A stretch of DNA of 64,000 nt. It comes from Desulfocapsaceae bacterium (lineage in GTDB: Bacteria > Desulfobacterota > Desulfobulbia > Desulfobulbales > Desulfocapsaceae). The notes below the pieces were generated by a model. That model was given only the letters and a program-made list of their open reading frames with translations, was not told where the DNA came from and did not search any database. Below are positions 1 through 64,000 of this stretch, one piece after another. Numbering within the stretch: position 1 is the first letter of the stretch; each line of letters begins with the position of its first letter. The position numbers and the translations under genes were made by a program. The stretch lies in the NCBI GenBank assembly GCA_031292275.1, contig JARLHL010000061.1, forward strand, positions 1-64,000, written 5' to 3'.

Positions 1-4
1 GGGG

Positions 5-376
5 TCACACCGTGTTCTTTTTGACCGGCATCCAGAACTCCAGCCTGTTGCCCTCGGGATCATATATATAAAACACCCGCGCACCCCAGGCGTGATCCCG
101 GATTGCCTGTGGATGAAGGCCCTGTTTTTCAAGGACGAGACGAGTGGCGTCGATATCCTCCACCTCCATGGCAAGAGTAAGGCCCTGGCCTGCACTGCTC
201 TTCAGGGAGGTGTGCGCCGTATCGGCGATACTCAGGCGGGCATGTCCGTTAAGACGAAATTCGACAAACCAGTCAAGGGCTGTGGTGATTTCAAGTCCCA
301 GTCCGTCTCTATAGAAGGCGATTGTATCCTGCCACCGTGTGCAGTAGAGGATCGTATTTGCAGATCGAATTTCCAT
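5..376 (-). CDS. VOC (glyoxalase/bleomycin-resistance) superfamily protein
   Basis: A 123-residue protein of the vicinal-oxygen-chelate fold. It begins MEIRSANTILYC and ends with the typical second half-module (VFYIYDPEGNRLEFW), where the Glu before the final Phe-Trp is usually a metal ligand. The two beta-alpha-beta-beta-beta halves fit the usual VOC length of about 120 residues. The family includes glyoxalases, dioxygenases and drug-binding proteins, and the sequence does not decide between them. It lies downstream of ndk, separated by a copy of the dispersed repeat, and no metabolic partner is adjacent. The stop codon is only four bases from the left edge, so the gene is complete. The substrate is unknown. 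Confidence 0.8.
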   Translation of the reverse strand: MEIRSANTILYCTRWQDTIAFYRDGLGLEITTALDWFVEFRLNGHARLSIADTAHTSLKSSAGQGLTLAMEVEDIDATRLVLEKQGLHPQAIRDHAWGARVFYIYDPEGNRLEFWMPVKKNTV

Positions 377-430
377 GGCGGAGGCCCCTGCCGGTCACAC
401 AGCCTTCAAGACACCGTTTGCCGGTTACCC

Positions 431-535
431 GTCTAACCAGCATGGTTGGACCAGATTGACCAGCCTCAACGAAACATGAAAGTTCCTCATTTCAGTATGG
501 CGAGGATGCTGCTTCCGGGAGACTTTCATATAAAC
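431..535 (+). repeat. Dispersed intergenic repeat, copy 1
   Basis: Member of the eleven-copy family. It starts GTCTAACCAGCATGGTTGG, has a first stem GGTTGG/CCAGCC, then the 59-bp module from ATGAAAGTTC to TTTCATATAAA. The stem shows a paired change: AAAGT opposite ACTTT, where most copies have AAAGC opposite GCTTT. It lies between the 5' end of the VOC gene and the 3' end of ndk, both leftward, so this copy points rightward and is not immediately before a start codon. Confidence 0.8.
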
Positions 536-647
536 AATACGGTTTCAGGTTTACCGACAAAAAACCCGGCGACAGGCCTCATGATATGGGCTGTCGCCGA
601 CTGTCAAAAACCGCAAGGCCCCGATCGACTCCGGCAGCCTGGGGGTC

Positions 648-1061
648 CTACAGCAGTTCGAGTCCTGAGAAAAAATACCCCATCTCGAATGCGGCGGTCT
701 CCGGGGCGTCGGAACCATGGGTGGCATTTTCCCCCACGGAGGAACCGAATTCGCGCCGCAGGCTCCCCTCAACGGCGGCTGCCGGATTGGTTGCCCCCAT
801 CAGATCACGCCATTTTTTAATCGCATTCTGGGCCTCGAGAACCATGACGATACAGGGCCCGCTGCTCATAAAATCGGTCAGCTCGCCAAAAAAGGGTCGC
901 TCCCTATGGACAGCATAGAAGCCTTCAGCCTCAACCTTGCTCAAATAAAGCTTTTTGATTCCGACAACTTTGAATCCTTCGGCATAAATCCGGGCAATGA
1001 TCTTTCCGGCATTCCCGGCAGCAAATGCATCCGGTTTGATGATCGCAAATGTTCTTTCCAT
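648..1061 (-). CDS. ndk: Nucleoside diphosphate kinase
   Basis: The 137-residue protein matches Ndk over its full usual length. It transfers the gamma phosphate of ATP to nucleoside diphosphates through a phospho-histidine and keeps NTP and dNTP pools balanced in the cytosol. It begins [13 protein letters not shown], and the catalytic His lies in NATHGSDA near residue 115, followed by the EMGYFF element. The start is supported by an AAGGA sequence 9-10 nt upstream. A copy of the dispersed repeat ends 23 nt before the start codon, in the same orientation, so it would lie in the leader or promoter. The cobalamin genes upstream run the same way, but the gap and repeat suggest a separate transcript. 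Confidence 0.97.
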
Positions 1062-1084
1062 AACAGCAGTTCCTTTTCCTTATT

Positions 1085-1178
1085 GTTTATATGAATGCTC
1101 CATAAAAGCAGCGGCCTTTTCATGCCGGCATGACAAGCTTTCATGTTTCCTTGCAACCGGCCATCGGAGCCAGGTTGT
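1085..1178 (-). repeat. Dispersed intergenic repeat, copy 2 (upstream of ndk)
   Basis: Reads leftward toward ndk. The 59-bp module runs from ATGAAAGCTT to ATTCATATAAA, with the conserved core AAAAGGCCGCTGCTT. The 5' hairpin (GGCT...CCGGTT) is weaker than in other copies. The TATAAA end lies 23 nt from the ndk start codon. Confidence 0.8.
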
Positions 1179-1306
1179 GTTTATTTATCTAAATATTTTC
1201 AATATGTTACATAAAAATGGCTCGCAGATCCAGAAAACCTGGAACAAGCCAGCAGAATCAGTAGCATTCCCGCATTCTCTTGTCAAGAAATGAGATTGCA
1301 GGCCCG

Positions 1307-1963
1307 TCATGCAAGGCCCTGTTCTTCCGCCAGTCTCAGCAGGGCATTGACGATGGCAACAGCCACCGGTGTGCCGCCCTTGCGGCCGCGGGCGGCGATA
1401 AAGGGATAGGACTTTTTGGAGAGGATCTCCTTGGACTCCTGGGCGTTGACAAAGCCCACAGGAGCACCGATCACCAGATCCGGATGCAGCTTTCCCTCCT
1501 CGATCAGCCGCATGGCGGCAAGCAGGGCGGTGGGCGCATTGCCGACGGCCACAATGCCGATATTATCAGCTGTCGTCCGTTCGAATGCGGCCTCCGAGCG
1601 GGTCAGCCCCCTGGCCTTAGCGATCTCGCCAACCTCCTTGTCTCCAATCCGGCAGATGACCCGGCCGCCGAATTTCTGCAGTTTCGCACTGCTGATCCCT
1701 GCAGCCCCCATATTGACATCGATAAGGATATTGCGCCCCGCTTTAATGGAGGCCAGAGCCGCCTGAATTGCCTGCTCATGAAAGGTGAGTGACTCGGCGA
1801 AAGAGAAATCGCCGGTGGCGTGAATGACCCTCTGAATGACCCTGAACCTGCCGGGCGAATACTCATCGGAGCGATGTCCCGTCTGTTCAAGGAATTCCTG
1901 TTCAATGATCCGGAAACTCTCCGTCTCAATCTGCAGAGGTTTTACCTGTTGTAGAGTAACCAT
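1307..1963 (-). CDS. cbiC: Precorrin-8X / cobalt-precorrin-8 methylmutase
   Basis: A 218-residue protein of the CbiC/CobH family. It moves the methyl group from C-11 to C-12 of the corrin ring, giving hydrogenobyrinate or cobyrinate. The catalytic His lies in RVIHATGDF. Other family signatures are GRNILIDVNMGAAGI, the glycine-containing VGNAPTALL and the C-terminal IAARGRKGGTPVAVAIVNALL. It starts 3 nt after the cbiA stop codon behind a GGATAAGGG ribosome site, so it is the last gene of the cbiB-cbiA-cbiC run. The anaerobic name is preferred because CbiG is present nearby; the protein alone does not separate the two pathways. Confidence 0.95.
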   Translation of the reverse strand: MVTLQQVKPLQIETESFRIIEQEFLEQTGHRSDEYSPGRFRVIQRVIHATGDFSFAESLTFHEQAIQAALASIKAGRNILIDVNMGAAGISSAKLQKFGGRVICRIGDKEVGEIAKARGLTRSEAAFERTTADNIGIVAVGNAPTALLAAMRLIEEGKLHPDLVIGAPVGFVNAQESKEILSKKSYPFIAARGRKGGTPVAVAIVNALLRLAEEQGLA

Positions 1964-1966
1964 CCC

Positions 1967-3313
1967 TTATCCTCTTTTTTTTATTAGAAAATCATAGAAT
2001 GCGTTAAGAGCTTTTTCAGATTGGCCAAAATGCAGGTGCACATATCCGCCCAAAGCGTTCCGAACCCTGTAGCCCTCGCAGCTCCCGTCCTGCAGAGCAA
2101 AGGCCGTGGCAACACCGGCGTCGATATCCCTGATGGTCGAATAGTGGAATTCATGGCCGTAAACCGTATCGCCTTCCTGGCCGAACATGCAGGCCGCGGT
2201 CAGGCTCACCTCCCGGTACCCGAGCCGGCTGAGCCGGTCTTTCATGACGATGGTGGCGGGAAAGACACCGGCCATAGGGAAATGCCTGCCGTCAAGATCG
2301 ATGAGTTCCCTTGCCATATACATGAAGCCGCCGCACTCACAGTAGAGCGGGCCGTCGGCATCCGCCCAGGCCCTGATCTGCCCGCGCATGCCGACGTTGC
2401 GGCTGAGCCGCTCGGCATGTAATTCGGGATATCCGCCGCCGATATAGATGCCGTCAATGTCTGCGGGAAGGCCCGCATCATGCAAGGGGCTGAAAAAGAC
2501 GCAGTCAATACCCGCCTGGGCAAAGAGGTCGAGATTATCCTGGTAATAAAAGCAAAACGCCTCGTCCCGGGCCACCGCCAGTCTGACCCGCCGGTCGTCT
2601 CGACGAGGCGGAGAAGTGACTGCATCCCCGACGATCTCCACCCTGTTTATCTGCAGGAGCAGATCGAGGTCGATATGCGTCTCTATAGCCCGGATCAGGG
2701 TGTCGACCTGGCCGCCGTCCAAGGGAGACTCCTGGCCCATATGCAGCCCCAGATGCCGTTCGGGGATTGTGAATTCGGTGTCTCGCGGGAAAAACCCCAG
2801 GATTGCCGCCGAACAGTGTGTCGATACCGCATCCTCAATCAGCTGCCGGTGCCGGGCAGATCCGACCCGATTGAAGATGACCCCGGAGATCCGCACCGCC
2901 GGGTCGTACATTTCAAATCCCTTCAGCACCGCGGCGACACTCTCGGCGGCGGAACGGACATCTATGACCAAGACCACGGGCAGGGCCAGCACCCTGGCCA
3001 GGGCGGCGGAACTGCTGTCGCCGCCGTCGAACAGGCCCATGACCCCTTCGACAATGGCCGCCTCCATTCCTGCAGTATTTTTCAGAAAGGAACTGCGGCA
3101 GAAGGACGCCCCCGCCATCCTGAGATCCAGGTTTCTGGAGATATTGCCGGTGACCATGCCATGCAGGCTGGGATCGATGAAATCAGGCCCGCATTTAAAC
3201 GGCTGGACCGCAAGGCCGCGTCGTTTAAGCGCCGCCAGGATCCCCAGAGTGATGGTGGTCTTGCCGGAGCCGCTCATGGTGCCGCCGATAATACATGCTG
3301 ATATATTTTGCAT
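1967..3313 (-). CDS. cbiA: Cobyrinic acid a,c-diamide synthase
   Basis: A 448-residue glutamine-dependent amidotransferase that amidates the a and c carboxylates of cobyrinate using ATP. The N-terminal ATPase domain has a P-loop, GGTMSGSGKTTITLGI. The C-terminal class I glutaminase domain carries the catalytic Cys in LYCECGGFMYM, and the glutaminase His is likely in YVHLHFG. Length is normal for CbiA (about 450-460). Its start codon directly follows the cbiB stop codon (TAA then ATG), and cbiC follows after 3 nt, so the three are translationally linked. Confidence 0.96.
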   Translation of the reverse strand: MQNISACIIGGTMSGSGKTTITLGILAALKRRGLAVQPFKCGPDFIDPSLHGMVTGNISRNLDLRMAGASFCRSSFLKNTAGMEAAIVEGVMGLFDGGDSSSAALARVLALPVVLVIDVRSAAESVAAVLKGFEMYDPAVRISGVIFNRVGSARHRQLIEDAVSTHCSAAILGFFPRDTEFTIPERHLGLHMGQESPLDGGQVDTLIRAIETHIDLDLLLQINRVEIVGDAVTSPPRRDDRRVRLAVARDEAFCFYYQDNLDLFAQAGIDCVFFSPLHDAGLPADIDGIYIGGGYPELHAERLSRNVGMRGQIRAWADADGPLYCECGGFMYMARELIDLDGRHFPMAGVFPATIVMKDRLSRLGYREVSLTAACMFGQEGDTVYGHEFHYSTIRDIDAGVATAFALQDGSCEGYRVRNALGGYVHLHFGQSEKALNAFYDFLIKKRG

Positions 3314-4309
3314 TTATAGCCCCACGATGATTCGCCTGGCCAGCAGCAGCAGGATCACGAAGACCAGCGCCCCCACCTGCATTATCCTGCCGGTGAGCAT
3401 AATATCCTCCGCTTTGACGGCCCGATTTGAGTCCCCGATGGTGGGCTTACTGGTAAGCGTACCGAAATAGGACGCATTTCCTCCCAACTGCACCCCCAGA
3501 GCACCGGCCACAGCCGCCTCGGTATGGGCTGAATTAGGGCTGCTGTGCCGGAGCCGGTCCCTGAAAAAAATCCTGGCCGCACCCCGCCAGTCATGCCGCA
3601 GGATAAAGGCGGCCAGGATAACGGCTAGCCCGCTCAGACGGGCCGGGATGAAGTTGGCTACATCGTCAAGCCTGGCTGCAGCCCACCCGAATTCCAGGTA
3701 TTTTTCATTTTTATAGCCGAACATGGAGTCCATGGTATTGATGGCCTTGTAGGCGATGGCCCCCACCGCGGCACAGCCGATGGCAGAAAATCCGCCAAAA
3801 GAGGCGAACAGGCTGCTGAAAATGCCGAAAAAAAGCGGGGCGGTAACGCCGTCGACCATATTTTCGGCAACGGTCTCCACGCAGGCGCGACTGATTCCAG
3901 CCTCATCCAGTTTGTCGGTATCCCTTCCCACGATCATCGCTACCGCCTTTCTGGCTCCGACAATATCGTCTCCGGAACAAAGCAGTGTATAGACTCTCAG
4001 GCTGTGGACGGAAAGATCCCTGGCGGCGACCGCCGTATACAGAAGCAATACCGCAATGATATCACCGGCTAAAGGAGCGAATGATGCCGCCACCCCGATG
4101 AGCATCCCGGCACAGCCGACGGTGATCGCTATGATGGAAACCAGGGTGAAGAATCCGGCCAGCCCTTTGCTCGGAATCAGGGAGCGGAAGACTCCCTCCA
4201 GCCGCAGACAGAGCCAGCCTATCATCCGTACGGGATGCGGAAACCAGCGGGGGTCACCGGCAAGCTGATCTCCAATCAGGGCCAGGGCCAGCATCATCTC
4301 AAAGTACAT
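3314..4309 (-). CDS. cbiB: Adenosylcobinamide-phosphate synthase (integral membrane)
   Basis: The product attaches aminopropanol phosphate, made by CobD, to adenosylcobyrate, giving adenosylcobinamide phosphate at the inner membrane. The protein has about 331 residues with several hydrophobic segments and the CbiB signature GDQLAGDPRWFPHPVRMIGW near the N terminus; the conserved YKAINTMDSMFGYKN lies in the middle. I chose the ATG at 4309; two TTG codons lie immediately upstream (4315 and 4312) and neither start has a clear ribosome site. It sits between the cobD-cobQ fusion, which makes both its substrates, and cbiA. Confidence 0.95.
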   Translation of the reverse strand: MYFEMMLALALIGDQLAGDPRWFPHPVRMIGWLCLRLEGVFRSLIPSKGLAGFFTLVSIIAITVGCAGMLIGVAASFAPLAGDIIAVLLLYTAVAARDLSVHSLRVYTLLCSGDDIVGARKAVAMIVGRDTDKLDEAGISRACVETVAENMVDGVTAPLFFGIFSSLFASFGGFSAIGCAAVGAIAYKAINTMDSMFGYKNEKYLEFGWAAARLDDVANFIPARLSGLAVILAAFILRHDWRGAARIFFRDRLRHSSPNSAHTEAAVAGALGVQLGGNASYFGTLTSKPTIGDSNRAVKAEDIMLTGRIMQVGALVFVILLLLARRIIVGL

Positions 4310-4346
4310 CAACAAATACCATTATAAAATTGTTTATACGTATTTT

Positions 4347-6899
4347 TCAGATCCCAAGCAGCGCATATACCCGATCCATGTCCAGCCCTTTCCGGACGGT
4401 ATCCGCCAGCCGGTCGAAGGCCGGGTCAAGATCATAGGAGGCAACGACCCGACCGTCGCAGGCAAGCCCGGCCCGTCGTTTCAGCCTATCGATAAACCAG
4501 CGGCGGAAGACATCGGCATCGAAGATCCCGTGCAGATAGGTCCCCCAGATGCGGCCAGCGGCGGAACCGCAGTGGGTCCCGTCCCGGAAGGTAAGGACCG
4601 GGGGCAGAGAGGAGGTTGAGATGCCGTGATGAATCTCATAGCCATGGACGGTCTGTCCCGATTCCAGATGGATGCCCTCCTGACGCACCAGCCTTTTTTT
4701 CTTTTCCAGCCTGGTAATCACATCAAGCAGGGCCAGGCCTACGATATCACCCTTGTCGGATTCGATGGAATGCGGGTCCTCCACCCGCCTGCCGAGGATC
4801 TGATAGCCGCCGCAAAGGCCGACGATCTCGCAGCCCTCCCGGCCCAGCGCAGCGATAGCTTCCGCCAGACCGCCTTCCTGCAGGGCCTTCAGGTCGCCGA
4901 TGACATTCTTTGAACCGGGGATGATGACGGCATCAGGCCGCCCCAGATCCCTGGGATGGGAAACCACCCGCAGATGGACGTCGGGCTCGGCGATAAAGGG
5001 CTCGATATCGGTGAAGTTGGAGATGTGCGGCAGACTGATCAGGACGATATCGACATGGGGACATGCCGGTTTTGCAGCCTCGAAGAGACCGTTCTTGAAG
5101 GAGACAGAATCCTCCTCCGGGATCCCCAGATCATGCAGGTAGGGCACGACTCCGAAGACCTCCCTGCCGGTATGCGATTGCACGTACCGATGGGCGGACT
5201 CAAGCAGCGAGGCCTGGCCGCGGAAGCGGTTGACGATAAAGCCGGCAATCAGATTCCGCTCCCATTCCGCCAGCACCTCCATGGTCCCGACAAAGGAGGC
5301 GTACACCCCTCCGCGGTCGATATCCCCCACCAGCAGCACTGGGGAATTGGCATACTGGGCCATCCGCATGTTGACGATATCATGGTGTTTCAGATTCACC
5401 TCTCCCGGAGAGCCCGCACCTTCAAGGAGCACTGCGTCATATTCGGCCGCCAGTTCGTCATAGCTGGCGCAGGCGGCCTCCCAGGCCGTAGCCTTATACG
5501 CGACATATTCCATGACCGACATATTGCCGACCGGAAGCCCCCTCACGATGATCTGGCTGCCGGTATCCGAGTTCGGCTTCAGCAGTACGGGATTCATCCG
5601 CACGTCGGGATCAAGCCGGGCAGCCTGGGCCTGGACCACCTGGGCCCGCCCCATCTCCAGGCCATCCAGGGTGACAAAGGAGTTTAACGACATGTTCTGG
5701 GCCTTGAAAGGTGCCACCCGCACGCCGTCCTGCAGCAGGATCCGGCAGAGGGCGGTGACCATCACCGACTTCCCGGCATTGGAGGAGGTGCCTTGGATCA
5801 TTAGGGCCGGGGTTTTCCTGATTTTTTTAACCGATGGGCGATCTTTGTTCAGGATCTTCTCCATGGCCTCCACCAGCTTCCTGTTTTCGTCCCGGGTCCG
5901 GACGGCCACCCGGCAATAGGAATCATCCAGGCCCTGGTAGTTGGCACAGACCCGGATGGCAATGCCCTCAGACAGCAGTTTCTCGGCCACCTCCCCTGCC
6001 CCTCTGCCATTCAGCAGCCGCAGGAGCAGGTAGTTAGCAGCGGATGCAAACACCTTCAAGGCAGGAATCCTGCCGAGGGCTGACTGCAGTTCCAGGCGCA
6101 GGCTGCGGCACAGGGCCACCGATTCCTGCCGGTACTGCACATCATCGAAGACCTGTTCGCCGACGGCCTGGGCCAGACTGTTGACCGTCCATGGCGGCAT
6201 GATATCGCGCAGCGCCTGCGCAAACTCCGGGGCAAAGACGCCAAATCCCAGCCGCAGGCCGGGAATTGCATAAAACTTGGTCAGGGAATGCAGTGTAACG
6301 ATGTTGGCGGCCTTCCCCGCCAGGCTTTTCCCGTCTTCAACAAAATCAAGGAAGGCCTCGTCGACAATAAAGACGGTGCGGGGAAAATCGACGGCCATTT
6401 GCAGGATGCAGTCCGGGTCCACCACCTTGCCCGTGGGATTATTGGGCGTGCCGATCACCACAATCTCATCGCCCTTGAGCAACCGGGCCAGAGTGCGGGG
6501 ATCGAAGCAGAACTCCTTGTCTGGCAAGAGCAGGAACGGCTCCACGGCAATGTCGGCCATGTGCATCACCCTGGCATAATCGACATAGGACGGCACCGGG
6601 ATAATGGCCCGATTTCGCTGCAATACCGCAGGAAGATGATAGAGGAGTTCAGTCGTGCCGTTGGCGGGAACAATGGTTTCGGGAGGAATCTGATAAAAGG
6701 AGGCGATGGCCCCCACCAGATCGTGGCACTCCGGGTCGGGATAGTGCACCAGATTTTCAATGCTGCGGCTGATGGTCGCACGCAGCCATTCCGGCGGGCC
6801 TAGCGGGTTGATATTGGCGCTGAAATCGATGATCTTCCGGGAACCGGGATTCTGGCGGGCCAACTTGTGGATATTGCCGCCATGGGTCTGCATTTCCAT
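4347..6899 (-). CDS. cobD/cobQ: Fused L-threonine-phosphate decarboxylase (CobD) and cobyric acid synthase (CobQ/CbiP)
   Basis: One reading frame of 850 residues joins two cobalamin enzymes. Residues 1-350 are a fold-type I PLP enzyme like CobD, with [19 protein letters not shown] and the PLP lysine in [18 protein letters not shown] (about K208). This half should make aminopropanol phosphate. Residues 365-850 are CobQ, the adenosylcobyrate synthase, with P-loop [11 protein letters not shown], catalytic Cys in [13 protein letters not shown] and the His element in YEIHHG. A short basic linker ([13 protein letters not shown]) joins them. The frame is open upstream to 6968, but those 23 codons come from a dispersed repeat; MEMQTHGGN at 6899 is the natural CobD-like start. 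No strong ribosome site is visible. Confidence 0.95.
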
Positions 6900-6908
6900 A
6901 GTAATCCG

Positions 6909-7006
6909 TTTTATATGAAAGCTCTGCAGAAACAGCGGCCTTGCGATGCTGAAACGACGAGCTTTCATGTTTCGTTATGAGCCTGGTCCAGCCATGCCGG
7001 TTAGAG
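6909..7006 (-). repeat. Dispersed intergenic repeat, copy 3 (upstream of cobD-cobQ)
   Basis: Among the best-preserved copies. Leftward it reads CCGGCATGGCTGGACCAG, then the 59-bp module with perfect arms ATGAAAGCTC and GAGCTTTCAT and the end TATAAA. The 5' hairpin is shortened. The element ends 9 nt before the chosen start of cobD-cobQ. Its ATG is in frame with that gene, which produces the spurious extension [13 protein letters not shown]. Confidence 0.85.
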
Positions 7007-7068
7007 CTGAATCATCTTCGCTGTACCTGTTTGCGCCTGCTCATTTTTTCGACGCTGCAGGGACAGTA

Positions 7069-7851
7069 CTACAATCGTATCGTGCTGGCCATTCCGACGG
7101 CCACGGCCATCTCAGTCAACTCGCAGACGGCGCCCAGGGTATCACCGGTGGCCCCTCCTATCTTCCGTCGGCACCAGAAGGAAAAAAGCAGAACGGTGAA
7201 AACGACAATGCAACCGACATATACCATGGTCCCAATGCCGGCCCAAGGTGTTAAACCAAGCAGCAGGAGCATGGACCACAGTGCCGATATCCGGCAATAC
7301 TTCGAATAAAAAAGATTTCCCAGCCCGCCCTCTGTTCTGGCATACGGGAGGACGGCCATGGAAAGGACAATGGCGCACCTCCCGGCCATGGGCATCAGGA
7401 AAACAGTCTTTAAAAAATCCGCAGGCTGCAAAGAGGCCAACCCTGCAAACTTCAGCAGCAGCACCATGGCGGTGACGATAACCCCCATGGCCCCTGTCCT
7501 GCTGTCCCGCATGATCTCCAGTATTCTCTCCCGCGGTCTGGAGCTGAAAAATCCGTCGGCAGTATCGGCGAGACCGTCGAAATGCAGCCCGCCGGACACC
7601 ATCGCCAGCAGAATCATGACCAGTACCGCGACGACCATGCCGGGAAAAACCATCTGGAACACCAAGCCCGAGACAGCCACCGCCAGTCCGATAAGTCCGC
7701 CCAAGACCGGAAAATAATGGAGGCTGTGCCGGAAATACTCGCCATCCTGCTCCGCCCGCCAGCCAATCGGGATGATTGTCAAAAAGCGGAAGGCCGCCAA
7801 AAAGCACAGGAGCGGATGCCGGCACCATGGCGGCAGGATCTCAGGCCTCAT
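7069..7851 (-). CDS. cobS: Adenosylcobinamide-GDP ribazoletransferase (cobalamin synthase)
   Basis: A polytopic membrane enzyme that joins adenosylcobinamide-GDP to alpha-ribazole (or its phosphate), the last assembly step of adenosylcobalamin. The CobS signatures are FLTIIPIGW near the N terminus, HFDGLADTADGFFSS with the acidic metal-binding residues, and RDSRTGAMGV. About 260 residues, the usual size. A GTG at 7863, directly after the cobT stop codon, is an alternative start; I prefer the ATG at 7851, which has GGAA 7 nt upstream. It is part of the cobC-cobU-cobT-cobS run. Confidence 0.95.
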   Translation of the reverse strand: MRPEILPPWCRHPLLCFLAAFRFLTIIPIGWRAEQDGEYFRHSLHYFPVLGGLIGLAVAVSGLVFQMVFPGMVVAVLVMILLAMVSGGLHFDGLADTADGFFSSRPRERILEIMRDSRTGAMGVIVTAMVLLLKFAGLASLQPADFLKTVFLMPMAGRCAIVLSMAVLPYARTEGGLGNLFYSKYCRISALWSMLLLLGLTPWAGIGTMVYVGCIVVFTVLLFSFWCRRKIGGATGDTLGAVCELTEMAVAVGMASTIRL

Positions 7852-7863
7852 GGAAAATTCCAC

Positions 7864-8931
7864 TTATGCATTGGCCCCGGCCACAGCGGCCTCTTCGAAG
7901 GTGGCAATCTCGGTCAGGATAGCGACCGCCGCCTCCAGCAGGTTCATGGCCAGAGCCCCTCCCGTCCCTTCGCCAAGCCGCATGTTCAGATCGAGAAGCG
8001 GCTTCTTGAATCCCATATACTGCTGCATAGCCGTATGGCCTGGTTCCATCGAACGATGGGAGCAGATGATGTAATCGCGGACAAAGGGCTCTATGGTGTA
8101 GGCGATCAGGGCGCCGGCGGTGGAGATGAAGCCGTCGACGACCACCGGTTTCTGGTTAGCGGCACAGCCGAGGATGAGGCCAGCGATCCCGCCGATCTCA
8201 AATCCGCCGACCTTGGCCAGGACATCCAGGCCGTTTTTGCGGTCGGGCCTGTTCACATCCAGGATCTGCTTAAGGACCGCGATCTTATGATGCAGCTGAG
8301 CATCATCGAGGCCAGTGCCTCGGCCGGTGAGTTCGGCCACCCCCTTGCCGGTCAAAACCGCCGCAATGGCAGTGGAAGGGGTCGTATTGCCGATCCCCAT
8401 GTCGCCTGTCCCGATCACGTCGAAGCGGTCGGCAAGATCATTGGCGATGTCGATGCCCGATTCGACGGAGCGCTGGGCCATGGCCAGGCTCATGGCCGGC
8501 CCTCTGGCAATATTGTCCGTCCCTAGTCCCACCTTTTTATTGATGATCTTGCCGGCCTTGGCCAACTCCCCCAGGTCGGCGGCAACTCCCATGTCCACGA
8601 CGAAGACCTCCGCCCCCGCCTGACGGGCAAAGGCATTGATCCCCGCCCCGCCATTGACGAAGTTATGAACCATCTGCGGGGTAACCTCGCGGGGGAATTT
8701 GCTGACCCCCTCATCCACGACCCCGTGATCACCGGCCATGGTGACCACGGCCTTCCGGGCCACCGGCGGGGTCATGGAACGGCTGATTCCAGCCAGATCC
8801 ATGGCCAGATCCATCAGATCACCAAGGGCCCAGTGGGGAATGGCAAGCTGATCAAGACGGGCCTTGGCCTTATCCCTCGCCTCTGAATCCTGCGGAAAAA
8901 TCCTCTGTACGGTGCGATCCAAGAGACTCAT
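7864..8931 (-). CDS. cobT: Nicotinate-nucleotide--dimethylbenzimidazole phosphoribosyltransferase
   Basis: This 355-residue enzyme transfers phosphoribose from nicotinate mononucleotide to the lower-ligand base, giving alpha-ribazole phosphate. Family motifs are AGDHGVVDEGVS, NFVNGGAGINAFARQAGAE, GTGDMGIGNTTPSTAI and, near the C terminus, RLGEGTGGALAMNLLEAA, which holds the catalytic Glu. Length is normal. The start has an excellent ribosome site, AAGGAGAGCAC before ATG. It lies between cobU and cobS. No dimethylbenzimidazole synthesis gene (bluB or bza) is in the window, so the lower ligand cannot be inferred. Confidence 0.96.
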   Translation of the reverse strand: MSLLDRTVQRIFPQDSEARDKAKARLDQLAIPHWALGDLMDLAMDLAGISRSMTPPVARKAVVTMAGDHGVVDEGVSKFPREVTPQMVHNFVNGGAGINAFARQAGAEVFVVDMGVAADLGELAKAGKIINKKVGLGTDNIARGPAMSLAMAQRSVESGIDIANDLADRFDVIGTGDMGIGNTTPSTAIAAVLTGKGVAELTGRGTGLDDAQLHHKIAVLKQILDVNRPDRKNGLDVLAKVGGFEIGGIAGLILGCAANQKPVVVDGFISTAGALIAYTIEPFVRDYIICSHRSMEPGHTAMQQYMGFKKPLLDLNMRLGEGTGGALAMNLLEAAVAILTEIATFEEAAVAGANA

Positions 8932-8947
8932 GTGCTCTCCTTCCCTG

Positions 8948-9511
8948 TTAAATATTGCCAGTGAGCGGCAGCTGTCCTTTCAACTGCAGCGGCAGGCCGC
9001 AGCTCACCAAAACAACTTCTGCCGCCGCCCGGGCGATGGTCTGATTGCAGCGGCCTACCAGATCCCTGTAGAGACGGGCGGAGGGATTCTCCGGTACGAT
9101 TCCCATTCCCACCTCGTTGGTCACGCAGATGGTCGTCCCCGGGTAGGCAACCGTCTTGTCTATGAAGGCCTCACAATAACCCCGTATCCCGTTTTCCGTC
9201 AAGACCCCGCCGGCCTGCTCCTCCCTGAAGAGCAGATTGTTGACCCAAAGCGTCAGACAATCGATCAGACAGACCCTCCCATCCTCCAGACGGTCAAAGA
9301 CACTGCAGAGGTCGGTCTCCTCTTCAATGGTTCGCCATACGCCATCGGCCCTGGACTGCTGATGCCGGACTATCCGGGCGTCCATCTCAGGATCAATTTT
9401 CGGGCAGGTTGCGATAAAATACCGCGGTCCCGGCAGTGATTCGGCCAGACTCTGGGCAAATCCGCTCTTCCCGCTTCTGCTCCCTCCGGTCACAAGAATA
9501 AGTTTTCCCAT
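8948..9511 (-). CDS. cobU: Adenosylcobinamide kinase / adenosylcobinamide-phosphate guanylyltransferase
   Basis: The 187-residue bifunctional CobU phosphorylates adenosylcobinamide and then transfers GMP to it. The P-loop is [12 protein letters not shown] at residues 9-20, followed by RYFIATCP and IVRHQQSR, the CobU region holding the guanylylated His, and [13 protein letters not shown]. Length is standard. Its ATG overlaps the cobC stop codon (TAATG), so translation is coupled; GGGAGGGG upstream is the ribosome site. cobT follows after 16 nt. Confidence 0.96.
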
Positions 9512-10095
9512 TACCGCAGCCCCTCCCTGTTCAAACCCGTCAAGACCCCGCCCTGAGAAAAGCAGTTCACGGTGGTAAGCCGAGCCTCCCGGATCTCGAA
9601 AAGGAGATAACTCTCAAAGGAAAGCCCCAGGAGCACGCAGATCAGATGTCGGATCACCCCCGCATGGGAGATAATCAGGGCCTTCTCGCCTTGCAGGCGC
9701 TGCAGTGACAGGTTGAACCGTTCAAGCCTGTCGATGAAATCCTGGCGGCATTCGCCTCCGGGAAAACAGAACCCTGCGGGGTCCTCAATCCAGCGCCTAA
9801 GATTTTCCGGATCCGACTCCTCGATCTCAGCTATATTCCTGGTCTCCCAGAGGCCGAAATCTATCTCCCGCAAATCATCAACCAGGGTGACGTCAAGCCC
9901 CAGCAGTTCTGCTGTCTGTCTGCAGCGGTGCATGGGGCTGCAGAGGATGCGGTCAAAATCCTCCCCTGCCAGCACAGGCCGCAGCGACCGGACCTGCTCA
10001 ATTCCCGCGGCATCAAGTTCAATGTCGGTTGCACCGACATACCTTCCGGCCAGGGCGGTCCTGCCGTGACGTAAGAGAACCAGATTGGATACCAT
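9511..10095 (-). CDS. cobC: Histidine phosphatase, probable alpha-ribazole phosphatase
   Basis: A 194-residue member of the phosphoglycerate-mutase-like histidine phosphatases. The catalytic His is in [15 protein letters not shown], followed by [15 protein letters not shown]; the second histidine lies in [13 protein letters not shown]. Alpha-ribazole phosphatase (CobC) is the likely role because it leads cobU-cobT-cobS, but the fold alone does not prove the substrate. The frame is open to 10170, yet those 25 codons lie in a dispersed repeat; the ATG at 10095 has AGGGGAAGG before it and gives the usual start [11 protein letters not shown]. Confidence 0.88.
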
Positions 10096-10110
10096 CAACC
10101 TTCCCCTGCT

Positions 10111-10210
10111 GTTTCTATGAAAGCCTCGTTTGAGTGGCGGCCCTGCCATATTGAAATGACGAGCTTTCATGTTTTGTTATGGCCGGCCGGCTTGTTCCAG
10201 CCATGCTTGT
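10111..10210 (-). repeat. Dispersed intergenic repeat, copy 4 (upstream of cobC)
   Basis: Leftward, with hairpin GGCTGG/CCGGCC and a 59-bp module running from ATGAAAGCTC to GGCTTTCATAGAAA. It ends 15 nt before the cobC start codon. As in copy 3, its ATG is in frame with the gene and extends the open frame artificially. Bases 10211-10260 may hold a further degenerate fragment (GTGAAAGTC, AACCAGCCTGAAC). Confidence 0.8.
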
Positions 10211-10307
10211 TTCCGTGAAAGTCTTTCTTTGCCACATTGAACCAGCCTGAACAAAAAGCCATTCGGAGTATGTTCAGACTGGCACAGCCCGGTTTGGGAC
10301 CTGCCGG

Positions 10308-11096
10308 TTAGAGGCTGTATTTATCCCTGTAGCCGCGAGGGGTAATCATATGCCCACGCCAGGAAAAAGTCGTTGAATTGCCGATGATGACCGTCGACTG
10401 CATAGTAATGTCCGCATCGAGCATGCTGGCCAGATCGGTCAAGGTGACGACCTCATCGTCCCGCATGGCGGCGCTGACAATGCCCACCGGCGTACTGCCC
10501 TTTCTATACTGGAGCAGGATTTCCCGGGCTTTTTTGATATGCTCCGTCCGCTTTTTCGATTTTGGATTATAGAGAGCGATCACGAAATCGGCGGAGGCTG
10601 CTGCATGCAGACGTCTTTCAATCATCTCCATGGGGGTCAAGAGGTCAGAGAGGCTGATCGTTGCGAAATCATGCATCAGGGGTGCCCCCAGGCGGGCGGC
10701 ACAACTGTTTACGGCGGCAAGTCCCGGAATGACGGAGATCGGAATGCTGCTGTTTTTCTCCACGGCAATCTCATAAATCAATCCGGCCATGGCATAGATA
10801 CCGGGGTCCCCGCCGGAGACCATGACCACACGCCGACCGGACTCCGCCAATTCGAAGGCCCTGGTGCACCTGTCAACTTCCTGCAGCATCGAAGAGGAGA
10901 TGACCTCTTTGCCCTGCAGAAGACCGGGAATGAGATCGAGATAGGTACGATAACCGACAACCACATCGGCGGCCAGCAGGGCCTTTTCGGCCGCCGGGGT
11001 CAGATAATCAAGATTCCCGGGCCCGGTACCGACAACCTGGATCATTCCTTGAGATGTATTGCTTGCGCGGCCACAGCCGCAGTCACATTTTTCCAT
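10308..11096 (-). CDS. cbiH: Precorrin-3B / cobalt-factor III C17-methyltransferase
   Basis: A tetrapyrrole methylase that methylates C-17 and contracts the corrin ring, acting just before CbiG. Motifs are GTGPGNLDYLTPAAEKAL, VVMVSGGDPGIYAMAGL, VIPGLAAVNSCAARLGAPLMHDFATISLSDLLTP and ALYNPKSKKR. At 262 residues it is slightly long because of an N-terminal extension MEKCDCGCGRASNTSQG with three Cys. The start at 11096 has AGGA 8 nt upstream and overlaps the end of cbiG by 55 nt in another frame; the alternative ATG at 11045 forms an ATGA overlap but AAGGA abuts it. I favour 11096. Confidence 0.93.
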   Translation of the reverse strand: MEKCDCGCGRASNTSQGMIQVVGTGPGNLDYLTPAAEKALLAADVVVGYRTYLDLIPGLLQGKEVISSSMLQEVDRCTRAFELAESGRRVVMVSGGDPGIYAMAGLIYEIAVEKNSSIPISVIPGLAAVNSCAARLGAPLMHDFATISLSDLLTPMEMIERRLHAAASADFVIALYNPKSKKRTEHIKKAREILLQYRKGSTPVGIVSAAMRDDEVVTLTDLASMLDADITMQSTVIIGNSTTFSWRGHMITPRGYRDKYSL

Positions 11097-12034
11097 TTCA
11101 TCTTCCTGATCAAAAGCCGTCCGGATGCACCCTGCACGGCGGCAGCGAGAACTGCCGACGGTTCAGCAACCCCTTTGGCACCCGTGGCCTTCAGGACTGC
11201 CGGGGAGGTGGATATTCCGGTGACTGTATTGAGTTCGTTTTTTGAAAAAAATCTGATGGGCAGCAGCAGCTTCTCTGCAAACTCCAGGAGTCCCTCTTCA
11301 TCATTTTTCAGGTCAATACTGGCAAGCCCGGCAATCGCGCGCCGGTCAAGGTGATGCATCCGGCTGAGATCGTCCAGGGCAGACTCAAATTCTGCGATAG
11401 TAGTACCACGGTTACAACCAAAACCAATAAATAAATTTCTCGGGATCAACCAAAGCTGATTATATGTATCCGGGAAAAAAGGAGAAATGACAATAGCTGC
11501 CTGATCGATTTTTTTTTGAATGTGCAAATCCCAAGGGAGCCCGCCTATGGCCAGATCGGAAAAAACACCCAATCCGCCCTCGTTGACCAGACGTGCCGAG
11601 GTGGAGGTCAGCATTTCCGGATACGCGACTGTCAGGCCGTTGGCGGCAATCCAGAGATCTATGGCCGTATGCCCGGTAACATCCGAGGCCGTTGTGATCA
11701 CGGCCCTTCCTCCCGTTATCAGGGCCACCTTACGGGCCAGGGCGTTGCCGCCTCCCAGATGGCCGGAGAGCAGACTTATGACATACTCCCCTTTTTCATC
11801 CAGGACAATCACGCAGGGGTCGGTCTTTTTATCGGTGCATAAGGGGGCGATGGCCCGGACAACTATTCCTGCCGCCATCACACAGATGAGTCCGTCCGCC
11901 TGGCTCCATAGCCGGGCGATCTCGGCCGTCACCCCTTCCTGCGGATGGCAATGGACGCATCCGTCGAGGGCGGCTGAAATCCTTTCGGCCAGGACGTTCC
12001 CTCCATTGGTCAGGGCAATGACGGCGGTCTTCAT
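11042..12034 (-). CDS. cbiG: Cobalt-precorrin-5A hydrolase
   Basis: About 330 residues. CbiG opens the delta-lactone of cobalt-precorrin-5A and releases acetaldehyde, a step specific to the anaerobic cobalamin route, so this gene is the best pathway marker here. The N-terminal part (TAVIALTNGGNVLAERI) and central part (LSGHLGGGNALARKVA, VITTASDVTG) are typical; the C-terminal part holds NLFIGFGCNRGTT and GLASIDLKNDEEGL. The ATG at 12034 has GGAG 6 nt upstream; an in-frame ATG at 12046 contains that ribosome site, so it is less likely. It is the first cobalamin gene of the leftward block. Confidence 0.94.
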   Translation of the reverse strand: MKTAVIALTNGGNVLAERISAALDGCVHCHPQEGVTAEIARLWSQADGLICVMAAGIVVRAIAPLCTDKKTDPCVIVLDEKGEYVISLLSGHLGGGNALARKVALITGGRAVITTASDVTGHTAIDLWIAANGLTVAYPEMLTSTSARLVNEGGLGVFSDLAIGGLPWDLHIQKKIDQAAIVISPFFPDTYNQLWLIPRNLFIGFGCNRGTTIAEFESALDDLSRMHHLDRRAIAGLASIDLKNDEEGLLEFAEKLLLPIRFFSKNELNTVTGISTSPAVLKATGAKGVAEPSAVLAAAVQGASGRLLIRKMKWKNVTAAVAAQAIHLKE

Positions 12035-12248
12035 CAACATCTCCATAAATTAGCAAAAAAAGGCGATCCGCCCCAGCCTTTCTCTGCAAAAGGACTGAAG
12101 ACGTCGATTCCCTCGGGGGATGTACTCTTACCATTTTTTCGAAGAGAAATACAGAGAATTACCGGCACGACAGGCGGCGCAAAGAGGCAATGCAGACGGA
12201 GGCCGAAAGGAAAAGACTTGACGCAGGCGGCAAACGCGGTTCAGGGCG

Positions 12249-13037
12249 TTATTCCCCCGTCTTTGTATCCGCCTGCCCCTCGTTGATCTGCCGGTAGAGC
12301 TGCATGCCTCTCTTCTGCGCCTCCTGCAATTCGGAAGGGCTGATAATGGTTTCAATGTACTTGCTGGCCGCCGATGCATCCTGATGGCCGTTGGCCGCCG
12401 CCAGACTCAACCAGGAATAGGCCTGAATGAGATCGGAAGAGTCGACCCCGTTGCCGGTATACCACATGATGCCGACGTTATACTGGGCCACGACCAAGCC
12501 TTCCCTCGCCGCCTTTTCAAACCATTTGTATGCGGTCCTGAAATCCTGCCCAACTCCCCGTCCCACATAGTAGAGAAAGGCCAGTTCATTCTGCGCGTCA
12601 CGGTCGCCATTTTCTGCAGCCTTTTGATACCATTGAATCGACTCGTTATAATTCTGCGGGACCCCGCTGCCCATCAGGAAGGACTGACCAAGGATCTTTT
12701 GCGACTGGGGAGTGCTGGCGCCATTGAGCGCGGCCTTATAGAGCCACTTAAAGGCCTCCTGGGGGTTCTTATCCGTCCCTATCCCCCTGAAATACATACC
12801 GCCGGCTATAAACTGGGCCTCAGTGTCCCCCCGCTCCGCGGCCTGACGATAGAGACTCAGGGCCTTCGGCAGATCCTGACGGACATTTTTGCCCCAGTAA
12901 TATTTCTGGGCAGTATATTTCAGCGATTCAGTATAGTGGTTACTCTGGGCCTGAAGCATGGCCGCAGAGGAGAAGAGCATGACAAGAAAAAAGACGAGCC
13001 CGGTCATAATGGTGGTGCTGCGATGGAGCCGTATCAT
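12249..13037 (-). CDS. Secreted Sel1-repeat protein
   Basis: A 262-residue protein with a signal peptide (about residues 1-30, hydrophobic core LVFFLVMLFSSAAML, probable cut after LQA) followed by at least four Sel1-type repeats, such as AAERGDTEAQFIAGGMYFRGIGTDKN, split here by position: repeats begin near residues 66, 103, 139 and 175. Sel1 repeats are alpha/alpha solenoids that scaffold protein complexes, here probably in the periplasm. It follows the YcaO-TPR gene by 34 nt on the same strand, so they are likely co-transcribed. The partner protein is unknown. Confidence 0.85.
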   Translation of the reverse strand: MIRLHRSTTIMTGLVFFLVMLFSSAAMLQAQSNHYTESLKYTAQKYYWGKNVRQDLPKALSLYRQAAERGDTEAQFIAGGMYFRGIGTDKNPQEAFKWLYKAALNGASTPQSQKILGQSFLMGSGVPQNYNESIQWYQKAAENGDRDAQNELAFLYYVGRGVGQDFRTAYKWFEKAAREGLVVAQYNVGIMWYTGNGVDSSDLIQAYSWLSLAAANGHQDASAASKYIETIISPSELQEAQKRGMQLYRQINEGQADTKTGE

Positions 13038-13071
13038 ATCATTCTGATTCCACAGGTCGGGTATGCGGGAT

Positions 13072-14832
13072 TCATTGTTCTTTTAGAGCTGTCACTGCAA
13101 TTTTCTCAAGATACTCACGGGCAAATCCAATCGTCGGGTCAAGGGTCAGGGCTAGAGTAAAAAATTGTTTGGCCTCCTCGTTCCGGTCCAGACGGCTGTA
13201 ATTGACGCCAAGGTTTGCATAATCCATGGCCGAAGAGGGATCCAGATGGACCGCCCTTTCAAAGTGCGAGATGGCAGCCAGATAGTCACCCTTTTTGAAG
13301 TGGCAGACGCCAAGGAGATTATGCAGGTCGGGGCGCTGGTCGTCCTCCCTTCTTCCCTGCTCAAGGACCTCTATCGCATCATCGTAACGTCCCAGATCCC
13401 TCAGGCAGCTCCCCTTGTACGAATAGATATAGGGGAGATCCTCCCGTTCGGGATGCAGGGCAAGGGCCTTGTCGAAATGCGCCACGGCCGCATCCGGCGT
13501 CCCTGCCGCAAAAAGATTCCGGCCGCGGTAGAATTCCAGATAGTAAGCGTCCGGCAGAAGAGCCGCCAGGGCCGCCAGTTTCTCCTCCAGGACAGAAGGA
13601 TCATGTACATGTTCCACCAGAAGCTTGGCCGCAAAGAGACCCACCGACTGGATCATGGAACGCTCCCGAAAATGGGCGCCCGGGACGATGGTGTAAAGCG
13701 CCGGGATCTGCAGATCGGGATGAGCCGTATCGATCATAAAGACCTCCATGCCGATCCGCCTTAAGGATTCCACACAGCGTTCTACTTCAACTTTAATATT
13801 ATTATCGGTAAGATCTGCAATATCCTGGATGGCTACGGTCTCCCTGCCTTCAGTCAGGTAGGAGACATCAGTCATGGAAAGCGGTTTGGGAAGGCCCGAG
13901 GCCACATAATTCGAATTGCTGTTGAAGTCCCCTGCCAGTTGGGCAATCTCCGTCACCGCCCGGATCAGGGCCTTTTCGGCACCCGGGGTCGTCCCGGCAG
14001 TATAGACGATTTCGCTGGAATCGGGAAATGTGGACCGGTCGATGGCCAGGGCCCCGATGGTGCAGATGCCGGTATCGAGACTGAAGTCGTTGAGGTAGAG
14101 TTCGATCCCGTTGGCGGCAAACTTGTCCAGAAGCTCCCGGGCCACGGCATCCCTGACTGAAGAGGGGTCGATTCTGGGCGTTGGCCTCTTCTGCTGGTTG
14201 ATCAGGGAACAGACGTGCCTCTCAACAATTTCGCAGATCCCCTGCAGAGCCGCCTCTTCATAGGTATTGCCGGCAGACGGTCCATTAAACTCGTTGATGG
14301 CATAAAACCACGAAAACGGAAAAAGGACCTCCTCCCCCCGGCTCATATTGGTGGCCCATGTCCATTGCATGGGGATACCGGTGAGGATTTTCTCCAGCAT
14401 CTCCTTATCCGTCTTGCTATCATGCACCGACTGCAGCAGAAAAGAGCTGTCCAGCACCGGATAGCCACCCTGCCGCATGGCCGGATAGTCCCCAATCAGA
14501 AAATTGGCCGGATCATTCTTAAAGGAGAAAAAGGAAAACCGTTCAGCAAGCTCCATGCAGGCCGAGGCCTTGGCCTGCACCGGTGAGGCCCCTTTCCCCA
14601 TCTGTTTTTTGGTTCCGGTCAGGGCGACGGCATCATCTCCGCAGACGCTGAAATAGACGGGAATATCCAGTCTGCCGTTATCGATACGTTTAATATCGCT
14701 GAGGATTTTCAGATCAAGCGATGCAAGTTTCTGCAAAAACCGCTCAACGGTCTTCTCCGGACTGATAGCCTTGTCCTGGTCGATGGTGAAGGTCTTCGGA
14801 CAGTCCTGCAATACGAGGGTCTTTCTCTTCAT
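13072..14832 (-). CDS. YcaO-domain protein with C-terminal TPR repeats
   Basis: A 586-residue protein. The first 400 residues are a YcaO domain: AKASACMELAERF (ATP/Mg-binding Glu near residues 94 and 97), EEAALQGICEIVERHV (about 192-207) and PGAEKALIRAVTEIAQ (about 283-298) are its characteristic acidic helices. From about residue 430 there are at least three TPR units (GTPDAAVAHFDKALALHP, GDYLAAISHFERAVHLDP, DRNEEAKQFFTLALTLDP). YcaO proteins activate amide carbonyls with ATP in azoline or thioamide formation; E. coli YcaO has a similar length and assists RimO with ribosomal protein S12. No TfuA, dehydrogenase or precursor-peptide gene is nearby, so the substrate is unknown. The C-terminal proline-rich end of azoline-forming YcaOs is absent. 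Confidence 0.9.
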   Translation of the reverse strand: MKRKTLVLQDCPKTFTIDQDKAISPEKTVERFLQKLASLDLKILSDIKRIDNGRLDIPVYFSVCGDDAVALTGTKKQMGKGASPVQAKASACMELAERFSFFSFKNDPANFLIGDYPAMRQGGYPVLDSSFLLQSVHDSKTDKEMLEKILTGIPMQWTWATNMSRGEEVLFPFSWFYAINEFNGPSAGNTYEEAALQGICEIVERHVCSLINQQKRPTPRIDPSSVRDAVARELLDKFAANGIELYLNDFSLDTGICTIGALAIDRSTFPDSSEIVYTAGTTPGAEKALIRAVTEIAQLAGDFNSNSNYVASGLPKPLSMTDVSYLTEGRETVAIQDIADLTDNNIKVEVERCVESLRRIGMEVFMIDTAHPDLQIPALYTIVPGAHFRERSMIQSVGLFAAKLLVEHVHDPSVLEEKLAALAALLPDAYYLEFYRGRNLFAAGTPDAAVAHFDKALALHPEREDLPYIYSYKGSCLRDLGRYDDAIEVLEQGRREDDQRPDLHNLLGVCHFKKGDYLAAISHFERAVHLDPSSAMDYANLGVNYSRLDRNEEAKQFFTLALTLDPTIGFAREYLEKIAVTALKEQ

Positions 14833-14857
14833 GATGACTCAATGCATTGTTAATAAT

Positions 14858-14950
14858 TTATATAAAAACTCCCCGGAAGCCGGGCTCCGGCCATGCCGGG
14901 TGAGACGCTTTCATTTCTCGGCGTGGCCGGCCAATACGGTCCATCCATCT
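14858..14950 (-). repeat. Dispersed intergenic repeat, copy 5 (upstream of the YcaO gene)
   Basis: Leftward, 58-bp form, from ATGAAAGCGT to TTTTTATATAAA. The arms are less complementary than in other copies, and the interior holds a GC-rich hairpin of its own (CCGGC...GCCGG). The proximal end is 25 nt from the YcaO gene start. The rest of the gap (14951-15095) shows no gene. Confidence 0.7.
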
Positions 14951-15095
14951 CGCTTAATTACAAAAGATGACAAAAAAATTCAACCAGCTGCAGCGGATTC
15001 TGTATAAGAGACGTCGAAAGAAGGCGAATCCGACGCAGGATACCCGGGAATCAGGGATTTGAAAACCTGCTAAGAATCCTTTTTTCGGATTTATC

Positions 15096-16292
15096 TCAGA
15101 AACTATTGGCCCATCCTAGCGCTTCAATATAAAACCGGGTGATGCTGTCCCCCGGAATACCGCAGGAGGCCCTGACAGCGTCAAAATCAGACCAGTTCCC
15201 GGACTCATAGGTTTCCACAAGCCGCAGGAACGGAAACAGCCTGCCTTCCCTTCGAATAAGGGCATCGTTGACATCTTCGGTCAGCGGAAGTTTGCTGAGC
15301 AAATAATCCATGGAGTTGTCGAGCATCGCATCCAGAAGGGAAAAAAGCCCCAGCATGAAAAACTCGCTGCTGGCCATATTGACCTCCTGACCGATCTGTT
15401 TGAGAAAATGAGCCCTGATAATGGACATCCGGATCAATTCATCCGGTTTATTATCAGCAAGCCTGCTTGTTGCGATCAGGGTTGCAAAAAGCTTAAAACC
15501 GCTTTCTCCCAGGTATGCGATGGCCTGACGGATGGAGGACACAGGCTGCAACCGACTGAAATAGGCAGAATTAAGGTATGTGAGCAGTTTGTAGGTGATT
15601 GCAACATCCTGATTGAGCAGTTTCTCCAGGGAGGCCACATCAAAGGTGGCGGTATTGATTTCTGTGATAAGCTGTAGGATTGCCAGCTTCGAGGGGGGGA
15701 TCTCCTTGTTTTTCAGGACCTCCGGTTTAGCGAAAAAGTATCCCTGGAAATACATGAATCCCAGTCCCAGGGCCTTTTGAAACTCGTCATAGGTCTCAAT
15801 CTTTTCCGCTAACAGCTTGAGTGGATAACGGGAGAGATGCTTAACCATCTTTTCAATCTCTTCCAGAGGGCTTAAACGAAAATCTATCTTAATAATATTG
15901 CTGAGTTCGATAAGAGGTTCAAAGTTTTGCGCGTAAACGAAATCATCCAGGGCCAGATTATATCCCCTTTTCCGCAGCCCTCTACAAACTTCGATAATTT
16001 CCTTGCTGGGCGGAACAGTTTCCAGGATCTCGACAAAGATCTTATTGCTGGGAAAGAGTGTCGGAGTGCCACGAATAAGCAGCTCTTCAGTAAAATTAAT
16101 GAATGATTTTCTGCCACCGGAAATCTTATCGATACCGACAGTAAAAAATGATGTGGAAAGCACACTTGAAGTGGCTATGTCTCCATTCAGGGCAGGAAAA
16201 CCATTGCTCATCCCCGATCTGAAGAGAAGCTCATAGGCATACAGCTTTTTTTTTCGGTTTACGATGGGCTGCCTGGCAACAAAAACATCCAT
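15096..16292 (-). CDS. EAL-like and HDOD domain signalling protein (YuxH type)
   Basis: A 398-residue protein with an N-terminal degenerate EAL domain (MDVFVARQPIVNRKKKLYAYELLFR, shown here in full at residues 1-25 only by position: start MDVFVARQPI, then YELLFR) and a C-terminal HDOD domain from about residue 200. The catalytic E-A-L motif is replaced by ELL and several metal ligands are missing, so it probably does not hydrolyse cyclic-di-GMP. HDOD domains resemble inactive HD phosphohydrolases and occur in regulatory proteins. It stands alone between the YcaO gene and tsaE; its partner is unknown. Confidence 0.88.
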   Translation of the reverse strand: MDVFVARQPIVNRKKKLYAYELLFRSGMSNGFPALNGDIATSSVLSTSFFTVGIDKISGGRKSFINFTEELLIRGTPTLFPSNKIFVEILETVPPSKEIIEVCRGLRKRGYNLALDDFVYAQNFEPLIELSNIIKIDFRLSPLEEIEKMVKHLSRYPLKLLAEKIETYDEFQKALGLGFMYFQGYFFAKPEVLKNKEIPPSKLAILQLITEINTATFDVASLEKLLNQDVAITYKLLTYLNSAYFSRLQPVSSIRQAIAYLGESGFKLFATLIATSRLADNKPDELIRMSIIRAHFLKQIGQEVNMASSEFFMLGLFSLLDAMLDNSMDYLLSKLPLTEDVNDALIRREGRLFPFLRLVETYESGNWSDFDAVRASCGIPGDSITRFYIEALGWANSF

Positions 16293-16341
16293 ATAATTTC
16301 TCAGTTCTAGAATGCAACCACTTATTAATAAGTATTTTTTA

Positions 16342-16812
16342 TTACAAATTCAGGATGTTGATGGTTTTACGCATCCATCCTTCCGTCAGATGTGTACAGT
16401 GTATAATTCGTTCATCCCCGACCCCTATTGTAATAAAAAGCGAAAGTCGTTCCGCAGGAAGCAGCGCCGCCGCCTTCTGCGACCATTCTATCACCGTCAG
16501 ACCAGACATGTAAAAATATTCCTCGAAACCAAGATCTTCAACCTCTGCACAATCGGTCAGTCTGTAAAAATCCATATGGTAGAGGGGAATCCTGCCTGGA
16601 TATTCATGGAGAATCGAAAAGGAGGGGCTCGTTACGTAACAGGCCTCCGGTACCTCCAGGCCTTTGGCTATAGCCTGGGTAATAGTCGTCTTCCCCGCTC
16701 CGAGTTCCCCATCGAGGCAGATAACATCGCCGGGCGAGGCAATCCGTCCCAGCGCCCTGCCGAATTCTTCGGTTTCTCTAAGGGTTACAAGCCTGATTCC
16801 GCCTTCAAACAT
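16342..16812 (-). CDS. tsaE: tRNA threonylcarbamoyladenosine biosynthesis ATPase TsaE
   Basis: A 156-residue P-loop ATPase that works with TsaB and TsaD to make t6A at position 37 of ANN-decoding tRNAs. The Walker A motif is GELGAGKTTITQAIAKGL near residues 35-52; family motifs TSPSFSILHEY and YHMDFYRL follow. Length is normal. It is followed after about 50 nt by the EAL/HDOD gene on the same strand. tsaB and tsaD are not in the window. Confidence 0.95.
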   Translation of the reverse strand: MFEGGIRLVTLRETEEFGRALGRIASPGDVICLDGELGAGKTTITQAIAKGLEVPEACYVTSPSFSILHEYPGRIPLYHMDFYRLTDCAEVEDLGFEEYFYMSGLTVIEWSQKAAALLPAERLSLFITIGVGDERIIHCTHLTEGWMRKTINILNL

Positions 16813-16904
16813 GTCTCTGTTTTCCTGGTTAGGTCATTGCCAATCCGCCCTGTTCGGCAGCACATCCAGACTACTCGACAATAATTATTATATCAGGGAA
16901 TCAT

Positions 16905-16940
16905 AAAAAAGCCCATTACATCTCAAAATGTAATGGGCTT
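16905..16940 (-). terminator. Rho-independent terminator downstream of the cold-shock gene
   Basis: A perfect 13-bp stem (AAGCCCATTACAT at 16909-16921 with its complement at 16928-16940) with a 6-nt loop. On the minus strand it is followed by a run of T. It lies 138 nt past the cold-shock gene stop codon and before tsaE, both leftward, so it should separate the two transcripts. Confidence 0.9.
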
Positions 16941-17077
16941 CGAATTCGTTCTTCTCTGCCACGACCTGTATTCCTCAAACAGAGCTCACTGCTTGCCACC
17001 AGGCTCGCGGAAAGTAATGCTGTTTTCCCTCCTGTACAACGATGAATCCGTTTTTTCAGAAAAAAACTTACTCCTGC

Positions 17078-17293
17078 CTACTTGAGCTTCTGCACATTTT
17101 CTGCCTGCAGGCCCTTATCAGTTTTTGCAACAGAGAACTCGACCGGTTCTCCTTCTTCAAGACTCCTGAAACCTTCTCCCATAATGGCGCTGAAATGAAC
17201 GAATACATCGGCTTCGCCATCCGTCCTCTCGAGAAATCCATATCCCTTGCTCGCATTAAACCATTTAACTTTTCCCTTCACACGTTCCGACAT
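17078..17293 (-). CDS. Cold-shock-domain protein (CspA family)
   Basis: A 71-residue single-domain nucleic-acid-binding protein that melts RNA secondary structure. RNP1 (KGYGFLER) and RNP2 (VFVHFSAI) are both present after [15 protein letters not shown]. The start is the ATG at 17293, which has GGAGG 8 nt upstream; a longer frame from 17323 would add ten unusual residues. The ~300-base region upstream contains no gene and may be a long leader, as is common for csp genes. A strong terminator follows at 16905-16940. Confidence 0.95.
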
Positions 17294-17597
17294 GATGCCA
17301 ACCTCCAGTGTAATGACAAGCACCCCTTGCCAGGGAAAAACCTAGCACACCACCACCTTACGATAACATCAGGACCATGCGGCCACTCCTCAAAACACAT
17401 ACTGCATAATATGTTGTAATACGGTTCTTTCTGAGCTATCTGTTCAAAGTTCGACCATTTCGAATTTATCAAATACTCAATTGACGTGTCAAGAAAAATT
17501 CCGTCTTCTTTCGGTCCTGCCGCCAAGGGGTGGGCATGGCCTTATGCACACACATTTCAACCCTGGCCCTGCAATCCGCCTTCACCTGCCCTTTTCT
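17294..17597 (-). other. Gene-free stretch upstream of the cold-shock gene
   Basis: About 300 bases between the ktrA stop codon and the cold-shock start codon. No convincing reading frame or repeat copy is seen. It would hold the cold-shock promoter and a long 5' untranslated leader; I did not identify a clear -10/-35 pair. The leader would include imperfect self-complementary stretches but no terminator. Confidence 0.4.
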
Positions 17598-18254
17598 TTA
17601 TACATGGCTCTCCAATTTCTTGATATCATCTGACTTTCCCAGGATTACGAGGATATCGGAGTCCTGAATCACATAATTGGCCAATGGGACCAAAACGAAG
17701 GTTTCCGGAGAAGATTTCTTTACCGCAATGACGTTGACATTGAATCTGGCTCTGAGATTGAGATTCTTCAGGCTCTTATTGATAAATTCAGCCGGCGGCT
17801 CAATCTGGACCAGATTGAATTCGGATGATATCGGGATGAAATCCAGCATGTTCGATTGGGACAGCGACCGTGAAATGCGGATCGCCATATCCCGCTCCGG
17901 ATGTATGATCTCGGTTGCTCCCACTCTCAGCAGGATCTTTTCATGATCCTTGTCCAAAGCCTTGACAAGAATCCGTTTTACATGCAGTTCATGGAGGTAG
18001 AGACAGATTATGACGCTGATGCTGATACTTGTGCCCGTTGATACTATCACGGCCTCCATCTCCTCCAGACCGAGAGACTGCAGCGCCTCTTTTTCCGTAG
18101 CATTGAGGACAATGGCCTCGGTACAAAATGGATCGATCGCCTGAACCTTGGCTCTATCGGTATCGATGGCAATGACCTCATTGCCATCTTCGTAAAGGGC
18201 CTTGGCCGCATGAAAGCCAAAATTACCCAATCCGATTACTGTGAATTTTTTCAT
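17598..18254 (-). CDS. ktrA: Potassium uptake regulatory subunit (KtrA/TrkA, RCK domain)
   Basis: A 218-residue cytosolic gating subunit. The RCK_N Rossmann domain has GLGNFGFHAAKAL at residues 8-20 and the acidic end of strand two (AIDTDRAKV); the RCK_C domain covers about 135-218 (SSEFNLVQIEPP to the C terminus). KtrA rings bind ATP/ADP and control KtrB. It begins with GGAG 5 nt before ATG. It lies about 110 nt downstream of the start side of ktrB's end, on the same strand, with a dispersed repeat between them. Confidence 0.93.
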   Translation of the reverse strand: MKKFTVIGLGNFGFHAAKALYEDGNEVIAIDTDRAKVQAIDPFCTEAIVLNATEKEALQSLGLEEMEAVIVSTGTSISISVIICLYLHELHVKRILVKALDKDHEKILLRVGATEIIHPERDMAIRISRSLSQSNMLDFIPISSEFNLVQIEPPAEFINKSLKNLNLRARFNVNVIAVKKSSPETFVLVPLANYVIQDSDILVILGKSDDIKKLESHV

Positions 18255-18266
18255 GGTGTCTCCAGA

Positions 18267-18345
18267 GTTATATGAAAGTCCCTCGCCAGGAGCAGCGGAC
18301 TTGCCTTTTCGAGGTGATCAACTCCCATCCTGCATTGCTGCAGGC
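18267..18345 (-). repeat. Dispersed intergenic repeat, copy 6 (upstream of ktrA)
   Basis: A partial leftward copy. The 3' part is well kept: AAGTCCGCTGCTCCTGGCGA and then ACTTTCATATAA, ending 12 nt before the ktrA start codon. The 5' arm no longer reads ATGAAAGC, and the first hairpin is replaced by a short CTGCAGCAATGCAG inverted repeat. Confidence 0.6.
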
Positions 18346-18361
18346 AGCCCGGGCGTACCGC

Positions 18362-19735
18362 TTAGCCGATCATCATATTTTCTTCCGAGTATTCCTTCCC
18401 GCTGACGGGTTCCGCTCCGACAATGATGTAGGAAAAGGTCAGAATACCCACCCTGCCGATGATCATAACCAGAACTATCCAACATTTATCCCACGTGGAC
18501 ATACTCGAGGTGATCCCCATCGACAGGCCAACCGTTCCAAAAGCCGAGACGGTCTCGAACAGATATTGCAGCGTGTGAATCTGGTTTTTCTCCCCCTGCG
18601 AATGGATGTACGAATCGCTGAACAAGAGCATGAACACCACCAGGCTGATAATGCAGGCAGCAATTAGAATCAACGACATGCTTCGTGTTACGGTTGCTTC
18701 GGGAATGCTTTTTTTGAACATATTGACCCGCTTCTTATGCCGTATACGACTGATGGTAAAAACCGTCAGAAGGGCCAGAGTGGTTGTCTTGACCCCGCCG
18801 CCGCAGGATCCGGGAGAGGCTCCGATAAACATCAGAAAGATCATCATCATGATGGTCACCTCTTTCAGCTGGGAGATATCAATGGTATTAAAACCGGCCG
18901 TACGGCAACTGACCGATTGAAACAACGGTATCAAAATATGCTCCGACATCGACTTATCCGCCAGAATCGGACTCTTGTACTCCAGAATTGCAAACAGGAC
19001 TGCCCCCCCCAGAATCAGGATGACAGTGGTCAGGAGAACACTTTTAGTCTGAACGGAGAGCCGCATCCTTTTTGTTTTCCTATACAGGAGCCAGGAATAC
19101 AGATCATAGACAACGGGAAAGCCTATGCCTCCGATGATTATGAGGGCGCAGATGGTGCAATTCAGCAGCCAACTGCCGCCATATCGTTCAAAACTATCCG
19201 GAAACAATGAAAATCCTGCATTACAAAACGCTGATACAGAATGGAAAATGCCGTTGTAGATCGCCCTGGACAGAGGCATTTCCCGGCACCAGTGGATGGT
19301 CAGCAGGATGGCTCCGGCAAGTTCTGTAGCCAGGGTGGAAATAATAACGCTTTTAACCAGCCTGTAAATGTCGTGGCGAGGTGTGTGGGTAAGCAGATCC
19401 TGCATAACCAGCCTGTGCCGAATGGAAACCGCGCGTCCGATCCAGGTAAAAAGCGCGACCGACACCGTCATCACTCCGAGCCCCCCCATCTGTATCAGGC
19501 CAAGGATTACCCATTGCCCGAAGATGGTGAAATACGAAGATGTATCGACAACTGCCAGACCGGTGACGCAGACTGCGGATGTTGCTGTGAACAAGGCGTC
19601 GATCCAGGAAATGGCTTCATCGACAGTGGAGATCCTCAACCTGAGCAGAAACGCTCCCAGGAAGATAAGAAGAAGAAAGCTGGAAAGAACGAGGACGGCA
19701 GGATGAATCTTCAGCATGCGGCTGCTTTTCTTCAT
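18362..19735 (-). CDS. ktrB: Potassium uptake transmembrane subunit (KtrB/TrkH)
   Basis: A 457-residue potassium translocating protein with four pore repeats. The selectivity-filter segments are visible in order: TSAVCVTGLAVVDTSSYF, SVSAFCNAGFSLF, SVSCRTAGFNTIDI and TVSAFGTVGLSMG, each with the conserved filter Gly. Length suits KtrB rather than the longer TrkH. Together with the downstream ktrA this makes a complete K+ uptake system, probably Na+-dependent. The start MKKSSRMLK is followed by the first membrane helix; MLKIHP is a close alternative. Confidence 0.93.
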   Translation of the reverse strand: MKKSSRMLKIHPAVLVLSSFLLLIFLGAFLLRLRISTVDEAISWIDALFTATSAVCVTGLAVVDTSSYFTIFGQWVILGLIQMGGLGVMTVSVALFTWIGRAVSIRHRLVMQDLLTHTPRHDIYRLVKSVIISTLATELAGAILLTIHWCREMPLSRAIYNGIFHSVSAFCNAGFSLFPDSFERYGGSWLLNCTICALIIIGGIGFPVVYDLYSWLLYRKTKRMRLSVQTKSVLLTTVILILGGAVLFAILEYKSPILADKSMSEHILIPLFQSVSCRTAGFNTIDISQLKEVTIMMMIFLMFIGASPGSCGGGVKTTTLALLTVFTISRIRHKKRVNMFKKSIPEATVTRSMSLILIAACIISLVVFMLLFSDSYIHSQGEKNQIHTLQYLFETVSAFGTVGLSMGITSSMSTWDKCWIVLVMIIGRVGILTFSYIIVGAEPVSGKEYSEENMMIG

Positions 19736-20187
19736 TGTACTGTCCTCATCATGAGTCAGGGCCCGACATCAGCAACGCACCTGGAATACGTCTGTTGAAA
19801 TGAAAAATCCATTCAGGCATAGTGACCTCCGGGCGACAAGGGGGAGGCCGTCAGACATGCAGCATCCGCAAATGTGCCGGCAGCATAAATCTACCTGATA
19901 CCACAAGGGAAAACATTTTGTTTATACACTAACTTTTCTTGATGGTCAATCAATCTGCCGGCCAGGAAAAGAACCAGAGGCCGACTGTGTTCAAAAAACC
20001 CGGAAAAATTTGCGCGCCTCTCTGCCTGAAACCGGCATGGCCGGAGCGTCCCTGCCGGTCAGAACAAAACTTGAAAGCATACCACTCCGTCAGGGCAAGG
20101 CCGCTGCTTCAGGAGAGCTTTCCGAATTTTTCAGAAATGCGCAAATGTGCGACCTTGCACTACGCCCAACGCATCATGCCACGCCCG
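19736..20187. other. Gap between ktrB and the binding-protein gene
   Basis: About 450 bases with no supported gene. It holds one rightward copy of the dispersed repeat (20032-20128). The remaining sequence shows no tRNA, terminator with T run, or recognisable regulatory site. The ktrB promoter must lie here or further right. Confidence 0.5.
20032..20128 (+). repeat. Dispersed intergenic repeat, copy 7
   Basis: Rightward copy: CCGGCATGGCCGGAGCG, then a 59-bp module starting TTGAAAGCAT with the core GCAAGGCCGCTGCTTC and ending GAGCTTTCC. The terminal TATAAA is lost. It lies between two leftward genes and is not before a rightward start codon. Confidence 0.7.
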
Positions 20188-21981
20188 TCACTGCTTCAGC
20201 CACCAGGTCATGAGCAATTGAAAATAATTATAGAACTTCGGCAGATTGGATGGTTGGGAAAATTTATTGTAATAGGCCAAACGATATCCGCTCATGTACC
20301 AGTTCGGAATCACGTAATATTGATACCATAAAACCCTGTCCAGGGCCTTGCAGGCAGCAACAAGGTCGTCTTTATTCTCAGCATAAATAATCCTATCCAC
20401 AAGATAATCGACAACAGGCAAAGAGACGCCGGCAAGATTCTGTGAACCATTGGCCATGGCCGCTTCCGAATGCCAGTAATTCCGCTGCTCATTTCCCGGA
20501 GAAAGGGACTGACCGAAGACATGAACCGTCATGTCGAAATCAAATTTCTGCATCCTCTCCGTATAGAGGGCCGGATCGATGGTTCTGTAATCCGCCGTGA
20601 TTCCTATTTTCTTCAGGTTGCTGGCAAATGGGGCAAGGACGCGTTCAAATTCCGAGGAAACAAGCAGGATTTCAAACCTGAAAGGGTTGCCTTCCCCGTC
20701 CTGCAGAACCCCATCCTTGATAGTCCATCCGGCCTCGGCGAGGAGCTTCTGAGCCTTCTGCAGATTTCCGCGCAGAGCACCCGGGCCATTGGTATCAGGC
20801 GGACTCAGCGGGCTTGTAAACACCTCAGGGGGAAGTTCCTTCCTGAAGGTTTCAAGATACTGGAGTTCCTTGCCGGCGGGCAGTCCCGTGGCGGCGAGAT
20901 AGGAATTGTTAAAGTAGGAGGAGGACCTGGTATATTGATCAAAAAAAAGCGATTTATTGGTCCACTCAAAATCCAGGGCCAGCCCGAGCGCCTCCCGCAC
21001 CCGTCGGTCCTGAAATAATTTTCTCCTGCTGTTCATCACAAAACCCTGCATGCCTTCATTATTTTCATTGGGAAAAATCTTTTTTATAATCCGGCCCTTA
21101 TCAAATTCCTCCCCGGTCAGATCCCTGGCCCACTGTTTGGCAATGTTTACCATCATGAAATCAAAATCTCCGGCCTTAAAGGCCTCAACAGCCACGACGG
21201 GATCCTTATAGTAGTCCACCTTGATGGTATCAAAGTTATACATGCCGTTCCTCACCGGCAGATCCCTGGCCCAGTAGTGCGGATTTCTCTTGTAGGTGAT
21301 CGATTTTCCAGGATTTACGGAATCGACCACATAGGGTCCCGAACCAATCGGCGGCACCATGGAATTTTGAGCGCCGAAAGGATGCTTCGTATAAAAGTCT
21401 TTGGACATGACGGGAAGCTCCGAGGCGATCATCGGCAATTCCCGGTTGACCTTGGCGAACTTCAGGCGGATCTTCAGCCGCCCCAGGATCTCCGAACCCG
21501 TTATATCATGATAATAGTACGCATACAGGGGATAAACCTGATCACTCTTCAAGGTTGCCAGGGAAAAAGCGACATCCTCGGCCGTCACCGGGGTGTTGTC
21601 CGAAAAGCGGGCATTCTCATTGATGGTGAAGACCACGGATAATTTATCCGGGGCCACCTCTATGTCCTTGGCAATCAACCCGTACTTTGCCAGCGGCTCA
21701 TCCAGGCTTGACTGGGCCAGCGGCTCGAAGATCAACTGATCCAACAGGAGGGGGTCAGTCCCTTTCAGGGTAAAGGGATTCATCTTGTCAAAACTACCGA
21801 TGCCATGCAGGACAATGCCGCCTCCCTTCTTCGCTTCCGGGGAAGTGTAATCGAATCGAACAAAATCCTTGGGATACTTCAATGTCCCATCGATGGAAAT
21901 CCCGTAAGCTGAAAATGCCGGTACAGTCCTGAGAACGAGCAGCAGAGCCAGGGCAAGCCCGAGGGAAATGAATTTATACAT
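20188..21981 (-). CDS. ABC transporter substrate-binding protein, YejA/oligopeptide type
   Basis: A 597-residue periplasmic binding protein (SBP family 5). It has a signal peptide (MYKFISLGLALALLLVL, probable cleavage near AFSA) and typical motifs: HGIGSFDKMNPFTLKG, IFEPLAQSSLDEP, GSGPYVVDSVNPGKSI, YKRNPHYWARDLP and RVREALGLALDFEW. The length and the WARDLPVRNG region suit the YejA subgroup, which takes up peptides such as microcin C in E. coli. No permease or ATPase gene is adjacent, so it is an orphan; the transporter may lie elsewhere. The substrate is unknown. Confidence 0.88.
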   Translation of the reverse strand: MYKFISLGLALALLLVLRTVPAFSAYGISIDGTLKYPKDFVRFDYTSPEAKKGGGIVLHGIGSFDKMNPFTLKGTDPLLLDQLIFEPLAQSSLDEPLAKYGLIAKDIEVAPDKLSVVFTINENARFSDNTPVTAEDVAFSLATLKSDQVYPLYAYYYHDITGSEILGRLKIRLKFAKVNRELPMIASELPVMSKDFYTKHPFGAQNSMVPPIGSGPYVVDSVNPGKSITYKRNPHYWARDLPVRNGMYNFDTIKVDYYKDPVVAVEAFKAGDFDFMMVNIAKQWARDLTGEEFDKGRIIKKIFPNENNEGMQGFVMNSRRKLFQDRRVREALGLALDFEWTNKSLFFDQYTRSSSYFNNSYLAATGLPAGKELQYLETFRKELPPEVFTSPLSPPDTNGPGALRGNLQKAQKLLAEAGWTIKDGVLQDGEGNPFRFEILLVSSEFERVLAPFASNLKKIGITADYRTIDPALYTERMQKFDFDMTVHVFGQSLSPGNEQRNYWHSEAAMANGSQNLAGVSLPVVDYLVDRIIYAENKDDLVAACKALDRVLWYQYYVIPNWYMSGYRLAYYNKFSQPSNLPKFYNYFQLLMTWWLKQ

Positions 21982-22227
21982 GGCAATGAAAGCCCCCTTA
22001 CCTGAGAGATTACAACGGAAGAAAGGAGGTGCGAAAACGGCATGCGGCCTCTTTTCATGAAAGGATATTTACATGGCGACAATACCATTTTTCGTGTAAA
22101 GTGTCATCCTTTGATATAAATATTGCAGTATGGAACCGGATAGTTACCCGCAGTCGCCATCCATCGGCATCCTGAAATGGCACTGTTTTACGCATCTCTT
22201 ACAACAATGAACCTCTGGAGTTCCGAT

Positions 22228-23511
22228 ATGGGGAAAACCATAGCCCAAAAAATCTTCGCCTCGCATCTGCGGGATACACCGACTTCTGAGAATATGGTCC
22301 TTGACCTCGATGTGGTCCTCTGTCACGAAATCACCACCCCCATAGCCATTCTCGACCTGATGGAGAAAGGAATGGATCGTGTCTTCGATCCTGGCAAGAT
22401 TAAAGCCGTCATCGACCATGTCACTCCGGCCAAGGATTCGAAGACCGCAATGCAGGGCAAGATCATGCGCGACTGGGCCAAGAGACATGCCATCGTCGAT
22501 TTCTTCGATATCGGCAAAAATGGTGTCTGTCACGCACTTTTCCCAGAAAAAGGCTATATCCGACCGGGATATACAGTCATCATGGGAGACTCCCACACCT
22601 GCACCCATGGGGCATTCGGGGCCTTTGCGGCAGGGGTGGGCACCACCGATCTCGAGGTCGGCATCTACAAAGGCGTCTGCTCTTTCAGGTCTCCTGAGAC
22701 CATGAAAATTTCCCTTACGGGCAAACTCGGCACCGGCGTCACCGCCAAGGATGTCATCCTGGCGATCATTAAGAAAATCACCGTCAACGGCGCCACAGAC
22801 CGGATCATCGAGTTCGGAGGACCGCTCCTGGAGTCCCTGTCCATGGCCGCTCGGATGACCTTGTGCAATATGGCAATCGAGGCAGGCGGCACCAGCGGCA
22901 TCTGCCCTCCCGACCGGGTAACTGCGGAATTCTTATGGCCTTTCATTAAGGATGAATACAAAAATCTTGATGAAGCTGTCAATGATTTCAAAAAATGGCA
23001 CTCAGATTCCGACGCGGAGTATGTGGAGAGCCTGGAAATTGATGTCACCGCGCTGCCCCCCCAGGTGACCGTCAACTTCAAGCCCGATCAGGTCAGGGAT
23101 ATTACCGAGATGGAAGGAACACCGGTGGATCAGGTCTATATCGGATCATGCACCAACGGCCGGATAGAAGACCTGCGGGACGCAGCCAGGATTCTCAAGA
23201 ACAGGACCATTGCTGCCGGGGTGCGCGGCATTGTCACGCCGGCCACGCCTCTGGTTTATCAGATGGCGCTGCAAGAGGGGATCCTTGCGATCTTCATGGA
23301 CGCGGGCTTTTGCGTCCTCAACCCGACCTGCGGTGCCTGCTTGGGAATGAGTTCGGGGGTGCTGGCCGAAGGGGAGGTCTGCATTTCCACCACAAATCGG
23401 AATTTCAACGGACGGATGGGAAAGGGGGGCATGGTGCATCTGGCAAGCCCTTACTCTGCAGCCGCCGCTGCGGTGACCGGCGTCATCACCGATCCACGGA
23501 AATTTCTCTAA
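22228..23511 (+). CDS. leuC: 3-isopropylmalate dehydratase large subunit (LeuC/homoaconitase family)
   Basis: A 427-residue iron-sulfur aconitase-family protein. The cluster-binding cysteines are in YIGSCTNGRIEDL and NPTCGACLGM; GDSHTCTHGAFGAFAAGVGTTD and NRNFNGRMGKGG are also diagnostic. With LeuD it isomerises 2- and 3-isopropylmalate in leucine synthesis. The length fits the shorter bacterial/archaeal HacA-like class, which also includes homoaconitases, and no leuA or leuB is beside it, so the exact substrate is inferred. The ATG at 22228 has GGAG 7 nt upstream; the frame is open from 22177. Confidence 0.9.
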   Translation: MGKTIAQKIFASHLRDTPTSENMVLDLDVVLCHEITTPIAILDLMEKGMDRVFDPGKIKAVIDHVTPAKDSKTAMQGKIMRDWAKRHAIVDFFDIGKNGVCHALFPEKGYIRPGYTVIMGDSHTCTHGAFGAFAAGVGTTDLEVGIYKGVCSFRSPETMKISLTGKLGTGVTAKDVILAIIKKITVNGATDRIIEFGGPLLESLSMAARMTLCNMAIEAGGTSGICPPDRVTAEFLWPFIKDEYKNLDEAVNDFKKWHSDSDAEYVESLEIDVTALPPQVTVNFKPDQVRDITEMEGTPVDQVYIGSCTNGRIEDLRDAARILKNRTIAAGVRGIVTPATPLVYQMALQEGILAIFMDAGFCVLNPTCGACLGMSSGVLAEGEVCISTTNRNFNGRMGKGGMVHLASPYSAAAAAVTGVITDPRKFL

Positions 23512-23606
23512 CCGGCAAGACTGGACCAGACTATGCCAGCACAACCCGCTCTGGAAATTGCCCCTTAAGACCGACGCGGCACTGTAAACGGAGACTTTTC
23601 TGTAAA

Positions 23607-23704
23607 CCGGCGGGGCTGGAGCAGATATCAGCCACAACACATTTTGAAAGCTCTTCTCAGAGCATGGCAACAGACCAGCTTCGGGGGAGCTTTCAAGTAA
23701 ATTC
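23607..23704 (+). repeat. Dispersed intergenic repeat, copy 8 (upstream of leuD)
   Basis: Rightward, with hairpin GGCTG/CAGCC and the 58-bp form of the module. The arms are TTGAAAGCTC and GAGCTTTCAA: both ends differ from the consensus ATG/CAT but still pair perfectly, a compensatory change. It ends 14 nt before the leuD start codon. A second half copy (CCGGCAAGACTGGACCAG) lies at 23512-23546 directly after the leuC stop codon. Confidence 0.85.
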
Positions 23705-23718
23705 GACAAGAGGAATGC

Positions 23719-24255
23719 ATGAAAACATTTGGCGGTCCAGCAATCTTTCTGGACAGAGACGATATCAACACCGATGAAATCATCCCGGCTAAGTATCTGA
23801 CCGAAATATCAAAAATGGCTCTGAAACCTCATCTACTGGAAGACCTTCTGCTGGCGGGAAAACCCTTTGACAATCAGTCTGAGGCAATGCAGAAGGCCCA
23901 GGTGGTCATCGCCCGTGCCAATTTCGGCTGCGGATCTTCCCGAGAGCATGCAGTTTGGGCCTTCGAGGTCAACGGCATCAATGTCGTCGTCGCTCAGAGC
24001 TTTGCCAGAATTTTCAGACAGAATATGTTCAACTGCGGCATCCTGGCCATTGAACTCGCTCAGGAGGAGATCGCAGCCCTCTTCGCGATGACAGGCAGGA
24101 TTACCGTCAGGGTGGATATAAGCGAAGGGATGCTGCGGGCAGCCTCGGACGATCCCCGACAGGCCGAGCTGCGCTTTTCCTTCTCGTTGAATCTCTTTGA
24201 TCGTGACTTGGTGAGTGCCGGCGGCTGGCTGGAATTTGCCGACAAAAAATATTGA
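23719..24255 (+). CDS. leuD: 3-isopropylmalate dehydratase small subunit (LeuD family)
   Basis: A 178-residue partner of LeuC. The family motifs FLDRDDINTDEIIPAKYLT at the N terminus, RANFGCGSSREHAVWAF in the centre and QSFARIFRQNMFNCGILAIEL are present. The start has AGAGGAATGC directly before ATG. It is separated from leuC by about 200 bases that hold one and a half copies of the dispersed repeat, unusual for a tightly coupled pair. The substrate range follows LeuC. Confidence 0.92.
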   Translation: MKTFGGPAIFLDRDDINTDEIIPAKYLTEISKMALKPHLLEDLLLAGKPFDNQSEAMQKAQVVIARANFGCGSSREHAVWAFEVNGINVVVAQSFARIFRQNMFNCGILAIELAQEEIAALFAMTGRITVRVDISEGMLRAASDDPRQAELRFSFSLNLFDRDLVSAGGWLEFADKKY

Positions 24256-24269
24256 CCTGCCCCACAAAC

Positions 24270-24298
24270 CTGTAAGGCGGGATCCGCCCGCCTTACAG
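24270..24298. terminator. Hairpin between convergent leuD and the dnaJ-like gene
   Basis: A perfect 12-bp stem (CTGTAAGGCGGG at 24270-24281 with its complement at 24287-24298) and a 5-nt loop, placed between the 3' ends of two converging genes. Neither flank has a strong T run, so it may act as a weak bidirectional terminator or an RNA 3'-end stabiliser. Confidence 0.65.
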
Positions 24299-24344
24299 CC
24301 TGCCGCTCTCTCAAAAACGGACATCAGCTCCGCAGCGCTTCGTT

Positions 24345-25280
24345 TTACAGTCCGGCAGCCTCAAGGGTACGGAGCAGCCCCTCCTGCTCTTCCGTCAGCT
24401 GGGTGGGGACATCGATACAGATCTTCACGTAGATATCGCCCCTCTCTCCCATCAAACCGCGGGGCAGGCCATGCCCTTTAACCCGCAGCTTTGCATCACA
24501 GGGTGTGCCGGGCGGGACCTTCACTTTGAAGCGTTTATCCTCAAGACTGACGACCTCGACCTGGGTACCGAAGCAGGCACTGCTGAAGGGAATTCTGACC
24601 GTCATGACTAGGTCGTCCCCTTCACGGGTAAAACGCTCGTGGGGGGCTATCTCCACCTTGAGATAGAGATCCCCCGGCTCTCCTCCCGCCGGGGCAGGAC
24701 CGCCTTTGCCTTTGAGGCGTAATTTTTTCCCAGCCTCGATCCCTTTGGGAATTTTGACAGTGACATTCTGCAGGGCGCCGTTCGTTCGGAGGGATATATT
24801 CTTATCTGCCCCGGTCATGATATCGTCAAGGGAGACCGTGAGCTGATAGGTCATGTCCTGGCCTTTTGCCGGCCGGTGGCACCCCCCACCGCAACCCTGC
24901 CCTGCCTGACTCTCCTGACTGAAATATGAAGAAAAAGGATTGCCGCCGCCACGCATATTGGTGTGAAAAAATGTGTTTTGACCACCGCCGCCGCTGAACC
25001 CGAACTGCCTCAGGATGTCATTAATGTCGAAATTCCGGAAAATATCTTCTTGGGAATAGCGCTGGTGAAAATTTGTCGAACCATAGGTGTCGTATTGGTT
25101 CTTTTTTTCAGGATCAGAAAGAACCGCATAGGCCTCACTGATTTCTTTGAATTTTTCTTCTGATGCCTTATCGCCGTTGTTCTTATCCGGATGGTATTTG
25201 AGGGCAAGCTTTCTGTATGCTTTTTTTATTTCTTCGGGCGATGCGTTTTTAGATACGCCGAGTATTTCGTAGTATTCCAT
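24345..25280 (-). CDS. DnaJ-class co-chaperone without zinc finger (CbpA-like)
   Basis: A 311-residue type II J-protein. The J domain occupies about 1-70 ([20 protein letters not shown], with the HPD motif in [11 protein letters not shown]). A Gly/Phe-rich linker follows, then two C-terminal substrate-binding beta domains ([15 protein letters not shown]..., and [21 protein letters not shown]). The DnaJ zinc-binding repeats are absent, but the linker has GCGGGCHRP with two Cys and a His. It would stimulate DnaK. It follows ssb by about 200 bases on the same strand. Confidence 0.92.
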
Positions 25281-25476
25281 ATTGCTTAAACGTAGGGCTC
25301 TCGTATTCGACTATAATAAAAAGGATATGAAATCCCAAACATCAACTGCTTTTATTACTGTTGAGGATATCCTGCCAGCAGGTCGCAGACGAAAATACCG
25401 GACCCTCCCCCCAGGCAAGCCTCACGCTTGCACAATATGGATACTTTCAACCTCCGTCAAGACTGGGATCAAGACT

Positions 25477-25902
25477 TTAAAACGGGACATCGTCTCCGGT
25501 ACCGCTGAAGCCCGGAGGGGGCTCGGAAAATGGAGGCTCCTGATATCCACCCGTCCCGCCCTGCCCGCCGCCTGCGCCTTTCTGGCTCAGCATCTTCATC
25601 TCCCTTGCGACAATCTCGGTGGTGTAACGGTCGCTGCCGCTCTGATCCTGCCACTTCCGGGTCTGGATTTTGCCTTCAATATACACCCTGGACCCTTTGC
25701 TCAGATACTCCCCGCAGATTTCCGCAAGTTTTCCCCAGGCAACGATTTTATGCCACTCGGTGCTTTCCTGCATCTGGCCATCCTGCCCCTTCCAACGGTC
25801 AGTTGTGGCAAGCCTGAAGGTCGCCACCTGGGTGCCGTTCTGGGTGTAGCGAATTTCAGGATCCGCCCCGAGATTTCCGATGAGAATAGCTTTGTTTATC
25901 AT
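25477..25902 (-). CDS. ssb: Single-stranded DNA-binding protein
   Basis: A 141-residue SSB. The OB fold starts [20 protein letters not shown] and contains [18 protein letters not shown] and [16 protein letters not shown]; the tail is Gly/Pro-rich and ends in the acidic DDVPF tip, which recruits replication and repair proteins. It is somewhat shorter than E. coli SSB because the disordered linker is short. It lies between the SPL-like radical SAM gene and the dnaJ-like gene, all leftward. Confidence 0.96.
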
Positions 25903-26005
25903 GATATGTCCTCTCTCCTCTTGAGATCAATCTGTAGCCCGTCGAAATCGAATGCCGTAAGTATACGGCGGAATTTACAAAGAACAAGGTTAAAACCGCT
26001 TCTTT

Positions 26006-27130
26006 TCACGAAAAGACCGTCCGGTCAAGCATCGCGGGAATCCCTCCTTTTTCCTCAGGGGTGAATCCCATCACCTCTCTCCAGATCTCATCGCTTTCCA
26101 TACAAAAATAAATACAGGTCTTTGCAGATGCCTGCCTTTTCAATCTCTCATAAATGACCTTATACATCCCGGTCCTGTGGGCGCGAAAATACCGGGCCTT
26201 GCCGTCAAGGCCTTCGATAAACTCCTGATAAAAGATGCGTGAGCCAGGGAATCGGTCCGTCCCGATCTTCTTCAGATGGGGAAGATAGCGGAGCGCGCCC
26301 ATGGAGATCCACACGATTGCATCAGCAGGAATTTCCTTAAAAAGCAGGTCAATGGTCTCCTCGTATCCCTGCCTCCAGCCCGGGTGTTCGATAATGGGAT
26401 CAAAATGGAAAGCCAGTTTATAGCCCCACTCCAGGCATTGCTTCGCCGCCGCCAGCCGTTGGTCAAGCGTTGCGGTGCGGAGTTCCTCCTTTTTCATAAT
26501 AGCCGGCGCATTCAGAGACCAGGCGACGACGACCCGGCCCGCATGGGATAATCCGGCAAGGTTGTCAATACAGGCGCTCTTGGTTTTCAGCTCCAGCACA
26601 ATCTGTTTTTTCCCAGACACATAGTCAACCAGCCGGGGGCTCAAGCCCGTCAGTCGGTCAAGGGCCAACGAGTCGGTAAATTCTCCCGTGCCGATGCGGT
26701 ACACCTTCTTTGGATCGGACTTCAGAACCATTTCCATCTCGGTAAACATATCGTCAATATTGACAAAATAGCTCAACCAAGGCCTGTTCAAATAGGCCTG
26801 AAGGATACAGTAGACGCAGTCCATCGGGCAGTTCATGCCGATATTGAGGACATGATAACTGCAGCATCGATATTCGCTGGTTCCGGGACAGGGTTTAAAG
26901 AACTGCCCTCTGTTTCTGCAGAGAAGAAGATGTCTTTTCCCGGCGCTGAACGGATCATGGGAGTCCCCCGTCGGGAGCGCAGGCTCAGCCCTGTCCAGTA
27001 TGACGGCATAGGGCAGTCCGGACCGCCGCAGTATTTCTCTCGTATATGGAAGATCGATACAATTTTCCTCTACATGAATATGCTGCAGGAAACCTGCAGG
27101 ATTCCTGCCGTAATGCTGTTTTATTATCAT
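26006..27130 (-). CDS. SPL-like radical SAM protein
   Basis: About 374 residues, resembling spore photoproduct lyase. The radical SAM cluster motif is CPMDCVYC (C-x3-C-x2-C, near residues 101-108), preceded by YRCCSYHVLNIGMN. The middle has RIGTGEFTDSLALD and ELKTKSACIDNL, both typical of SplB-like proteins. True SPL repairs UV thymine lesions in spores, whereas this genome does not look spore-forming, so the reaction is unknown; it may act on DNA. The ATG at 27130 has GGGAG 6 nt upstream and is preferred to the one at 27172. It lies near ssb. Confidence 0.85.
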   Translation of the reverse strand: MIIKQHYGRNPAGFLQHIHVEENCIDLPYTREILRRSGLPYAVILDRAEPALPTGDSHDPFSAGKRHLLLCRNRGQFFKPCPGTSEYRCCSYHVLNIGMNCPMDCVYCILQAYLNRPWLSYFVNIDDMFTEMEMVLKSDPKKVYRIGTGEFTDSLALDRLTGLSPRLVDYVSGKKQIVLELKTKSACIDNLAGLSHAGRVVVAWSLNAPAIMKKEELRTATLDQRLAAAKQCLEWGYKLAFHFDPIIEHPGWRQGYEETIDLLFKEIPADAIVWISMGALRYLPHLKKIGTDRFPGSRIFYQEFIEGLDGKARYFRAHRTGMYKVIYERLKRQASAKTCIYFCMESDEIWREVMGFTPEEKGGIPAMLDRTVFS

Positions 27131-27473
27131 CTCATTCTCCCAATCTTTCCCTTCACTTCTGCACGACGGCATGTCTCCGCAAATACTCCTGACGGGTGGA
27201 GGAACCGGCTTTTGCCCCGATCACCGATAAAATAACGCCACCTCGTCGCCAGCGAAAAAATCTGCGCGGATGATATCGATTGAAAAATTCAGGAGTAACC
27301 CTAAGAATATGCATGGAAATCGATTTGTTATTCCAATATTGAAGCCTATTAAGTTGTCCCTTAAAACGATTACAACTGGCTTTTTACCAGTCGGATACTG
27401 TATACTCAAGCATCAATCGATCTACGACTTTGCATGAGCAAAGCTTTACGATATACACTTCTTATATTCTCTA
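27131..27473. other. Divergent promoter region of the SPL-like gene and rng
   Basis: About 340 bases without a supported gene. A weak candidate promoter for rng is TTGCAT (27430-27435), 16 nt, TATACA (27452-27457); it would leave only about ten leader bases, in keeping with the lack of a ribosome site at the rng start. A small hairpin ACTGG/CCAGT lies near 27376-27391. Confidence 0.4.
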
Positions 27474-29006
27474 ATGACCACAGAAATACTTATCAATGCC
27501 AGATCATACGAGGTGAGGGTCGCGCTTGTCGAAAACGGCAATCTCACCGAGTTTCATCTTCAACGCCCTACAGAGAAGGGTTTGATAGGTAACATCTACC
27601 GTGGCAAGGTGGTCCGTGTCCTGCCGGGCATGCAGGCCGCCTTCGTTGATATCGGTCTTGAGCGCACGGGGTTCCTCTATGTTGACGACGTCTACATATC
27701 ACAGAATGAACTCGAGACACAAATGCTTATTAACGATTTCACCCATGACAAGTACCATTTTCATCCTGTCCTTCCGGAAAATGAACTGCGGCGCAGTCAG
27801 GGAATGAATATTGAAGATCTCCTCACCGAAGGTCAGGACATCCTCGTGCAGGTCAGCAAAGACCCCATTGGAACCAAAGGCGCCAGGCTGACCTGCCATA
27901 TCACCCTTCCCGGGAGGAATCTGGTCTTCATCCCGCTCACCGACCATATCGGCGTGTCCAGAAAGATAGACGACGAACAAATCCGGCAGGCACTGCGGGA
28001 AAAAATTGAGGCGTTGCGCCCTCCGGGAACCGGGTTTATCATACGTACTGTGGCCGAGCACGCCTCCCAGGAGGAACTTGAAGCCGATATGGAATTTCTC
28101 CTGCTTCTTTGGGACGAAATCAAAGATCGTTCGCTTACTTCGGAAATCCCGTCACTTATTTATGAGGATCTCGATATCACCTTCCGAACGGTCCGTGATC
28201 TCTTCACCCACAATGTCAATGCGATGATCATTGACAATCAGGAAACCTATAATAAGCTGCTGCATTTCATCAAAACCTTCGCGCCGCAGCTGCAAGACAA
28301 GATCTCCTACTATAAGGATGACGCCCCTCTTTTCGAGACCTACGGGATCGAACTGGATGTCGGTCGTGCCATTGAAAAAAAAGTGTGGCTTCGCTCAGGC
28401 GGATACATCATCATTGAGAGCACGGAAGCACTGTCAGTCATTGATGTCAACACAGGCCGATTCGTCGGAAAAAACAACCTGAATGAAACAATTTTCAAAA
28501 CAAATATGGAGGCAGCACGAGAGATAGCCTATCAGCTGCGCCTGAGAAATATCGGCGGCATCATCATTATTGACTTTATAGATATGGAGGACGAGAACCA
28601 CAGAGAAGAGCTGTTTGCCGAATTCAAGGAGGCTGTCAAAAAGGATAAAAGCAGGATAAATATCTTGAAGCTTTCTGAATTCGGTCTGGTACAGATGACG
28701 AGGAAGAGGAGCAGCGAGAACCTGCACCAGCTGATGTGCGAACCCTGCCACTATTGCGCCGGGGAAGGCGTATTGAAATCCAGGCAGACAATCTGTTACG
28801 ACATCTTTCGCAAAATCACCAGAAATGCCAGTAAAAGCGGAGGCCTGACCATTGTCCTCAAGGTGCATCCCCGTATTGCGGATATGCTTCTGAAGGAAGA
28901 AAAGGGCACTGCGGCGCAGCTTGAAAAAGATACCGGGAAAAAGATCGTTGTGGTCCCCATGAAGGATCTTCATATCGAAAAATATGAAATTATCTGGCAA
29001 CAATAA
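27474..29006 (+). CDS. rng: Ribonuclease G (RNase E/G family)
   Basis: A 510-residue endoribonuclease that cuts single-stranded AU-rich RNA and helps mature 16S rRNA 5' ends. The S1 domain is split by a family insertion (IYRGKVVRVLPGMQAAFVD, then DILVQVSKDPIGTKGARLT). Mg-binding acids are in VIDVNTGRFVG (D324) and IIIIDFIDM (D367). The Zn-link cysteines are in CEPCHYC (C422, C425, C428). It lacks the long C-terminal scaffold of RNase E. The start matches E. coli RNase G closely even though no Shine-Dalgarno sequence is visible. The M23 peptidase gene follows after about 40 nt. Confidence 0.96.
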   Translation: MTTEILINARSYEVRVALVENGNLTEFHLQRPTEKGLIGNIYRGKVVRVLPGMQAAFVDIGLERTGFLYVDDVYISQNELETQMLINDFTHDKYHFHPVLPENELRRSQGMNIEDLLTEGQDILVQVSKDPIGTKGARLTCHITLPGRNLVFIPLTDHIGVSRKIDDEQIRQALREKIEALRPPGTGFIIRTVAEHASQEELEADMEFLLLLWDEIKDRSLTSEIPSLIYEDLDITFRTVRDLFTHNVNAMIIDNQETYNKLLHFIKTFAPQLQDKISYYKDDAPLFETYGIELDVGRAIEKKVWLRSGGYIIIESTEALSVIDVNTGRFVGKNNLNETIFKTNMEAAREIAYQLRLRNIGGIIIIDFIDMEDENHREELFAEFKEAVKKDKSRINILKLSEFGLVQMTRKRSSENLHQLMCEPCHYCAGEGVLKSRQTICYDIFRKITRNASKSGGLTIVLKVHPRIADMLLKEEKGTAAQLEKDTGKKIVVVPMKDLHIEKYEIIWQQ

Positions 29007-29048
29007 TCATAAAATACAGCACAATATATCAGCAAGGATGAATCACCT

Positions 29049-30431
29049 ATGGAAAAAAGGTCGTCGAGGAATTTAAAAAAGAAAGTATCTACAATGATCG
29101 CCATAGTTTTTCTGGTGCTCGTCGTGGCAGCAGCAGGTGTCGTCGCGTTTCTTTTCTTTGAAGGAGAAGCACCCCAAATAAGCCTGAAGGACAGCCCCGA
29201 CTTCATTGGAAATGGATATGAGCTGGGCCTGAAGGTGACTGATGCCAAAAGTGGCTTACGTTCGGTACGGGCCTTGCTCGTACAGGGGAAAAAGGAAAAG
29301 GAATTGCTCGCCGATGCTTTCCCGCGTTCAGGCTATACAGGGAAAATCGGCCCTGCTGAAGACAGTAAGACTGTCCTGATTGAACCTAAAAAACTCGGAT
29401 TTGCCGATGGTCCGGCCGAGTTGGTGATTGAGGCGCATGATTATTCTCTCAGAGGCCTTTTATCCGGGAACGCCACGGTCTTACGAAAGAGTATCACCAT
29501 CAGCACAGTGCCTCCTAAAATCGATCTTCTCTACAACGAGCGCACTATTAAACCGGGAAGTTCAGGAATCGTCATTTATCGCCTCTCCAATAACGTCGCA
29601 GTCAATGGCATCATAGTCAATTCCCGATTTTTCCCCGGTTTTCCTGCAGGAGGCGACAAAAAGAACGTGTATGTGGCCTATTTCGCGCTCCCCTATGACG
29701 CCACTGCCATTACCGGGGCCCAGGTTGTCGCCAAAGACAAGGCCGGCAATAATGCGATTAATCCGTTTAACCTCGCGCTCCTGAAGGTTGTGCAAAAAAG
29801 CGACCAGATCAACGTCGATGACGCTTTTCTCAATGCGAAGATTCCGGAATTTCAACAGCATTATCTGGAGATGACGGGAGATTTGAAAGAGAAATATGTC
29901 TATGTGAATAATAAAATCCGGGAGCAGAACGACAAAAAAATCCTGGAACTTTGCCAGAATCCGACCCCGGAACGACTCTGGCAGGGCCGCTTTCTCCGCA
30001 TGCCGGGGAGTCCGCGCGCAGGCTATGCCGATCACCGAACCTATATGTATAAGGGAGAGGCCATTGACCGCCAGACCCATTTGGGTGTCGATATCGCCCA
30101 GACAGAGAGGGCCGAGGTCAAAGCCGCCAACGCAGGAAAGGTTATTTTTGCCGAATATTTAGGCATCTACGGCAATGTAATAATCATAGATCATGGCCAG
30201 GGGGTCTTTAGCCTGTATGCACATCTGAGCGAATTCAACTGCACGGTCGGACAAAATGTGGCAGCCAACGAGGTCATCGCCCGGACAGGCCATACCGGCA
30301 TGGCAGGCGGAGACCATCTTCACTTCGGCATGATCATCCATGGAATATTTGTGACGCCGATCGAATGGTGGGATCCTCACTGGATCACTGTCACTATTGA
30401 AGATCCGCTCCGGGATGCGCAGGCGAAATAG
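29049..30431 (+). CDS. Membrane-anchored M23 family metallopeptidase
   Basis: A 460-residue protein with an N-terminal membrane anchor (about residues 15-40: IAIVFLVLVVAAAGVVAFLF), an Ig-like or beta-rich middle region, and a C-terminal LytM domain. Zinc ligands are visible: H344 and D348 in THLGVDIA, and H423/H425 in GDHLHFGM, with SLYAHLSEF between. It probably cuts peptidoglycan peptide cross-links, or activates amidases, in the periplasm. It follows rng and may share its transcript. A 13-bp hairpin ends the converging gene pair at 30482-30519. Confidence 0.92.
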   Translation: MEKRSSRNLKKKVSTMIAIVFLVLVVAAAGVVAFLFFEGEAPQISLKDSPDFIGNGYELGLKVTDAKSGLRSVRALLVQGKKEKELLADAFPRSGYTGKIGPAEDSKTVLIEPKKLGFADGPAELVIEAHDYSLRGLLSGNATVLRKSITISTVPPKIDLLYNERTIKPGSSGIVIYRLSNNVAVNGIIVNSRFFPGFPAGGDKKNVYVAYFALPYDATAITGAQVVAKDKAGNNAINPFNLALLKVVQKSDQINVDDAFLNAKIPEFQQHYLEMTGDLKEKYVYVNNKIREQNDKKILELCQNPTPERLWQGRFLRMPGSPRAGYADHRTYMYKGEAIDRQTHLGVDIAQTERAEVKAANAGKVIFAEYLGIYGNVIIIDHGQGVFSLYAHLSEFNCTVGQNVAANEVIARTGHTGMAGGDHLHFGMIIHGIFVTPIEWWDPHWITVTIEDPLRDAQAK

Positions 30432-30481
30432 CTCATCAGGTCCGCGCGCCTGCTGGTCACATTTCCCTCTTCCCGTTCCGC

Positions 30482-30519
30482 AAGACTGACCCGGCTGTCG
30501 CTGCATCCGGGTCAGTCTT
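30482..30519. terminator. Hairpin between convergent M23 and zinc-ribbon genes
   Basis: A perfect 13-bp stem (AAGACTGACCCGG at 30482-30494, complement at 30507-30519) with a 12-nt loop. It covers the stop codon of the leftward zinc-ribbon gene. No strong T run follows on either side, so it is a candidate bidirectional terminator only. Confidence 0.6.
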
Positions 30520-30679
30520 CGAAGTCGTAATCCGGATGATTGCAGATGGAGCAGCGGAGCACCTGATCATGTCTTTCAAAGATCCACTCCCATTGTTCCT
30601 GCTCGATTCTCTCGGCCTGTTCATTCCCGCAAAGACTGCAGACCCACCTATCCCCTTCCTTCGTTTCAAACAAATGCAT
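30512..30679 (-). CDS. Small zinc-ribbon protein
   Basis: A 55-residue protein with two CxxC pairs (VCSLCGNEQ and RCSICNHPDYDFED), separated by a helix-like stretch WEWIFERH. This is a rubredoxin- or zinc-ribbon-like metal site; it could bind zinc or iron and no enzymatic part is present. The ATG at 30679 has GAGGAATTCT before it; the open frame extends to 30703 but without a ribosome site. It converges on the M23 gene. The function is unknown. Confidence 0.75.
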   Translation of the reverse strand: MHLFETKEGDRWVCSLCGNEQAERIEQEQWEWIFERHDQVLRCSICNHPDYDFED

Positions 30680-30703
30680 AGAATTCCTCGTTATCACACA
30701 CAA

Positions 30704-31504
30704 AAACAGTATTATTCAGAATAGCTGGCCGACTGCATTCTTGCAGGTACAGAAAGTCTTGTCAATCGGCAAATGGGTTCGCTTACGTAAATTGCATCTC
30801 TCGAATCCAGTCATTTTCCCCTTTTCCCAACCGCGCATCCTGCTTTGCAGCCCCCATCTTCACAGCGGCAAAGGCATGGATCAAGAGACCGGCCTGCACT
30901 CGGTCTTTATAGGGATTCCTCTTTCCTCATTTTGCTCTTTGATGTTCAATTCTGGCACCTCGTTTAGCACCAAATACGGACAGATCGCACAAATATCTTA
31001 ACAGATCAGTGTTATCCTCCTCAATAATGTTGATTTTTTTTGACAATTATAAGAAAAATCCCTATGCAATGAATAATATTTTTCTTATTGTAAATTTAAA
31101 TGAAGTCGTCGCAGGAGCAGCGGCCTCACCGTAACGGAGCGATTCGCTTTCATATTTTATTGCGGCTGGTCAGGCCTAGCTGAGCCAGGCTGGGTTAAGG
31201 CTGAACGGTGAGGAGCCTTATATGCTCTTCTGAGAAACAGTCCTGTACACTTTCTCTGTCCTTTCACAGGAATGATGACACGCCATGTTACTCTTATCGG
31301 GCGGTCTGTAATTCCCAATTGTCTCACAAATATAAAACTGAATTCAACAAGAAGATCGTTTCTGATCGTGAACCCCGCAGCCTTCCCTCTCTCGGCATTT
31401 TCATGGCAGTTATTTTTAGAGGACCAGGACAAAAATTGATACACCCGTTTCCCCACACGATTTGGATCGCCCCCCAGAGGTCAAACAGTTCCAGGTTGAG
31501 GTAG
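30704..31504. other. Long intergenic region before the hybrid kinase gene
   Basis: About 800 bases without a supported gene. It contains one dispersed repeat copy (31092-31195), an AT-rich 11-bp inverted repeat (ATAAGAAAAAT at 31049-31059 with its complement at 31078-31088), and a perfect -35-like TTGACA at 31040-31045 followed 17 nt later by TATGCA. The last could drive the kinase gene with a leader of about 430 nt. No tRNA or terminator with a T run was seen. Confidence 0.45.
31092..31195 (-). repeat. Dispersed intergenic repeat, copy 9
   Basis: Leftward copy. The hairpin region reads GGCCTGACCAGCC, then a 59-bp module ATGAAAGCGA ... GTGAGGCCGCTGCTCC ... CGACTTCATTTAAA. The arms are no longer fully complementary. 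It is about 410 nt upstream of the zinc-ribbon gene start, so not gene-proximal. Confidence 0.75.
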
Positions 31505-34084
31505 ATGATGCACTGGATTGTTATTGCTGCCGCTGCAACCGCCAGTTCCGTGTTCATACTGACTTTGGTGAATGTTTATCTGCACCATCGCCACAGAGAC
31601 GGTTTTTTAAAGCTCTGGGCCATCGCCTGGGGAATTCAGACATTCAGGTATCTCTGCCTGATAGCCTCGAATTTCTGGCCGGCCAATCTTATCCTGCAGG
31701 CAGCCTATTATCTCATCATTATTACCAGTGCCGTCGTGCTCCTGATCGGTACAAGGGCATTCATCGGTAAACCGACCCCAAAGTGGCTCCCCATTTCCGG
31801 GGCGATTGTATCTCTTTGGACTGTTTTTGCCATCTTTCACGGCATGCCCTTCATGGCCGTCGTTGTGCCTGCCTTTGCCTTTTCGTCTGTCACCTATATC
31901 CATTTGGGTTCCCAGATAATCAAAAAGGCAAGACCGGGAGCGCTGGCAAGCCGTCTGGTCGGCACACTCTTTATCATCTGGGGGCTGCACCAGGCCGACT
32001 ATCCCGTACTGCGTCCCATCGAATGGTTTGCCCCTTGGGGATTTCTCATGGGCAGCGCATTGGCCACCGCCATCGCACTCGGCATGGTCCTGATCTATTT
32101 TGAGAAAACACTGCGAACTCTGAACGAGAAGGAATCCTTTCATCGCAACCTGATAGAATCCTCCCATGATTTGATTTGGGAGATGGACGCCGATGGCGTT
32201 TACACCTATGTCAGCCCCTTAATTGAAGATCTGCTTGGCTATACCCCTGAAGAGGTTATCGGCAAAACACCCTTCGATCTGATGCCTGAAGCCGAAACAG
32301 CCGGCATCAGAAAGATTGTTACAGACATCTCCAGCAGGCGCCTGCCCTTTCACAGCCTGGAAAAGATCAACCTGCATAAGAATGGCGGCACAGTGATCGT
32401 GGAGACAAGCGGGGTCCCTTTTTTTGATGCCGGAGGGACATATCTCGGATACCGGGGGATGGACCTGAATATTACCGAACGCAAACAGGCAGAGAATTCC
32501 TCCCGGGAGAGTCAGACCAAACTGGAAGCAGCAATGGCCAGTATGACGGACGCGGTCTCTATTTCCGACGCCTACGGCCACTTCATCGAGGTCAACGACG
32601 CCTTTGCATCCTTCCACCGTTTCGAGAATAAGGCGGCTTGCTTTAAAAGAAGGGAGGAGTATCAGGATGTATTCGATTTTTCTGCTCTCTCAGGAGAACA
32701 GGTGCCAAAGGAAATGTGGCCTGTTTCCAGGGCGCTCCAGGGTGAGACTGTCTCCTCCATCGAATATACTCTTTGTCGTAAAGACACCGCAGAAAGCTGG
32801 TTCGGCAGCTTCAGCTTCAGTCCGATCCGCGACAAACACGGAACAATCGTCGGATCGGTTGTGGTTGCACGGGATATCACGGAACTCAAACGCAATGAGG
32901 AGGCGCGACTGAAGCTTAAGGCGCAGCTCCAGCAGGCTCAAAAAATGGAAGCCATTGGCCAGCTTGCCGGAGGCGTTGCTCATGATTTCAATAATATGCT
33001 CAGCGTAATCTTAGGCCACACCGAGATGGCGATGGAAGGGATGGAGAAGACTCATCCGCTGTTCGCTGATCTGAAAGAAATTAATAACGCCGCCCAGCGT
33101 TCAGCCGGCATCACTCGGCAGCTCCTGTCCTTCGCCCGAAAACAAACGATCATCACCGAAGTGATCAATCTCAATGTCACCGTCGAAGGCATGCTGAAGA
33201 TGCTGACACGGCTTATCGGCGAAGGGATTGGCCTCATATGGGAACCGGGAGTCGATTTATGGTCGGTCATGATTGATCCCTCTCAGATCGATCAGATCCT
33301 GGTCAACCTCTGCGTCAATGCCCGGGATGCAATTGCTGGTGTCGGAACAATCATTGTCAAGACCCGAAATATGACTCTTACCGACAAGGACAGCCAACAG
33401 GCGCCATATCTTGTTGCCGGCGATTACGTGATGCTTGCCGTCAGTGACACGGGTTGCGGGATGAGCATGGAAACGCAGAATCACATCTTCGAACCATTCT
33501 TTACCACCAAAGGGATAGGTGAAGGAACAGGAATGGGTTTAGCGACGATTTACGGGGTTGTCAAACAAAACAAAGGCTTCATAACCGTTTTTAGCGAACC
33601 TGGGCAGGGGGCGACATTCAAGATCTATATACCGAGGCACCTGAGCAGTGCAGAACAGGGCAACAGAGAGGAGGTACGCAGACCCGAAGGTGATAAGGAT
33701 GAAACCATTTTGCTTGTGGAGGATGAGCCAACACTGATAAAAATGACCACGTCCATGCTGCAGCGTCTGGGCTACTCGGTTGTGGCGGCGGCAACACCCC
33801 GCGAAGCTATTAATGCTGTCAACACATTCGGCAATGAAATCCATCTCCTGATAACAGATGTGATTATGCCGGAAATGAACGGCAAAGAACTGGCGGAAAA
33901 GCTTCTCACCATTCAACCCAATATGAAATGCCTGTTCATTTCAGGCTACACAGCCGATATAATCTCCAAGCAAGGCGTGCTGCAAGAAGGAGTGCATTTT
34001 CTCAAGAAACCGTTCTCCAAGAGGGAACTGGCAGCCAATGTCCAGGTGGCCCTGGGAGTAAAAGTTAAAATCGAGCCCCAGTAG
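31505..34084 (+). CDS. Hybrid sensor histidine kinase with PAS domains and receiver
   Basis: An 859-residue membrane protein. About six or seven hydrophobic helices cover residues 1-200. Two PAS domains follow (first from about FHRNLIESSHDLIWEMDADG, residue 214; second from about TKLEAAMASMTDAVSISDA, residue 340). The kinase core has the H box VAHDFNNMLS with phospho-acceptor H493, N box NLCVNARDAIAG and ATP lid DTGCGMS, GMGLATIYGVVKQ. A C-terminal receiver (about 730-855) has ILLVEDEP, the phospho-acceptor Asp in ITDVIMPEMNG (D785) and the conserved Lys in LKKPFS. No DNA-binding partner gene is adjacent, so its output is unknown. Confidence 0.93.
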   Translation: MMHWIVIAAAATASSVFILTLVNVYLHHRHRDGFLKLWAIAWGIQTFRYLCLIASNFWPANLILQAAYYLIIITSAVVLLIGTRAFIGKPTPKWLPISGAIVSLWTVFAIFHGMPFMAVVVPAFAFSSVTYIHLGSQIIKKARPGALASRLVGTLFIIWGLHQADYPVLRPIEWFAPWGFLMGSALATAIALGMVLIYFEKTLRTLNEKESFHRNLIESSHDLIWEMDADGVYTYVSPLIEDLLGYTPEEVIGKTPFDLMPEAETAGIRKIVTDISSRRLPFHSLEKINLHKNGGTVIVETSGVPFFDAGGTYLGYRGMDLNITERKQAENSSRESQTKLEAAMASMTDAVSISDAYGHFIEVNDAFASFHRFENKAACFKRREEYQDVFDFSALSGEQVPKEMWPVSRALQGETVSSIEYTLCRKDTAESWFGSFSFSPIRDKHGTIVGSVVVARDITELKRNEEARLKLKAQLQQAQKMEAIGQLAGGVAHDFNNMLSVILGHTEMAMEGMEKTHPLFADLKEINNAAQRSAGITRQLLSFARKQTIITEVINLNVTVEGMLKMLTRLIGEGIGLIWEPGVDLWSVMIDPSQIDQILVNLCVNARDAIAGVGTIIVKTRNMTLTDKDSQQAPYLVAGDYVMLAVSDTGCGMSMETQNHIFEPFFTTKGIGEGTGMGLATIYGVVKQNKGFITVFSEPGQGATFKIYIPRHLSSAEQGNREEVRRPEGDKDETILLVEDEPTLIKMTTSMLQRLGYSVVAAATPREAINAVNTFGNEIHLLITDVIMPEMNGKELAEKLLTIQPNMKCLFISGYTADIISKQGVLQEGVHFLKKPFSKRELAANVQVALGVKVKIEPQ

Positions 34085-34231
34085 GTCTCTCTCTACAGCT
34101 TCTTCCGGTTTATAAGGGAGCGCGAGGCGGATCGGTTCCGATTTTCCCCGACGGGGACCTCTTCAGGAATGGAGAGCCAATCCGGGCGAGGTCAGGAAGT
34201 GTTTCCGGGAACCCGATGTCTTTTCAGCGCT

Positions 34232-34762
34232 TCATCGCTTATCTGCGAAGAGTGCATCCTTGACACATTTCAGCATGACCTGGTAACTTCCGCCCATTGC
34301 ATCTGATGCATTTATGCAGTGACCGATTATTTTTTTTGGTATTGGTATATCAATATCTGAAAGCTCATCGATGGAAAATTGTTCATTCAACAGGCATTGG
34401 TTCTCCACCGACCGATTCTCGCCGGCAGCTTTTCCGACCTGGTGACAATAGTCACTGATTTTTTCTCCGATAAAACTCAGCGGTATTTTTTCGCCCATCG
34501 GTCCGTCCCCCCGCACAGCATCAGGAGAAAAGGCCTGGGCAATCGGCTGTCTGACAAAGATTTTCTGCCATCCCGCTATCCCTAAAAGGCTCAGGCCTGT
34601 CAGACAGAAAATTGCAGCCAGCCTCCGCAGCCTGTATCTTTTTTTTGCCATCCAGTAGTCAGTGTCACTCATCATTGCAACCTTTTTCCCTTCACCGCTT
34701 TCACTGCCTGAAATCCGCTTTTCCAGCAAGAAAGATTTCCCTCTTACCATATCCCCAGTCAT
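34232..34762 (-). CDS. Unknown protein with one membrane helix
   Basis: About 176 residues. One hydrophobic helix (LAAIFCLTGLSLLGIAGW) follows a very basic stretch (MAKKRYRLRRL), so the C-terminal ~100 residues probably face the periplasm. That part has four Cys (DYCHQVG, ENQCLLNEQ, IGHCINAS, LKCVKDAL), which could form disulfides. No known family is recognised. The start at 34762 has AGGA 9 nt upstream; ATG codons at 34675/34672, behind AAAGG, are a plausible shorter start. It lies downstream of the SprT-like gene on the same strand. Confidence 0.6.
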   Translation of the reverse strand: MTGDMVRGKSFLLEKRISGSESGEGKKVAMMSDTDYWMAKKRYRLRRLAAIFCLTGLSLLGIAGWQKIFVRQPIAQAFSPDAVRGDGPMGEKIPLSFIGEKISDYCHQVGKAAGENRSVENQCLLNEQFSIDELSDIDIPIPKKIIGHCINASDAMGGSYQVMLKCVKDALFADKR

Positions 34763-34819
34763 TGAAACGCATCCTGGAAGATTCGCAGCCCTCCCCCCAC
34801 AACGGCTATAATGCTTCCG

Positions 34820-36019
34820 TCACTCCAGGAGTTTACAGGCATTGTCAAAGGATTCTGCGATCCCCTGATAAAGCACAATGGTTCGCCCCGTCCTGATCCC
34901 CTGATCGTATGTCTCCTTATAGATCTGCACATTGCCGGCTGCCCTGCCGGATAGCCTGGGATATCGGCTCCGGATAAACTGCTGCAGGGCACGGTCGGCA
35001 ACCAGAAGCCCCCCGGCCGCTGAGGAAGATCGCATATTCGGTGGATAGCGTGCGTCAGAACCGGCCTCGTCACTCTGCTCCGTCAGCCGGTCGCTCAAGC
35101 CTTTGAGAAGACCGAGATAGTAGCTTTTTTTCGCAATCCTCCCATTCCCCTGAACAGGATGCGCACGCTCCTGCCACAGGGCGGAAAGCTTCTGCTCCAG
35201 AAAATCATAGCAGTACTCGGCAATCTGCACATTTGCCTGCTTCCCGAAGAGTTCAAAGGTCTTATATATTTCATCAGTACCGGGATCATAGAGGCTGGAA
35301 CTGACGGCTTCAACATGAAAGTGCTTTGTCAGGATCGCGATGATCCGGCGCTGATATTCAGCAATCCTTTTTTTCTTCCTGTTGATTATCAGATAGACAA
35401 AATTGTGCTGAGAGTCATCAGGCAACTGGGCCAGATTGTGTTTCTCCAGCAGACGCCCAGCCATTTTCATGGCCAGGGCAGCTTCATGTTCATTGGCCGA
35501 TTGAGACAGGGCCAGAAGTTTCCGTATCTTTTCTACGATCTTCCGGGAAGCGTCATCACAACTGCCACAGCCCCGCCTCTCCCCGGCCAGGGACAAGTCA
35601 CCCTGAGCATGAGAGAACCTCTCGGGCAGCCCCAGCTGAGCGCAGGTCTTGAGAAAGAGTTCTCCATGCCCCCCGGTCTGATCGTGATACATCTCCGAGC
35701 AGACCTGATGGGCAATTTCATGTTTCAGGATCTGCAAGGTGATATCCCAGGGGTAGTTGCGGATCAAAAAACTGCTGATTCTGATCTCCCTGGTCTCCGG
35801 CCGCCATAGCCCCAATTGCCTTTTGGATTCAGAAATTGCAAAAACAGGAGGGTCCAATGTCAGTCTGTACTGATAACAGATTGCATAAAATTCACGCTGA
35901 AGCTGCCTGTTCCATAAACGGTAATACGCAGAGAAATCCTTCAATAACGGCTCCATTGCATACCCGCTGGCCACGAGTTTCCCGTTCAGGGATATCGCGG
36001 ACCACAGGTATCGATACAT
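34820..36019 (-). CDS. SprT-like zinc metalloprotease-type protein with DUF2786
   Basis: A 399-residue protein. Residues 40-145 are a SprT-like domain with the zinc motif ILKHEIAHQV (H100, E101, H104), third ligand probably in GGHGELF (H118), and a Cys pair CGSC near residue 151. A DUF2786 segment follows (IVEKIRKLLALSQSANEHEA..., about 160-200, with AMKMAGRLLEKHNL). The last 200 residues are unassigned but contain AKKSYYLGLLKGLSDRL. Eukaryotic SprT relatives cleave DNA-protein cross-links; the bacterial role is unknown. A second possible start is the ATG at 35956. Confidence 0.8.
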   Translation of the reverse strand: MYRYLWSAISLNGKLVASGYAMEPLLKDFSAYYRLWNRQLQREFYAICYQYRLTLDPPVFAISESKRQLGLWRPETREIRISSFLIRNYPWDITLQILKHEIAHQVCSEMYHDQTGGHGELFLKTCAQLGLPERFSHAQGDLSLAGERRGCGSCDDASRKIVEKIRKLLALSQSANEHEAALAMKMAGRLLEKHNLAQLPDDSQHNFVYLIINRKKKRIAEYQRRIIAILTKHFHVEAVSSSLYDPGTDEIYKTFELFGKQANVQIAEYCYDFLEQKLSALWQERAHPVQGNGRIAKKSYYLGLLKGLSDRLTEQSDEAGSDARYPPNMRSSSAAGGLLVADRALQQFIRSRYPRLSGRAAGNVQIYKETYDQGIRTGRTIVLYQGIAESFDNACKLLE

Positions 36020-36031
36020 ATTTGCTGAAAA

Positions 36032-36048
36032 GGTGAGACATTCTCACC
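36032..36048. promoter_or_regulatory. Palindrome in the divergent SprT-like / lptF gap
   Basis: GGTGAGA-CAT-TCTCACC, a perfect 7-bp inverted repeat with a 3-nt centre, 13 nt upstream of the SprT-like gene start. It could be an operator or a small RNA hairpin in that gene's leader. Confidence 0.4.
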
Positions 36049-36146
36049 CAAAAGGTCATTTCAAGCTTGTTACACACCACATTTTTCAGTAAGGTCAGAA
36101 TGCTTTTTCAATTATTCTTTCACCCTGATCTTTTTATGATTCCGGA

Positions 36147-37439
36147 GTGAACGATATACATCCACAGCCTGCATTGCCCCAATATTTTATGAATTTTTTC
36201 AGCCGGCGTCCATTGTTATTATACAGTTATCTGGCCACGGAGGTTCTTTCTCCGTTCTTCGCCAGTTTCCTTATCATGAACTGCGTCTTTTTTCTAGTCA
36301 AGCTCATTCCATTTCTCAACGCCGTCCTGGAATTGAATATCGATTTTGCTGATTTTTTCCGTCTGTTCTCCTATCTCTTCCCCAATATGTTCCTCTATTC
36401 AATCCCCATGGCGGCGATGATCGGGATCATCATCAGCTTTACCAGGATCTCCAATGATTCAGAGATACTGGCCCTGAAGGCCTGCGGAATCAGCGTCTAC
36501 CAGATCCTTCCGCCTGTTGTCGTGATTTCCCTGGCCATATCACTGATAGCCGGATATTTCTCCATCGAGCTCGTTCCTGCCGGAGATACGGCGATGAAGC
36601 AGCTCATGTTTCAGTTGGCTAAAGAAAAGGTCGATAAAGGGATTAAGGAGCATGAGTTCACCGAGGCCCTGGGAGACCTGGTCGTCTATGTAGGGAGGAT
36701 TGATCGGGACACAGGCAACTGGCAGAACGTATGGGTTTCAGATATGCGTGGCCAGACAGTGCCGACCATAACTATGGCCAAGTCAGGACAGATGTTCACT
36801 GAACTCGACAAGATGCAGGTCACCATCGTCCTCGAGAACGGAAGCCTGCATCGTTCCGTCAACAACCAGTCCCAGATAGTCACATTCGACAAATATCGCC
36901 TCAGCATCCCGATTCAGCCGCCGAACCAGGACGCGGATAATATTTCCCGAGGCGCGATGACCATGTCGCAATTACAAAAAATGGCACAAGAGGTGGGACC
37001 GGACACCCCCTCGGGCCGGGAGTGTCTGGTCCATTATCATAAGCGCCTTGTCCTTCCCGCCGGATGCTTTCTCCTCAGTCTGATCGGTTTTTCCCTGGGC
37101 CTGCAATCCGGTCCGGGAAAACCTGCAGTAGGCGTCCCGCTGGGCCTTCTCTTTTTTATTATTTATTATGTATGTTTTACCATAGGAAAAAGACTTGCCG
37201 AGTCCACATCGCTGCCGGTCGGCGCGGCAATGTGGAGCCCGGATATCCTGTTTGCGCTGGTTATGATTTTCATGATTCATATAACCGCCAAGGAACGCCC
37301 GTTCCTTCCCTACAATTTCCAGGAAAAATGTCACGTTCTGGCCGTATACCTGACGTCCAAGATCAGGTTTTCCCGAACAGGAGGCTCACGCGGTCAAAAA
37401 ACTGAAGACAAGGGGACATCCGGCAAACCACAGACATGA
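36147..37439 (+). CDS. lptF: LPS export ABC transporter permease (LptF/LptG family)
   Basis: A 430-residue permease. Four to six membrane helices flank a periplasmic beta-jellyroll (about residues 120-290); RPLLLYSYLATEVLSPF and ILALKACGISVYQILPP are typical of the family, the latter being the coupling helix for the LptB ATPase. It would move LPS from the inner membrane to the LptA bridge. I call it LptF rather than LptG on general resemblance. The annotated GTG start at 36147 has no well-placed ribosome site; ATG at 36189 is an alternative. No second permease gene is adjacent. Confidence 0.88.
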   Translation: MNDIHPQPALPQYFMNFFSRRPLLLYSYLATEVLSPFFASFLIMNCVFFLVKLIPFLNAVLELNIDFADFFRLFSYLFPNMFLYSIPMAAMIGIIISFTRISNDSEILALKACGISVYQILPPVVVISLAISLIAGYFSIELVPAGDTAMKQLMFQLAKEKVDKGIKEHEFTEALGDLVVYVGRIDRDTGNWQNVWVSDMRGQTVPTITMAKSGQMFTELDKMQVTIVLENGSLHRSVNNQSQIVTFDKYRLSIPIQPPNQDADNISRGAMTMSQLQKMAQEVGPDTPSGRECLVHYHKRLVLPAGCFLLSLIGFSLGLQSGPGKPAVGVPLGLLFFIIYYVCFTIGKRLAESTSLPVGAAMWSPDILFALVMIFMIHITAKERPFLPYNFQEKCHVLAVYLTSKIRFSRTGGSRGQKTEDKGTSGKPQT

Positions 37440-37610
37440 TTCCGCTCGGACATGAAGCAGGAACTCCGGTTCAGATGGCGGGCTCTCTGCCTTTCGAAAC
37501 ATATCTGCGATTGCATGAGGAGAACTCCTCTGACAGATCCCGCTGAAAGGCCGAAGGCTGAAATGCCGCCCCCCTTCCCTTCCATCCCGCAAATCCCCCC
37601 GGAATTAAAC

Positions 37611-37629
37611 AAAATTCTAGTAGAATTTT
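37611..37629. promoter_or_regulatory. 19-bp perfect palindrome upstream of nnr
   Basis: AAAATTCTA-G-TAGAATTTT, two 9-bp arms around one base, 110 nt before the nnr start codon. The site is followed by AT-rich sequence with TATTAT at 37641-37646, a possible -10. It looks like a binding site for a dimeric repressor; the regulator is unknown. Confidence 0.45.
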
Positions 37630-37738
37630 CGATAATGCGCTATTATGTAAAGATAAAATATATGTAATTGCCGGCCCTAACCTCGGCAAGAACCTTCATT
37701 ATCGGCTCAAAGAAACCTGTACCAGAGGAGAACAGTTC

Positions 37739-39349
37739 ATGAAATTACCAAGAGCCCATGAAATGCAAACCCTTGACAGATGCGCTATTGAGGATTTCGA
37801 CATCCCCGGCATCGTCCTGATGGAAAATGCCGGACTGGGCTCAGTACTGATGATGGAAAAGGAACTCGGCCCGGCGAAAAATCATTTCGCGGTCATCTTC
37901 ATAGGGCCTGGAAATAATGGCGGGGATGGGCTGGTTATTGGGAGGCATCTGCATCAGCGCGGCTGTGAGCCGGTCTTCTTCTTTCTTGTCAATCCCGATG
38001 AGCTGAAAGGAAGCGCCGCCACCAATCTGAACATTATCAGAAAGCTGAAACTCCCCTATCATGTGATTGCAGACATGCCTCGTGTCCAGACGATTCCGGT
38101 TCTATTCAAGCAGATGGAATCACGCGGGAAGCCCTGCTACGCCCTGATCGACGCAATCTTCGGCATCGGCCTGACCCGTCAGGTATCCGATCATTTCGCC
38201 GCCGCCATTGATCTGATCAACAGCCCGGATTTCGCCCATACCATCCCGAGGATCTCTGTGGACATCCCCTCCGGTATGGACTCGGACAGCGGCAGAATCC
38301 AGGGAAAAGGCGTCAAGGCTGATCTCACTGCGACTTTCGGGTTTGCCAAACCCGGCCAGATAATGCACGGCGGCGCCGGATTGACCGGAAAACTGCATAT
38401 CATAGACATCGGCATTCCGCCTGAGGTGTTCCGGAAGGTGCCTGTACCAACCGAGCTGATCTCAGAAGATATGGCCGCACATTGGCTCAGGCAACTCACC
38501 CGCGACAAATCCTCTCATAAGGGGACCCATGGTCATCTGCTCATTCTCGCCGGGTCCATCGGTAAGACGGGAGCGGCCATTCTCAGCGCCAGAGGTGCAT
38601 TGCGAAGCGGCTGCGGTCTGGTCAGCCTCTGTGTCCCGTACGATCTCAACCCCATCTTTGAGGCCAGTCTTATTGAAGCGATGACCATTCCCCTGCCCAC
38701 CTCCTCGTCTATCCTCAATATGAGTGATCTGCCGGTTATCGAGAAACAACTGCGGGAAAAAGAAGCTGTTGTCCTCGGCCCCGGTCTGGGTACCGATCCA
38801 AGGACCGCAGACCTGGTGCTCCACCTCTACAACACCGTGCCCCAACCCATGGTGATCGATGCGGACGCCCTCAATGTCATGGCCGCCAACAGACACCTGT
38901 TACAAAATCCCGCCGGGCCGCGAATCCTGACCCCACACCCCGGCGAACTGGCACGCCTCATTGACTCCACAACCAGCGAGATCCAAAACGATCGTCTGCA
39001 GGCGGCCAGGACCGCATCCGATATCTATAATCACGATACTGGCGGGAATGTCATTATTGTCCTGAAGGGAGATGGAACCATAGTGGTTTCAAGTGATGGC
39101 AATGCCATGATAAATATTACCGGCAATCCCGGAATGGCAACGGGAGGCATGGGCGATGTCCTCAGCGGAATCATCGGCGCCCTGGTATGCCAGGGGCTTT
39201 CCTGCCAGCAGGCTGCCGGTGCCGGCGTATTTCTCCACGGCACCGCGGGTGACGGTCTTTTTGCCAAGACAGGCCATGGCTATACCGCAACGGAACTTGC
39301 CGATAATATTCCCGTAACACTGAAAAGTTATACCCAGGAGACACCATGA
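37739..39349 (+). CDS. nnr: Bifunctional NAD(P)HX epimerase/dehydratase
   Basis: A 536-residue metabolite-repair enzyme. The N-terminal YjeF_N domain (about 1-215: GPGNNGGDGLVIGRHLHQRG, DAIFGIGLTR, VDIPSGMDSD) epimerises hydrated NAD(P)H; the C-terminal domain (about 230-530: GTHGHLLILAGSIGKTGAAI, GPGLGTDPRT, VIDADALN, LTPHPGELARL, GNPGMATGGMGDVLSGIIGAL) dehydrates it using ADP or ATP. Length is normal for the fused form. The start has GAGGAGAACAG before ATG. Its last codons overlap the next gene (ATGA). Confidence 0.95.
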   Translation: MKLPRAHEMQTLDRCAIEDFDIPGIVLMENAGLGSVLMMEKELGPAKNHFAVIFIGPGNNGGDGLVIGRHLHQRGCEPVFFFLVNPDELKGSAATNLNIIRKLKLPYHVIADMPRVQTIPVLFKQMESRGKPCYALIDAIFGIGLTRQVSDHFAAAIDLINSPDFAHTIPRISVDIPSGMDSDSGRIQGKGVKADLTATFGFAKPGQIMHGGAGLTGKLHIIDIGIPPEVFRKVPVPTELISEDMAAHWLRQLTRDKSSHKGTHGHLLILAGSIGKTGAAILSARGALRSGCGLVSLCVPYDLNPIFEASLIEAMTIPLPTSSSILNMSDLPVIEKQLREKEAVVLGPGLGTDPRTADLVLHLYNTVPQPMVIDADALNVMAANRHLLQNPAGPRILTPHPGELARLIDSTTSEIQNDRLQAARTASDIYNHDTGGNVIIVLKGDGTIVVSSDGNAMINITGNPGMATGGMGDVLSGIIGALVCQGLSCQQAAGAGVFLHGTAGDGLFAKTGHGYTATELADNIPVTLKSYTQETP

Positions 39350-39795
39350 AGACAGCAGCAGATATAATGACCGCACAGGTCATCACCGTCACCGCCGAGA
39401 CTACGGTACAGGAGCTCGCCAAGCTCCTGTCCGACAACAATATCAGTGGTGCGCCGGTAGTGGATGACGCAGGGAACCTTCTCGGGGTGGTCACCGAAAG
39501 CGACCTCATTTACCAGACGAAGAAGCTGCACATCCCCACCGTCGTCACGATCCTTGACTCAATTTTCTTCCTTGAGAATCCGGACCGGATGGAAAAGGAA
39601 ATCAAGAAAATGGCAGGAACCAGGGTCCTCGATATTTACTCACCAAGCCTGACGGTGGTCCAGCAGGACACAAGCCTTGAGGATATTGCCACCATAATGG
39701 CGGAAAAAAATATCCATACCCTGCCGGTGGTTCGGGACAAAAGACTGGTTGGGGTAATCGGGAAAAAGGACATCATCAAAACACTGATCCCTTAA
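39346..39795 (+). CDS. Tandem CBS-domain protein
   Basis: A 149-residue protein made of two CBS motifs (MKTAADIMTAQVITVTAETT at the start, with SGAPVVDDAGNLLGVVTESDL; and LDIYSPSLTVVQQDTSLED, with HTLPVVRDKRLVGVIGKKDI). CBS pairs bind adenine nucleotides and act as energy or ionic sensors. It overlaps the nnr stop codon by ATGA, so it is translationally coupled to nnr. No effector domain is present and its partner is unknown. Confidence 0.92.
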   Translation: MKTAADIMTAQVITVTAETTVQELAKLLSDNNISGAPVVDDAGNLLGVVTESDLIYQTKKLHIPTVVTILDSIFFLENPDRMEKEIKKMAGTRVLDIYSPSLTVVQQDTSLEDIATIMAEKNIHTLPVVRDKRLVGVIGKKDIIKTLIP

Positions 39796-39796
39796 G

Positions 39797-40510
39797 CTAC
39801 CAGATGATAGCCTCAAATCCGTGGTCCGTCAGGTAATGGTTGCATCTGACGAACACATCTGATCCGAGGAAACCCCGGTGTGCCGAGAGCGGAGAGGGGT
39901 GGCTGGTCCTTAGGATCAGATGTTTTTTTTCATCGATCATCGCCGCTTTTTTTTGGGCAAAGGAACCCCAGAGCATAAAAACAATATGCTCCTTTTCCTT
40001 TGATATCGTTTCGATAATATTGTCAGTCAGGATCTGCCAGCCCAGATTGGCATGGGAATTCGGACTCTTTGCCCTAACCGTCAGACTTGCGTTGAGCAGA
40101 AGGACACCCTGCCTGGCCCAGCGGGTCAGGTCCGTCTGCAGAGATTTCTGCTCCCCGCCATAGACGCTCCTGTTGATCTCCTTGAAAATATTAAGCAGGG
40201 ATGGAGGCGTGGGGATCCCCTCACGAACGGAGAAACACAGCCCGTGGGCCTCAGCCCCCAGCCCGGGATGTTCGTTGAAATAGGGGTCCTGGCCGAGAAT
40301 CACCACCCTCAGGATGTCAAGGGAGGTGAGGCGCATGGAGTTAAAAACCATTTCCCGGGGCGGAAAGACCTTTCTGCCGCAGGAGGCCTCCCCGAAGGCC
40401 TTCCCGAGCAACTCCTTATGGTATCCTTGCCGCATCAGCGGCACCTGTTCTTCCCAGAGCATCGATTCTTCCCACCCGTTATATATCCACCACTGTACAA
40501 ACCGCCCCAC
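39797..40510 (-). CDS. ung: Uracil-DNA glycosylase (family 1)
   Basis: A 237-residue enzyme that removes uracil from DNA. Motif A is VILGQDPYFNEHPGLGAEAHG, where the catalytic Asp follows GQ; the usual GQDPYH becomes GQDPYF with a short insertion. Motif B is HPSPLSAHRGF near the C terminus, and LLLNASLTVR lies in the centre. Length is slightly above E. coli Ung (229). It converges on the CBS gene with one base between stop codons. Confidence 0.92.
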   Translation of the reverse strand: MGRFVQWWIYNGWEESMLWEEQVPLMRQGYHKELLGKAFGEASCGRKVFPPREMVFNSMRLTSLDILRVVILGQDPYFNEHPGLGAEAHGLCFSVREGIPTPPSLLNIFKEINRSVYGGEQKSLQTDLTRWARQGVLLLNASLTVRAKSPNSHANLGWQILTDNIIETISKEKEHIVFMLWGSFAQKKAAMIDEKKHLILRTSHPSPLSAHRGFLGSDVFVRCNHYLTDHGFEAIIW

Positions 40511-40554
40511 CGCCTCCCCGCAATATCACAGGGAGAATGCAGCTTCATATCAAC

Positions 40555-40653
40555 CAGGACGGCTGGACCATACCGGCCAGCCTCAACAGTCTCTTAAAAC
40601 TCGTCACACAGGCATGACAAGACCGCTACTCAATCAAGGCCTTCATATAAATT
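40555..40653 (+). repeat. Dispersed intergenic repeat, copy 10
   Basis: Rightward, with an intact first hairpin GGCTGG/CCAGCC (CTGGACCATACCGGCCAG inside) and a 58-bp module with weak arms ending CTTCATATAAA. It lies between ung and nadD, both leftward, and its distal end covers the nadD stop codon. Confidence 0.7.
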
Positions 40654-41277
40654 ATTTTCTTCGATGTAGTCAATGACTTCTTCCGGGACCAAGCCGTGCA
40701 GGGAAAGTCCCCGCCTGATGGCCTCGCGGACAGCAGATGAAGAGATATCGTCCGTTGCCTCGGAGAGATAGTGCATCTCCATATCTGCCGACGGATAGAG
40801 CCATATCCCGTCTTTTGGAACATAGCCCAGGGATAGGGCGAGGGCTTCAAAGGCATCAAACGAGCATCCGCTCCTCCCTGCAACGATGAAGTTTGTCCGC
40901 ATCAGAAGTTCCCGGTAGGATTTCCAGGTGTCGATTTCCAAAAATGCATCCACACCGAGAATAAAATAGAATTCACCGCCATGGGGGCATTTCCGGGCAA
41001 GGCAGGCCAGGGTATCGATAGTGTAGGAGGGCGAGGGCAAGTCGCCCTCGAGGGTGGTCAGCTGCAAGACCGGCCGGTGGGCAAGGACCAGCCTGAGCAT
41101 ATTGACCCTGTGCTGAAAACCGGCAATCCTGCGGTCGGTCTTATGCGGAGGATTTGCGGCCGGAATAAAAAGAATCCTGTCGAGACAGCATTGGCTCATT
41201 GCTATCTCGGCAAGTTGCAGGTGGCCGAAATGCAGGGGATCAAATGTCCCGCCCAACAGCCCGATACGTTTTTTCAA
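40630..41277 (-). CDS. nadD: Nicotinate-nucleotide adenylyltransferase
   Basis: A 215-residue enzyme that adenylylates nicotinate mononucleotide in NAD synthesis. The nucleotidyltransferase motif is GLLGGTFDPLHFGHLQLAE (HxGH) at residues 6-24; the second motif (SSSAVREAIRRG) is near residue 185. Its ATG overlaps the proA stop codon (ATGA), so it is coupled to proA, last gene of the rplU-rpmA-obgE-proB-proA-nadD series. rsfS, a common next gene, is absent; a dispersed repeat overlaps the stop codon instead. Confidence 0.96.
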   Translation of the reverse strand: MKKRIGLLGGTFDPLHFGHLQLAEIAMSQCCLDRILFIPAANPPHKTDRRIAGFQHRVNMLRLVLAHRPVLQLTTLEGDLPSPSYTIDTLACLARKCPHGGEFYFILGVDAFLEIDTWKSYRELLMRTNFIVAGRSGCSFDAFEALALSLGYVPKDGIWLYPSADMEMHYLSEATDDISSSAVREAIRRGLSLHGLVPEEVIDYIEENNLYEGLD

Positions 41278-42539
41278 CGGCGAACCTGGCCTTGACCGTA
41301 AACTACGAACTTGCGGGTGGTCAATTCCTCAAGCCCCATGGGGCCATAGGCATGCAGCTTGGTCGTACTGATGCCGATCTCGGCGCCCAGGCCCAGCTCT
41401 CCGCCGTCATTAAATCGTGTGGAGGCATTGATCATCACCGCCGAAGCATCAATCTCATTAATGAAACGCTGGGCAGTGCTGTAGTTTTCGGTGATGATGG
41501 ATTCGGTATGCCGAGACCCATACTGTTCGATGTAGGCCTTGGCCTCATCGAAACCCGAAACGGTCTTTACACAGAGGGTCAGCTCAAGGAACTCCCGGCC
41601 CCAATCGCTCTCTGCCGCAGGCTGTATGTCACCGGAATGACTAACACTGAGCGGACATCCCAACATCTTCACTCCTGCCTGCCGCAGCTGTTTGGCGATG
41701 ACCGGTATAAATTTCTCTGCAATATCCCTATGTACCAGGATCCCCTCCAGGGCATTGCACACACCTGGACGCTGGGTCTTGGCATTGAGAATAATCGGAA
41801 TCGCCTTATCCAGATCCCCGTCTCTGTCGACATAGATATGGCAGACCCCTTTATAGTGTTTTAAGACCGGGATCTTTGAGTTTTCCGAGACAAACCGTAT
41901 CAGGCCCTCACCCCCGCGCGGAATGACGAGATCAATGGTGTCCTCCTGGGCAAGCAGGATGGTGACGGCCTGCCTGTCGGTGACCGGCACGACCTGGATT
42001 GCGTCAGGAGCAATCCCCTCGCTCTGCAAGGAATCTTGCAAGACCTGAGCCAAAGCCCTGTTCGAGTGGATGGCCTCCGAACCGCCGCGCAACAGCACGG
42101 CATTCCCGGTCTTCAGGCACAGAGCGGCGGCGTCGACGGTAACATTCGGACGCGACTCATAAATCATGGCGATCACGCCCAGGGGCACGCGCATGCGTCC
42201 GACCAGCAGACCGTTGGGACGCCGGTTCATCCGCGAGATTTCACCAACCGGGTCAGGCAGCTCTGCTACGGCATGCAAGCCGGCAATCATCGACTGGATC
42301 ACCGTATCGGAGAGGGCCAGCCGATCCAGCATTGCACTGCTGAGACCTCTTTCCTTTCCGGAATCAAGGTCCCGTTGATTCTCCCGCTGGATAAATTCCT
42401 TTTTTTCTCCAATGTTTTTGGCAATGGCCAACAGAACGGCATTTTTGGCCTCCGTGGACAGGACCCCAAGAGTCCTTGACGCAATCCGGGCCTTCTGGGC
42501 CATGGAGGTAATCAGATCTTGAATTTCGGAATATTGCAT
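41274..42539 (-). CDS. proA: Gamma-glutamyl phosphate reductase
   Basis: A 421-residue NADPH-dependent reductase of proline synthesis, converting glutamyl-5-phosphate to glutamate semialdehyde. The aldehyde-dehydrogenase-like fold has the catalytic Cys in AKTQRPGVCNALEGILVH, with NVTVDAAALCLKTGNAVLLRGG and LVIPRGGEGLIRFV upstream. Length is normal. It lies about 115 nt after proB and overlaps nadD. Confidence 0.97.
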   Translation of the reverse strand: MQYSEIQDLITSMAQKARIASRTLGVLSTEAKNAVLLAIAKNIGEKKEFIQRENQRDLDSGKERGLSSAMLDRLALSDTVIQSMIAGLHAVAELPDPVGEISRMNRRPNGLLVGRMRVPLGVIAMIYESRPNVTVDAAALCLKTGNAVLLRGGSEAIHSNRALAQVLQDSLQSEGIAPDAIQVVPVTDRQAVTILLAQEDTIDLVIPRGGEGLIRFVSENSKIPVLKHYKGVCHIYVDRDGDLDKAIPIILNAKTQRPGVCNALEGILVHRDIAEKFIPVIAKQLRQAGVKMLGCPLSVSHSGDIQPAAESDWGREFLELTLCVKTVSGFDEAKAYIEQYGSRHTESIITENYSTAQRFINEIDASAVMINASTRFNDGGELGLGAEIGISTTKLHAYGPMGLEELTTRKFVVYGQGQVRR

Positions 42540-42655
42540 CGTTCTCTCTCTTGTTTTTCAGCAGTGAAGTTATTTACAAGCACTGCAAAAATATAGAAAA
42601 ACCGCAGACATTGCCGGCCATTTTCGTTTTTACTCCTGCGCCCCGACTGGAGATC

Positions 42656-43813
42656 TTACATGAGCACAAGATTATCACGATGTATGACTTCGTCACTGTC
42701 CTTGAAGCCCAATACCTCAAAAATGTCTGCTGAATGTAATCTTTTGATCTTCTTGATATGATCAGAACAGTAATTTGTCAGGCCGACGGCAATGCATTCA
42801 TCGTTCTCGTTCAGGCATTGAATGGACTCCCCGACCCCGAATTCCCCCCTGACCTCCAGAATCCCTGAGGGAAGCAGGCTCTTCCCATGCCCGCTGATAG
42901 CCATTTGAGCCCCAGCGTCGATGACGACAACCCCCTTGGATTTCAGTACATTGGCTATCCAGTGTTTCCGACTTTGCATCTTTTCCCGACTGGGGAGGAA
43001 GAAGGTCCCGACCATCTCACCGCTAAAGAGCTTCTGCAGGACATATTTTTCCCGGCCAGGTCCGATAAACGAACTGCCTCCTCCCGAGGCGACAATCCTG
43101 GCTGCCCGAATCTTACTCTGCATTCCGCCGGTTCCAAGCGCACTCTTGACGTTGCCGACCATGGACTCCACCTCCGGGGTGATTTCCGCCACCGTGTAGA
43201 TGGGTCTTGCCTCCGGATCCGTAAGAGGATTTCCGCTATACAGTCCCTTGACGTCGGTGAGGCAGATCAACATGTCCGCTTCAATCAGATTAGTGATCAA
43301 AGCGGCCAGATTGTCGTTATCACCAAATCGCAACTCCTCCACGGAAACCGTGTCGTTCTCGTTGATAATCGGAATAACGCCAAAACGGAACAGGGTCAAA
43401 AGGGTATTGCGGACATTGAGATAACGGTCGCGATCGGCAAGATCGGAATGGGTGAGCAGGATCTGAGCGATATTCTTGCCGTAAACGGAGAAAGAGGTGT
43501 CATAGACATGCATCAGGGTGGACTGACCGACGGCAGCAAGAGCCTGTTTCTCCTTGAGGTCAACCTTCACAGAGGCATCGACCGCCAGTTTTTTGCGCCC
43601 TGCCGCGACCGCACCTGACGAGACGAGGATGACCTCCCTGCCGCTGCTGTGCAGAAAGGCGATTTCCCGACTCAGGTTGTCAACGACCTCCAGATTCATG
43701 CCCTTGTCACCGGTCAGCACCGCACTGCCAACTTTGACTACAATGCGTCTGGCCTTATCAAATAAGGTCTGGCGCCAATAGAGACCGTCATCTTTATTAA
43801 CTTGGAATGTCAT
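42656..43813 (-). CDS. proB: Glutamate 5-kinase with PUA domain
   Basis: A 385-residue kinase that phosphorylates glutamate, the regulated first step of proline synthesis. The amino-acid kinase domain shows IVVKVGSAVLTGD, LVSSGAVAAGRKKL, PIINENDTVSVEEL and GTGGMQSKIRAARIV; a PUA domain occupies the last ~80 residues. Feedback inhibition by proline is usual in this family. It lies between obgE and proA on the same strand. Confidence 0.96.
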   Translation of the reverse strand: MTFQVNKDDGLYWRQTLFDKARRIVVKVGSAVLTGDKGMNLEVVDNLSREIAFLHSSGREVILVSSGAVAAGRKKLAVDASVKVDLKEKQALAAVGQSTLMHVYDTSFSVYGKNIAQILLTHSDLADRDRYLNVRNTLLTLFRFGVIPIINENDTVSVEELRFGDNDNLAALITNLIEADMLICLTDVKGLYSGNPLTDPEARPIYTVAEITPEVESMVGNVKSALGTGGMQSKIRAARIVASGGGSSFIGPGREKYVLQKLFSGEMVGTFFLPSREKMQSRKHWIANVLKSKGVVVIDAGAQMAISGHGKSLLPSGILEVRGEFGVGESIQCLNENDECIAVGLTNYCSDHIKKIKRLHSADIFEVLGFKDSDEVIHRDNLVLM

Positions 43814-43854
43814 AGCAAGAAGATATGTTCAACTCATCTGCAGAAGATGTTCCG

Positions 43855-44919
<1,065 letters not shown>

Positions 44920-44956
44920 CTACCCAGGGATGTGCCCGCATAAGCGAGCCCCCTAT

Positions 44957-44998
44957 AAAAAAACTCGACCACCAAAAAACCATTGATGATCGAGTTTT
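44957..44998 (-). terminator. Terminator or attenuator between rpmA and obgE
   Basis: Stem of about 15 bp including two G-U pairs (AAAACTCGATCATCA against TGGTGGTCGAGTTTT on the minus strand), followed by a T run. It lies after rpmA and before obgE. It may end much of the ribosomal-protein transcription and lower expression of the downstream obgE-proB-proA-nadD part. Confidence 0.8.
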
Positions 44999-45061
44999 AT
45001 GTCCTGTTATCGAATCTGCCCTTTCCGGCATCAATTCCAGGTAATATCTGTTCAGCGTAAA

Positions 45062-45319
45062 TCAGTCAGCAGGATACACGCTTACCCGTTTTCTTTCTTT
45101 GCCGAACTCTTCGTATTTCACTATACCATCAACCTTCGCAAACAGCGTATAATCACGTCCGCAACCGACATTGGTACCAGGATGAATCTTAGTTCCCAGC
45201 TGACGAATAAGGATGCTCCCAGCCGTTACGGACTCGCCGCTGAACCGTTTCACCCCCCGTCTCTGCCCTTTACTATCACGGCCATTTCTTGAGCTGCCGC
45301 CTGCCTTCTTATGTGCCAT
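45062..45319 (-). CDS. rpmA: 50S ribosomal protein L27
   Basis: An 85-residue protein beginning [20 protein letters not shown], the conserved flexible N terminus that reaches the peptidyl-transferase centre, with [17 protein letters not shown] and [16 protein letters not shown] following. It lies 77 nt after rplU, in the standard L21-L27 order. Confidence 0.98.
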
Positions 45320-45396
45320 TGTCTTACTCCTTCACTCCTGAGCACGGGGACACCATTGCGCTCAATCTAATATTCCAGTCTTTATATCTAACGAAA

Positions 45397-45708
45397 TCAA
45401 GCCATAATCTCTTGTATTTTCAAAGCAGTATATGACTGTCTATGGCCGTTTTTCAACCGATAACCTTTTCTTCGCTTCTTTTTGAAAATGATGACCTTCT
45501 TTGCTCGCCCCTGCTCGGCAATGGTGGCAACGACCTTTGCATTCGCTACTAATGGCTGCCCGATAGTGACATTTCCTTCGTCTGCTACCAGCAATACATC
45601 ATTGAGTTCAACGGTATCACCAACATTCCCGTTCAACTTCTCAACTCGTAATTGATCGCCACTGGTAACCTGGTACTGTTTCCCTCCAGTACGAACTATA
45701 GCATACAT
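45397..45708 (-). CDS. rplU: 50S ribosomal protein L21
   Basis: A 103-residue protein with MYAIVRTGGKQYQVTSGDQL at the N terminus and the basic KKVIIFKKKRRKGYRLKNGHRQ segment, both diagnostic of L21, ending with the usual lysine-poor tail IQEIMA. It is the first gene of the operon. A dispersed repeat copy lies 42 nt upstream, and a possible -35 TTGACA is at 45902-45907 on the minus strand, with TATAAA 22 nt further (poor spacing). Confidence 0.98.
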   Translation of the reverse strand: MYAIVRTGGKQYQVTSGDQLRVEKLNGNVGDTVELNDVLLVADEGNVTIGQPLVANAKVVATIAEQGRAKKVIIFKKKRRKGYRLKNGHRQSYTALKIQEIMA

Positions 45709-45750
45709 TATATAAACCTCTTTTCTTGGAATCTAATTAATGTCTCTGCA

Positions 45751-45855
45751 ATTTACATGAAAGCTCCGCAATACTGCGCTCCTGCGAGAGTAAAGAAAAA
45801 AACTTTCATGCTTCATTGTGGCTGACCAATCTGGTCCAGTCATACCGGATGGCAG
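45751..45855 (-). repeat. Dispersed intergenic repeat, copy 11 (upstream of rplU)
   Basis: Leftward, with the first hairpin GACCA/TGGTC and a 58-bp module from ATGAAAGTTT to GAGCTTTCATGTAAA; the changed arm base is kept paired as G-U. The frame begun at its ATG closes at the TAA after 18 codons (MKVFFFTLAG...). It is 42 nt from the rplU start codon. Confidence 0.8.
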
Positions 45856-45950
45856 AATTTTCACTCATCGAACTTTATAACTGACACTTTATTCAGGAAA
45901 TTGTCAACGTTTTTCGCCTGAGACTCCCCGAAATTATCACTTCAAAAATA

Positions 45951-46007
45951 AAAAAACGGAAATTTTACCAACCGCCCCCCCCCGAACCGGCTGTAAAATT
46001 TCCGTTT
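45951..46007 (-). terminator. Terminator after the AP2-like gene
   Basis: A 14-15 bp stem (AAACGGAAATTTTAC and complement), continued by a second GC-rich stem, then a T run on the minus strand. The loop region contains nine consecutive C (plus strand), an unusual homopolymer that may vary between strains or be a sequencing weak spot. Confidence 0.85.
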
Positions 46008-46089
46008 GCTGCTCCCCGAGCCCTGAAGAAGGTGTTCCCCCTACCGTCCTCTTCATGACCCTGAAAATCGGAATTATGCCATTATGGAA

Positions 46090-46536
46090 CTACGCGACAT
46101 ATCCAAGTCTTGCGTTTTCTCTCTCACGCCGAATGGAGCAAGCCCTGGAAAACGCATTTTTCTTGCCATGTTTGGCAATGGATACAGAAGTTTTCCCCTG
46201 CTTCCCTTGATCTGTGACCCAACTGACCTCGTACCGATTCAGCTTTTCGTTCAGGCGAACTCCGACAACGCCGGTCCCGGAATTGCTCACCGTCACCATG
46301 TGCTTATTGGTACGAACCTTACCCAATTTCTTTTCAATCTTATCTCTCCAGGAAATTGCAGAAAGAAGACTGGAATATCTCCCGCCGCATTTTCGGTCAG
46401 AAAAGAATTTTGAGTGTGTTTTCCCAAGAAATCGCACCCGGACATACCAACCATGGGTCCTCTTGGTTTCCTGGTCGATCCGTGCAATGTCCTTGTGTTT
46501 TTCCAAAAGGAATTTTTGTTTTTTCTCGTCTTCCAT
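46090..46536 (-). CDS. Small AP2-like domain protein (putative DNA-binding)
   Basis: A 148-residue basic protein with two similar halves, each resembling a half or whole AP2/ERF fold (three strands and a helix): one has GWYVRVRFLGKTHSKFFSD and then SAISWRDKIEKKLG; the other has GVVGVRLNEKLNRYEVSWV and then AFSRACSIRRERENA. AP2 domains are known as plant and phage DNA-binding modules and also occur in bacteria, often in mobile elements; here no integrase or phage gene is near. The ATG at 46536 has AAGGA 6 nt upstream; a TTG at 46542 is less likely. It ends in its own terminator. The assignment is by eye and moderate. Confidence 0.6.
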   Translation of the reverse strand: MEDEKKQKFLLEKHKDIARIDQETKRTHGWYVRVRFLGKTHSKFFSDRKCGGRYSSLLSAISWRDKIEKKLGKVRTNKHMVTVSNSGTGVVGVRLNEKLNRYEVSWVTDQGKQGKTSVSIAKHGKKNAFSRACSIRRERENARLGYVA

Positions 46537-47120
46537 TGCCAATCCTTCTTTTTGGTTAATCTTGATTTTCCCAAATTCCTTTTAATAAGGAATTCTATCC
46601 AGCCTTTTCATCCCCTCTCCTGCATGCATTTTTCCCAGGACAGCATGAAAAAACCAACCTACGCTACTTATTTGGTCAGGACAAATATGTCAATATTTTT
46701 TATCTCACAAATAGGCAGAACCGCATCAACTCACTGCATTCACCAAAGAATACGAATCAAAATCACTTAAGACCTATTCTTATAAGCGCCCAAAATCAAG
46801 AAAACCAAATCTGCCGATCCGCCTCTTGCGTAAAGTCATCAGCAGAAGCAATTCAATTCTAAAAGCTCATTGAAATCTTCTCCCACACCGTGCTATTTTC
46901 TCCGCAAACATGTGATATATTTTCCTGTCTTTGCAATCAACGGAACCGGAAAAATTTTTGCAGCTCCGACTCTTCGCCTCTGTTATCATCTCTGTCGGAA
47001 ACGCCCTTTTATCTTAGGAAGTAAGCCTCATAAAACTTTTGCGATAAAACTGTATCGCTTGGTTATAAAGTAACGCATTTTTCATCAATTTCAATTTTTT
47101 TCTAACAAAAGAGTTTTTTT
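46537..47120. other. Divergent region between the AP2-like gene and mazG
   Basis: About 580 AT-rich bases with no supported gene, tRNA or repeat copy. A weak promoter for mazG is possible at about 47039-47070: TTGCGA, about 19 nt, TATAAA. A small inverted repeat (GCGATA/TATCGC) lies inside it. Confidence 0.4.
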
Positions 47121-47525
47121 ATGCCAAATACGGAAGCTGCTTTTCAAAAACTTGTCAATATTGTCAAAACACTACGCGGAGAGAACGGCTGTCCGTGGGA
47201 CAAAAAACAGTCTGCCGCCTCACTGTCAAACTATCTTCGGGAAGAAATGGATGAATTATTACAGGCTATTGCAAATAATGATATCGAGAATCTATGCGAA
47301 GAAGCAGGCGATGTAATGTTCCTGATAGTCATGCTGGCCCAGATCAACGCTGAAAACAAACTTTTCGACCTCGCCGACGTCCTGCATTCAATTAATGAGA
47401 AAATGGTTCGCCGTCACCCCCACGTCTTTGCAGGCACACCGGTAACGGATGAAGACGGCCTGCGAAGACAGTGGCAATCAATAAAGGCCGAAGAAAAATC
47501 AAAAAAGAAATTGACATTCCTCTAG
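47121..47525 (+). CDS. mazG: MazG-family nucleotide pyrophosphohydrolase (single domain)
   Basis: A 134-residue all-alpha NTP pyrophosphatase domain. The start FQKLVNIVKTLRGENGCPWDKKQ is characteristic of MazG, followed by the metal-binding ExxE and ExxD motifs in EEMDELLQAI and EEAGDVMFLIVML. E. coli MazG has two such domains (263 residues); this is the single-domain type. It would hydrolyse NTPs, possibly damaged ones or (p)ppGpp-related pools. The rpsF promoter overlaps its last codons. Confidence 0.92.
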   Translation: MPNTEAAFQKLVNIVKTLRGENGCPWDKKQSAASLSNYLREEMDELLQAIANNDIENLCEEAGDVMFLIVMLAQINAENKLFDLADVLHSINEKMVRRHPHVFAGTPVTDEDGLRRQWQSIKAEEKSKKKLTFL

Positions 47526-47539
47526 TATATCTGTATGAT
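47511..47539 (+). promoter_or_regulatory. Strong sigma-70-type promoter of the rpsF operon
   Basis: TTGACA (47511-47516), 17-nt spacer, TATGAT (47534-47539), overlapping the mazG stop codon. Transcription should begin near 47546, leaving a leader of about 165 nt before rpsF. Confidence 0.8.
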
Positions 47540-47545
47540 AAAAGG

Positions 47546-47710
47546 TTCTTTCGTCAGGTCTGTCCGCACTACGATACAGGCCCGCGGTTCTTAATTTGTC
47601 GATAGCAGGAACACAGACCTCTTCGCTCTCTGCAGAACAGCAAAGCAAGCGAGGGCCGTAACCCATGGGGTTTATTGATCCCACAAACATGAGTCCACGA
47701 GGAGGCACCC
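47546..47710 (+). ncRNA. Structured leader of the rpsF operon, candidate S6:S18-binding element
   Basis: The leader folds by eye into a hairpin with outer stem AGGTCTGT/ACAGACCT and inner stem GTTCTT/AGGAAC, then a second hairpin CTTCGCT/AGCGAGG followed by GGCCGTAACCC. Many bacteria carry an S6:S18-binding leader before rpsF that represses the operon; whether this is that motif needs a covariance-model match. The end holds GAGGAGGCACCC before the rpsF ATG. Confidence 0.5.
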
Positions 47711-48139
47711 ATGCGCAGGTATGAAACAATTTTTATTCTTCGCCCGACAATTGGTGAAGAGCAGATCAACACGATCATTGACAACACAACGAAGATTATC
47801 CAATCGGATAAGGGGCAGATTATTGAATCAGATAAGTGGGGTGTTAAAAAACTCGCTTATCCGATTAAAAAGGAAACCCTCGGTTTCTACGTATTTTTCG
47901 ATTATGCCGGAACTCCAGAGGCTGTATCGGAGATTGAGCGAAAGTTCAGAATTGATGATGCAGTTCTTCGTTATCTGTCCGTAAAGACGGCTGATGCCAT
48001 CACTGCAGAGCAGGCGGACACAGCGACTGCCGAACTTGCCGTACGCAGGGCAGCAGCGAAACAGGAATCAGAAAATGAGTCAGATGAAAACCTTGATGAT
48101 GGGGAAATCGTCGAGGATGCAGACATCATCGAAGATTAA
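47711..48139 (+). CDS. rpsF: 30S ribosomal protein S6
   Basis: A 142-residue protein: MRRYETIFILRPTIGEEQIN at the N terminus, WGVKKLAYPIKKETLGFYVFFDY in the centre (given by position, residues 45-67) and an acidic C-terminal tail (EDADIIED). S6 pairs with S18 on the small subunit. The tail is longer than in E. coli S6 and rich in Glu/Asp. It leads the rpsF-rpsR-DUF2232-rplI run. Confidence 0.97.
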   Translation: MRRYETIFILRPTIGEEQINTIIDNTTKIIQSDKGQIIESDKWGVKKLAYPIKKETLGFYVFFDYAGTPEAVSEIERKFRIDDAVLRYLSVKTADAITAEQADTATAELAVRRAAAKQESENESDENLDDGEIVEDADIIED

Positions 48140-48180
48140 TTACCGTCTGACGGCAATAGACAATATACAGGAGATTAGCA

Positions 48181-48426
48181 ATGGCTCAAAGACCGCAGAA
48201 GAAATTATTTTCACGTAAAAAAGTCTGCAGATTCTGTACAGACAAGGAACAGTCTATTGATTACAAGGACGTAAAGACTCTGCGCGGTTTCGTATCCGAG
48301 CGCGGGAAGATCATCCCCCGCAGAATAGTTGGAACGTGCGCAACACATCAAAGACAGCTCTGTGAAGCAATCAAAAGGGCGCGTCATATAGCCCTTCTGC
48401 CGTATTCCGGTTCTGTTTTGGGTTGA
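48181..48426 (+). CDS. rpsR: 30S ribosomal protein S18
   Basis: An 81-residue protein with a zinc-type Cys near [18 protein letters not shown] and the conserved [20 protein letters not shown], followed by [12 protein letters not shown]. The four Cys (VCRFC and [11 protein letters not shown]) suggest the zinc-binding version of S18. It lies 41 nt after rpsF. Confidence 0.97.
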
Positions 48427-48449
48427 TTGAGGAAAAAGGAGTCGACTCA

Positions 48450-49400
48450 GTGAACCAGGTTGAGATGAAACCTGAAGGGATAAAAATTTTCAACTATTCT
48501 TTTTTCCTTTCCCTGGTGCTCGTCCTTCCTGGTACGCAATGGCCTTTATTCTTTTGGGTAAACGGCCTTATTCCACTGATTGTTTTTTTGTTTTTGTATG
48601 GCTTTGGCTGGAAATCGGGAGGAAGGATCCTCCTGGCCGGGGTGCTGATTGCCTCTGCGATTGGTTTTTTTCTTCAATCACTCCCCCTGCTTCTGTTTTC
48701 GCTGACCTCCTTTCCTGCTGGATTTGTTCTTGCCCATTCCGCAGAAAAAGAGGAAGGGCAGATTACAGCCGGACTGAAGGGAATTGTCTGTCTGGGGGTC
48801 TGCGGCCTGCTCTTCTGGGGTGGACTGATGTTCACCGATGATGCTTTTTCCTATTCGGGCTTGATTCATCAGGTGCAGTTGGGGATTGATGCGGCACTCG
48901 ATTCCTATCGGAACAGCGCCTCCGTTCCGGTGGACAAGTTGCTGGAAATTGATCAGCTTTTCAATCAAGCGAAATTGATTTTCCCGATAATCATCCCGGC
49001 AATATTTGGTAACCTGGTTATCTGCACCATCTGGTTGGCCATGCTTGCCGGAAACAGGTTGGCCCTGAGATTTTTTGGAAGATGCCCCTGGCCTGAATAT
49101 AAGTTTTGGAAATTACCAGAAAAGCTGATTTGGGCGGCAATTGTTCCGGCGTTGCTGGTCCTCGTGGCGGACAAGACGCTTCAGTCCGTTGGAATCAATT
49201 GTCTTCTTCTGGTGAGTGTTATTTATGTTTTCCAAGGGATTGCCATACTTGTATTTTTCTGTGACAAATGGAAGATTCCCTTCTTCTTTCGCTTGCCTCT
49301 TTATACAATCGCTGTTATCCAATCGGCAGGAGTTCTTTTGCTGATGATTGCAGGAATAGCGGACACATGGCTGGACCTTCGTAAAATGAACAAAGAGTGA
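48450..49400 (+). CDS. DUF2232 (YybS-like) integral membrane protein
   Basis: About 316 residues with roughly eight hydrophobic segments (for example FFLSLVLVLPGTQWPLFFW, residues 17-35; LIVFLFLYGFGWKSGG; LIWAAIVPALLVLVAD). This matches the family found next to rpsR/rplI in Desulfobacterota, Firmicutes and others; its function is not established, though it resembles energy-coupling or biofilm-related membrane proteins. The GTG at 48450 has AAGGAG 8 nt upstream and is the likely start; the open frame begins at a TTG inside rpsR's stop codon. It lies between rpsR and rplI. Confidence 0.82.
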   Translation: MNQVEMKPEGIKIFNYSFFLSLVLVLPGTQWPLFFWVNGLIPLIVFLFLYGFGWKSGGRILLAGVLIASAIGFFLQSLPLLLFSLTSFPAGFVLAHSAEKEEGQITAGLKGIVCLGVCGLLFWGGLMFTDDAFSYSGLIHQVQLGIDAALDSYRNSASVPVDKLLEIDQLFNQAKLIFPIIIPAIFGNLVICTIWLAMLAGNRLALRFFGRCPWPEYKFWKLPEKLIWAAIVPALLVLVADKTLQSVGINCLLLVSVIYVFQGIAILVFFCDKWKIPFFFRLPLYTIAVIQSAGVLLLMIAGIADTWLDLRKMNKE

Positions 49401-49480
49401 CTAAAAATAGTGAGAAATTTACTCCGATCGCCAGCCGGTCGGATTATTTACACCGTAGAAATACTACAAGGAGTTAACAG

Positions 49481-49936
49481 ATGAAGCTCATTCTCAAAGA
49501 AACAATAACCACGCTGGGACAGGAAGGTGATGTCGTCACCGTCAAACCTGGTTATGGGCGGAATTATCTCTTACCGCAAGGCAAGGCTGTCGTTGCTGAT
49601 TCTGCGAATCTCGCCACGCTTGCCCGTAATAGGGCTGCGATCGAGGCACGAATCGAACAGCAGCGCCAGGTGGCTGAAGGTTTATCAAAAAAATTGTCAG
49701 GTGTGACTCTGGAAATCAAACAGCTTGCCGGTGAAGATGAAAGGCTGTTCGGCTCGGTGACCGCCGCTGATATCTGTGATAAATTGGCCGCTCTGAATAT
49801 CGCCATTGATAAAAAACAGATCCTGCTGGCAGAACCCATCAAGACCCTGGGAGAGACATCTATAGGTATTAAGATCGGCTTCAATCTGTCCACCACCATT
49901 ACAGTCAAGGTCGTAAACCAGGACGCGGAAGAGTAA
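49481..49936 (+). CDS. rplI: 50S ribosomal protein L9
   Basis: A 151-residue protein with the N-terminal domain MKLILKETITTLGQEGDVVTVKPGYGRNYLLPQGKAV (by position residues 1-37), the long connecting helix ALARNRAAIEARIEQQRQV-like stretch, and the C-terminal domain with ERLFGSVTAADICDKL. Start by AAGGAG before ATG. It precedes dnaB, as in many genomes. Confidence 0.97.
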   Translation: MKLILKETITTLGQEGDVVTVKPGYGRNYLLPQGKAVVADSANLATLARNRAAIEARIEQQRQVAEGLSKKLSGVTLEIKQLAGEDERLFGSVTAADICDKLAALNIAIDKKQILLAEPIKTLGETSIGIKIGFNLSTTITVKVVNQDAEE

Positions 49937-50040
49937 TTCGCAGGTTTCACCCGTTTTGAACCGGTTCCCCTATTTTTGAAAATTGTGAGCTCGTGCTGCT
50001 TGCAGCCGCCGGTTCAGGTTTTGGTTATTTTCACACTGGA

Positions 50041-50075
50041 CACACCATGGAGGTTTCTCTCAATGGTGTGTTTTT
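50041..50075 (+). terminator. Terminator after rplI
   Basis: An 8-bp stem CACACCAT/ATGGTGTG with a 14-nt loop, followed by TTTTTG. It separates rplI from dnaB and should end the S6-L9 transcript. Confidence 0.8.
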
Positions 50076-50108
50076 GTTTGATTAATTTGTATTTTCTCCG
50101 CAGAAATA

Positions 50109-51494
50109 ATGACTGATACAGCCCCCTTTCAATCCAAGAATCCCTCGGTCCAGGGAGCCAGAATTCCGCCCCAGAATCTGGAGGCTGAACAATCCGTTCT
50201 CGGATCAATCCTCTTGAAGGACAGATCATTAAGTGGTGTTCTTGAAATTCTGGGACCGGCTGATTTCTACAGAAACGGTCACCGCTTGATTTTTGAAGCG
50301 ATGATCGAACTCTTCGAGAAAAACGAACCGCAGGACCTTCTCACCGTCACCAATTTTCTCAAGGATAACAATCAACTCGACGAAATTGGAGGGGCAGCAT
50401 ATCTGGCTGCATTAACCTCCATTGTACCGATCACCGCCAATATCGCCTCCTACGCCCGGATCATCCGCCAGAAGGCCATTCTCAGAAGTCTTATTCAGGT
50501 CAATACGGAGATCGCCACCAGATGCTACGACGAGCAGGGAGATATAGATACCTTGGTCGACGAGGCCGAGCAATCAATCTTCCAGATTGCGGAGCGGAAA
50601 AGCAGTCAGAACTTCGTCGCCCTCAAAAGCATTATCCCCTCTGCCTTTCAATCGGTGGAAAAGCTGTTCAAGAGGCAGGAACTGATCACTGGAGTCCCGA
50701 CGGGATATACGGAGATTGATAAAATGACAGCCGGCCTGCAACCCTCAGACCTTATTATTCTTGCAGGAAGGCCTTCCATGGGCAAAACCGCTTTTGCAAT
50801 GAACATTGCCCAGCATGCTGCGCTTGTGGAAAAAATTGGAGTCGGCATCTTCAGCCTTGAGATGTCTAAGGAACAACTGGCCATGCGCCTTCTCAGCTCT
50901 GTAGGCAGGATAGATTCCCACCGTATCCGGACCGGACGACTGCATGCGGACGATTGGCCAAAGCTTACCCGAGCTGTCGGCATGCTCACTGACGCTCCCC
51001 TTTATATTGACGATACACCGGCCATCTCCGTTCTGGAAATGCGGGCAAAGATCCGTAGACTGGCCTCACAGTACGATGTCGGCATGATCCTGGTAGACTA
51101 CCTCCAGCTTATGCGGGGGCGGGCAAGCATTGAAAACCGGACCCAGGAAATCAGTGAAATTTCCCGATCACTGAAGGCACTGGCCAAGGAATATAAGGTG
51201 CCGATACTGGCACTGTCCCAGCTGAATCGCGGCCTTGAGAGCAGGACCGATAAACGGCCGATGATGTCCGACCTGCGTGAGTCGGGGGCCATCGAGCAGG
51301 ATGCCGATGTTATCTGTTTTATTTACCGGGATGAAGTCTATAATAAGGCTGAAGATAATCCGGAAAAGGGAACGGCCGAGATCATAATCGGCAAGCAGAG
51401 AAATGGTCCCACCGGAATCGTCAAATTAACATTCCTGAAAGAGTTCACCATGTTTGAAAATATGAGCAGCTATGATGAGCCTGCAAACTATTGA
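50109..51494 (+). CDS. dnaB: Replicative DNA helicase
   Basis: A 461-residue hexameric helicase that unwinds DNA at the fork. The N-terminal DnaB-N domain (PPQNLEAEQSVLGSILL, ending near residue 130) is followed by the RecA-like motor with Walker A GRPSMGKTAFAMNIA, Walker B VGMILVDYLQLM and LSQLNRGLESR (arginine finger region). No intein is present and length is normal. A terminator separates it from rplI, so it probably has its own promoter. No good ribosome site is visible before the ATG. Confidence 0.96.
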   Translation: MTDTAPFQSKNPSVQGARIPPQNLEAEQSVLGSILLKDRSLSGVLEILGPADFYRNGHRLIFEAMIELFEKNEPQDLLTVTNFLKDNNQLDEIGGAAYLAALTSIVPITANIASYARIIRQKAILRSLIQVNTEIATRCYDEQGDIDTLVDEAEQSIFQIAERKSSQNFVALKSIIPSAFQSVEKLFKRQELITGVPTGYTEIDKMTAGLQPSDLIILAGRPSMGKTAFAMNIAQHAALVEKIGVGIFSLEMSKEQLAMRLLSSVGRIDSHRIRTGRLHADDWPKLTRAVGMLTDAPLYIDDTPAISVLEMRAKIRRLASQYDVGMILVDYLQLMRGRASIENRTQEISEISRSLKALAKEYKVPILALSQLNRGLESRTDKRPMMSDLRESGAIEQDADVICFIYRDEVYNKAEDNPEKGTAEIIIGKQRNGPTGIVKLTFLKEFTMFENMSSYDEPANY

Positions 51495-51709
51495 ATCGCA
51501 ACTGGCTGCAACTGGCCTTGCATAATGAGATTTTTCGTGCAGGATCAAGGCATGCGAAAAATTTTACCGCAGACATTGAGGCATTATCGGAGTCTTGGTT
51601 TACATCCGGGAGTAAAATTTTGGGCATGGCGAAGAGATTGGACGAAAGGGCAAATATTCAAGGAAGTTTGTAAGCAGAAGCCGGTATTCTTTTCCCAGAG
51701 GCATTGAGC

Positions 51710-54202
51710 ATGAGCAGCGCAGCAAACAGAGATAAATATGATTTTAAATCCATTGAGGCAAAGTGGCAGGAGCACTGGCTCAGCCAAAAGACCTATAGTG
51801 TGGTCGAAGAGAGCGACAAGGAAAAATACTACGTCCTGGAAATGTTCCCCTATCCTTCCGGGCGCATTCACATGGGACATGTCCGTAATTACTCCATTGG
51901 CGATGTGATCGCCCGTTACAAAAGGATGCAGGGATACAACGTCCTGCATCCCATGGGCTGGGACGCCTTTGGGCTCCCGGCCGAAAACGCCGCCATCAAG
52001 CACAACACCCATCCTGCCAGATGGACATACGACAATATCGACTATATGCGGAATCAGCTGCGCCGCCTGGGACTTTCCTACGACTGGGACCGGGAGATCG
52101 CCACCTGCAACTCAAAATATTACATGTGGGAACAGCTGCTTTTTCTGAAGATGTACGAGAAGGGTATTGTCTACAGAAAGGCGACCACGGTGAACTGGTG
52201 CAACTCGTGCCATACCGTGCTGGCCAATGAGCAGGTTGAGGAAGGGGCCTGCTGGCGCTGCAGTGAACCGGTGGTAGCCAGAAAGATGCATGGCTGGTTT
52301 CTGAAAATCACCGACTATGCCGAGGAACTGCTTGCCGATCTCGACAGCCTGACGGGGTGGCCGGAAAAAGTTGTCACCATGCAGCGCAACTGGATCGGCA
52401 AATCCACAGGACTGGCCTGTAACTTCAAAGTTGCAGGCCTGGATCAGGACATCGCCATATTTACAACCCGGCCAGATACGATTTTCGGCGTCACCTTCCT
52501 CTCCATCGCCCCGGAGCATCCTATCCTGGAGGCCTTGGTTGCAGGCACGGAGCGGGAACAGGAGGTAAAGGATTTTGCCACCCGCATAATCCATGAAAAA
52601 CAGCGGCACATGCTGGAAGTCGAAGTGGAAAAGGAGGGGATCTTCACCGGCCGCTATTGTATAAATCCCTTCAATAATCAGCAGATTCCTATCTTTGTAG
52701 CCAACTTTGTCCTAATGGAATACGGCACCGGTGCAGTTATGGCAGTGCCTGCCCACGATCAGCGGGACTTTGAGTTCGCTCGAAAATATTCCCTTGATAT
52801 TCTGCCGGTGGTGATTCCCGAGGGCCAGACCCTCGTGGCAAAGCAGATGACGGAAGCCTCCACCGTCCCGGGAATCCTGGTCGACTCCGGTGCCTTCTCC
52901 TCCATGCCTTCAGAAGAGGCTAAAAAGGCCATCATCGATAAGGCCGAACGGCTGGGAGTCGGCAGCGCCCATATCACCTTCAGGCTGAGGGACTGGGGCA
53001 TATCCAGGCAGCGCTATTGGGGCGCCCCGATCCCCATGATCTACTGCGATACCTGCGGAATCCAGCCAGTCCCTCGTGATCAGCTGCCCGTCATCCTCCC
53101 CGAGGATGCCGACTCCGGACAGAACGAGTGTGCGCCCCTGGAGCAGCGGGAATCCTTCGTGGCAACCACCTGCCCGTCCTGCGGCAGGGCGGCCCGGCGT
53201 GAGACTGATACCATGGACACCTTTGTCGAGTCGTCCTGGTATTTTGCCAGATACACCTGCCCGCGGCATACCGAGGCGCCCCTTGATGCAAAAAAGGCAG
53301 CCCACTGGCTGCCCGTCAACCAGTATATCGGCGGTGTTGAACACGCGATCCTCCATCTCCTCTACTCCCGTTTCTTCACCAAGGTCCTCCGTGATCTTGG
53401 CTATCTGGATGTCGACGAGCCCTTCGCCAACCTCCTTACCCAGGGAATGGTCATCAAGGACGGAGCCAAGATGTCGAAATCAAAAGGGAATGTTGTCGAC
53501 CCTAATGATCTGATCAACGCCTACGGGGCCGACACTGTCCGCCTCTTCAGCCTGTTTGCAGCCCCTCCGGAAAAGGATCTCGAATGGAGCTCGCAGGGGG
53601 TTGAAGGCGCATCCCGTTTTCTGAACCGGGTTCATCGCTATATTGCCAGCAGAAGAGACAGCCTCCTGTCCCCCGGAGATATGCCTGCCCCCCTCAACGA
53701 CGCAGGTCGTCTGCTGCATCGCAAGATCCATCAGACCATTAAAAAAGTCACCCAGAATATTGAAAACAACTTCCATTTCAATACGGCCATCAGCGCGATC
53801 ATGGAGCTTTTTAATTTCCTCTCCGCCGCCGGCGAGAATCAAGACGCGGAACAGATTCCAGCGCCGGTCATACGCCAGGCGGTGAACGCCATCATTCTCC
53901 TGCTCTCTCCGATGGTCCCCCATTTCAGCGCCGAGATGTGGATTGCTGGCGGCAACACCCACTCCATTGAGCTGGAACGCTGGCCCCTCTTCGACGAGGA
54001 GGCTGCCAGAGAGGACATGCTGACCATCGTAGTCCAGGTCAACGGAAAGGTCCGCTCCAGATTGCAGGTCCCGGCCGAGATTGAGGATGACGTCCTGGCA
54101 GACATGGCGGTAACCGACGACGCCATAGTAAAATTTATTGCCGGCAAACCAATCAGAAAAACCATCGTGGTAAAGAAGAAACTTGTGAATATTGTAATCT
54201 GA
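51710..54202 (+). CDS. leuS: Leucyl-tRNA synthetase
   Basis: About 830 residues, class I. The HIGH motif is PYPSGRIHMGHVRNYS near residue 50, and KMSKSKGNVVDP near residue 590 is the KMSKS loop. The editing CP1 domain (about 230-430) includes TTRPDTIFGVTFLSIAPEHP. Start ATG at 51710 has AGAGG 8 nt upstream; a TTG at 51704 is only six bases earlier. It is followed by two small hairpins at 54199-54240. Confidence 0.97.
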   Translation: MSSAANRDKYDFKSIEAKWQEHWLSQKTYSVVEESDKEKYYVLEMFPYPSGRIHMGHVRNYSIGDVIARYKRMQGYNVLHPMGWDAFGLPAENAAIKHNTHPARWTYDNIDYMRNQLRRLGLSYDWDREIATCNSKYYMWEQLLFLKMYEKGIVYRKATTVNWCNSCHTVLANEQVEEGACWRCSEPVVARKMHGWFLKITDYAEELLADLDSLTGWPEKVVTMQRNWIGKSTGLACNFKVAGLDQDIAIFTTRPDTIFGVTFLSIAPEHPILEALVAGTEREQEVKDFATRIIHEKQRHMLEVEVEKEGIFTGRYCINPFNNQQIPIFVANFVLMEYGTGAVMAVPAHDQRDFEFARKYSLDILPVVIPEGQTLVAKQMTEASTVPGILVDSGAFSSMPSEEAKKAIIDKAERLGVGSAHITFRLRDWGISRQRYWGAPIPMIYCDTCGIQPVPRDQLPVILPEDADSGQNECAPLEQRESFVATTCPSCGRAARRETDTMDTFVESSWYFARYTCPRHTEAPLDAKKAAHWLPVNQYIGGVEHAILHLLYSRFFTKVLRDLGYLDVDEPFANLLTQGMVIKDGAKMSKSKGNVVDPNDLINAYGADTVRLFSLFAAPPEKDLEWSSQGVEGASRFLNRVHRYIASRRDSLLSPGDMPAPLNDAGRLLHRKIHQTIKKVTQNIENNFHFNTAISAIMELFNFLSAAGENQDAEQIPAPVIRQAVNAIILLLSPMVPHFSAEMWIAGGNTHSIELERWPLFDEEAAREDMLTIVVQVNGKVRSRLQVPAEIEDDVLADMAVTDDAIVKFIAGKPIRKTIVVKKKLVNIVI

Positions 54203-54240
54203 CACTACCATGTCAGGGATATGTGCCACTGGGACATATC
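54199..54240 (+). other. Two tandem hairpins after leuS
   Basis: CTGACA-N6-TGTCAG (54199-54216), overlapping the leuS stop codon, and GATATGT-N9-ACATATC (54218-54240). Neither has a T run. They could stabilise an mRNA end or mark a processing site before lptE. The ATG at 54210 lies in the first loop, so I do not treat it as the lptE start. Confidence 0.5.
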
Positions 54241-54287
54241 AGGGCAATCATTTTCGTGTCGATAACTCAACACACCAGAGAAATGCA

Positions 54288-54809
54288 TTGAAATCATTCA
54301 GCTCATATCTTGTCCTGGCCCTTCTGCTGCTGTTACCGGCTTCCTGTGGTTATCACAATCCCTATATCTACAGGGGGCCGGAGAAATCCGTCTTCATCTC
54401 AACCTGGAAAAACAAGACCAACAAACTGCAGCTTGGCACAAAAATCCAGCAGTCCCTTGTCACCTGGTATGAGAAAAGCAATTCCATCACGGTCAAAAAG
54501 GATCATGATGGCGCAGACATGGTCCTTACGGGCGAGATACTGTCAATCAATCTTCCCAGTCTAGCCTACGGCGCAGGCAATACCTCGGTACAAGTAAAAA
54601 TTTATTTGGATGTACAGTATATATTAAAGGATATAAAGACCGGAAAGGTCTTGATGGAGGTCCCCAGGCAGTCGTTATCTGAAACCTACTTCATCACCAA
54701 CGACATTGCGACCACCAACGATAATGAGGCCAAGGCCCTCGATCTCATCATCGATGATCTTTCCGAGAGAATCTATCTCAATACGATCAGTCAACTGCAA
54801 CATCAGTGA
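54288..54809 (+). CDS. lptE: LPS-assembly lipoprotein LptE family
   Basis: About 173 residues with a lipoprotein signal: a hydrophobic stretch, then LLPASCGYH, giving lipidated Cys at about residue 20. The body shows STWKNKTNKLQLGTKIQQSL and VKIYLDVQYILKD, matching LptE, which plugs and assembles the LptD barrel. A TTG at 54288 gives a normal signal peptide; an ATG at 54210 would add 26 unusual residues and sits in a hairpin loop. It overlaps the next frame at its stop codon (GTGA). Confidence 0.8.
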   Translation: MKSFSSYLVLALLLLLPASCGYHNPYIYRGPEKSVFISTWKNKTNKLQLGTKIQQSLVTWYEKSNSITVKKDHDGADMVLTGEILSINLPSLAYGAGNTSVQVKIYLDVQYILKDIKTGKVLMEVPRQSLSETYFITNDIATTNDNEAKALDLIIDDLSERIYLNTISQLQHQ

Positions 54810-54913
54810 CGGCTGACTCCTCTGATCTCCGCAAAGATGTCCCGAGAGTGCCTCCAGGCATCCAACTGTTTTTATTTCCGATCCCCAGGCTGCAGGGATC
54901 TTCTGAGACATTC

Positions 54914-55879
54914 ATGCTCCGCATTGCCGATATCTCCATAGACTCCCCCTTCATTCTCGCGCCTCTTGCCGGATACACAGACCTTCCCTTCCGCATGCTC
55001 TGCCGCGAATACGGCGCCGGAATGTGTGTTTCCGAGATGATCAGCTGCCATGGACTCGTTTACGGTCAGTCAAAGACCATGGCCATGCTGCAATCAGACC
55101 CAAAGGAACATCCGGTTGCCTTTCAGCTCTTTGGGGCGGATCCCGAGATCATGGGCCAGGCGGCCGCGATTGCTGCCCGGCTTAAACCTGACTGCATTGA
55201 TATCAATATGGGATGTCCCGTCCCCAAGGTGACAAAACGGGGTGCGGGCGCGGCCCTCATGGGCGATCCTCTGCTGGCGGCCAGGATTATCAAAGCGGTG
55301 CGGGAGCAGGGAGGGCTGCCGGTGACGGTAAAATTCCGAGCAGGGATCGACAGCAGCCGTATGAACGCTGTTTCTTTTGCCCGGATGGCGGAACAGGCCG
55401 GAGCAGCAGCTGTTATCGTCCATGGACGGACCTGGGCCCAGGGCTTTACCGGTAAAGCGGACTGGCAGACCATCGCCAGGGTCAAAGAGGCGCTTGCCAT
55501 CCCGGTCATCGGCAACGGTGATGTCCAGAGCTCTGAGGATGGCCTGATGATGATGGCTCGGACAGGATGCGATGGCGTCATGATAGGCAGAGGGGCCCTG
55601 GGCAATCCCTGGGCCTTCACCAGGACAGGAAGACCCGGAGGTCTCCCATCACTCCTGAAAGGGGTGTTCAGGCATCTTGAGCTGCGGGAGCAATTCTTTG
55701 CCGATGCCGATTATGCCCTGGGCTCTCTGAAAAATCATATCGGCAGATATTTCAAGATGATCCCGGGCTCTGCAGGCTTCAGGAGACTGGTGTACGCGAG
55801 CTCCAGCTACGCCCAGCTCAAGGAAAACATGAGCGCCCTGCGGGGGGAACAGGAGATCCATAAAAACGAGAATCCATGA
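54914..55879 (+). CDS. dusB: tRNA-dihydrouridine synthase (DusB-like)
   Basis: About 321 residues, an FMN enzyme that reduces uridines in tRNA. The motifs are PFILAPLAGYTDLPFRMLCR, QLFGADPEIM, CIDINMGCPVPKVTKRGAGAAL (catalytic Cys in GCP) and GNGDVQSSEDGLMMM. The ATG at 54914 gives the usual DusB length; a GTG at 54806 overlapping the lptE stop codon would add 36 residues without family support. Its stop codon lies inside the hairpin at 55872-55912. Confidence 0.93.
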   Translation: MLRIADISIDSPFILAPLAGYTDLPFRMLCREYGAGMCVSEMISCHGLVYGQSKTMAMLQSDPKEHPVAFQLFGADPEIMGQAAAIAARLKPDCIDINMGCPVPKVTKRGAGAALMGDPLLAARIIKAVREQGGLPVTVKFRAGIDSSRMNAVSFARMAEQAGAAAVIVHGRTWAQGFTGKADWQTIARVKEALAIPVIGNGDVQSSEDGLMMMARTGCDGVMIGRGALGNPWAFTRTGRPGGLPSLLKGVFRHLELREQFFADADYALGSLKNHIGRYFKMIPGSAGFRRLVYASSSYAQLKENMSALRGEQEIHKNENP

Positions 55880-55912
55880 TGCAGGCAGGAGGAAGAAGCC
55901 TGCATCATGGAT
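55872..55912. terminator. Long hairpin between convergent dusB and folD
   Basis: A perfect 15-bp stem, ATCCATGATGCAGGC at 55872-55886 with its complement at 55898-55912, and an 11-nt loop. There is no T run on either side, so it is an inverted repeat that may act as a weak bidirectional terminator. Confidence 0.65.
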
Positions 55913-55934
55913 CACAAACTACGGTATTATCGAA

Positions 55935-56792
55935 TCAGGCATTCTGCATCTCGCAGGCCATGATGGTCTGCTTGCAGAGGACCCAGGTGGTAACCGAACC
56001 CACCCCGGCGGGAACCGGTGAAATTTTCTGGACCACGGGCTCGACCTCGGCGAAATCCACATCCCCGCAGTACTTGCCGGGATTGGCGGGATCAGGGTTG
56101 ATACCCACATCGATTACGATCTGACCGGGTTTGACGAAATTGCCTTTAATCATTTTTGCCTTCCCCACAGCGGCAATGAGAATGTCGGCATTCTGGCAGA
56201 CTTCCGGCAGGTTCTCGGTCCTGGAATGGCAGATGGTGACGGTACCGTGCTCTCTTAAGAGCAGCATGGCAAGCGGTTTTCCGACCACCAGGGAGCGCCC
56301 CACCACAACGCATTTCTTGCCCTTGATAGGGATATCGAAATGACGAAGCATATCCATGCAGGCAGTGGGCGTGCAGGGCGGAAAACCGGTGGGATCATCG
56401 GTGAATATCTTGGCCGCGCCGCCGGTGGTCAGACAGTCTACATCCTTTTCCACCGGAATCAGGGTCCGGATTTTTTTTTCGTTCAGGTGTTTGGGCAGCG
56501 GAGAAAACATCAGGATCCCGTGGACACCCTTCATCTGTCCGACCTTGATGACAGCGGCTTCGAAGGCTTCCTGGCCAATATTTTCCGGATATTCAAAGAC
56601 CTCTGAATCCATGCCGAGAGCGGCACAGGTTTTTTTGGCCCCCCCTTCATAAAACAGGTCGTCAGGGCGTTCTCCGACCCGGATGATTCCGAGCTTAGGC
56701 GCAAGCCCTTTGGCCTGCAGCATTTCAACTTTTTTTATCAACTCGGCCTTCATGGCATCGGCCACGGGTTTTCCCTTCAACAGATCAGCCAT
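55935..56792 (-). CDS. folD: FolD-like methylenetetrahydrofolate dehydrogenase lacking cyclohydrolase residues
   Basis: A 285-residue member of the FolD family with the usual NAD(P)-binding fold ([18 protein letters not shown], and [14 protein letters not shown]). In E. coli FolD the cyclohydrolase uses Tyr50/Lys54 and Gln98; here the aligned sites read Tyr48, Ala52 (in YEGGAKKTC) and Phe96 (in GILMFSPLP). The Asp in EKDVDC is kept. This suggests a dehydrogenase-only enzyme, with the adjacent FchA doing the cyclohydrolase step. Excellent ribosome site GGAGG before ATG. It follows fchA by 12 nt. Confidence 0.9.
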
Positions 56793-56804
56793 CGGTAAAC
56801 CTCC

Positions 56805-57437
56805 TTATTTCTTCAATTTTGATATGACAAGGGCCAGGGTTTCATCCGCTATTTTTGATCCGGTTGTGAGCAGGTCTTCCATCTCCTTACGGGTGGTGGC
56901 CAGGAAGGCCTGATCCTTTATGGTATTGAGATTGATGATGACATTGAGACTCCCCGAAATGAGAGCACTTTTCAAAAACACGACGCCGCAGCCGACATCG
57001 GAGATGGCGATCATGGTCCCGATTTCTCCCATTCGGGCGTGAATCTTTATCCCCTCAAAGGCGGCCCGCATTATTTCCATAGGAACGCCGCAGGCCGTTT
57101 TGCAGCATTTTTCCATGGTCTCTTCTTTAAACTTGATCTCTTCAGGGGTGTTTTTCGGAAGCCCGTAGGCCTTGGACAGGGGTTCAAATACTTCTGCGTC
57201 TTTATCCACCAGCCTCTTGAGTTTGCTGATGACGTCTTCTCCGCTGGCAATGAGTTCTTTTATCTCTCCTTCCACATCCGCATATTTCTTTTTTCCCACG
57301 GTGAGATTTCCCACCATGTTGGAAAGGGCCATGCCTATGGCTCCCCCCATGGCGGCGGCGCCACCGCCTCCAGGGACAGGTGCCTTTGATGCCAGTACTT
57401 CAATGAATGCCGAACAGGTCTGATCCACCATTGTCAT
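56805..57437 (-). CDS. fchA: Cyclodeaminase/cyclohydrolase family protein (FchA)
   Basis: A 210-residue all-alpha protein of the formiminotetrahydrofolate cyclodeaminase family. The hallmark N-terminal SKAPVPGGGGAAAMGGAIG and the later ISDVGCGVVFLKSALISGS match. Family members include formiminotetrahydrofolate cyclodeaminases and the methenyl-THF cyclohydrolase of Methylobacterium, similar in length. Being next to a FolD without cyclohydrolase residues favours the cyclohydrolase role here. Ribosome site GAGAGGAGAACG before ATG. Confidence 0.88.
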   Translation of the reverse strand: MTMVDQTCSAFIEVLASKAPVPGGGGAAAMGGAIGMALSNMVGNLTVGKKKYADVEGEIKELIASGEDVISKLKRLVDKDAEVFEPLSKAYGLPKNTPEEIKFKEETMEKCCKTACGVPMEIMRAAFEGIKIHARMGEIGTMIAISDVGCGVVFLKSALISGSLNVIINLNTIKDQAFLATTRKEMEDLLTTGSKIADETLALVISKLKK

Positions 57438-57695
57438 TTTCGTTCTCCTCTCTGATTTTGAGTCGCATGGAGGTCATTCTTTGAAACATTCAGATCTTCC
57501 GTCTCAAGGTTTGACCCTGTTCACAAAAAAACGCTACCATCCAGCAAGCTGTCAAATCGTTCTTATCGCAATGACTTCTACCCTTACAGTATTCTTGTTT
57601 CCTTTTTATGTATTTCTTCTGGAGCAGAGAAAATGGAAGTGCCTTTCTTCAAGGCAATTCAAAGACTCCTTGGCCCGGCATGGGACGTTAATTTA

Positions 57696-57725
57696 AAAAA
57701 ATCCTGTATTGCCTGGCAATACAGG
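57696..57725 (-). terminator. Second terminator downstream of the malic enzyme
   Basis: A perfect hairpin, TCCTGTATTGCC and its complement, read leftward and followed by TTTTTTT. It lies about 140 nt beyond the malic-enzyme stop codon. Confidence 0.85.
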
Positions 57726-57781
57726 AGCCCAAAGGATGACATGCCGTATGGACTCATCCCTGTGTGTCTGCAGCAGCCACA

Positions 57782-57857
57782 AAAAAACCGCCCGTCAATT
57801 GCAAGCCCCGTTCATGTCACTTCTTTGCAAAAAACGGGGCAGACCATATAAGGGCGG
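57782..57857 (-). terminator. First terminator of the malic enzyme gene
   Basis: Directly after the stop codon, leftward: an outer CCGCCC/GGGCGG stem encloses a GCCCCGTT/AACGGGGC hairpin, and a run of T follows. Two efficient-looking terminators in series are unusual. Confidence 0.75.
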
Positions 57858-57865
57858 CAACGCCT

Positions 57866-59608
57866 TTACATCGCTATTAAAGGCAGATAATCCGGTTCCC
57901 AACGCATCCTTGCGATCAGAGTCTTCATCTTCGCCTCATCGTTCTCATGTTTGAATCGGGAAAAGACGCAGGGCCTGCTCACCCCCTCCCGGACCGCACA
58001 CATGGCAACGGCCAGAGCGACCTTCAAACTCACCTCTCTCAGCTTGAAAACCTGAGGAACGAGACGTCCCTCGGCCATTTCCTCAAGTGAGACACAATCC
58101 GAGACAGCATGAGCGGCAGCGGTAAAAAAGCTCGGCAGGACCTCTCTTGCTCCCGAAGCGAGGACACCAAGCCCAAGCCCCGGAAAGACAAGGGCATTGC
58201 TGCAATGGCCGGTCCTGTAGGTCTTCCCGCTAACGACATCAGGCTCAAAGGGACTCCCGGTGGCAATGAGGGCCCTGCCGTCTGTCCAGGCATAGATATC
58301 GGAAGGAAGGGCCTCAATGACCGCAATCGGATTTGAAAGCGGCAGAATCACCGGCAGTTCAGTATTTTTTGCAACCGCCCTGATCACCTCTTCGGTAAAA
58401 CAGCCGACGCACCCCCCCTGCCCCGAAGTGCCGATGAGCACAGTAATGCCTGCGCTCTCGATGACATCCTGCAGATCAAGTGCCTCGTCTCCCAACCAGG
58501 GGAAACGGCCCGGGTCCTTTGCAAATTTCTCCTTGTAGAAATCATTGCTCTTGTCGAACCTGACAATGCCCTTGGAGTCGAAGGTGAAGATCCGGTCTTT
58601 GGCCTGTGATTCAGTAAGTCCTTCTTCGATCAGCGCACGTTCAATCTGCTCGGCAATACCGACACCGCAGGTTCCCGCTCCATGAATCAGGAAGACCTGT
58701 TTCTTGAGGGTCTCCTTTTTTATCCGCATGGCAGTAAAGATGGCCGCGAGGATAATGGCCCCTGTTCCCTGAATATCTTCATTGAAGGAAATCAGCTCAT
58801 CGGAAAATGCGTCGCGGATATTGTAGGCGTTCTGCTTTGAAAAATCTTCCCACTGACAAATGGCATTGGGAAAAACGTTTCTGAAGGCCCTGGCAAACCG
58901 ACCGATGAACTGCAGGTATTCCTCACCCTGCAGCCGTTCATGGCGCCAGCCGAGGTATTCATTGTCGGTGAGCAGCGCCTTGTTGTTGGTCCCGACATCG
59001 AGAGAGATCGGCAGGCAATGCCAGGGCGCAATCCCTGCACCCTGAGTGTAGAGCATCAGTTTTCCGAGACAAATGGCAATCCCGCCGGCGCCCTGATCGC
59101 CCAGGCCAAGTATGCCCTGATTGTCCGTAACAACGGCAATCCGGATGTCCCGATGTAAAAACTGCCGCAGGATATTTTCCGCATTATCGATATTGCCCGG
59201 ATAAAAATGGAGACCGTTCGCCTGCCTGAACATGGACGAATACTGTTTTACCGCCAGTTCAATGGTCGGGGTGTAGATGATGCCGATAAATTTTTCAATA
59301 TCGCTCTTGATCAAGGCATGCGCTAGGGTCACATTACGATCAAAGAGCGAACGGATAAACACGAATTTCTGAACATCATCCGGCCTCTCGTCCACTTTGC
59401 TGAGGGTTGCCTCAATCTGGTGCTGCAGATCGCGGATGGCAGGAGGCAAGGCAGCCTCCAGACCGAGTTGGGCTCTTTCAACACAATTAAAGGCTGTACC
59501 TTTATTCAGGAAGCTGATGGAATGAATGGAAGAACCACTCACAAAAACCAGGATTTCCTGTGTGTTTCCATATTCATCATAATTAAATCTGTATTGGCTC
59601 TCTGCCAT
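57866..59608 (-). CDS. maeA: NAD-type malic enzyme
   Basis: A 580-residue malate dehydrogenase (decarboxylating), giving pyruvate and CO2. The signature YTPTIELAVKQYSSMFRQ (near residue 110) and VVTDNQGILGLGDQGAGGI are diagnostic; NAD binding is at IHGAGTCGVGIAEQIER. The size suits the large malic enzymes such as E. coli MaeA. It would link malate to pyruvate in an anaerobic TCA branch. Divergent from the KamA-like gene. Ribosome site GGGGAAAGAG before ATG. Confidence 0.94.
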   Translation of the reverse strand: MAESQYRFNYDEYGNTQEILVFVSGSSIHSISFLNKGTAFNCVERAQLGLEAALPPAIRDLQHQIEATLSKVDERPDDVQKFVFIRSLFDRNVTLAHALIKSDIEKFIGIIYTPTIELAVKQYSSMFRQANGLHFYPGNIDNAENILRQFLHRDIRIAVVTDNQGILGLGDQGAGGIAICLGKLMLYTQGAGIAPWHCLPISLDVGTNNKALLTDNEYLGWRHERLQGEEYLQFIGRFARAFRNVFPNAICQWEDFSKQNAYNIRDAFSDELISFNEDIQGTGAIILAAIFTAMRIKKETLKKQVFLIHGAGTCGVGIAEQIERALIEEGLTESQAKDRIFTFDSKGIVRFDKSNDFYKEKFAKDPGRFPWLGDEALDLQDVIESAGITVLIGTSGQGGCVGCFTEEVIRAVAKNTELPVILPLSNPIAVIEALPSDIYAWTDGRALIATGSPFEPDVVSGKTYRTGHCSNALVFPGLGLGVLASGAREVLPSFFTAAAHAVSDCVSLEEMAEGRLVPQVFKLREVSLKVALAVAMCAVREGVSRPCVFSRFKHENDEAKMKTLIARMRWEPDYLPLIAM

Positions 59609-59696
59609 GGCTCTTTCCCCGATAACTGGTAATCAATTCTATTTTGACTGTTTGCCAGATTGACAAGCAGATAAGTATGCTCCATAATGGCTTCCT

Positions 59697-60746
59697 ATGA
59701 CACACTGGAAAGCAATATTACAGGACAGCATTACCACATATTCGGCCCTGCAGAAACATTTGGATTGCAATAATACAGCATTGAAGGAAGTAATAGCAAA
59801 CTTTCCGATGCGTATAAATCCATATTTTTTAAATCTGATCAAAACCCCCCACGACCCTCTCTGGAAACAGTCCGTTCCCGACCCGGCGGAACTGGACGAT
59901 GCAATCTGTATTGACGATCCCCTGGATGAAGAAAACCTCAGCCCAGTGCCCAATCTCGTCCATCGGTATCCCGACCGGGCCCTGTTTCTGGTCACCAATC
60001 AATGCGCGATGTACTGCCGGTTCTGTACCCGTAAACGCAAAGTCGGAACCAGCAGAATGTGCATCTCCGCCGACACCATCAATGCCGGTCTCGACTATCT
60101 GACCAAGACTCCGGAAATCAAGGACGTGCTGATCTCCGGCGGAGATCCCCTTCTGCTGGACGATGAGGTGATCGATACGCTCCTGCTCAATTTGCGTAAA
60201 ATTCCCTCCATCGAGGTAATCCGGATCGGGACCCGGGTACCCTGCAGCCTGCCTATGCGGATCACCGGACGGCTTGTTGCCATCCTCCGGAAATATCATC
60301 CGCTCTATATCAATACCCATTTCAATCACCCTGCGGAAATCACGCCGGAGGCGACCAGGGCCTGCGCCCTGCTGGCAGACAGCGGCATCCCGCTGGGTTG
60401 CCAGACGGTTCTTCTCAGAGGCATCAACGACGATCCTGCTGTCATTCTGGCACTGATGCGAGGGCTTCTGCGCATCAGGGTCAAGCCCTATTACCTCTTC
60501 CAGGCCGATCTGACCCGCGGCACCAACCATTTCCGCACCCATACAGACACAGGCGTCGCAATTCTTCGCCATCTGATCGGCAAGATCTCGGGCATGGCAA
60601 TCCCCACTTTAGCCCTGGATGCCCCGGGCGGAAAAGGGAAGATTCCCCTTTCTCCGGATTTCATCCTGGAACGGGGAAAGAACTTGATATTCAACAGCTA
60701 TTGTGGCAAGGTCTGTACCTATCCTGAAGCAGGGGAGGCATTCTAA
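59697..60746 (+). CDS. KamA-family radical SAM aminomutase
   Basis: A 349-residue PLP and SAM enzyme resembling lysine 2,3-aminomutase. The cluster motif is CAMYCRFC (C103, C107, C110) in the KAM-type context DRALFLVTNQ...CTRKRKVG. The PLP Lys is likely in APGGKGKIPL near the C terminus. At 349 residues it is shorter than clostridial KAM (416) and close to EpmB; the partner enzymes AblB, EpmA or EF-P are not adjacent, so beta-lysine synthesis or another amine shift cannot be chosen. No clear ribosome site. Confidence 0.87.
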   Translation: MTHWKAILQDSITTYSALQKHLDCNNTALKEVIANFPMRINPYFLNLIKTPHDPLWKQSVPDPAELDDAICIDDPLDEENLSPVPNLVHRYPDRALFLVTNQCAMYCRFCTRKRKVGTSRMCISADTINAGLDYLTKTPEIKDVLISGGDPLLLDDEVIDTLLLNLRKIPSIEVIRIGTRVPCSLPMRITGRLVAILRKYHPLYINTHFNHPAEITPEATRACALLADSGIPLGCQTVLLRGINDDPAVILALMRGLLRIRVKPYYLFQADLTRGTNHFRTHTDTGVAILRHLIGKISGMAIPTLALDAPGGKGKIPLSPDFILERGKNLIFNSYCGKVCTYPEAGEAF

Positions 60747-60946
60747 ATTTCACCTTTTCAGCATCTTACATATCATATATTCTCGCCAAACTTGCAACGT
60801 GCCCAGGAAAGACAGTATAATCAGCAGGAGATGCTGCTCCCCGGAAATCTCTCGCTACTGACGTTTACGGTACCGGTGAAGCCCTTTGATGAAACGTACC
60901 GGGAGAAGAATCAAGGCTTTTTTTCAGGAATACCAGGCCAGACACC

Positions 60947-62497
60947 ATGGATAAAAATGCACTCCTGACAGCCGTCCTCAACTCTGAGGAACTTCCCACA
61001 CTCCCGACGGTGGCCTCACGGCTTATCTCGCTCACCTCCAAAGAAGATACAACCTTGTCCGATATTGCTGACCTTGTTTCTCAGGATATTTCTCTTTCAG
61101 CAAAAATCCTCAAGGTCTCCAATTCGGCCTTCTACAGTTTTCCGCAGCAGGTCGGCTCCATCCAACAGGCAGTCTCCATACTCGGAACCAATGCGGTGCG
61201 AAGCCTGGTCCTCTCCTTTTCCTTTCTGACTATTCGATCAGGCAGGAAAACCAGTCACTTCAATTTTGAAAAATTCTGGGAGCAGTCACTGGCCTCAGCC
61301 GTCGCCGCCAGGGCCATTCTTGAAAAGGTCAACGACGCCAATACCGAGGAAATATTCATATCCGGTCTCCTGCAGAACCTTGGGGAACTGATCTTCGCCA
61401 GGACCTTTCCGGAGGAATACGACAAAGTCCTGATCGCAATTGAGGAGGATCAGCATGACCGTATCGGCACGGAGCTCTCCATCTTCGGCGCAGACCATTG
61501 TTTTATAGGACATGAGGTGGCCAAACACTGGGGCTTCCCCCCCATTCTGCTGGTGCCTATACTCCACCACCACGATCCTCTCTCCTATCAGGGCGACAAT
61601 CAGAAGATACTGCTGACAACCAAGGCCGTTTATCTCTCAGATCTGCTGATTAATATTATTTTTTCTACGAAACCGCAGGAATATCACAAACAGTTTAAGA
61701 GGGAGGCCAAGAAACTACTGGGACTGCGCAATGAGCAGATTGATGAGATTCTCAATGATGTGCATTCACGCATAGATCAGGCCGGCATCTATTTCGGTCT
61801 GCAGATGGAAAACACCAAATCCGTGCAGGATATCCTGCAGGAAGCGAATATTCGTCTGAGCCTCCTGAATCTTGACTACTCCCAGATGAATAAACAGCTC
61901 ATCGCCACAAAAATCGCCCTGGAAAAACTCACCAAGGAGCTGGAACAAAAAAACAAAATACTTGATAATCTCGCCAATGTCGATGGGCTGACCGAAATCT
62001 ACAATCACCGGTATTTTCAAAATGCCCTCGATCAGGAGATCAACAGATGCAATCGCAACGAGGGATATATTGCCCTCTTGCTCATCGATATCGATCACTT
62101 TAAAAAATTCAACGATACCCACGGCCATCAGATTGGGGACTTGATTCTGAAAAAATTTGCCACGGTGCTGAAGACAAATCTGCGGAAATACGATATCCTT
62201 GCCCGCTATGGCGGAGAAGAATTCGTCATCATTCTCCCGGAAACGGACAGCCAGGGCGGGCTCCTGACCGCAGAAAAACTGAGGGGGGCCATTGAAAACA
62301 CGGTCTTTGAAGAAAATCATCAGATCTACCATGTTACAGCGAGTTTTGGCCTCGCCAGCAGCAGACCGGCAATCGAAGACAATTTTTCCAAGAGTCATTT
62401 CATAACGATGGCAGACACAGCCCTCTATGATGCGAAGAATCAGGGGCGTAATCGTGTCGCACTCTTCACACCTAAAAAGAAATGGTTTAAATTCTAA
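60947..62497 (+). CDS. HDOD-GGDEF signalling protein, probable diguanylate cyclase
   Basis: A 516-residue cytosolic protein. The HDOD domain covers about 10-210 (LPTLPTVASRLISLTSKED, NSAFYSFPQQVGSI). A long coiled coil (about 300-345, LEKLTKELEQKNKILDNL) leads to the GGDEF domain (about 345-510), with intact GGEEF at residues 422-426, preceded by LLIDIDHFKKFNDTHGHQIGD. So it probably makes cyclic-di-GMP. An inhibitory RxxD site was not checked. It precedes the Cys-rich gene by about 70 nt. Confidence 0.92.
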   Translation: MDKNALLTAVLNSEELPTLPTVASRLISLTSKEDTTLSDIADLVSQDISLSAKILKVSNSAFYSFPQQVGSIQQAVSILGTNAVRSLVLSFSFLTIRSGRKTSHFNFEKFWEQSLASAVAARAILEKVNDANTEEIFISGLLQNLGELIFARTFPEEYDKVLIAIEEDQHDRIGTELSIFGADHCFIGHEVAKHWGFPPILLVPILHHHDPLSYQGDNQKILLTTKAVYLSDLLINIIFSTKPQEYHKQFKREAKKLLGLRNEQIDEILNDVHSRIDQAGIYFGLQMENTKSVQDILQEANIRLSLLNLDYSQMNKQLIATKIALEKLTKELEQKNKILDNLANVDGLTEIYNHRYFQNALDQEINRCNRNEGYIALLLIDIDHFKKFNDTHGHQIGDLILKKFATVLKTNLRKYDILARYGGEEFVIILPETDSQGGLLTAEKLRGAIENTVFEENHQIYHVTASFGLASSRPAIEDNFSKSHFITMADTALYDAKNQGRNRVALFTPKKKWFKF

Positions 62498-62565
62498 AGG
62501 AGCTTTACGATAAAAACCTTCTTGGCAGGCATCCGACTCTCACAAAGACTATCAGGCTGAAGAGC

Positions 62566-63273
62566 ATGAATACTCCCGATATCACCTATAAATATTGTTT
62601 TGATTTCCCAAACGGGATGAAAAAGCGGTTTTTTATTCAGCTGGACGGCAGAACACTTCTTTTTAAACCGACCGTGCATACCCGCCCCGACTGGACAGAT
62701 CTGGCTAACGATCAATGCTGCTGCTGCACCCTGAAGGATGTCTCCTCCTGCCCCATTGCGGTCAATATTGCTGAACTTGTGACGTCCTTCAAGGACACCG
62801 TCTCCCACGAATCCTGTACAGTCTCCTGCATCACTGCCGAGAGAACAGTCACCAAGACCACACTCGTTCAGGACGGACTGAGTTCAATCATGGGTATCAT
62901 CATGGCCACCAGCGGCTGCCCGACCATGGATATCCTCAAGCCCATGGCCAGATTTCATCTGCCCTTTGCATCGGTCGATGAAGCGACGTTCCGCTCCATT
63001 TCCGTGTATCTCATGCGCCAGTATTTTACATACCAGCAGGGCGGGACCAGCGATTTCTATCTGAAAAACGTCAAGTCGTACTATCAGGAAATCGAAAACG
63101 TCAACCAGGGGATATTAGACAGAATCAAACATGCCTCGCAACGTGATGCCGACCGCAATGCCATCGTCATCCTCAATGCCCTGGCCCAGATACTTCATAT
63201 GGAAATAGACGACGACCTGCGTTCGCTCCGGGGCATATTCTTTCCGGAGACCCGGGAGGACAGCGGGATTTAG
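62566..63273 (+). CDS. Cys-rich protein of unknown function
   Basis: A 235-residue protein with no family that I recognise. It has a Cys cluster CCCCTLKDVSSCP (C51-C54 and C62), later C84 and C88 (HESCTVSC), and the central stretch GIIMATSGCPTMDILKPMARFHLPFAS, read here by position near residues 109-135. The last third looks helical and ends acidic. The Cys pattern suggests a metal or iron-sulfur site. It lies after the HDOD-GGDEF gene and is probably co-transcribed, so it may take part in the same signal path. No signal peptide. Confidence 0.7.
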   Translation: MNTPDITYKYCFDFPNGMKKRFFIQLDGRTLLFKPTVHTRPDWTDLANDQCCCCTLKDVSSCPIAVNIAELVTSFKDTVSHESCTVSCITAERTVTKTTLVQDGLSSIMGIIMATSGCPTMDILKPMARFHLPFASVDEATFRSISVYLMRQYFTYQQGGTSDFYLKNVKSYYQEIENVNQGILDRIKHASQRDADRNAIVILNALAQILHMEIDDDLRSLRGIFFPETREDSGI

Positions 63274-63276
63274 GGA

Positions 63277-64000
63277 TCACATCATGTTCTCAGGGTCGAC
63301 ATCGACGGATATGCGGGTATCTCCGCCGGCTTTGGCCATCTCCGCGATGCCGGCGCAGACCTGGTGGAGTTCGTCAAGCCGCTCTCCCTTCAACAGGACT
63401 TGCCAGCGATAGCGGTCACACAGCCTTTCCAAAGGGGCCGGCGCCGGTCCCAGGACCTCAAGCGCTGCCTGGGATATCCTGCTCATCCCCTTTATCGTCT
63501 CCCGGCAACGCATCGCCACAAGTTCCGCCGTCTTCCTGACCTCAGACTCGCCCTCGCCATGGATCAGAAACGCTATCAGACGAACAAAGGGCGGAAAACG
63601 CGGCTGTCTCCTGATCGTCAGCTCATGTTCATACAATTCCTCATACTGATGGTTTCTGGCAAAGACGATGGAATAATGGTCGGGTTGCATGGTCTGGACG
63701 ATGACCCGGCCCGGACGGTCTCCCCGACCGGCCCTCCCGGTCACCTGCGAGATGAGCTGGAAGGTCCTCTCCGCCGCCCGGAAATCAGGCATATTGAGGC
63801 CGCCGTCCGCCCAGGCCACCCCTACCAGCGTCACATGGGGGAAATGGTGGCCTTTGGCGATCATCTGAGTCCCGATCAGGATATCGATCTCATTATTGTA
63901 CATGGACTTCAACACCTGCAGAAATTTCTTCCTGTCGGTGGCCGTATCGGAATCCAGCCGGGCGATCCGCGCTTCCGGAAAGAGTGTGCGTGCCTCCTCT
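63277..64000 (-). CDS. priA: Primosomal protein N' (PriA), 3' part; start outside the window
   Basis: The frame is open to the right edge, so only the C-terminal ~240 residues are seen. The helicase motif V/VI region (GTQMIAKGHHFPHVTLVGV, and QVTGRAGRGDRPGRVIVQT) and the C-terminal lobe with PRFPPFVRLIAFLIHGEGE match PriA, which restarts stalled replication forks. The stop codon is directly before 63277, converging on the Cys-rich gene with 3 nt between. Confidence 0.93.
   Translation of the reverse strand, partial: EEARTLFPEARIARLDSDTATDRKKFLQVLKSMYNNEIDILIGTQMIAKGHHFPHVTLVGVAWADGGLNMPDFRAAERTFQLISQVTGRAGRGDRPGRVIVQTMQPDHYSIVFARNHQYEELYEHELTIRRQPRFPPFVRLIAFLIHGEGESEVRKTAELVAMRCRETIKGMSRISQAALEVLGPAPAPLERLCDRYRWQVLLKGERLDELHQVCAGIAEMAKAGGDTRISVDVDPENMM

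Follow-up and report, generated by a model that had tools for sequence, protein, structure and literature searches.

A short two-hairpin repeat of the Desulfobulbia that is probably a non-autonomous mobile DNA element

ERIC and its kin are enterobacterial intergenic repeat units of approximately 100-170 bp with hairpin potential. Bacterial MITEs, among them Chunjie of Geobacter, Correia/NEMIS and RUP, are small non-autonomous mobile intergenic repeats, some of them located in operons, which carry inverted repeats at their termini and are flanked by target duplications. The REP, BIME and REPIN sequences that go with TnpAREP (RAYT) are present as hundreds of intergenic hairpin copies and are patchy between species, with copies that decay and recent bursts in some genomes. 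IS200/IS605 elements lack inverted repeats, produce no duplication, insert 3' of a tetra- or pentanucleotide and carry subterminal hairpins (PMC7290912, PMC6006769), and PATEs are derivatives of these elements that consist of the ends only.

The repeat described here forms a new family within an already familiar type of element, and its mover would be an unusual one. Its anatomy resembles that of the IS200/IS605-derived (PATE/REP) elements: as in PATEs, the unit is short, there is a hairpin near each end, inverted terminal repeats and target duplication are lacking, the target on the left appears to be fixed (here TTTA/TTTAT), and movement would be possible only in trans. It departs from PATEs in that no parental IS sharing its ends was found in any genome examined and its host genome has no Y1 gene; its two hairpins, H1 and H2, are also unlike each other both in size and in sequence, and it shows no replication-strand bias. 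It shares with REP, BIME and REPIN sequences the abundance of intergenic hairpins, the patchiness, the decay and the bursts, but it is approximately 100 bp long with two unlike hairpins, has neither a GTAG nor a CGTC tag, forms tandems that are head-to-tail rather than inverted pairs, and has no REPtron. It is comparable to MITEs in its small size, its presumed non-autonomous mobility and its intergenic sites, some in operons, but has neither their terminal inverted repeats nor their target duplications. It is similar to ERIC and the other enterobacterial units in size, hairpin potential, intergenic location and the lack of an assigned mover (PMC2759123), but its sequence is unrelated, and its TTTAT and GGTTA ends, its tandem habit and its host group are different. 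A review of prokaryotic MITEs gives the length of Chunjie as 235 bp (PMC10969869), and the excerpted passages of that review contain nothing of this kind for sulfate-reducing relatives; no description of the repeat, and no printed sequence of its ends in connection with this group, turned up in the open-access literature searched.

The repeat is 94-103 bp long (approximately 100 bp) and is dispersed in at least 150 copies through a 4.14-Mb, 114-contig Desulfobulbales genome (G000). A covariance model built from 22 copies gave at least 150 matches in this genome, those listed all having E<=3e-7, and a pattern requiring exact arms occurs at 17 places compared to 0 for the reversed control, which together put the repeat far beyond chance. 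Aligned copies have approximately 100 positions in common and end abruptly: the left end is T-TTATATGAAAG, with T at 77% at position -1 and random composition at -2, and the right end is CCATGCTGGTT, past which, from position ~101 onwards, the alignment is random. The consensus ends are TTTAT on the left and GGTTA or GGTTTA on the right; there are no terminal inverted repeats, the ends TTTATATGAAAG and CCATGCTGGTTA being non-complementary, and with consensus ends of TTTAT and TTA the tetranucleotides GTAG and CGTC are absent from the foot of the palindrome. H1 adjoins the left end, with arms at positions 5-14 and 49-58, and H2 adjoins the right end, where GGCYGG at 69-74 faces CCRGCC at 85-90 and an alternative hairpin, CCAGC-CAT-GCTGG, overlaps it. 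The presence of a hairpin at both ends is backed by covariation in the case of H1 and, in the case of H2, by near invariance across genomes and by predicted folding; individual window copies folded as single-stranded DNA do only modestly better than shuffles (z from -0.5 to -2.1). Overlap with open reading frames is 0.24 compared to 0.83 for random places, so that the repeat is intergenic. Relative to the neighbouring genes it has no consistent orientation (45 copies antisense, 25 sense, 23 convergent and 21 divergent), the split of 45 to 25 amounting at most to a weak bias. All of the close pairs among the 150 matches listed, seven in number, are same-orientation tandems with a spacing of 94-100 bp, and no opposite-orientation neighbours within 130 bp were present in the subset of copies checked.

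The copies in the window, that is, in the whole 64-kb stretch of DNA that was analysed, were located by pattern searches and by covariance-model searches with two models, R1 and R2. The copy in the leuC-leuD gap (copy A) lies on the minus strand at 23603-23701 (R2 61.5 bits, E=5.9e-15; R1 76.8 bits), very nearly the 23607-23704 at which the sequence-only reading had placed it; its left end, TTTAC, adjoins leuD, and its right end is GGTTTA. The arms which that reading had described are real: on the forward strand TTGAAAGCTC at 23644-23653 stands opposite GAGCTTTCAA at 23687-23696 in a perfect 10-bp stem, so that on the minus strand the left arm of H1 is TTGAAAGCTC at 23687-23696 and the right arm is GAGCTTTCAA at 23644-23653. 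Its H2, which has a GGCTG/CAGCC stem in the sequence and in the predicted fold, is located at 23614-23633 on the minus strand. A second and strongly diverged copy (copy B; 23508-23602, minus strand; R2 23.9 bits, E=9e-6, model positions 6-101) abuts copy A directly, head-to-tail.

The other copies include one at 434-534 on the minus strand with its 3' flank trimmed (R1 105.7 bits), where the site in the same-genus genome G001 is 112 bp shorter, and three on the plus strand which are absent from G001, at 1086-1186 (86.3 bits; syntenic place), at 6910-7003 upstream of the cobC/cobQ gene (98.6 bits) and at 10112-10212 (100.4 bits; syntenic place). On the plus strand there are also a diverged copy at 14857-14956 (66.1 bits), a degenerate copy at 18267-18364 (37.7 bits), a copy at 31095-31196 (85.4 bits) and a copy at 45752-45851 (82.3 bits), the last of which lies upstream of the 103-codon ORF 45397-45708, a putative rplU by its size and its earlier label, at a site approximately 96 bp shorter in G001; the remaining minus-strand copies are at 20029-20129 (88.5 bits) and 40551-40651 (80.5 bits). 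The pairing of AAAGT with ACTTT that had been reported for the copy at about 431 is present. The G-U ascribed to the putative rplU copy exists on the minus strand, and on the plus strand the same position is a C-A mismatch.

The repeat arm carries ATGAAAGC, which creates false in-frame starts on the minus strand at 6968 and 10170. The cobC/cobQ ORF (4347-6968) begins inside a repeat, whereas the alignment to its nearest homologues starts at residue ~29. Its product shares 81% identity with the protein of an uncultured delta proteobacterium bin (VK4_bin-1304), followed by those of Desulfobulbaceae and Desulfocapsa, which places the host in the Desulfobulbales. ORF 9511-10170 likewise begins inside a copy. 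Besides supplying false start codons to gene callers, the element lengthens operon spacers such as that between leuC and leuD.

Two genomes of the same genus, G001 and G002, have a clean empty site at leu: in them the leuC-leuD spacer is approximately 20 bp long and the ~190 bp found in the host genome (23512-23701) are missing. The insertion at this site is two head-to-tail copies, A and B, and not one. This is the sole empty site that is nearly base-exact, a TTA common to both sides leaving the cut ambiguous by a few bases; several other syntenic spacers are ~80-215 bp shorter in G001, in alignments too diverged for base-by-base junctions, and the models have no match in the syntenic 60-kb region of that genome. 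The copy number ranges from at least 150 in the host genome to 1 in G001 and 2 in G002, with 84 in G027, which belongs to another family. Class-wide the distribution is patchy: of 253 genomes 71 carry the repeat, and of 69 genera 30 do, which corresponds to about one in four of the sampled Desulfobulbia species. Conservation of the right end across families is very strong; as an exact 19-base string it was found in 24 of 258 genomes, compared to 0 for the reversed control. One exact 19-mer lies in a viral contig with no element visible around it; otherwise plasmids and phages gave no match.

In at least one other genome the spread is recent: the 11 copies of G093 are 98.9% identical over 97 bp, with flanks that are 28% identical, and the 11 left and 11 right ends all pair up. 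In G063 there are head-to-tail arrays in which TTTAT is common to each unit and the next. Some contigs of this genome end in such arrays, each with several copies (L353, L354, L360), and its copy numbers are probably underestimated because the assembly breaks at them. No target-site duplication was found at the element copies. TTTA stands at the left in 77 of the 150 copies of the host genome and TTTAT in 11 of the 11 copies of G093, the position of the cut being ambiguous through the common TTA.

The sequence-only reading had argued from paired changes in the leuD copy that base pairing is maintained, and had proposed a covariation analysis as the check, with a lack of significant covariation as evidence against its claim. 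When this check was run on 150 copies within the genome, using a home-made stand-in for R-scape with a null simulated along the tree of the copies (12 simulations), no arm pair beat the null (all E>=24; best pair 11:52, E=24), so that by its own yardstick the claim fails within this genome. Plain shuffling gives a weak excess at two pairs, 7:56 and 11:52 (P=0.002 and 0.0003, respectively), with 5:58 and 12:51 borderline. The leuD flip itself, from A-T to T-A at pair 5:58, does not bear the weight that had been placed on it: among 146 copies, 7 have T and 7 have A at the respective positions, the combination T-A is seen once with 0.3 expected by chance, and six other T copies keep a non-A partner while six A copies keep a non-T partner, which indicates that one-sided states are tolerated. 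ATGAAAGCTC and GAGCTTTCAT, the supposed arms of most copies, are exact on both sides in just 3 of 150. Within the genome the arms contain 377 substitutions, and 277 of 1200 pairs are broken, so that the copies decay through pair breakage. The only pairs above the tree-based null in the 150 copies lie inside the H1 loop, at 40-44 (C-G 74, T-A 44), 28-48 and 17-24 in positions of alignment A3, and may reflect subfamilies or a second small hairpin.

Between genomes the result is different, and it is here that the claim of maintained pairing holds. H1 is rebuilt in other letters, as AAAGTG/CACTTT, AAAATAGCC/GGCTATTTT and AAAGTCGCCCCGG/CCGGGGCGATTTT, the last with one G-T. At variable arm positions 57% of pairs are Watson-Crick compared to 40% when the arms are shuffled (P=0.0002; non-redundant n=29), and in a fixed cross-genome alignment the arms reach a covariation score of 0.150, compared to 0.093 +/- 0.011 for shuffled arms and at most 0.086 for shifted partners, a conservative score because several copies were left out of register; relatedness is removed only in part in these cross-genome tests. 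Since pairing is kept through different sequences between genomes and broken within one, what depends on base pairing is the element as a lineage and not each resident copy.

The pairing is more suggestive of DNA than of RNA. Over H1 pairs 5-11 there are 52 G-T and 56 A-C mismatches in the host genome; the cross-genome comparison gives 20 and 22 for non-redundant copies or 27 and 40 for all copies, with individual inner positions biased in either direction; such near-equal counts fit unselected decay or DNA structure, while an RNA read from one strand should favour G-U. The outer-arm counts, the mixed gene orientation, the patchy distribution and the sites that are empty in relatives all lead to the DNA reading. 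A structured conserved RNA, whether regulatory element or small RNA, with a fold under selection in each copy would account for the pairing kept across genomes and for intergenic copies just upstream of start codons, as at leuD and cobC/cobQ, but it would have to be reconciled with arm pairs that are not significant within the genome, mismatches that show no strand preference, genes that lie on either side in either orientation and relatives with empty sites, and it is highly improbable. Known RNA families were rejected as candidates, there being no Rfam match at gathering score in the window and nothing relevant at E<=1 at two other-genome loci. A no more credible alternative to mobility is a protein-binding or chromosome-architecture site of benefit to the host (cruciform, nucleoid, gyrase) that was spread by gene conversion. 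Binding of IHF, DNA polymerase I or gyrase is described for palindromic repeats between genes (PMC6006769), and the strong conservation of the right end would suit such a role, but the closest relatives live with 1-2 copies, the positions are empty in them, and the ends are sharp and set in target-like T-rich flanks, all of which argues for insertion rather than conserved positions.

The repeat is thus very probably a mobile but non-autonomous DNA element, 94-103 bp in length and with two hairpins, of which the stem at leuD is one part. This reading draws on the dispersal, the sharp ends, the intergenic location, the empty leu site, the patchy copy number, the lack of duplication and the recent copying, and further on the tandem pairs, the leu dimer, the G063 arrays, the covariation of the stem across genomes, the near-equal mismatch counts and the IS200/IS605-like anatomy; against it stand the absence of a Y1 gene from the host genome, the Y1 loci that lie apart from the element in other genomes, the even distribution over the replication strands, a nearly exact empty site at leu alone and the modest folding of the window copies. 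A trans-acting enzyme would recognize the hairpins, most simply on single-stranded DNA, cut beside a target resembling TTTA at the left end and at a similar TTA at the right end, and join the unit beside another TTTA. Because the right end TTTA equals the target, a copy ending in it would be a new target, which would explain tandem growth such as the leuC-leuD dimer. Stem pairing would be needed only in copies that move, so that source lineages would compensate while resident copies decay; compensatory changes among dispersed paralogous repeats can in general be mistaken for per-copy selection when they record the history of moving source copies.

The least certain part of the proposed mechanism is the enzyme, which may be a Y1 (HuH) transposase of the IS200/IS605-TnpAREP superfamily. 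Judged by the anatomy, the chance that the system works like a Y1-type one, a lost TnpAREP included, is put somewhat short of even, because no Y1 gene is present in the host genome (no Y1_Tnp match at E<=0.001), none is consistently linked elsewhere, and there is no replication-strand bias. In other genomes, 46 of the 47 Y1 loci examined have no element within ~1.5 kb, and no shared ends, hence no parental Y1 element, were found at the 47. The sole exception is a 327-aa Y1_Tnp gene in G027 that lies between two element copies (L319, 193-296 and 2177-2270). IS608-type elements are expected to show a replication-strand bias; by local GC skew none was found (72:77, 43:51, 36:44), with short contigs limiting the power of the comparison. 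Among the candidates rejected were an association with RAYT or Y1 genes, a lagging-strand bias, and longer autonomous relatives, the last since no transposase was seen by eye around right ends that have no obvious left hairpin (L272, L284, L285, L286, L293) and no end is unpaired in G093.

A REP/REPIN family mobilized by a TnpAREP (RAYT) since lost from the genome would explain the high copy number, the intergenic location and a hairpin whose foot is preceded on the 5' side by a short tag. The structures on either side of class 3 Y1 proteins have a CnGA foot (PMC6006769), with which the TTTAT-CTGA or CCGA that precedes the stem in many cross-genome copies may be compared, and the G027 gene between two copies points the same way. 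The family is nevertheless an unlikely one, given that the GTAG or CGTC tag is absent, neighbours are head-to-tail and not inverted, the two unlike hairpins keep a fixed order, 46 of 47 Y1 loci show no REPtron arrangement, and the genome with the most copies has no Y1 gene. Movement by a non-Y1 enzyme (rolling-circle Y2/Helitron-like, IS110-type, tyrosine recombinase or an undescribed system) is a tentative but appreciable possibility: no Y1 enzyme is linked, no strand bias is seen, tandem arrays are also expected from rolling-circle copying, and no longer autonomous relative emerged, all ends in G093 being paired. The apparently fixed TTTAT target, the lack of duplication and a hairpin close to either end are, however, IS200/IS605 traits, and the enzyme-family searches covered Y1 alone. 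The more specific proposal of a class-wide two-hairpin family of the Desulfobulbia, spread by a non-Y1 recombinase or copying mechanism with TTTAT targets and head-to-tail arrays, is rather doubtful.

What had been suspected to be a conserved RNA is accordingly better regarded as a probable mobile DNA element that makes up ~15 kb of the host genome, and the genomes with recent copies, G093 and G063, make the mobilizing enzyme directly testable. Nested repeats also occur: the small modules GAAGTCTACGCTTATCT and CGGAGTCTCCCTTCGGTCGCTTACC are found inside the element linker or the H2 loop in other genomes (L274, L275, L283, L299, L355), and L283 has three copies of CGGAGTCTCCCTTCGGTCGCTTACC.
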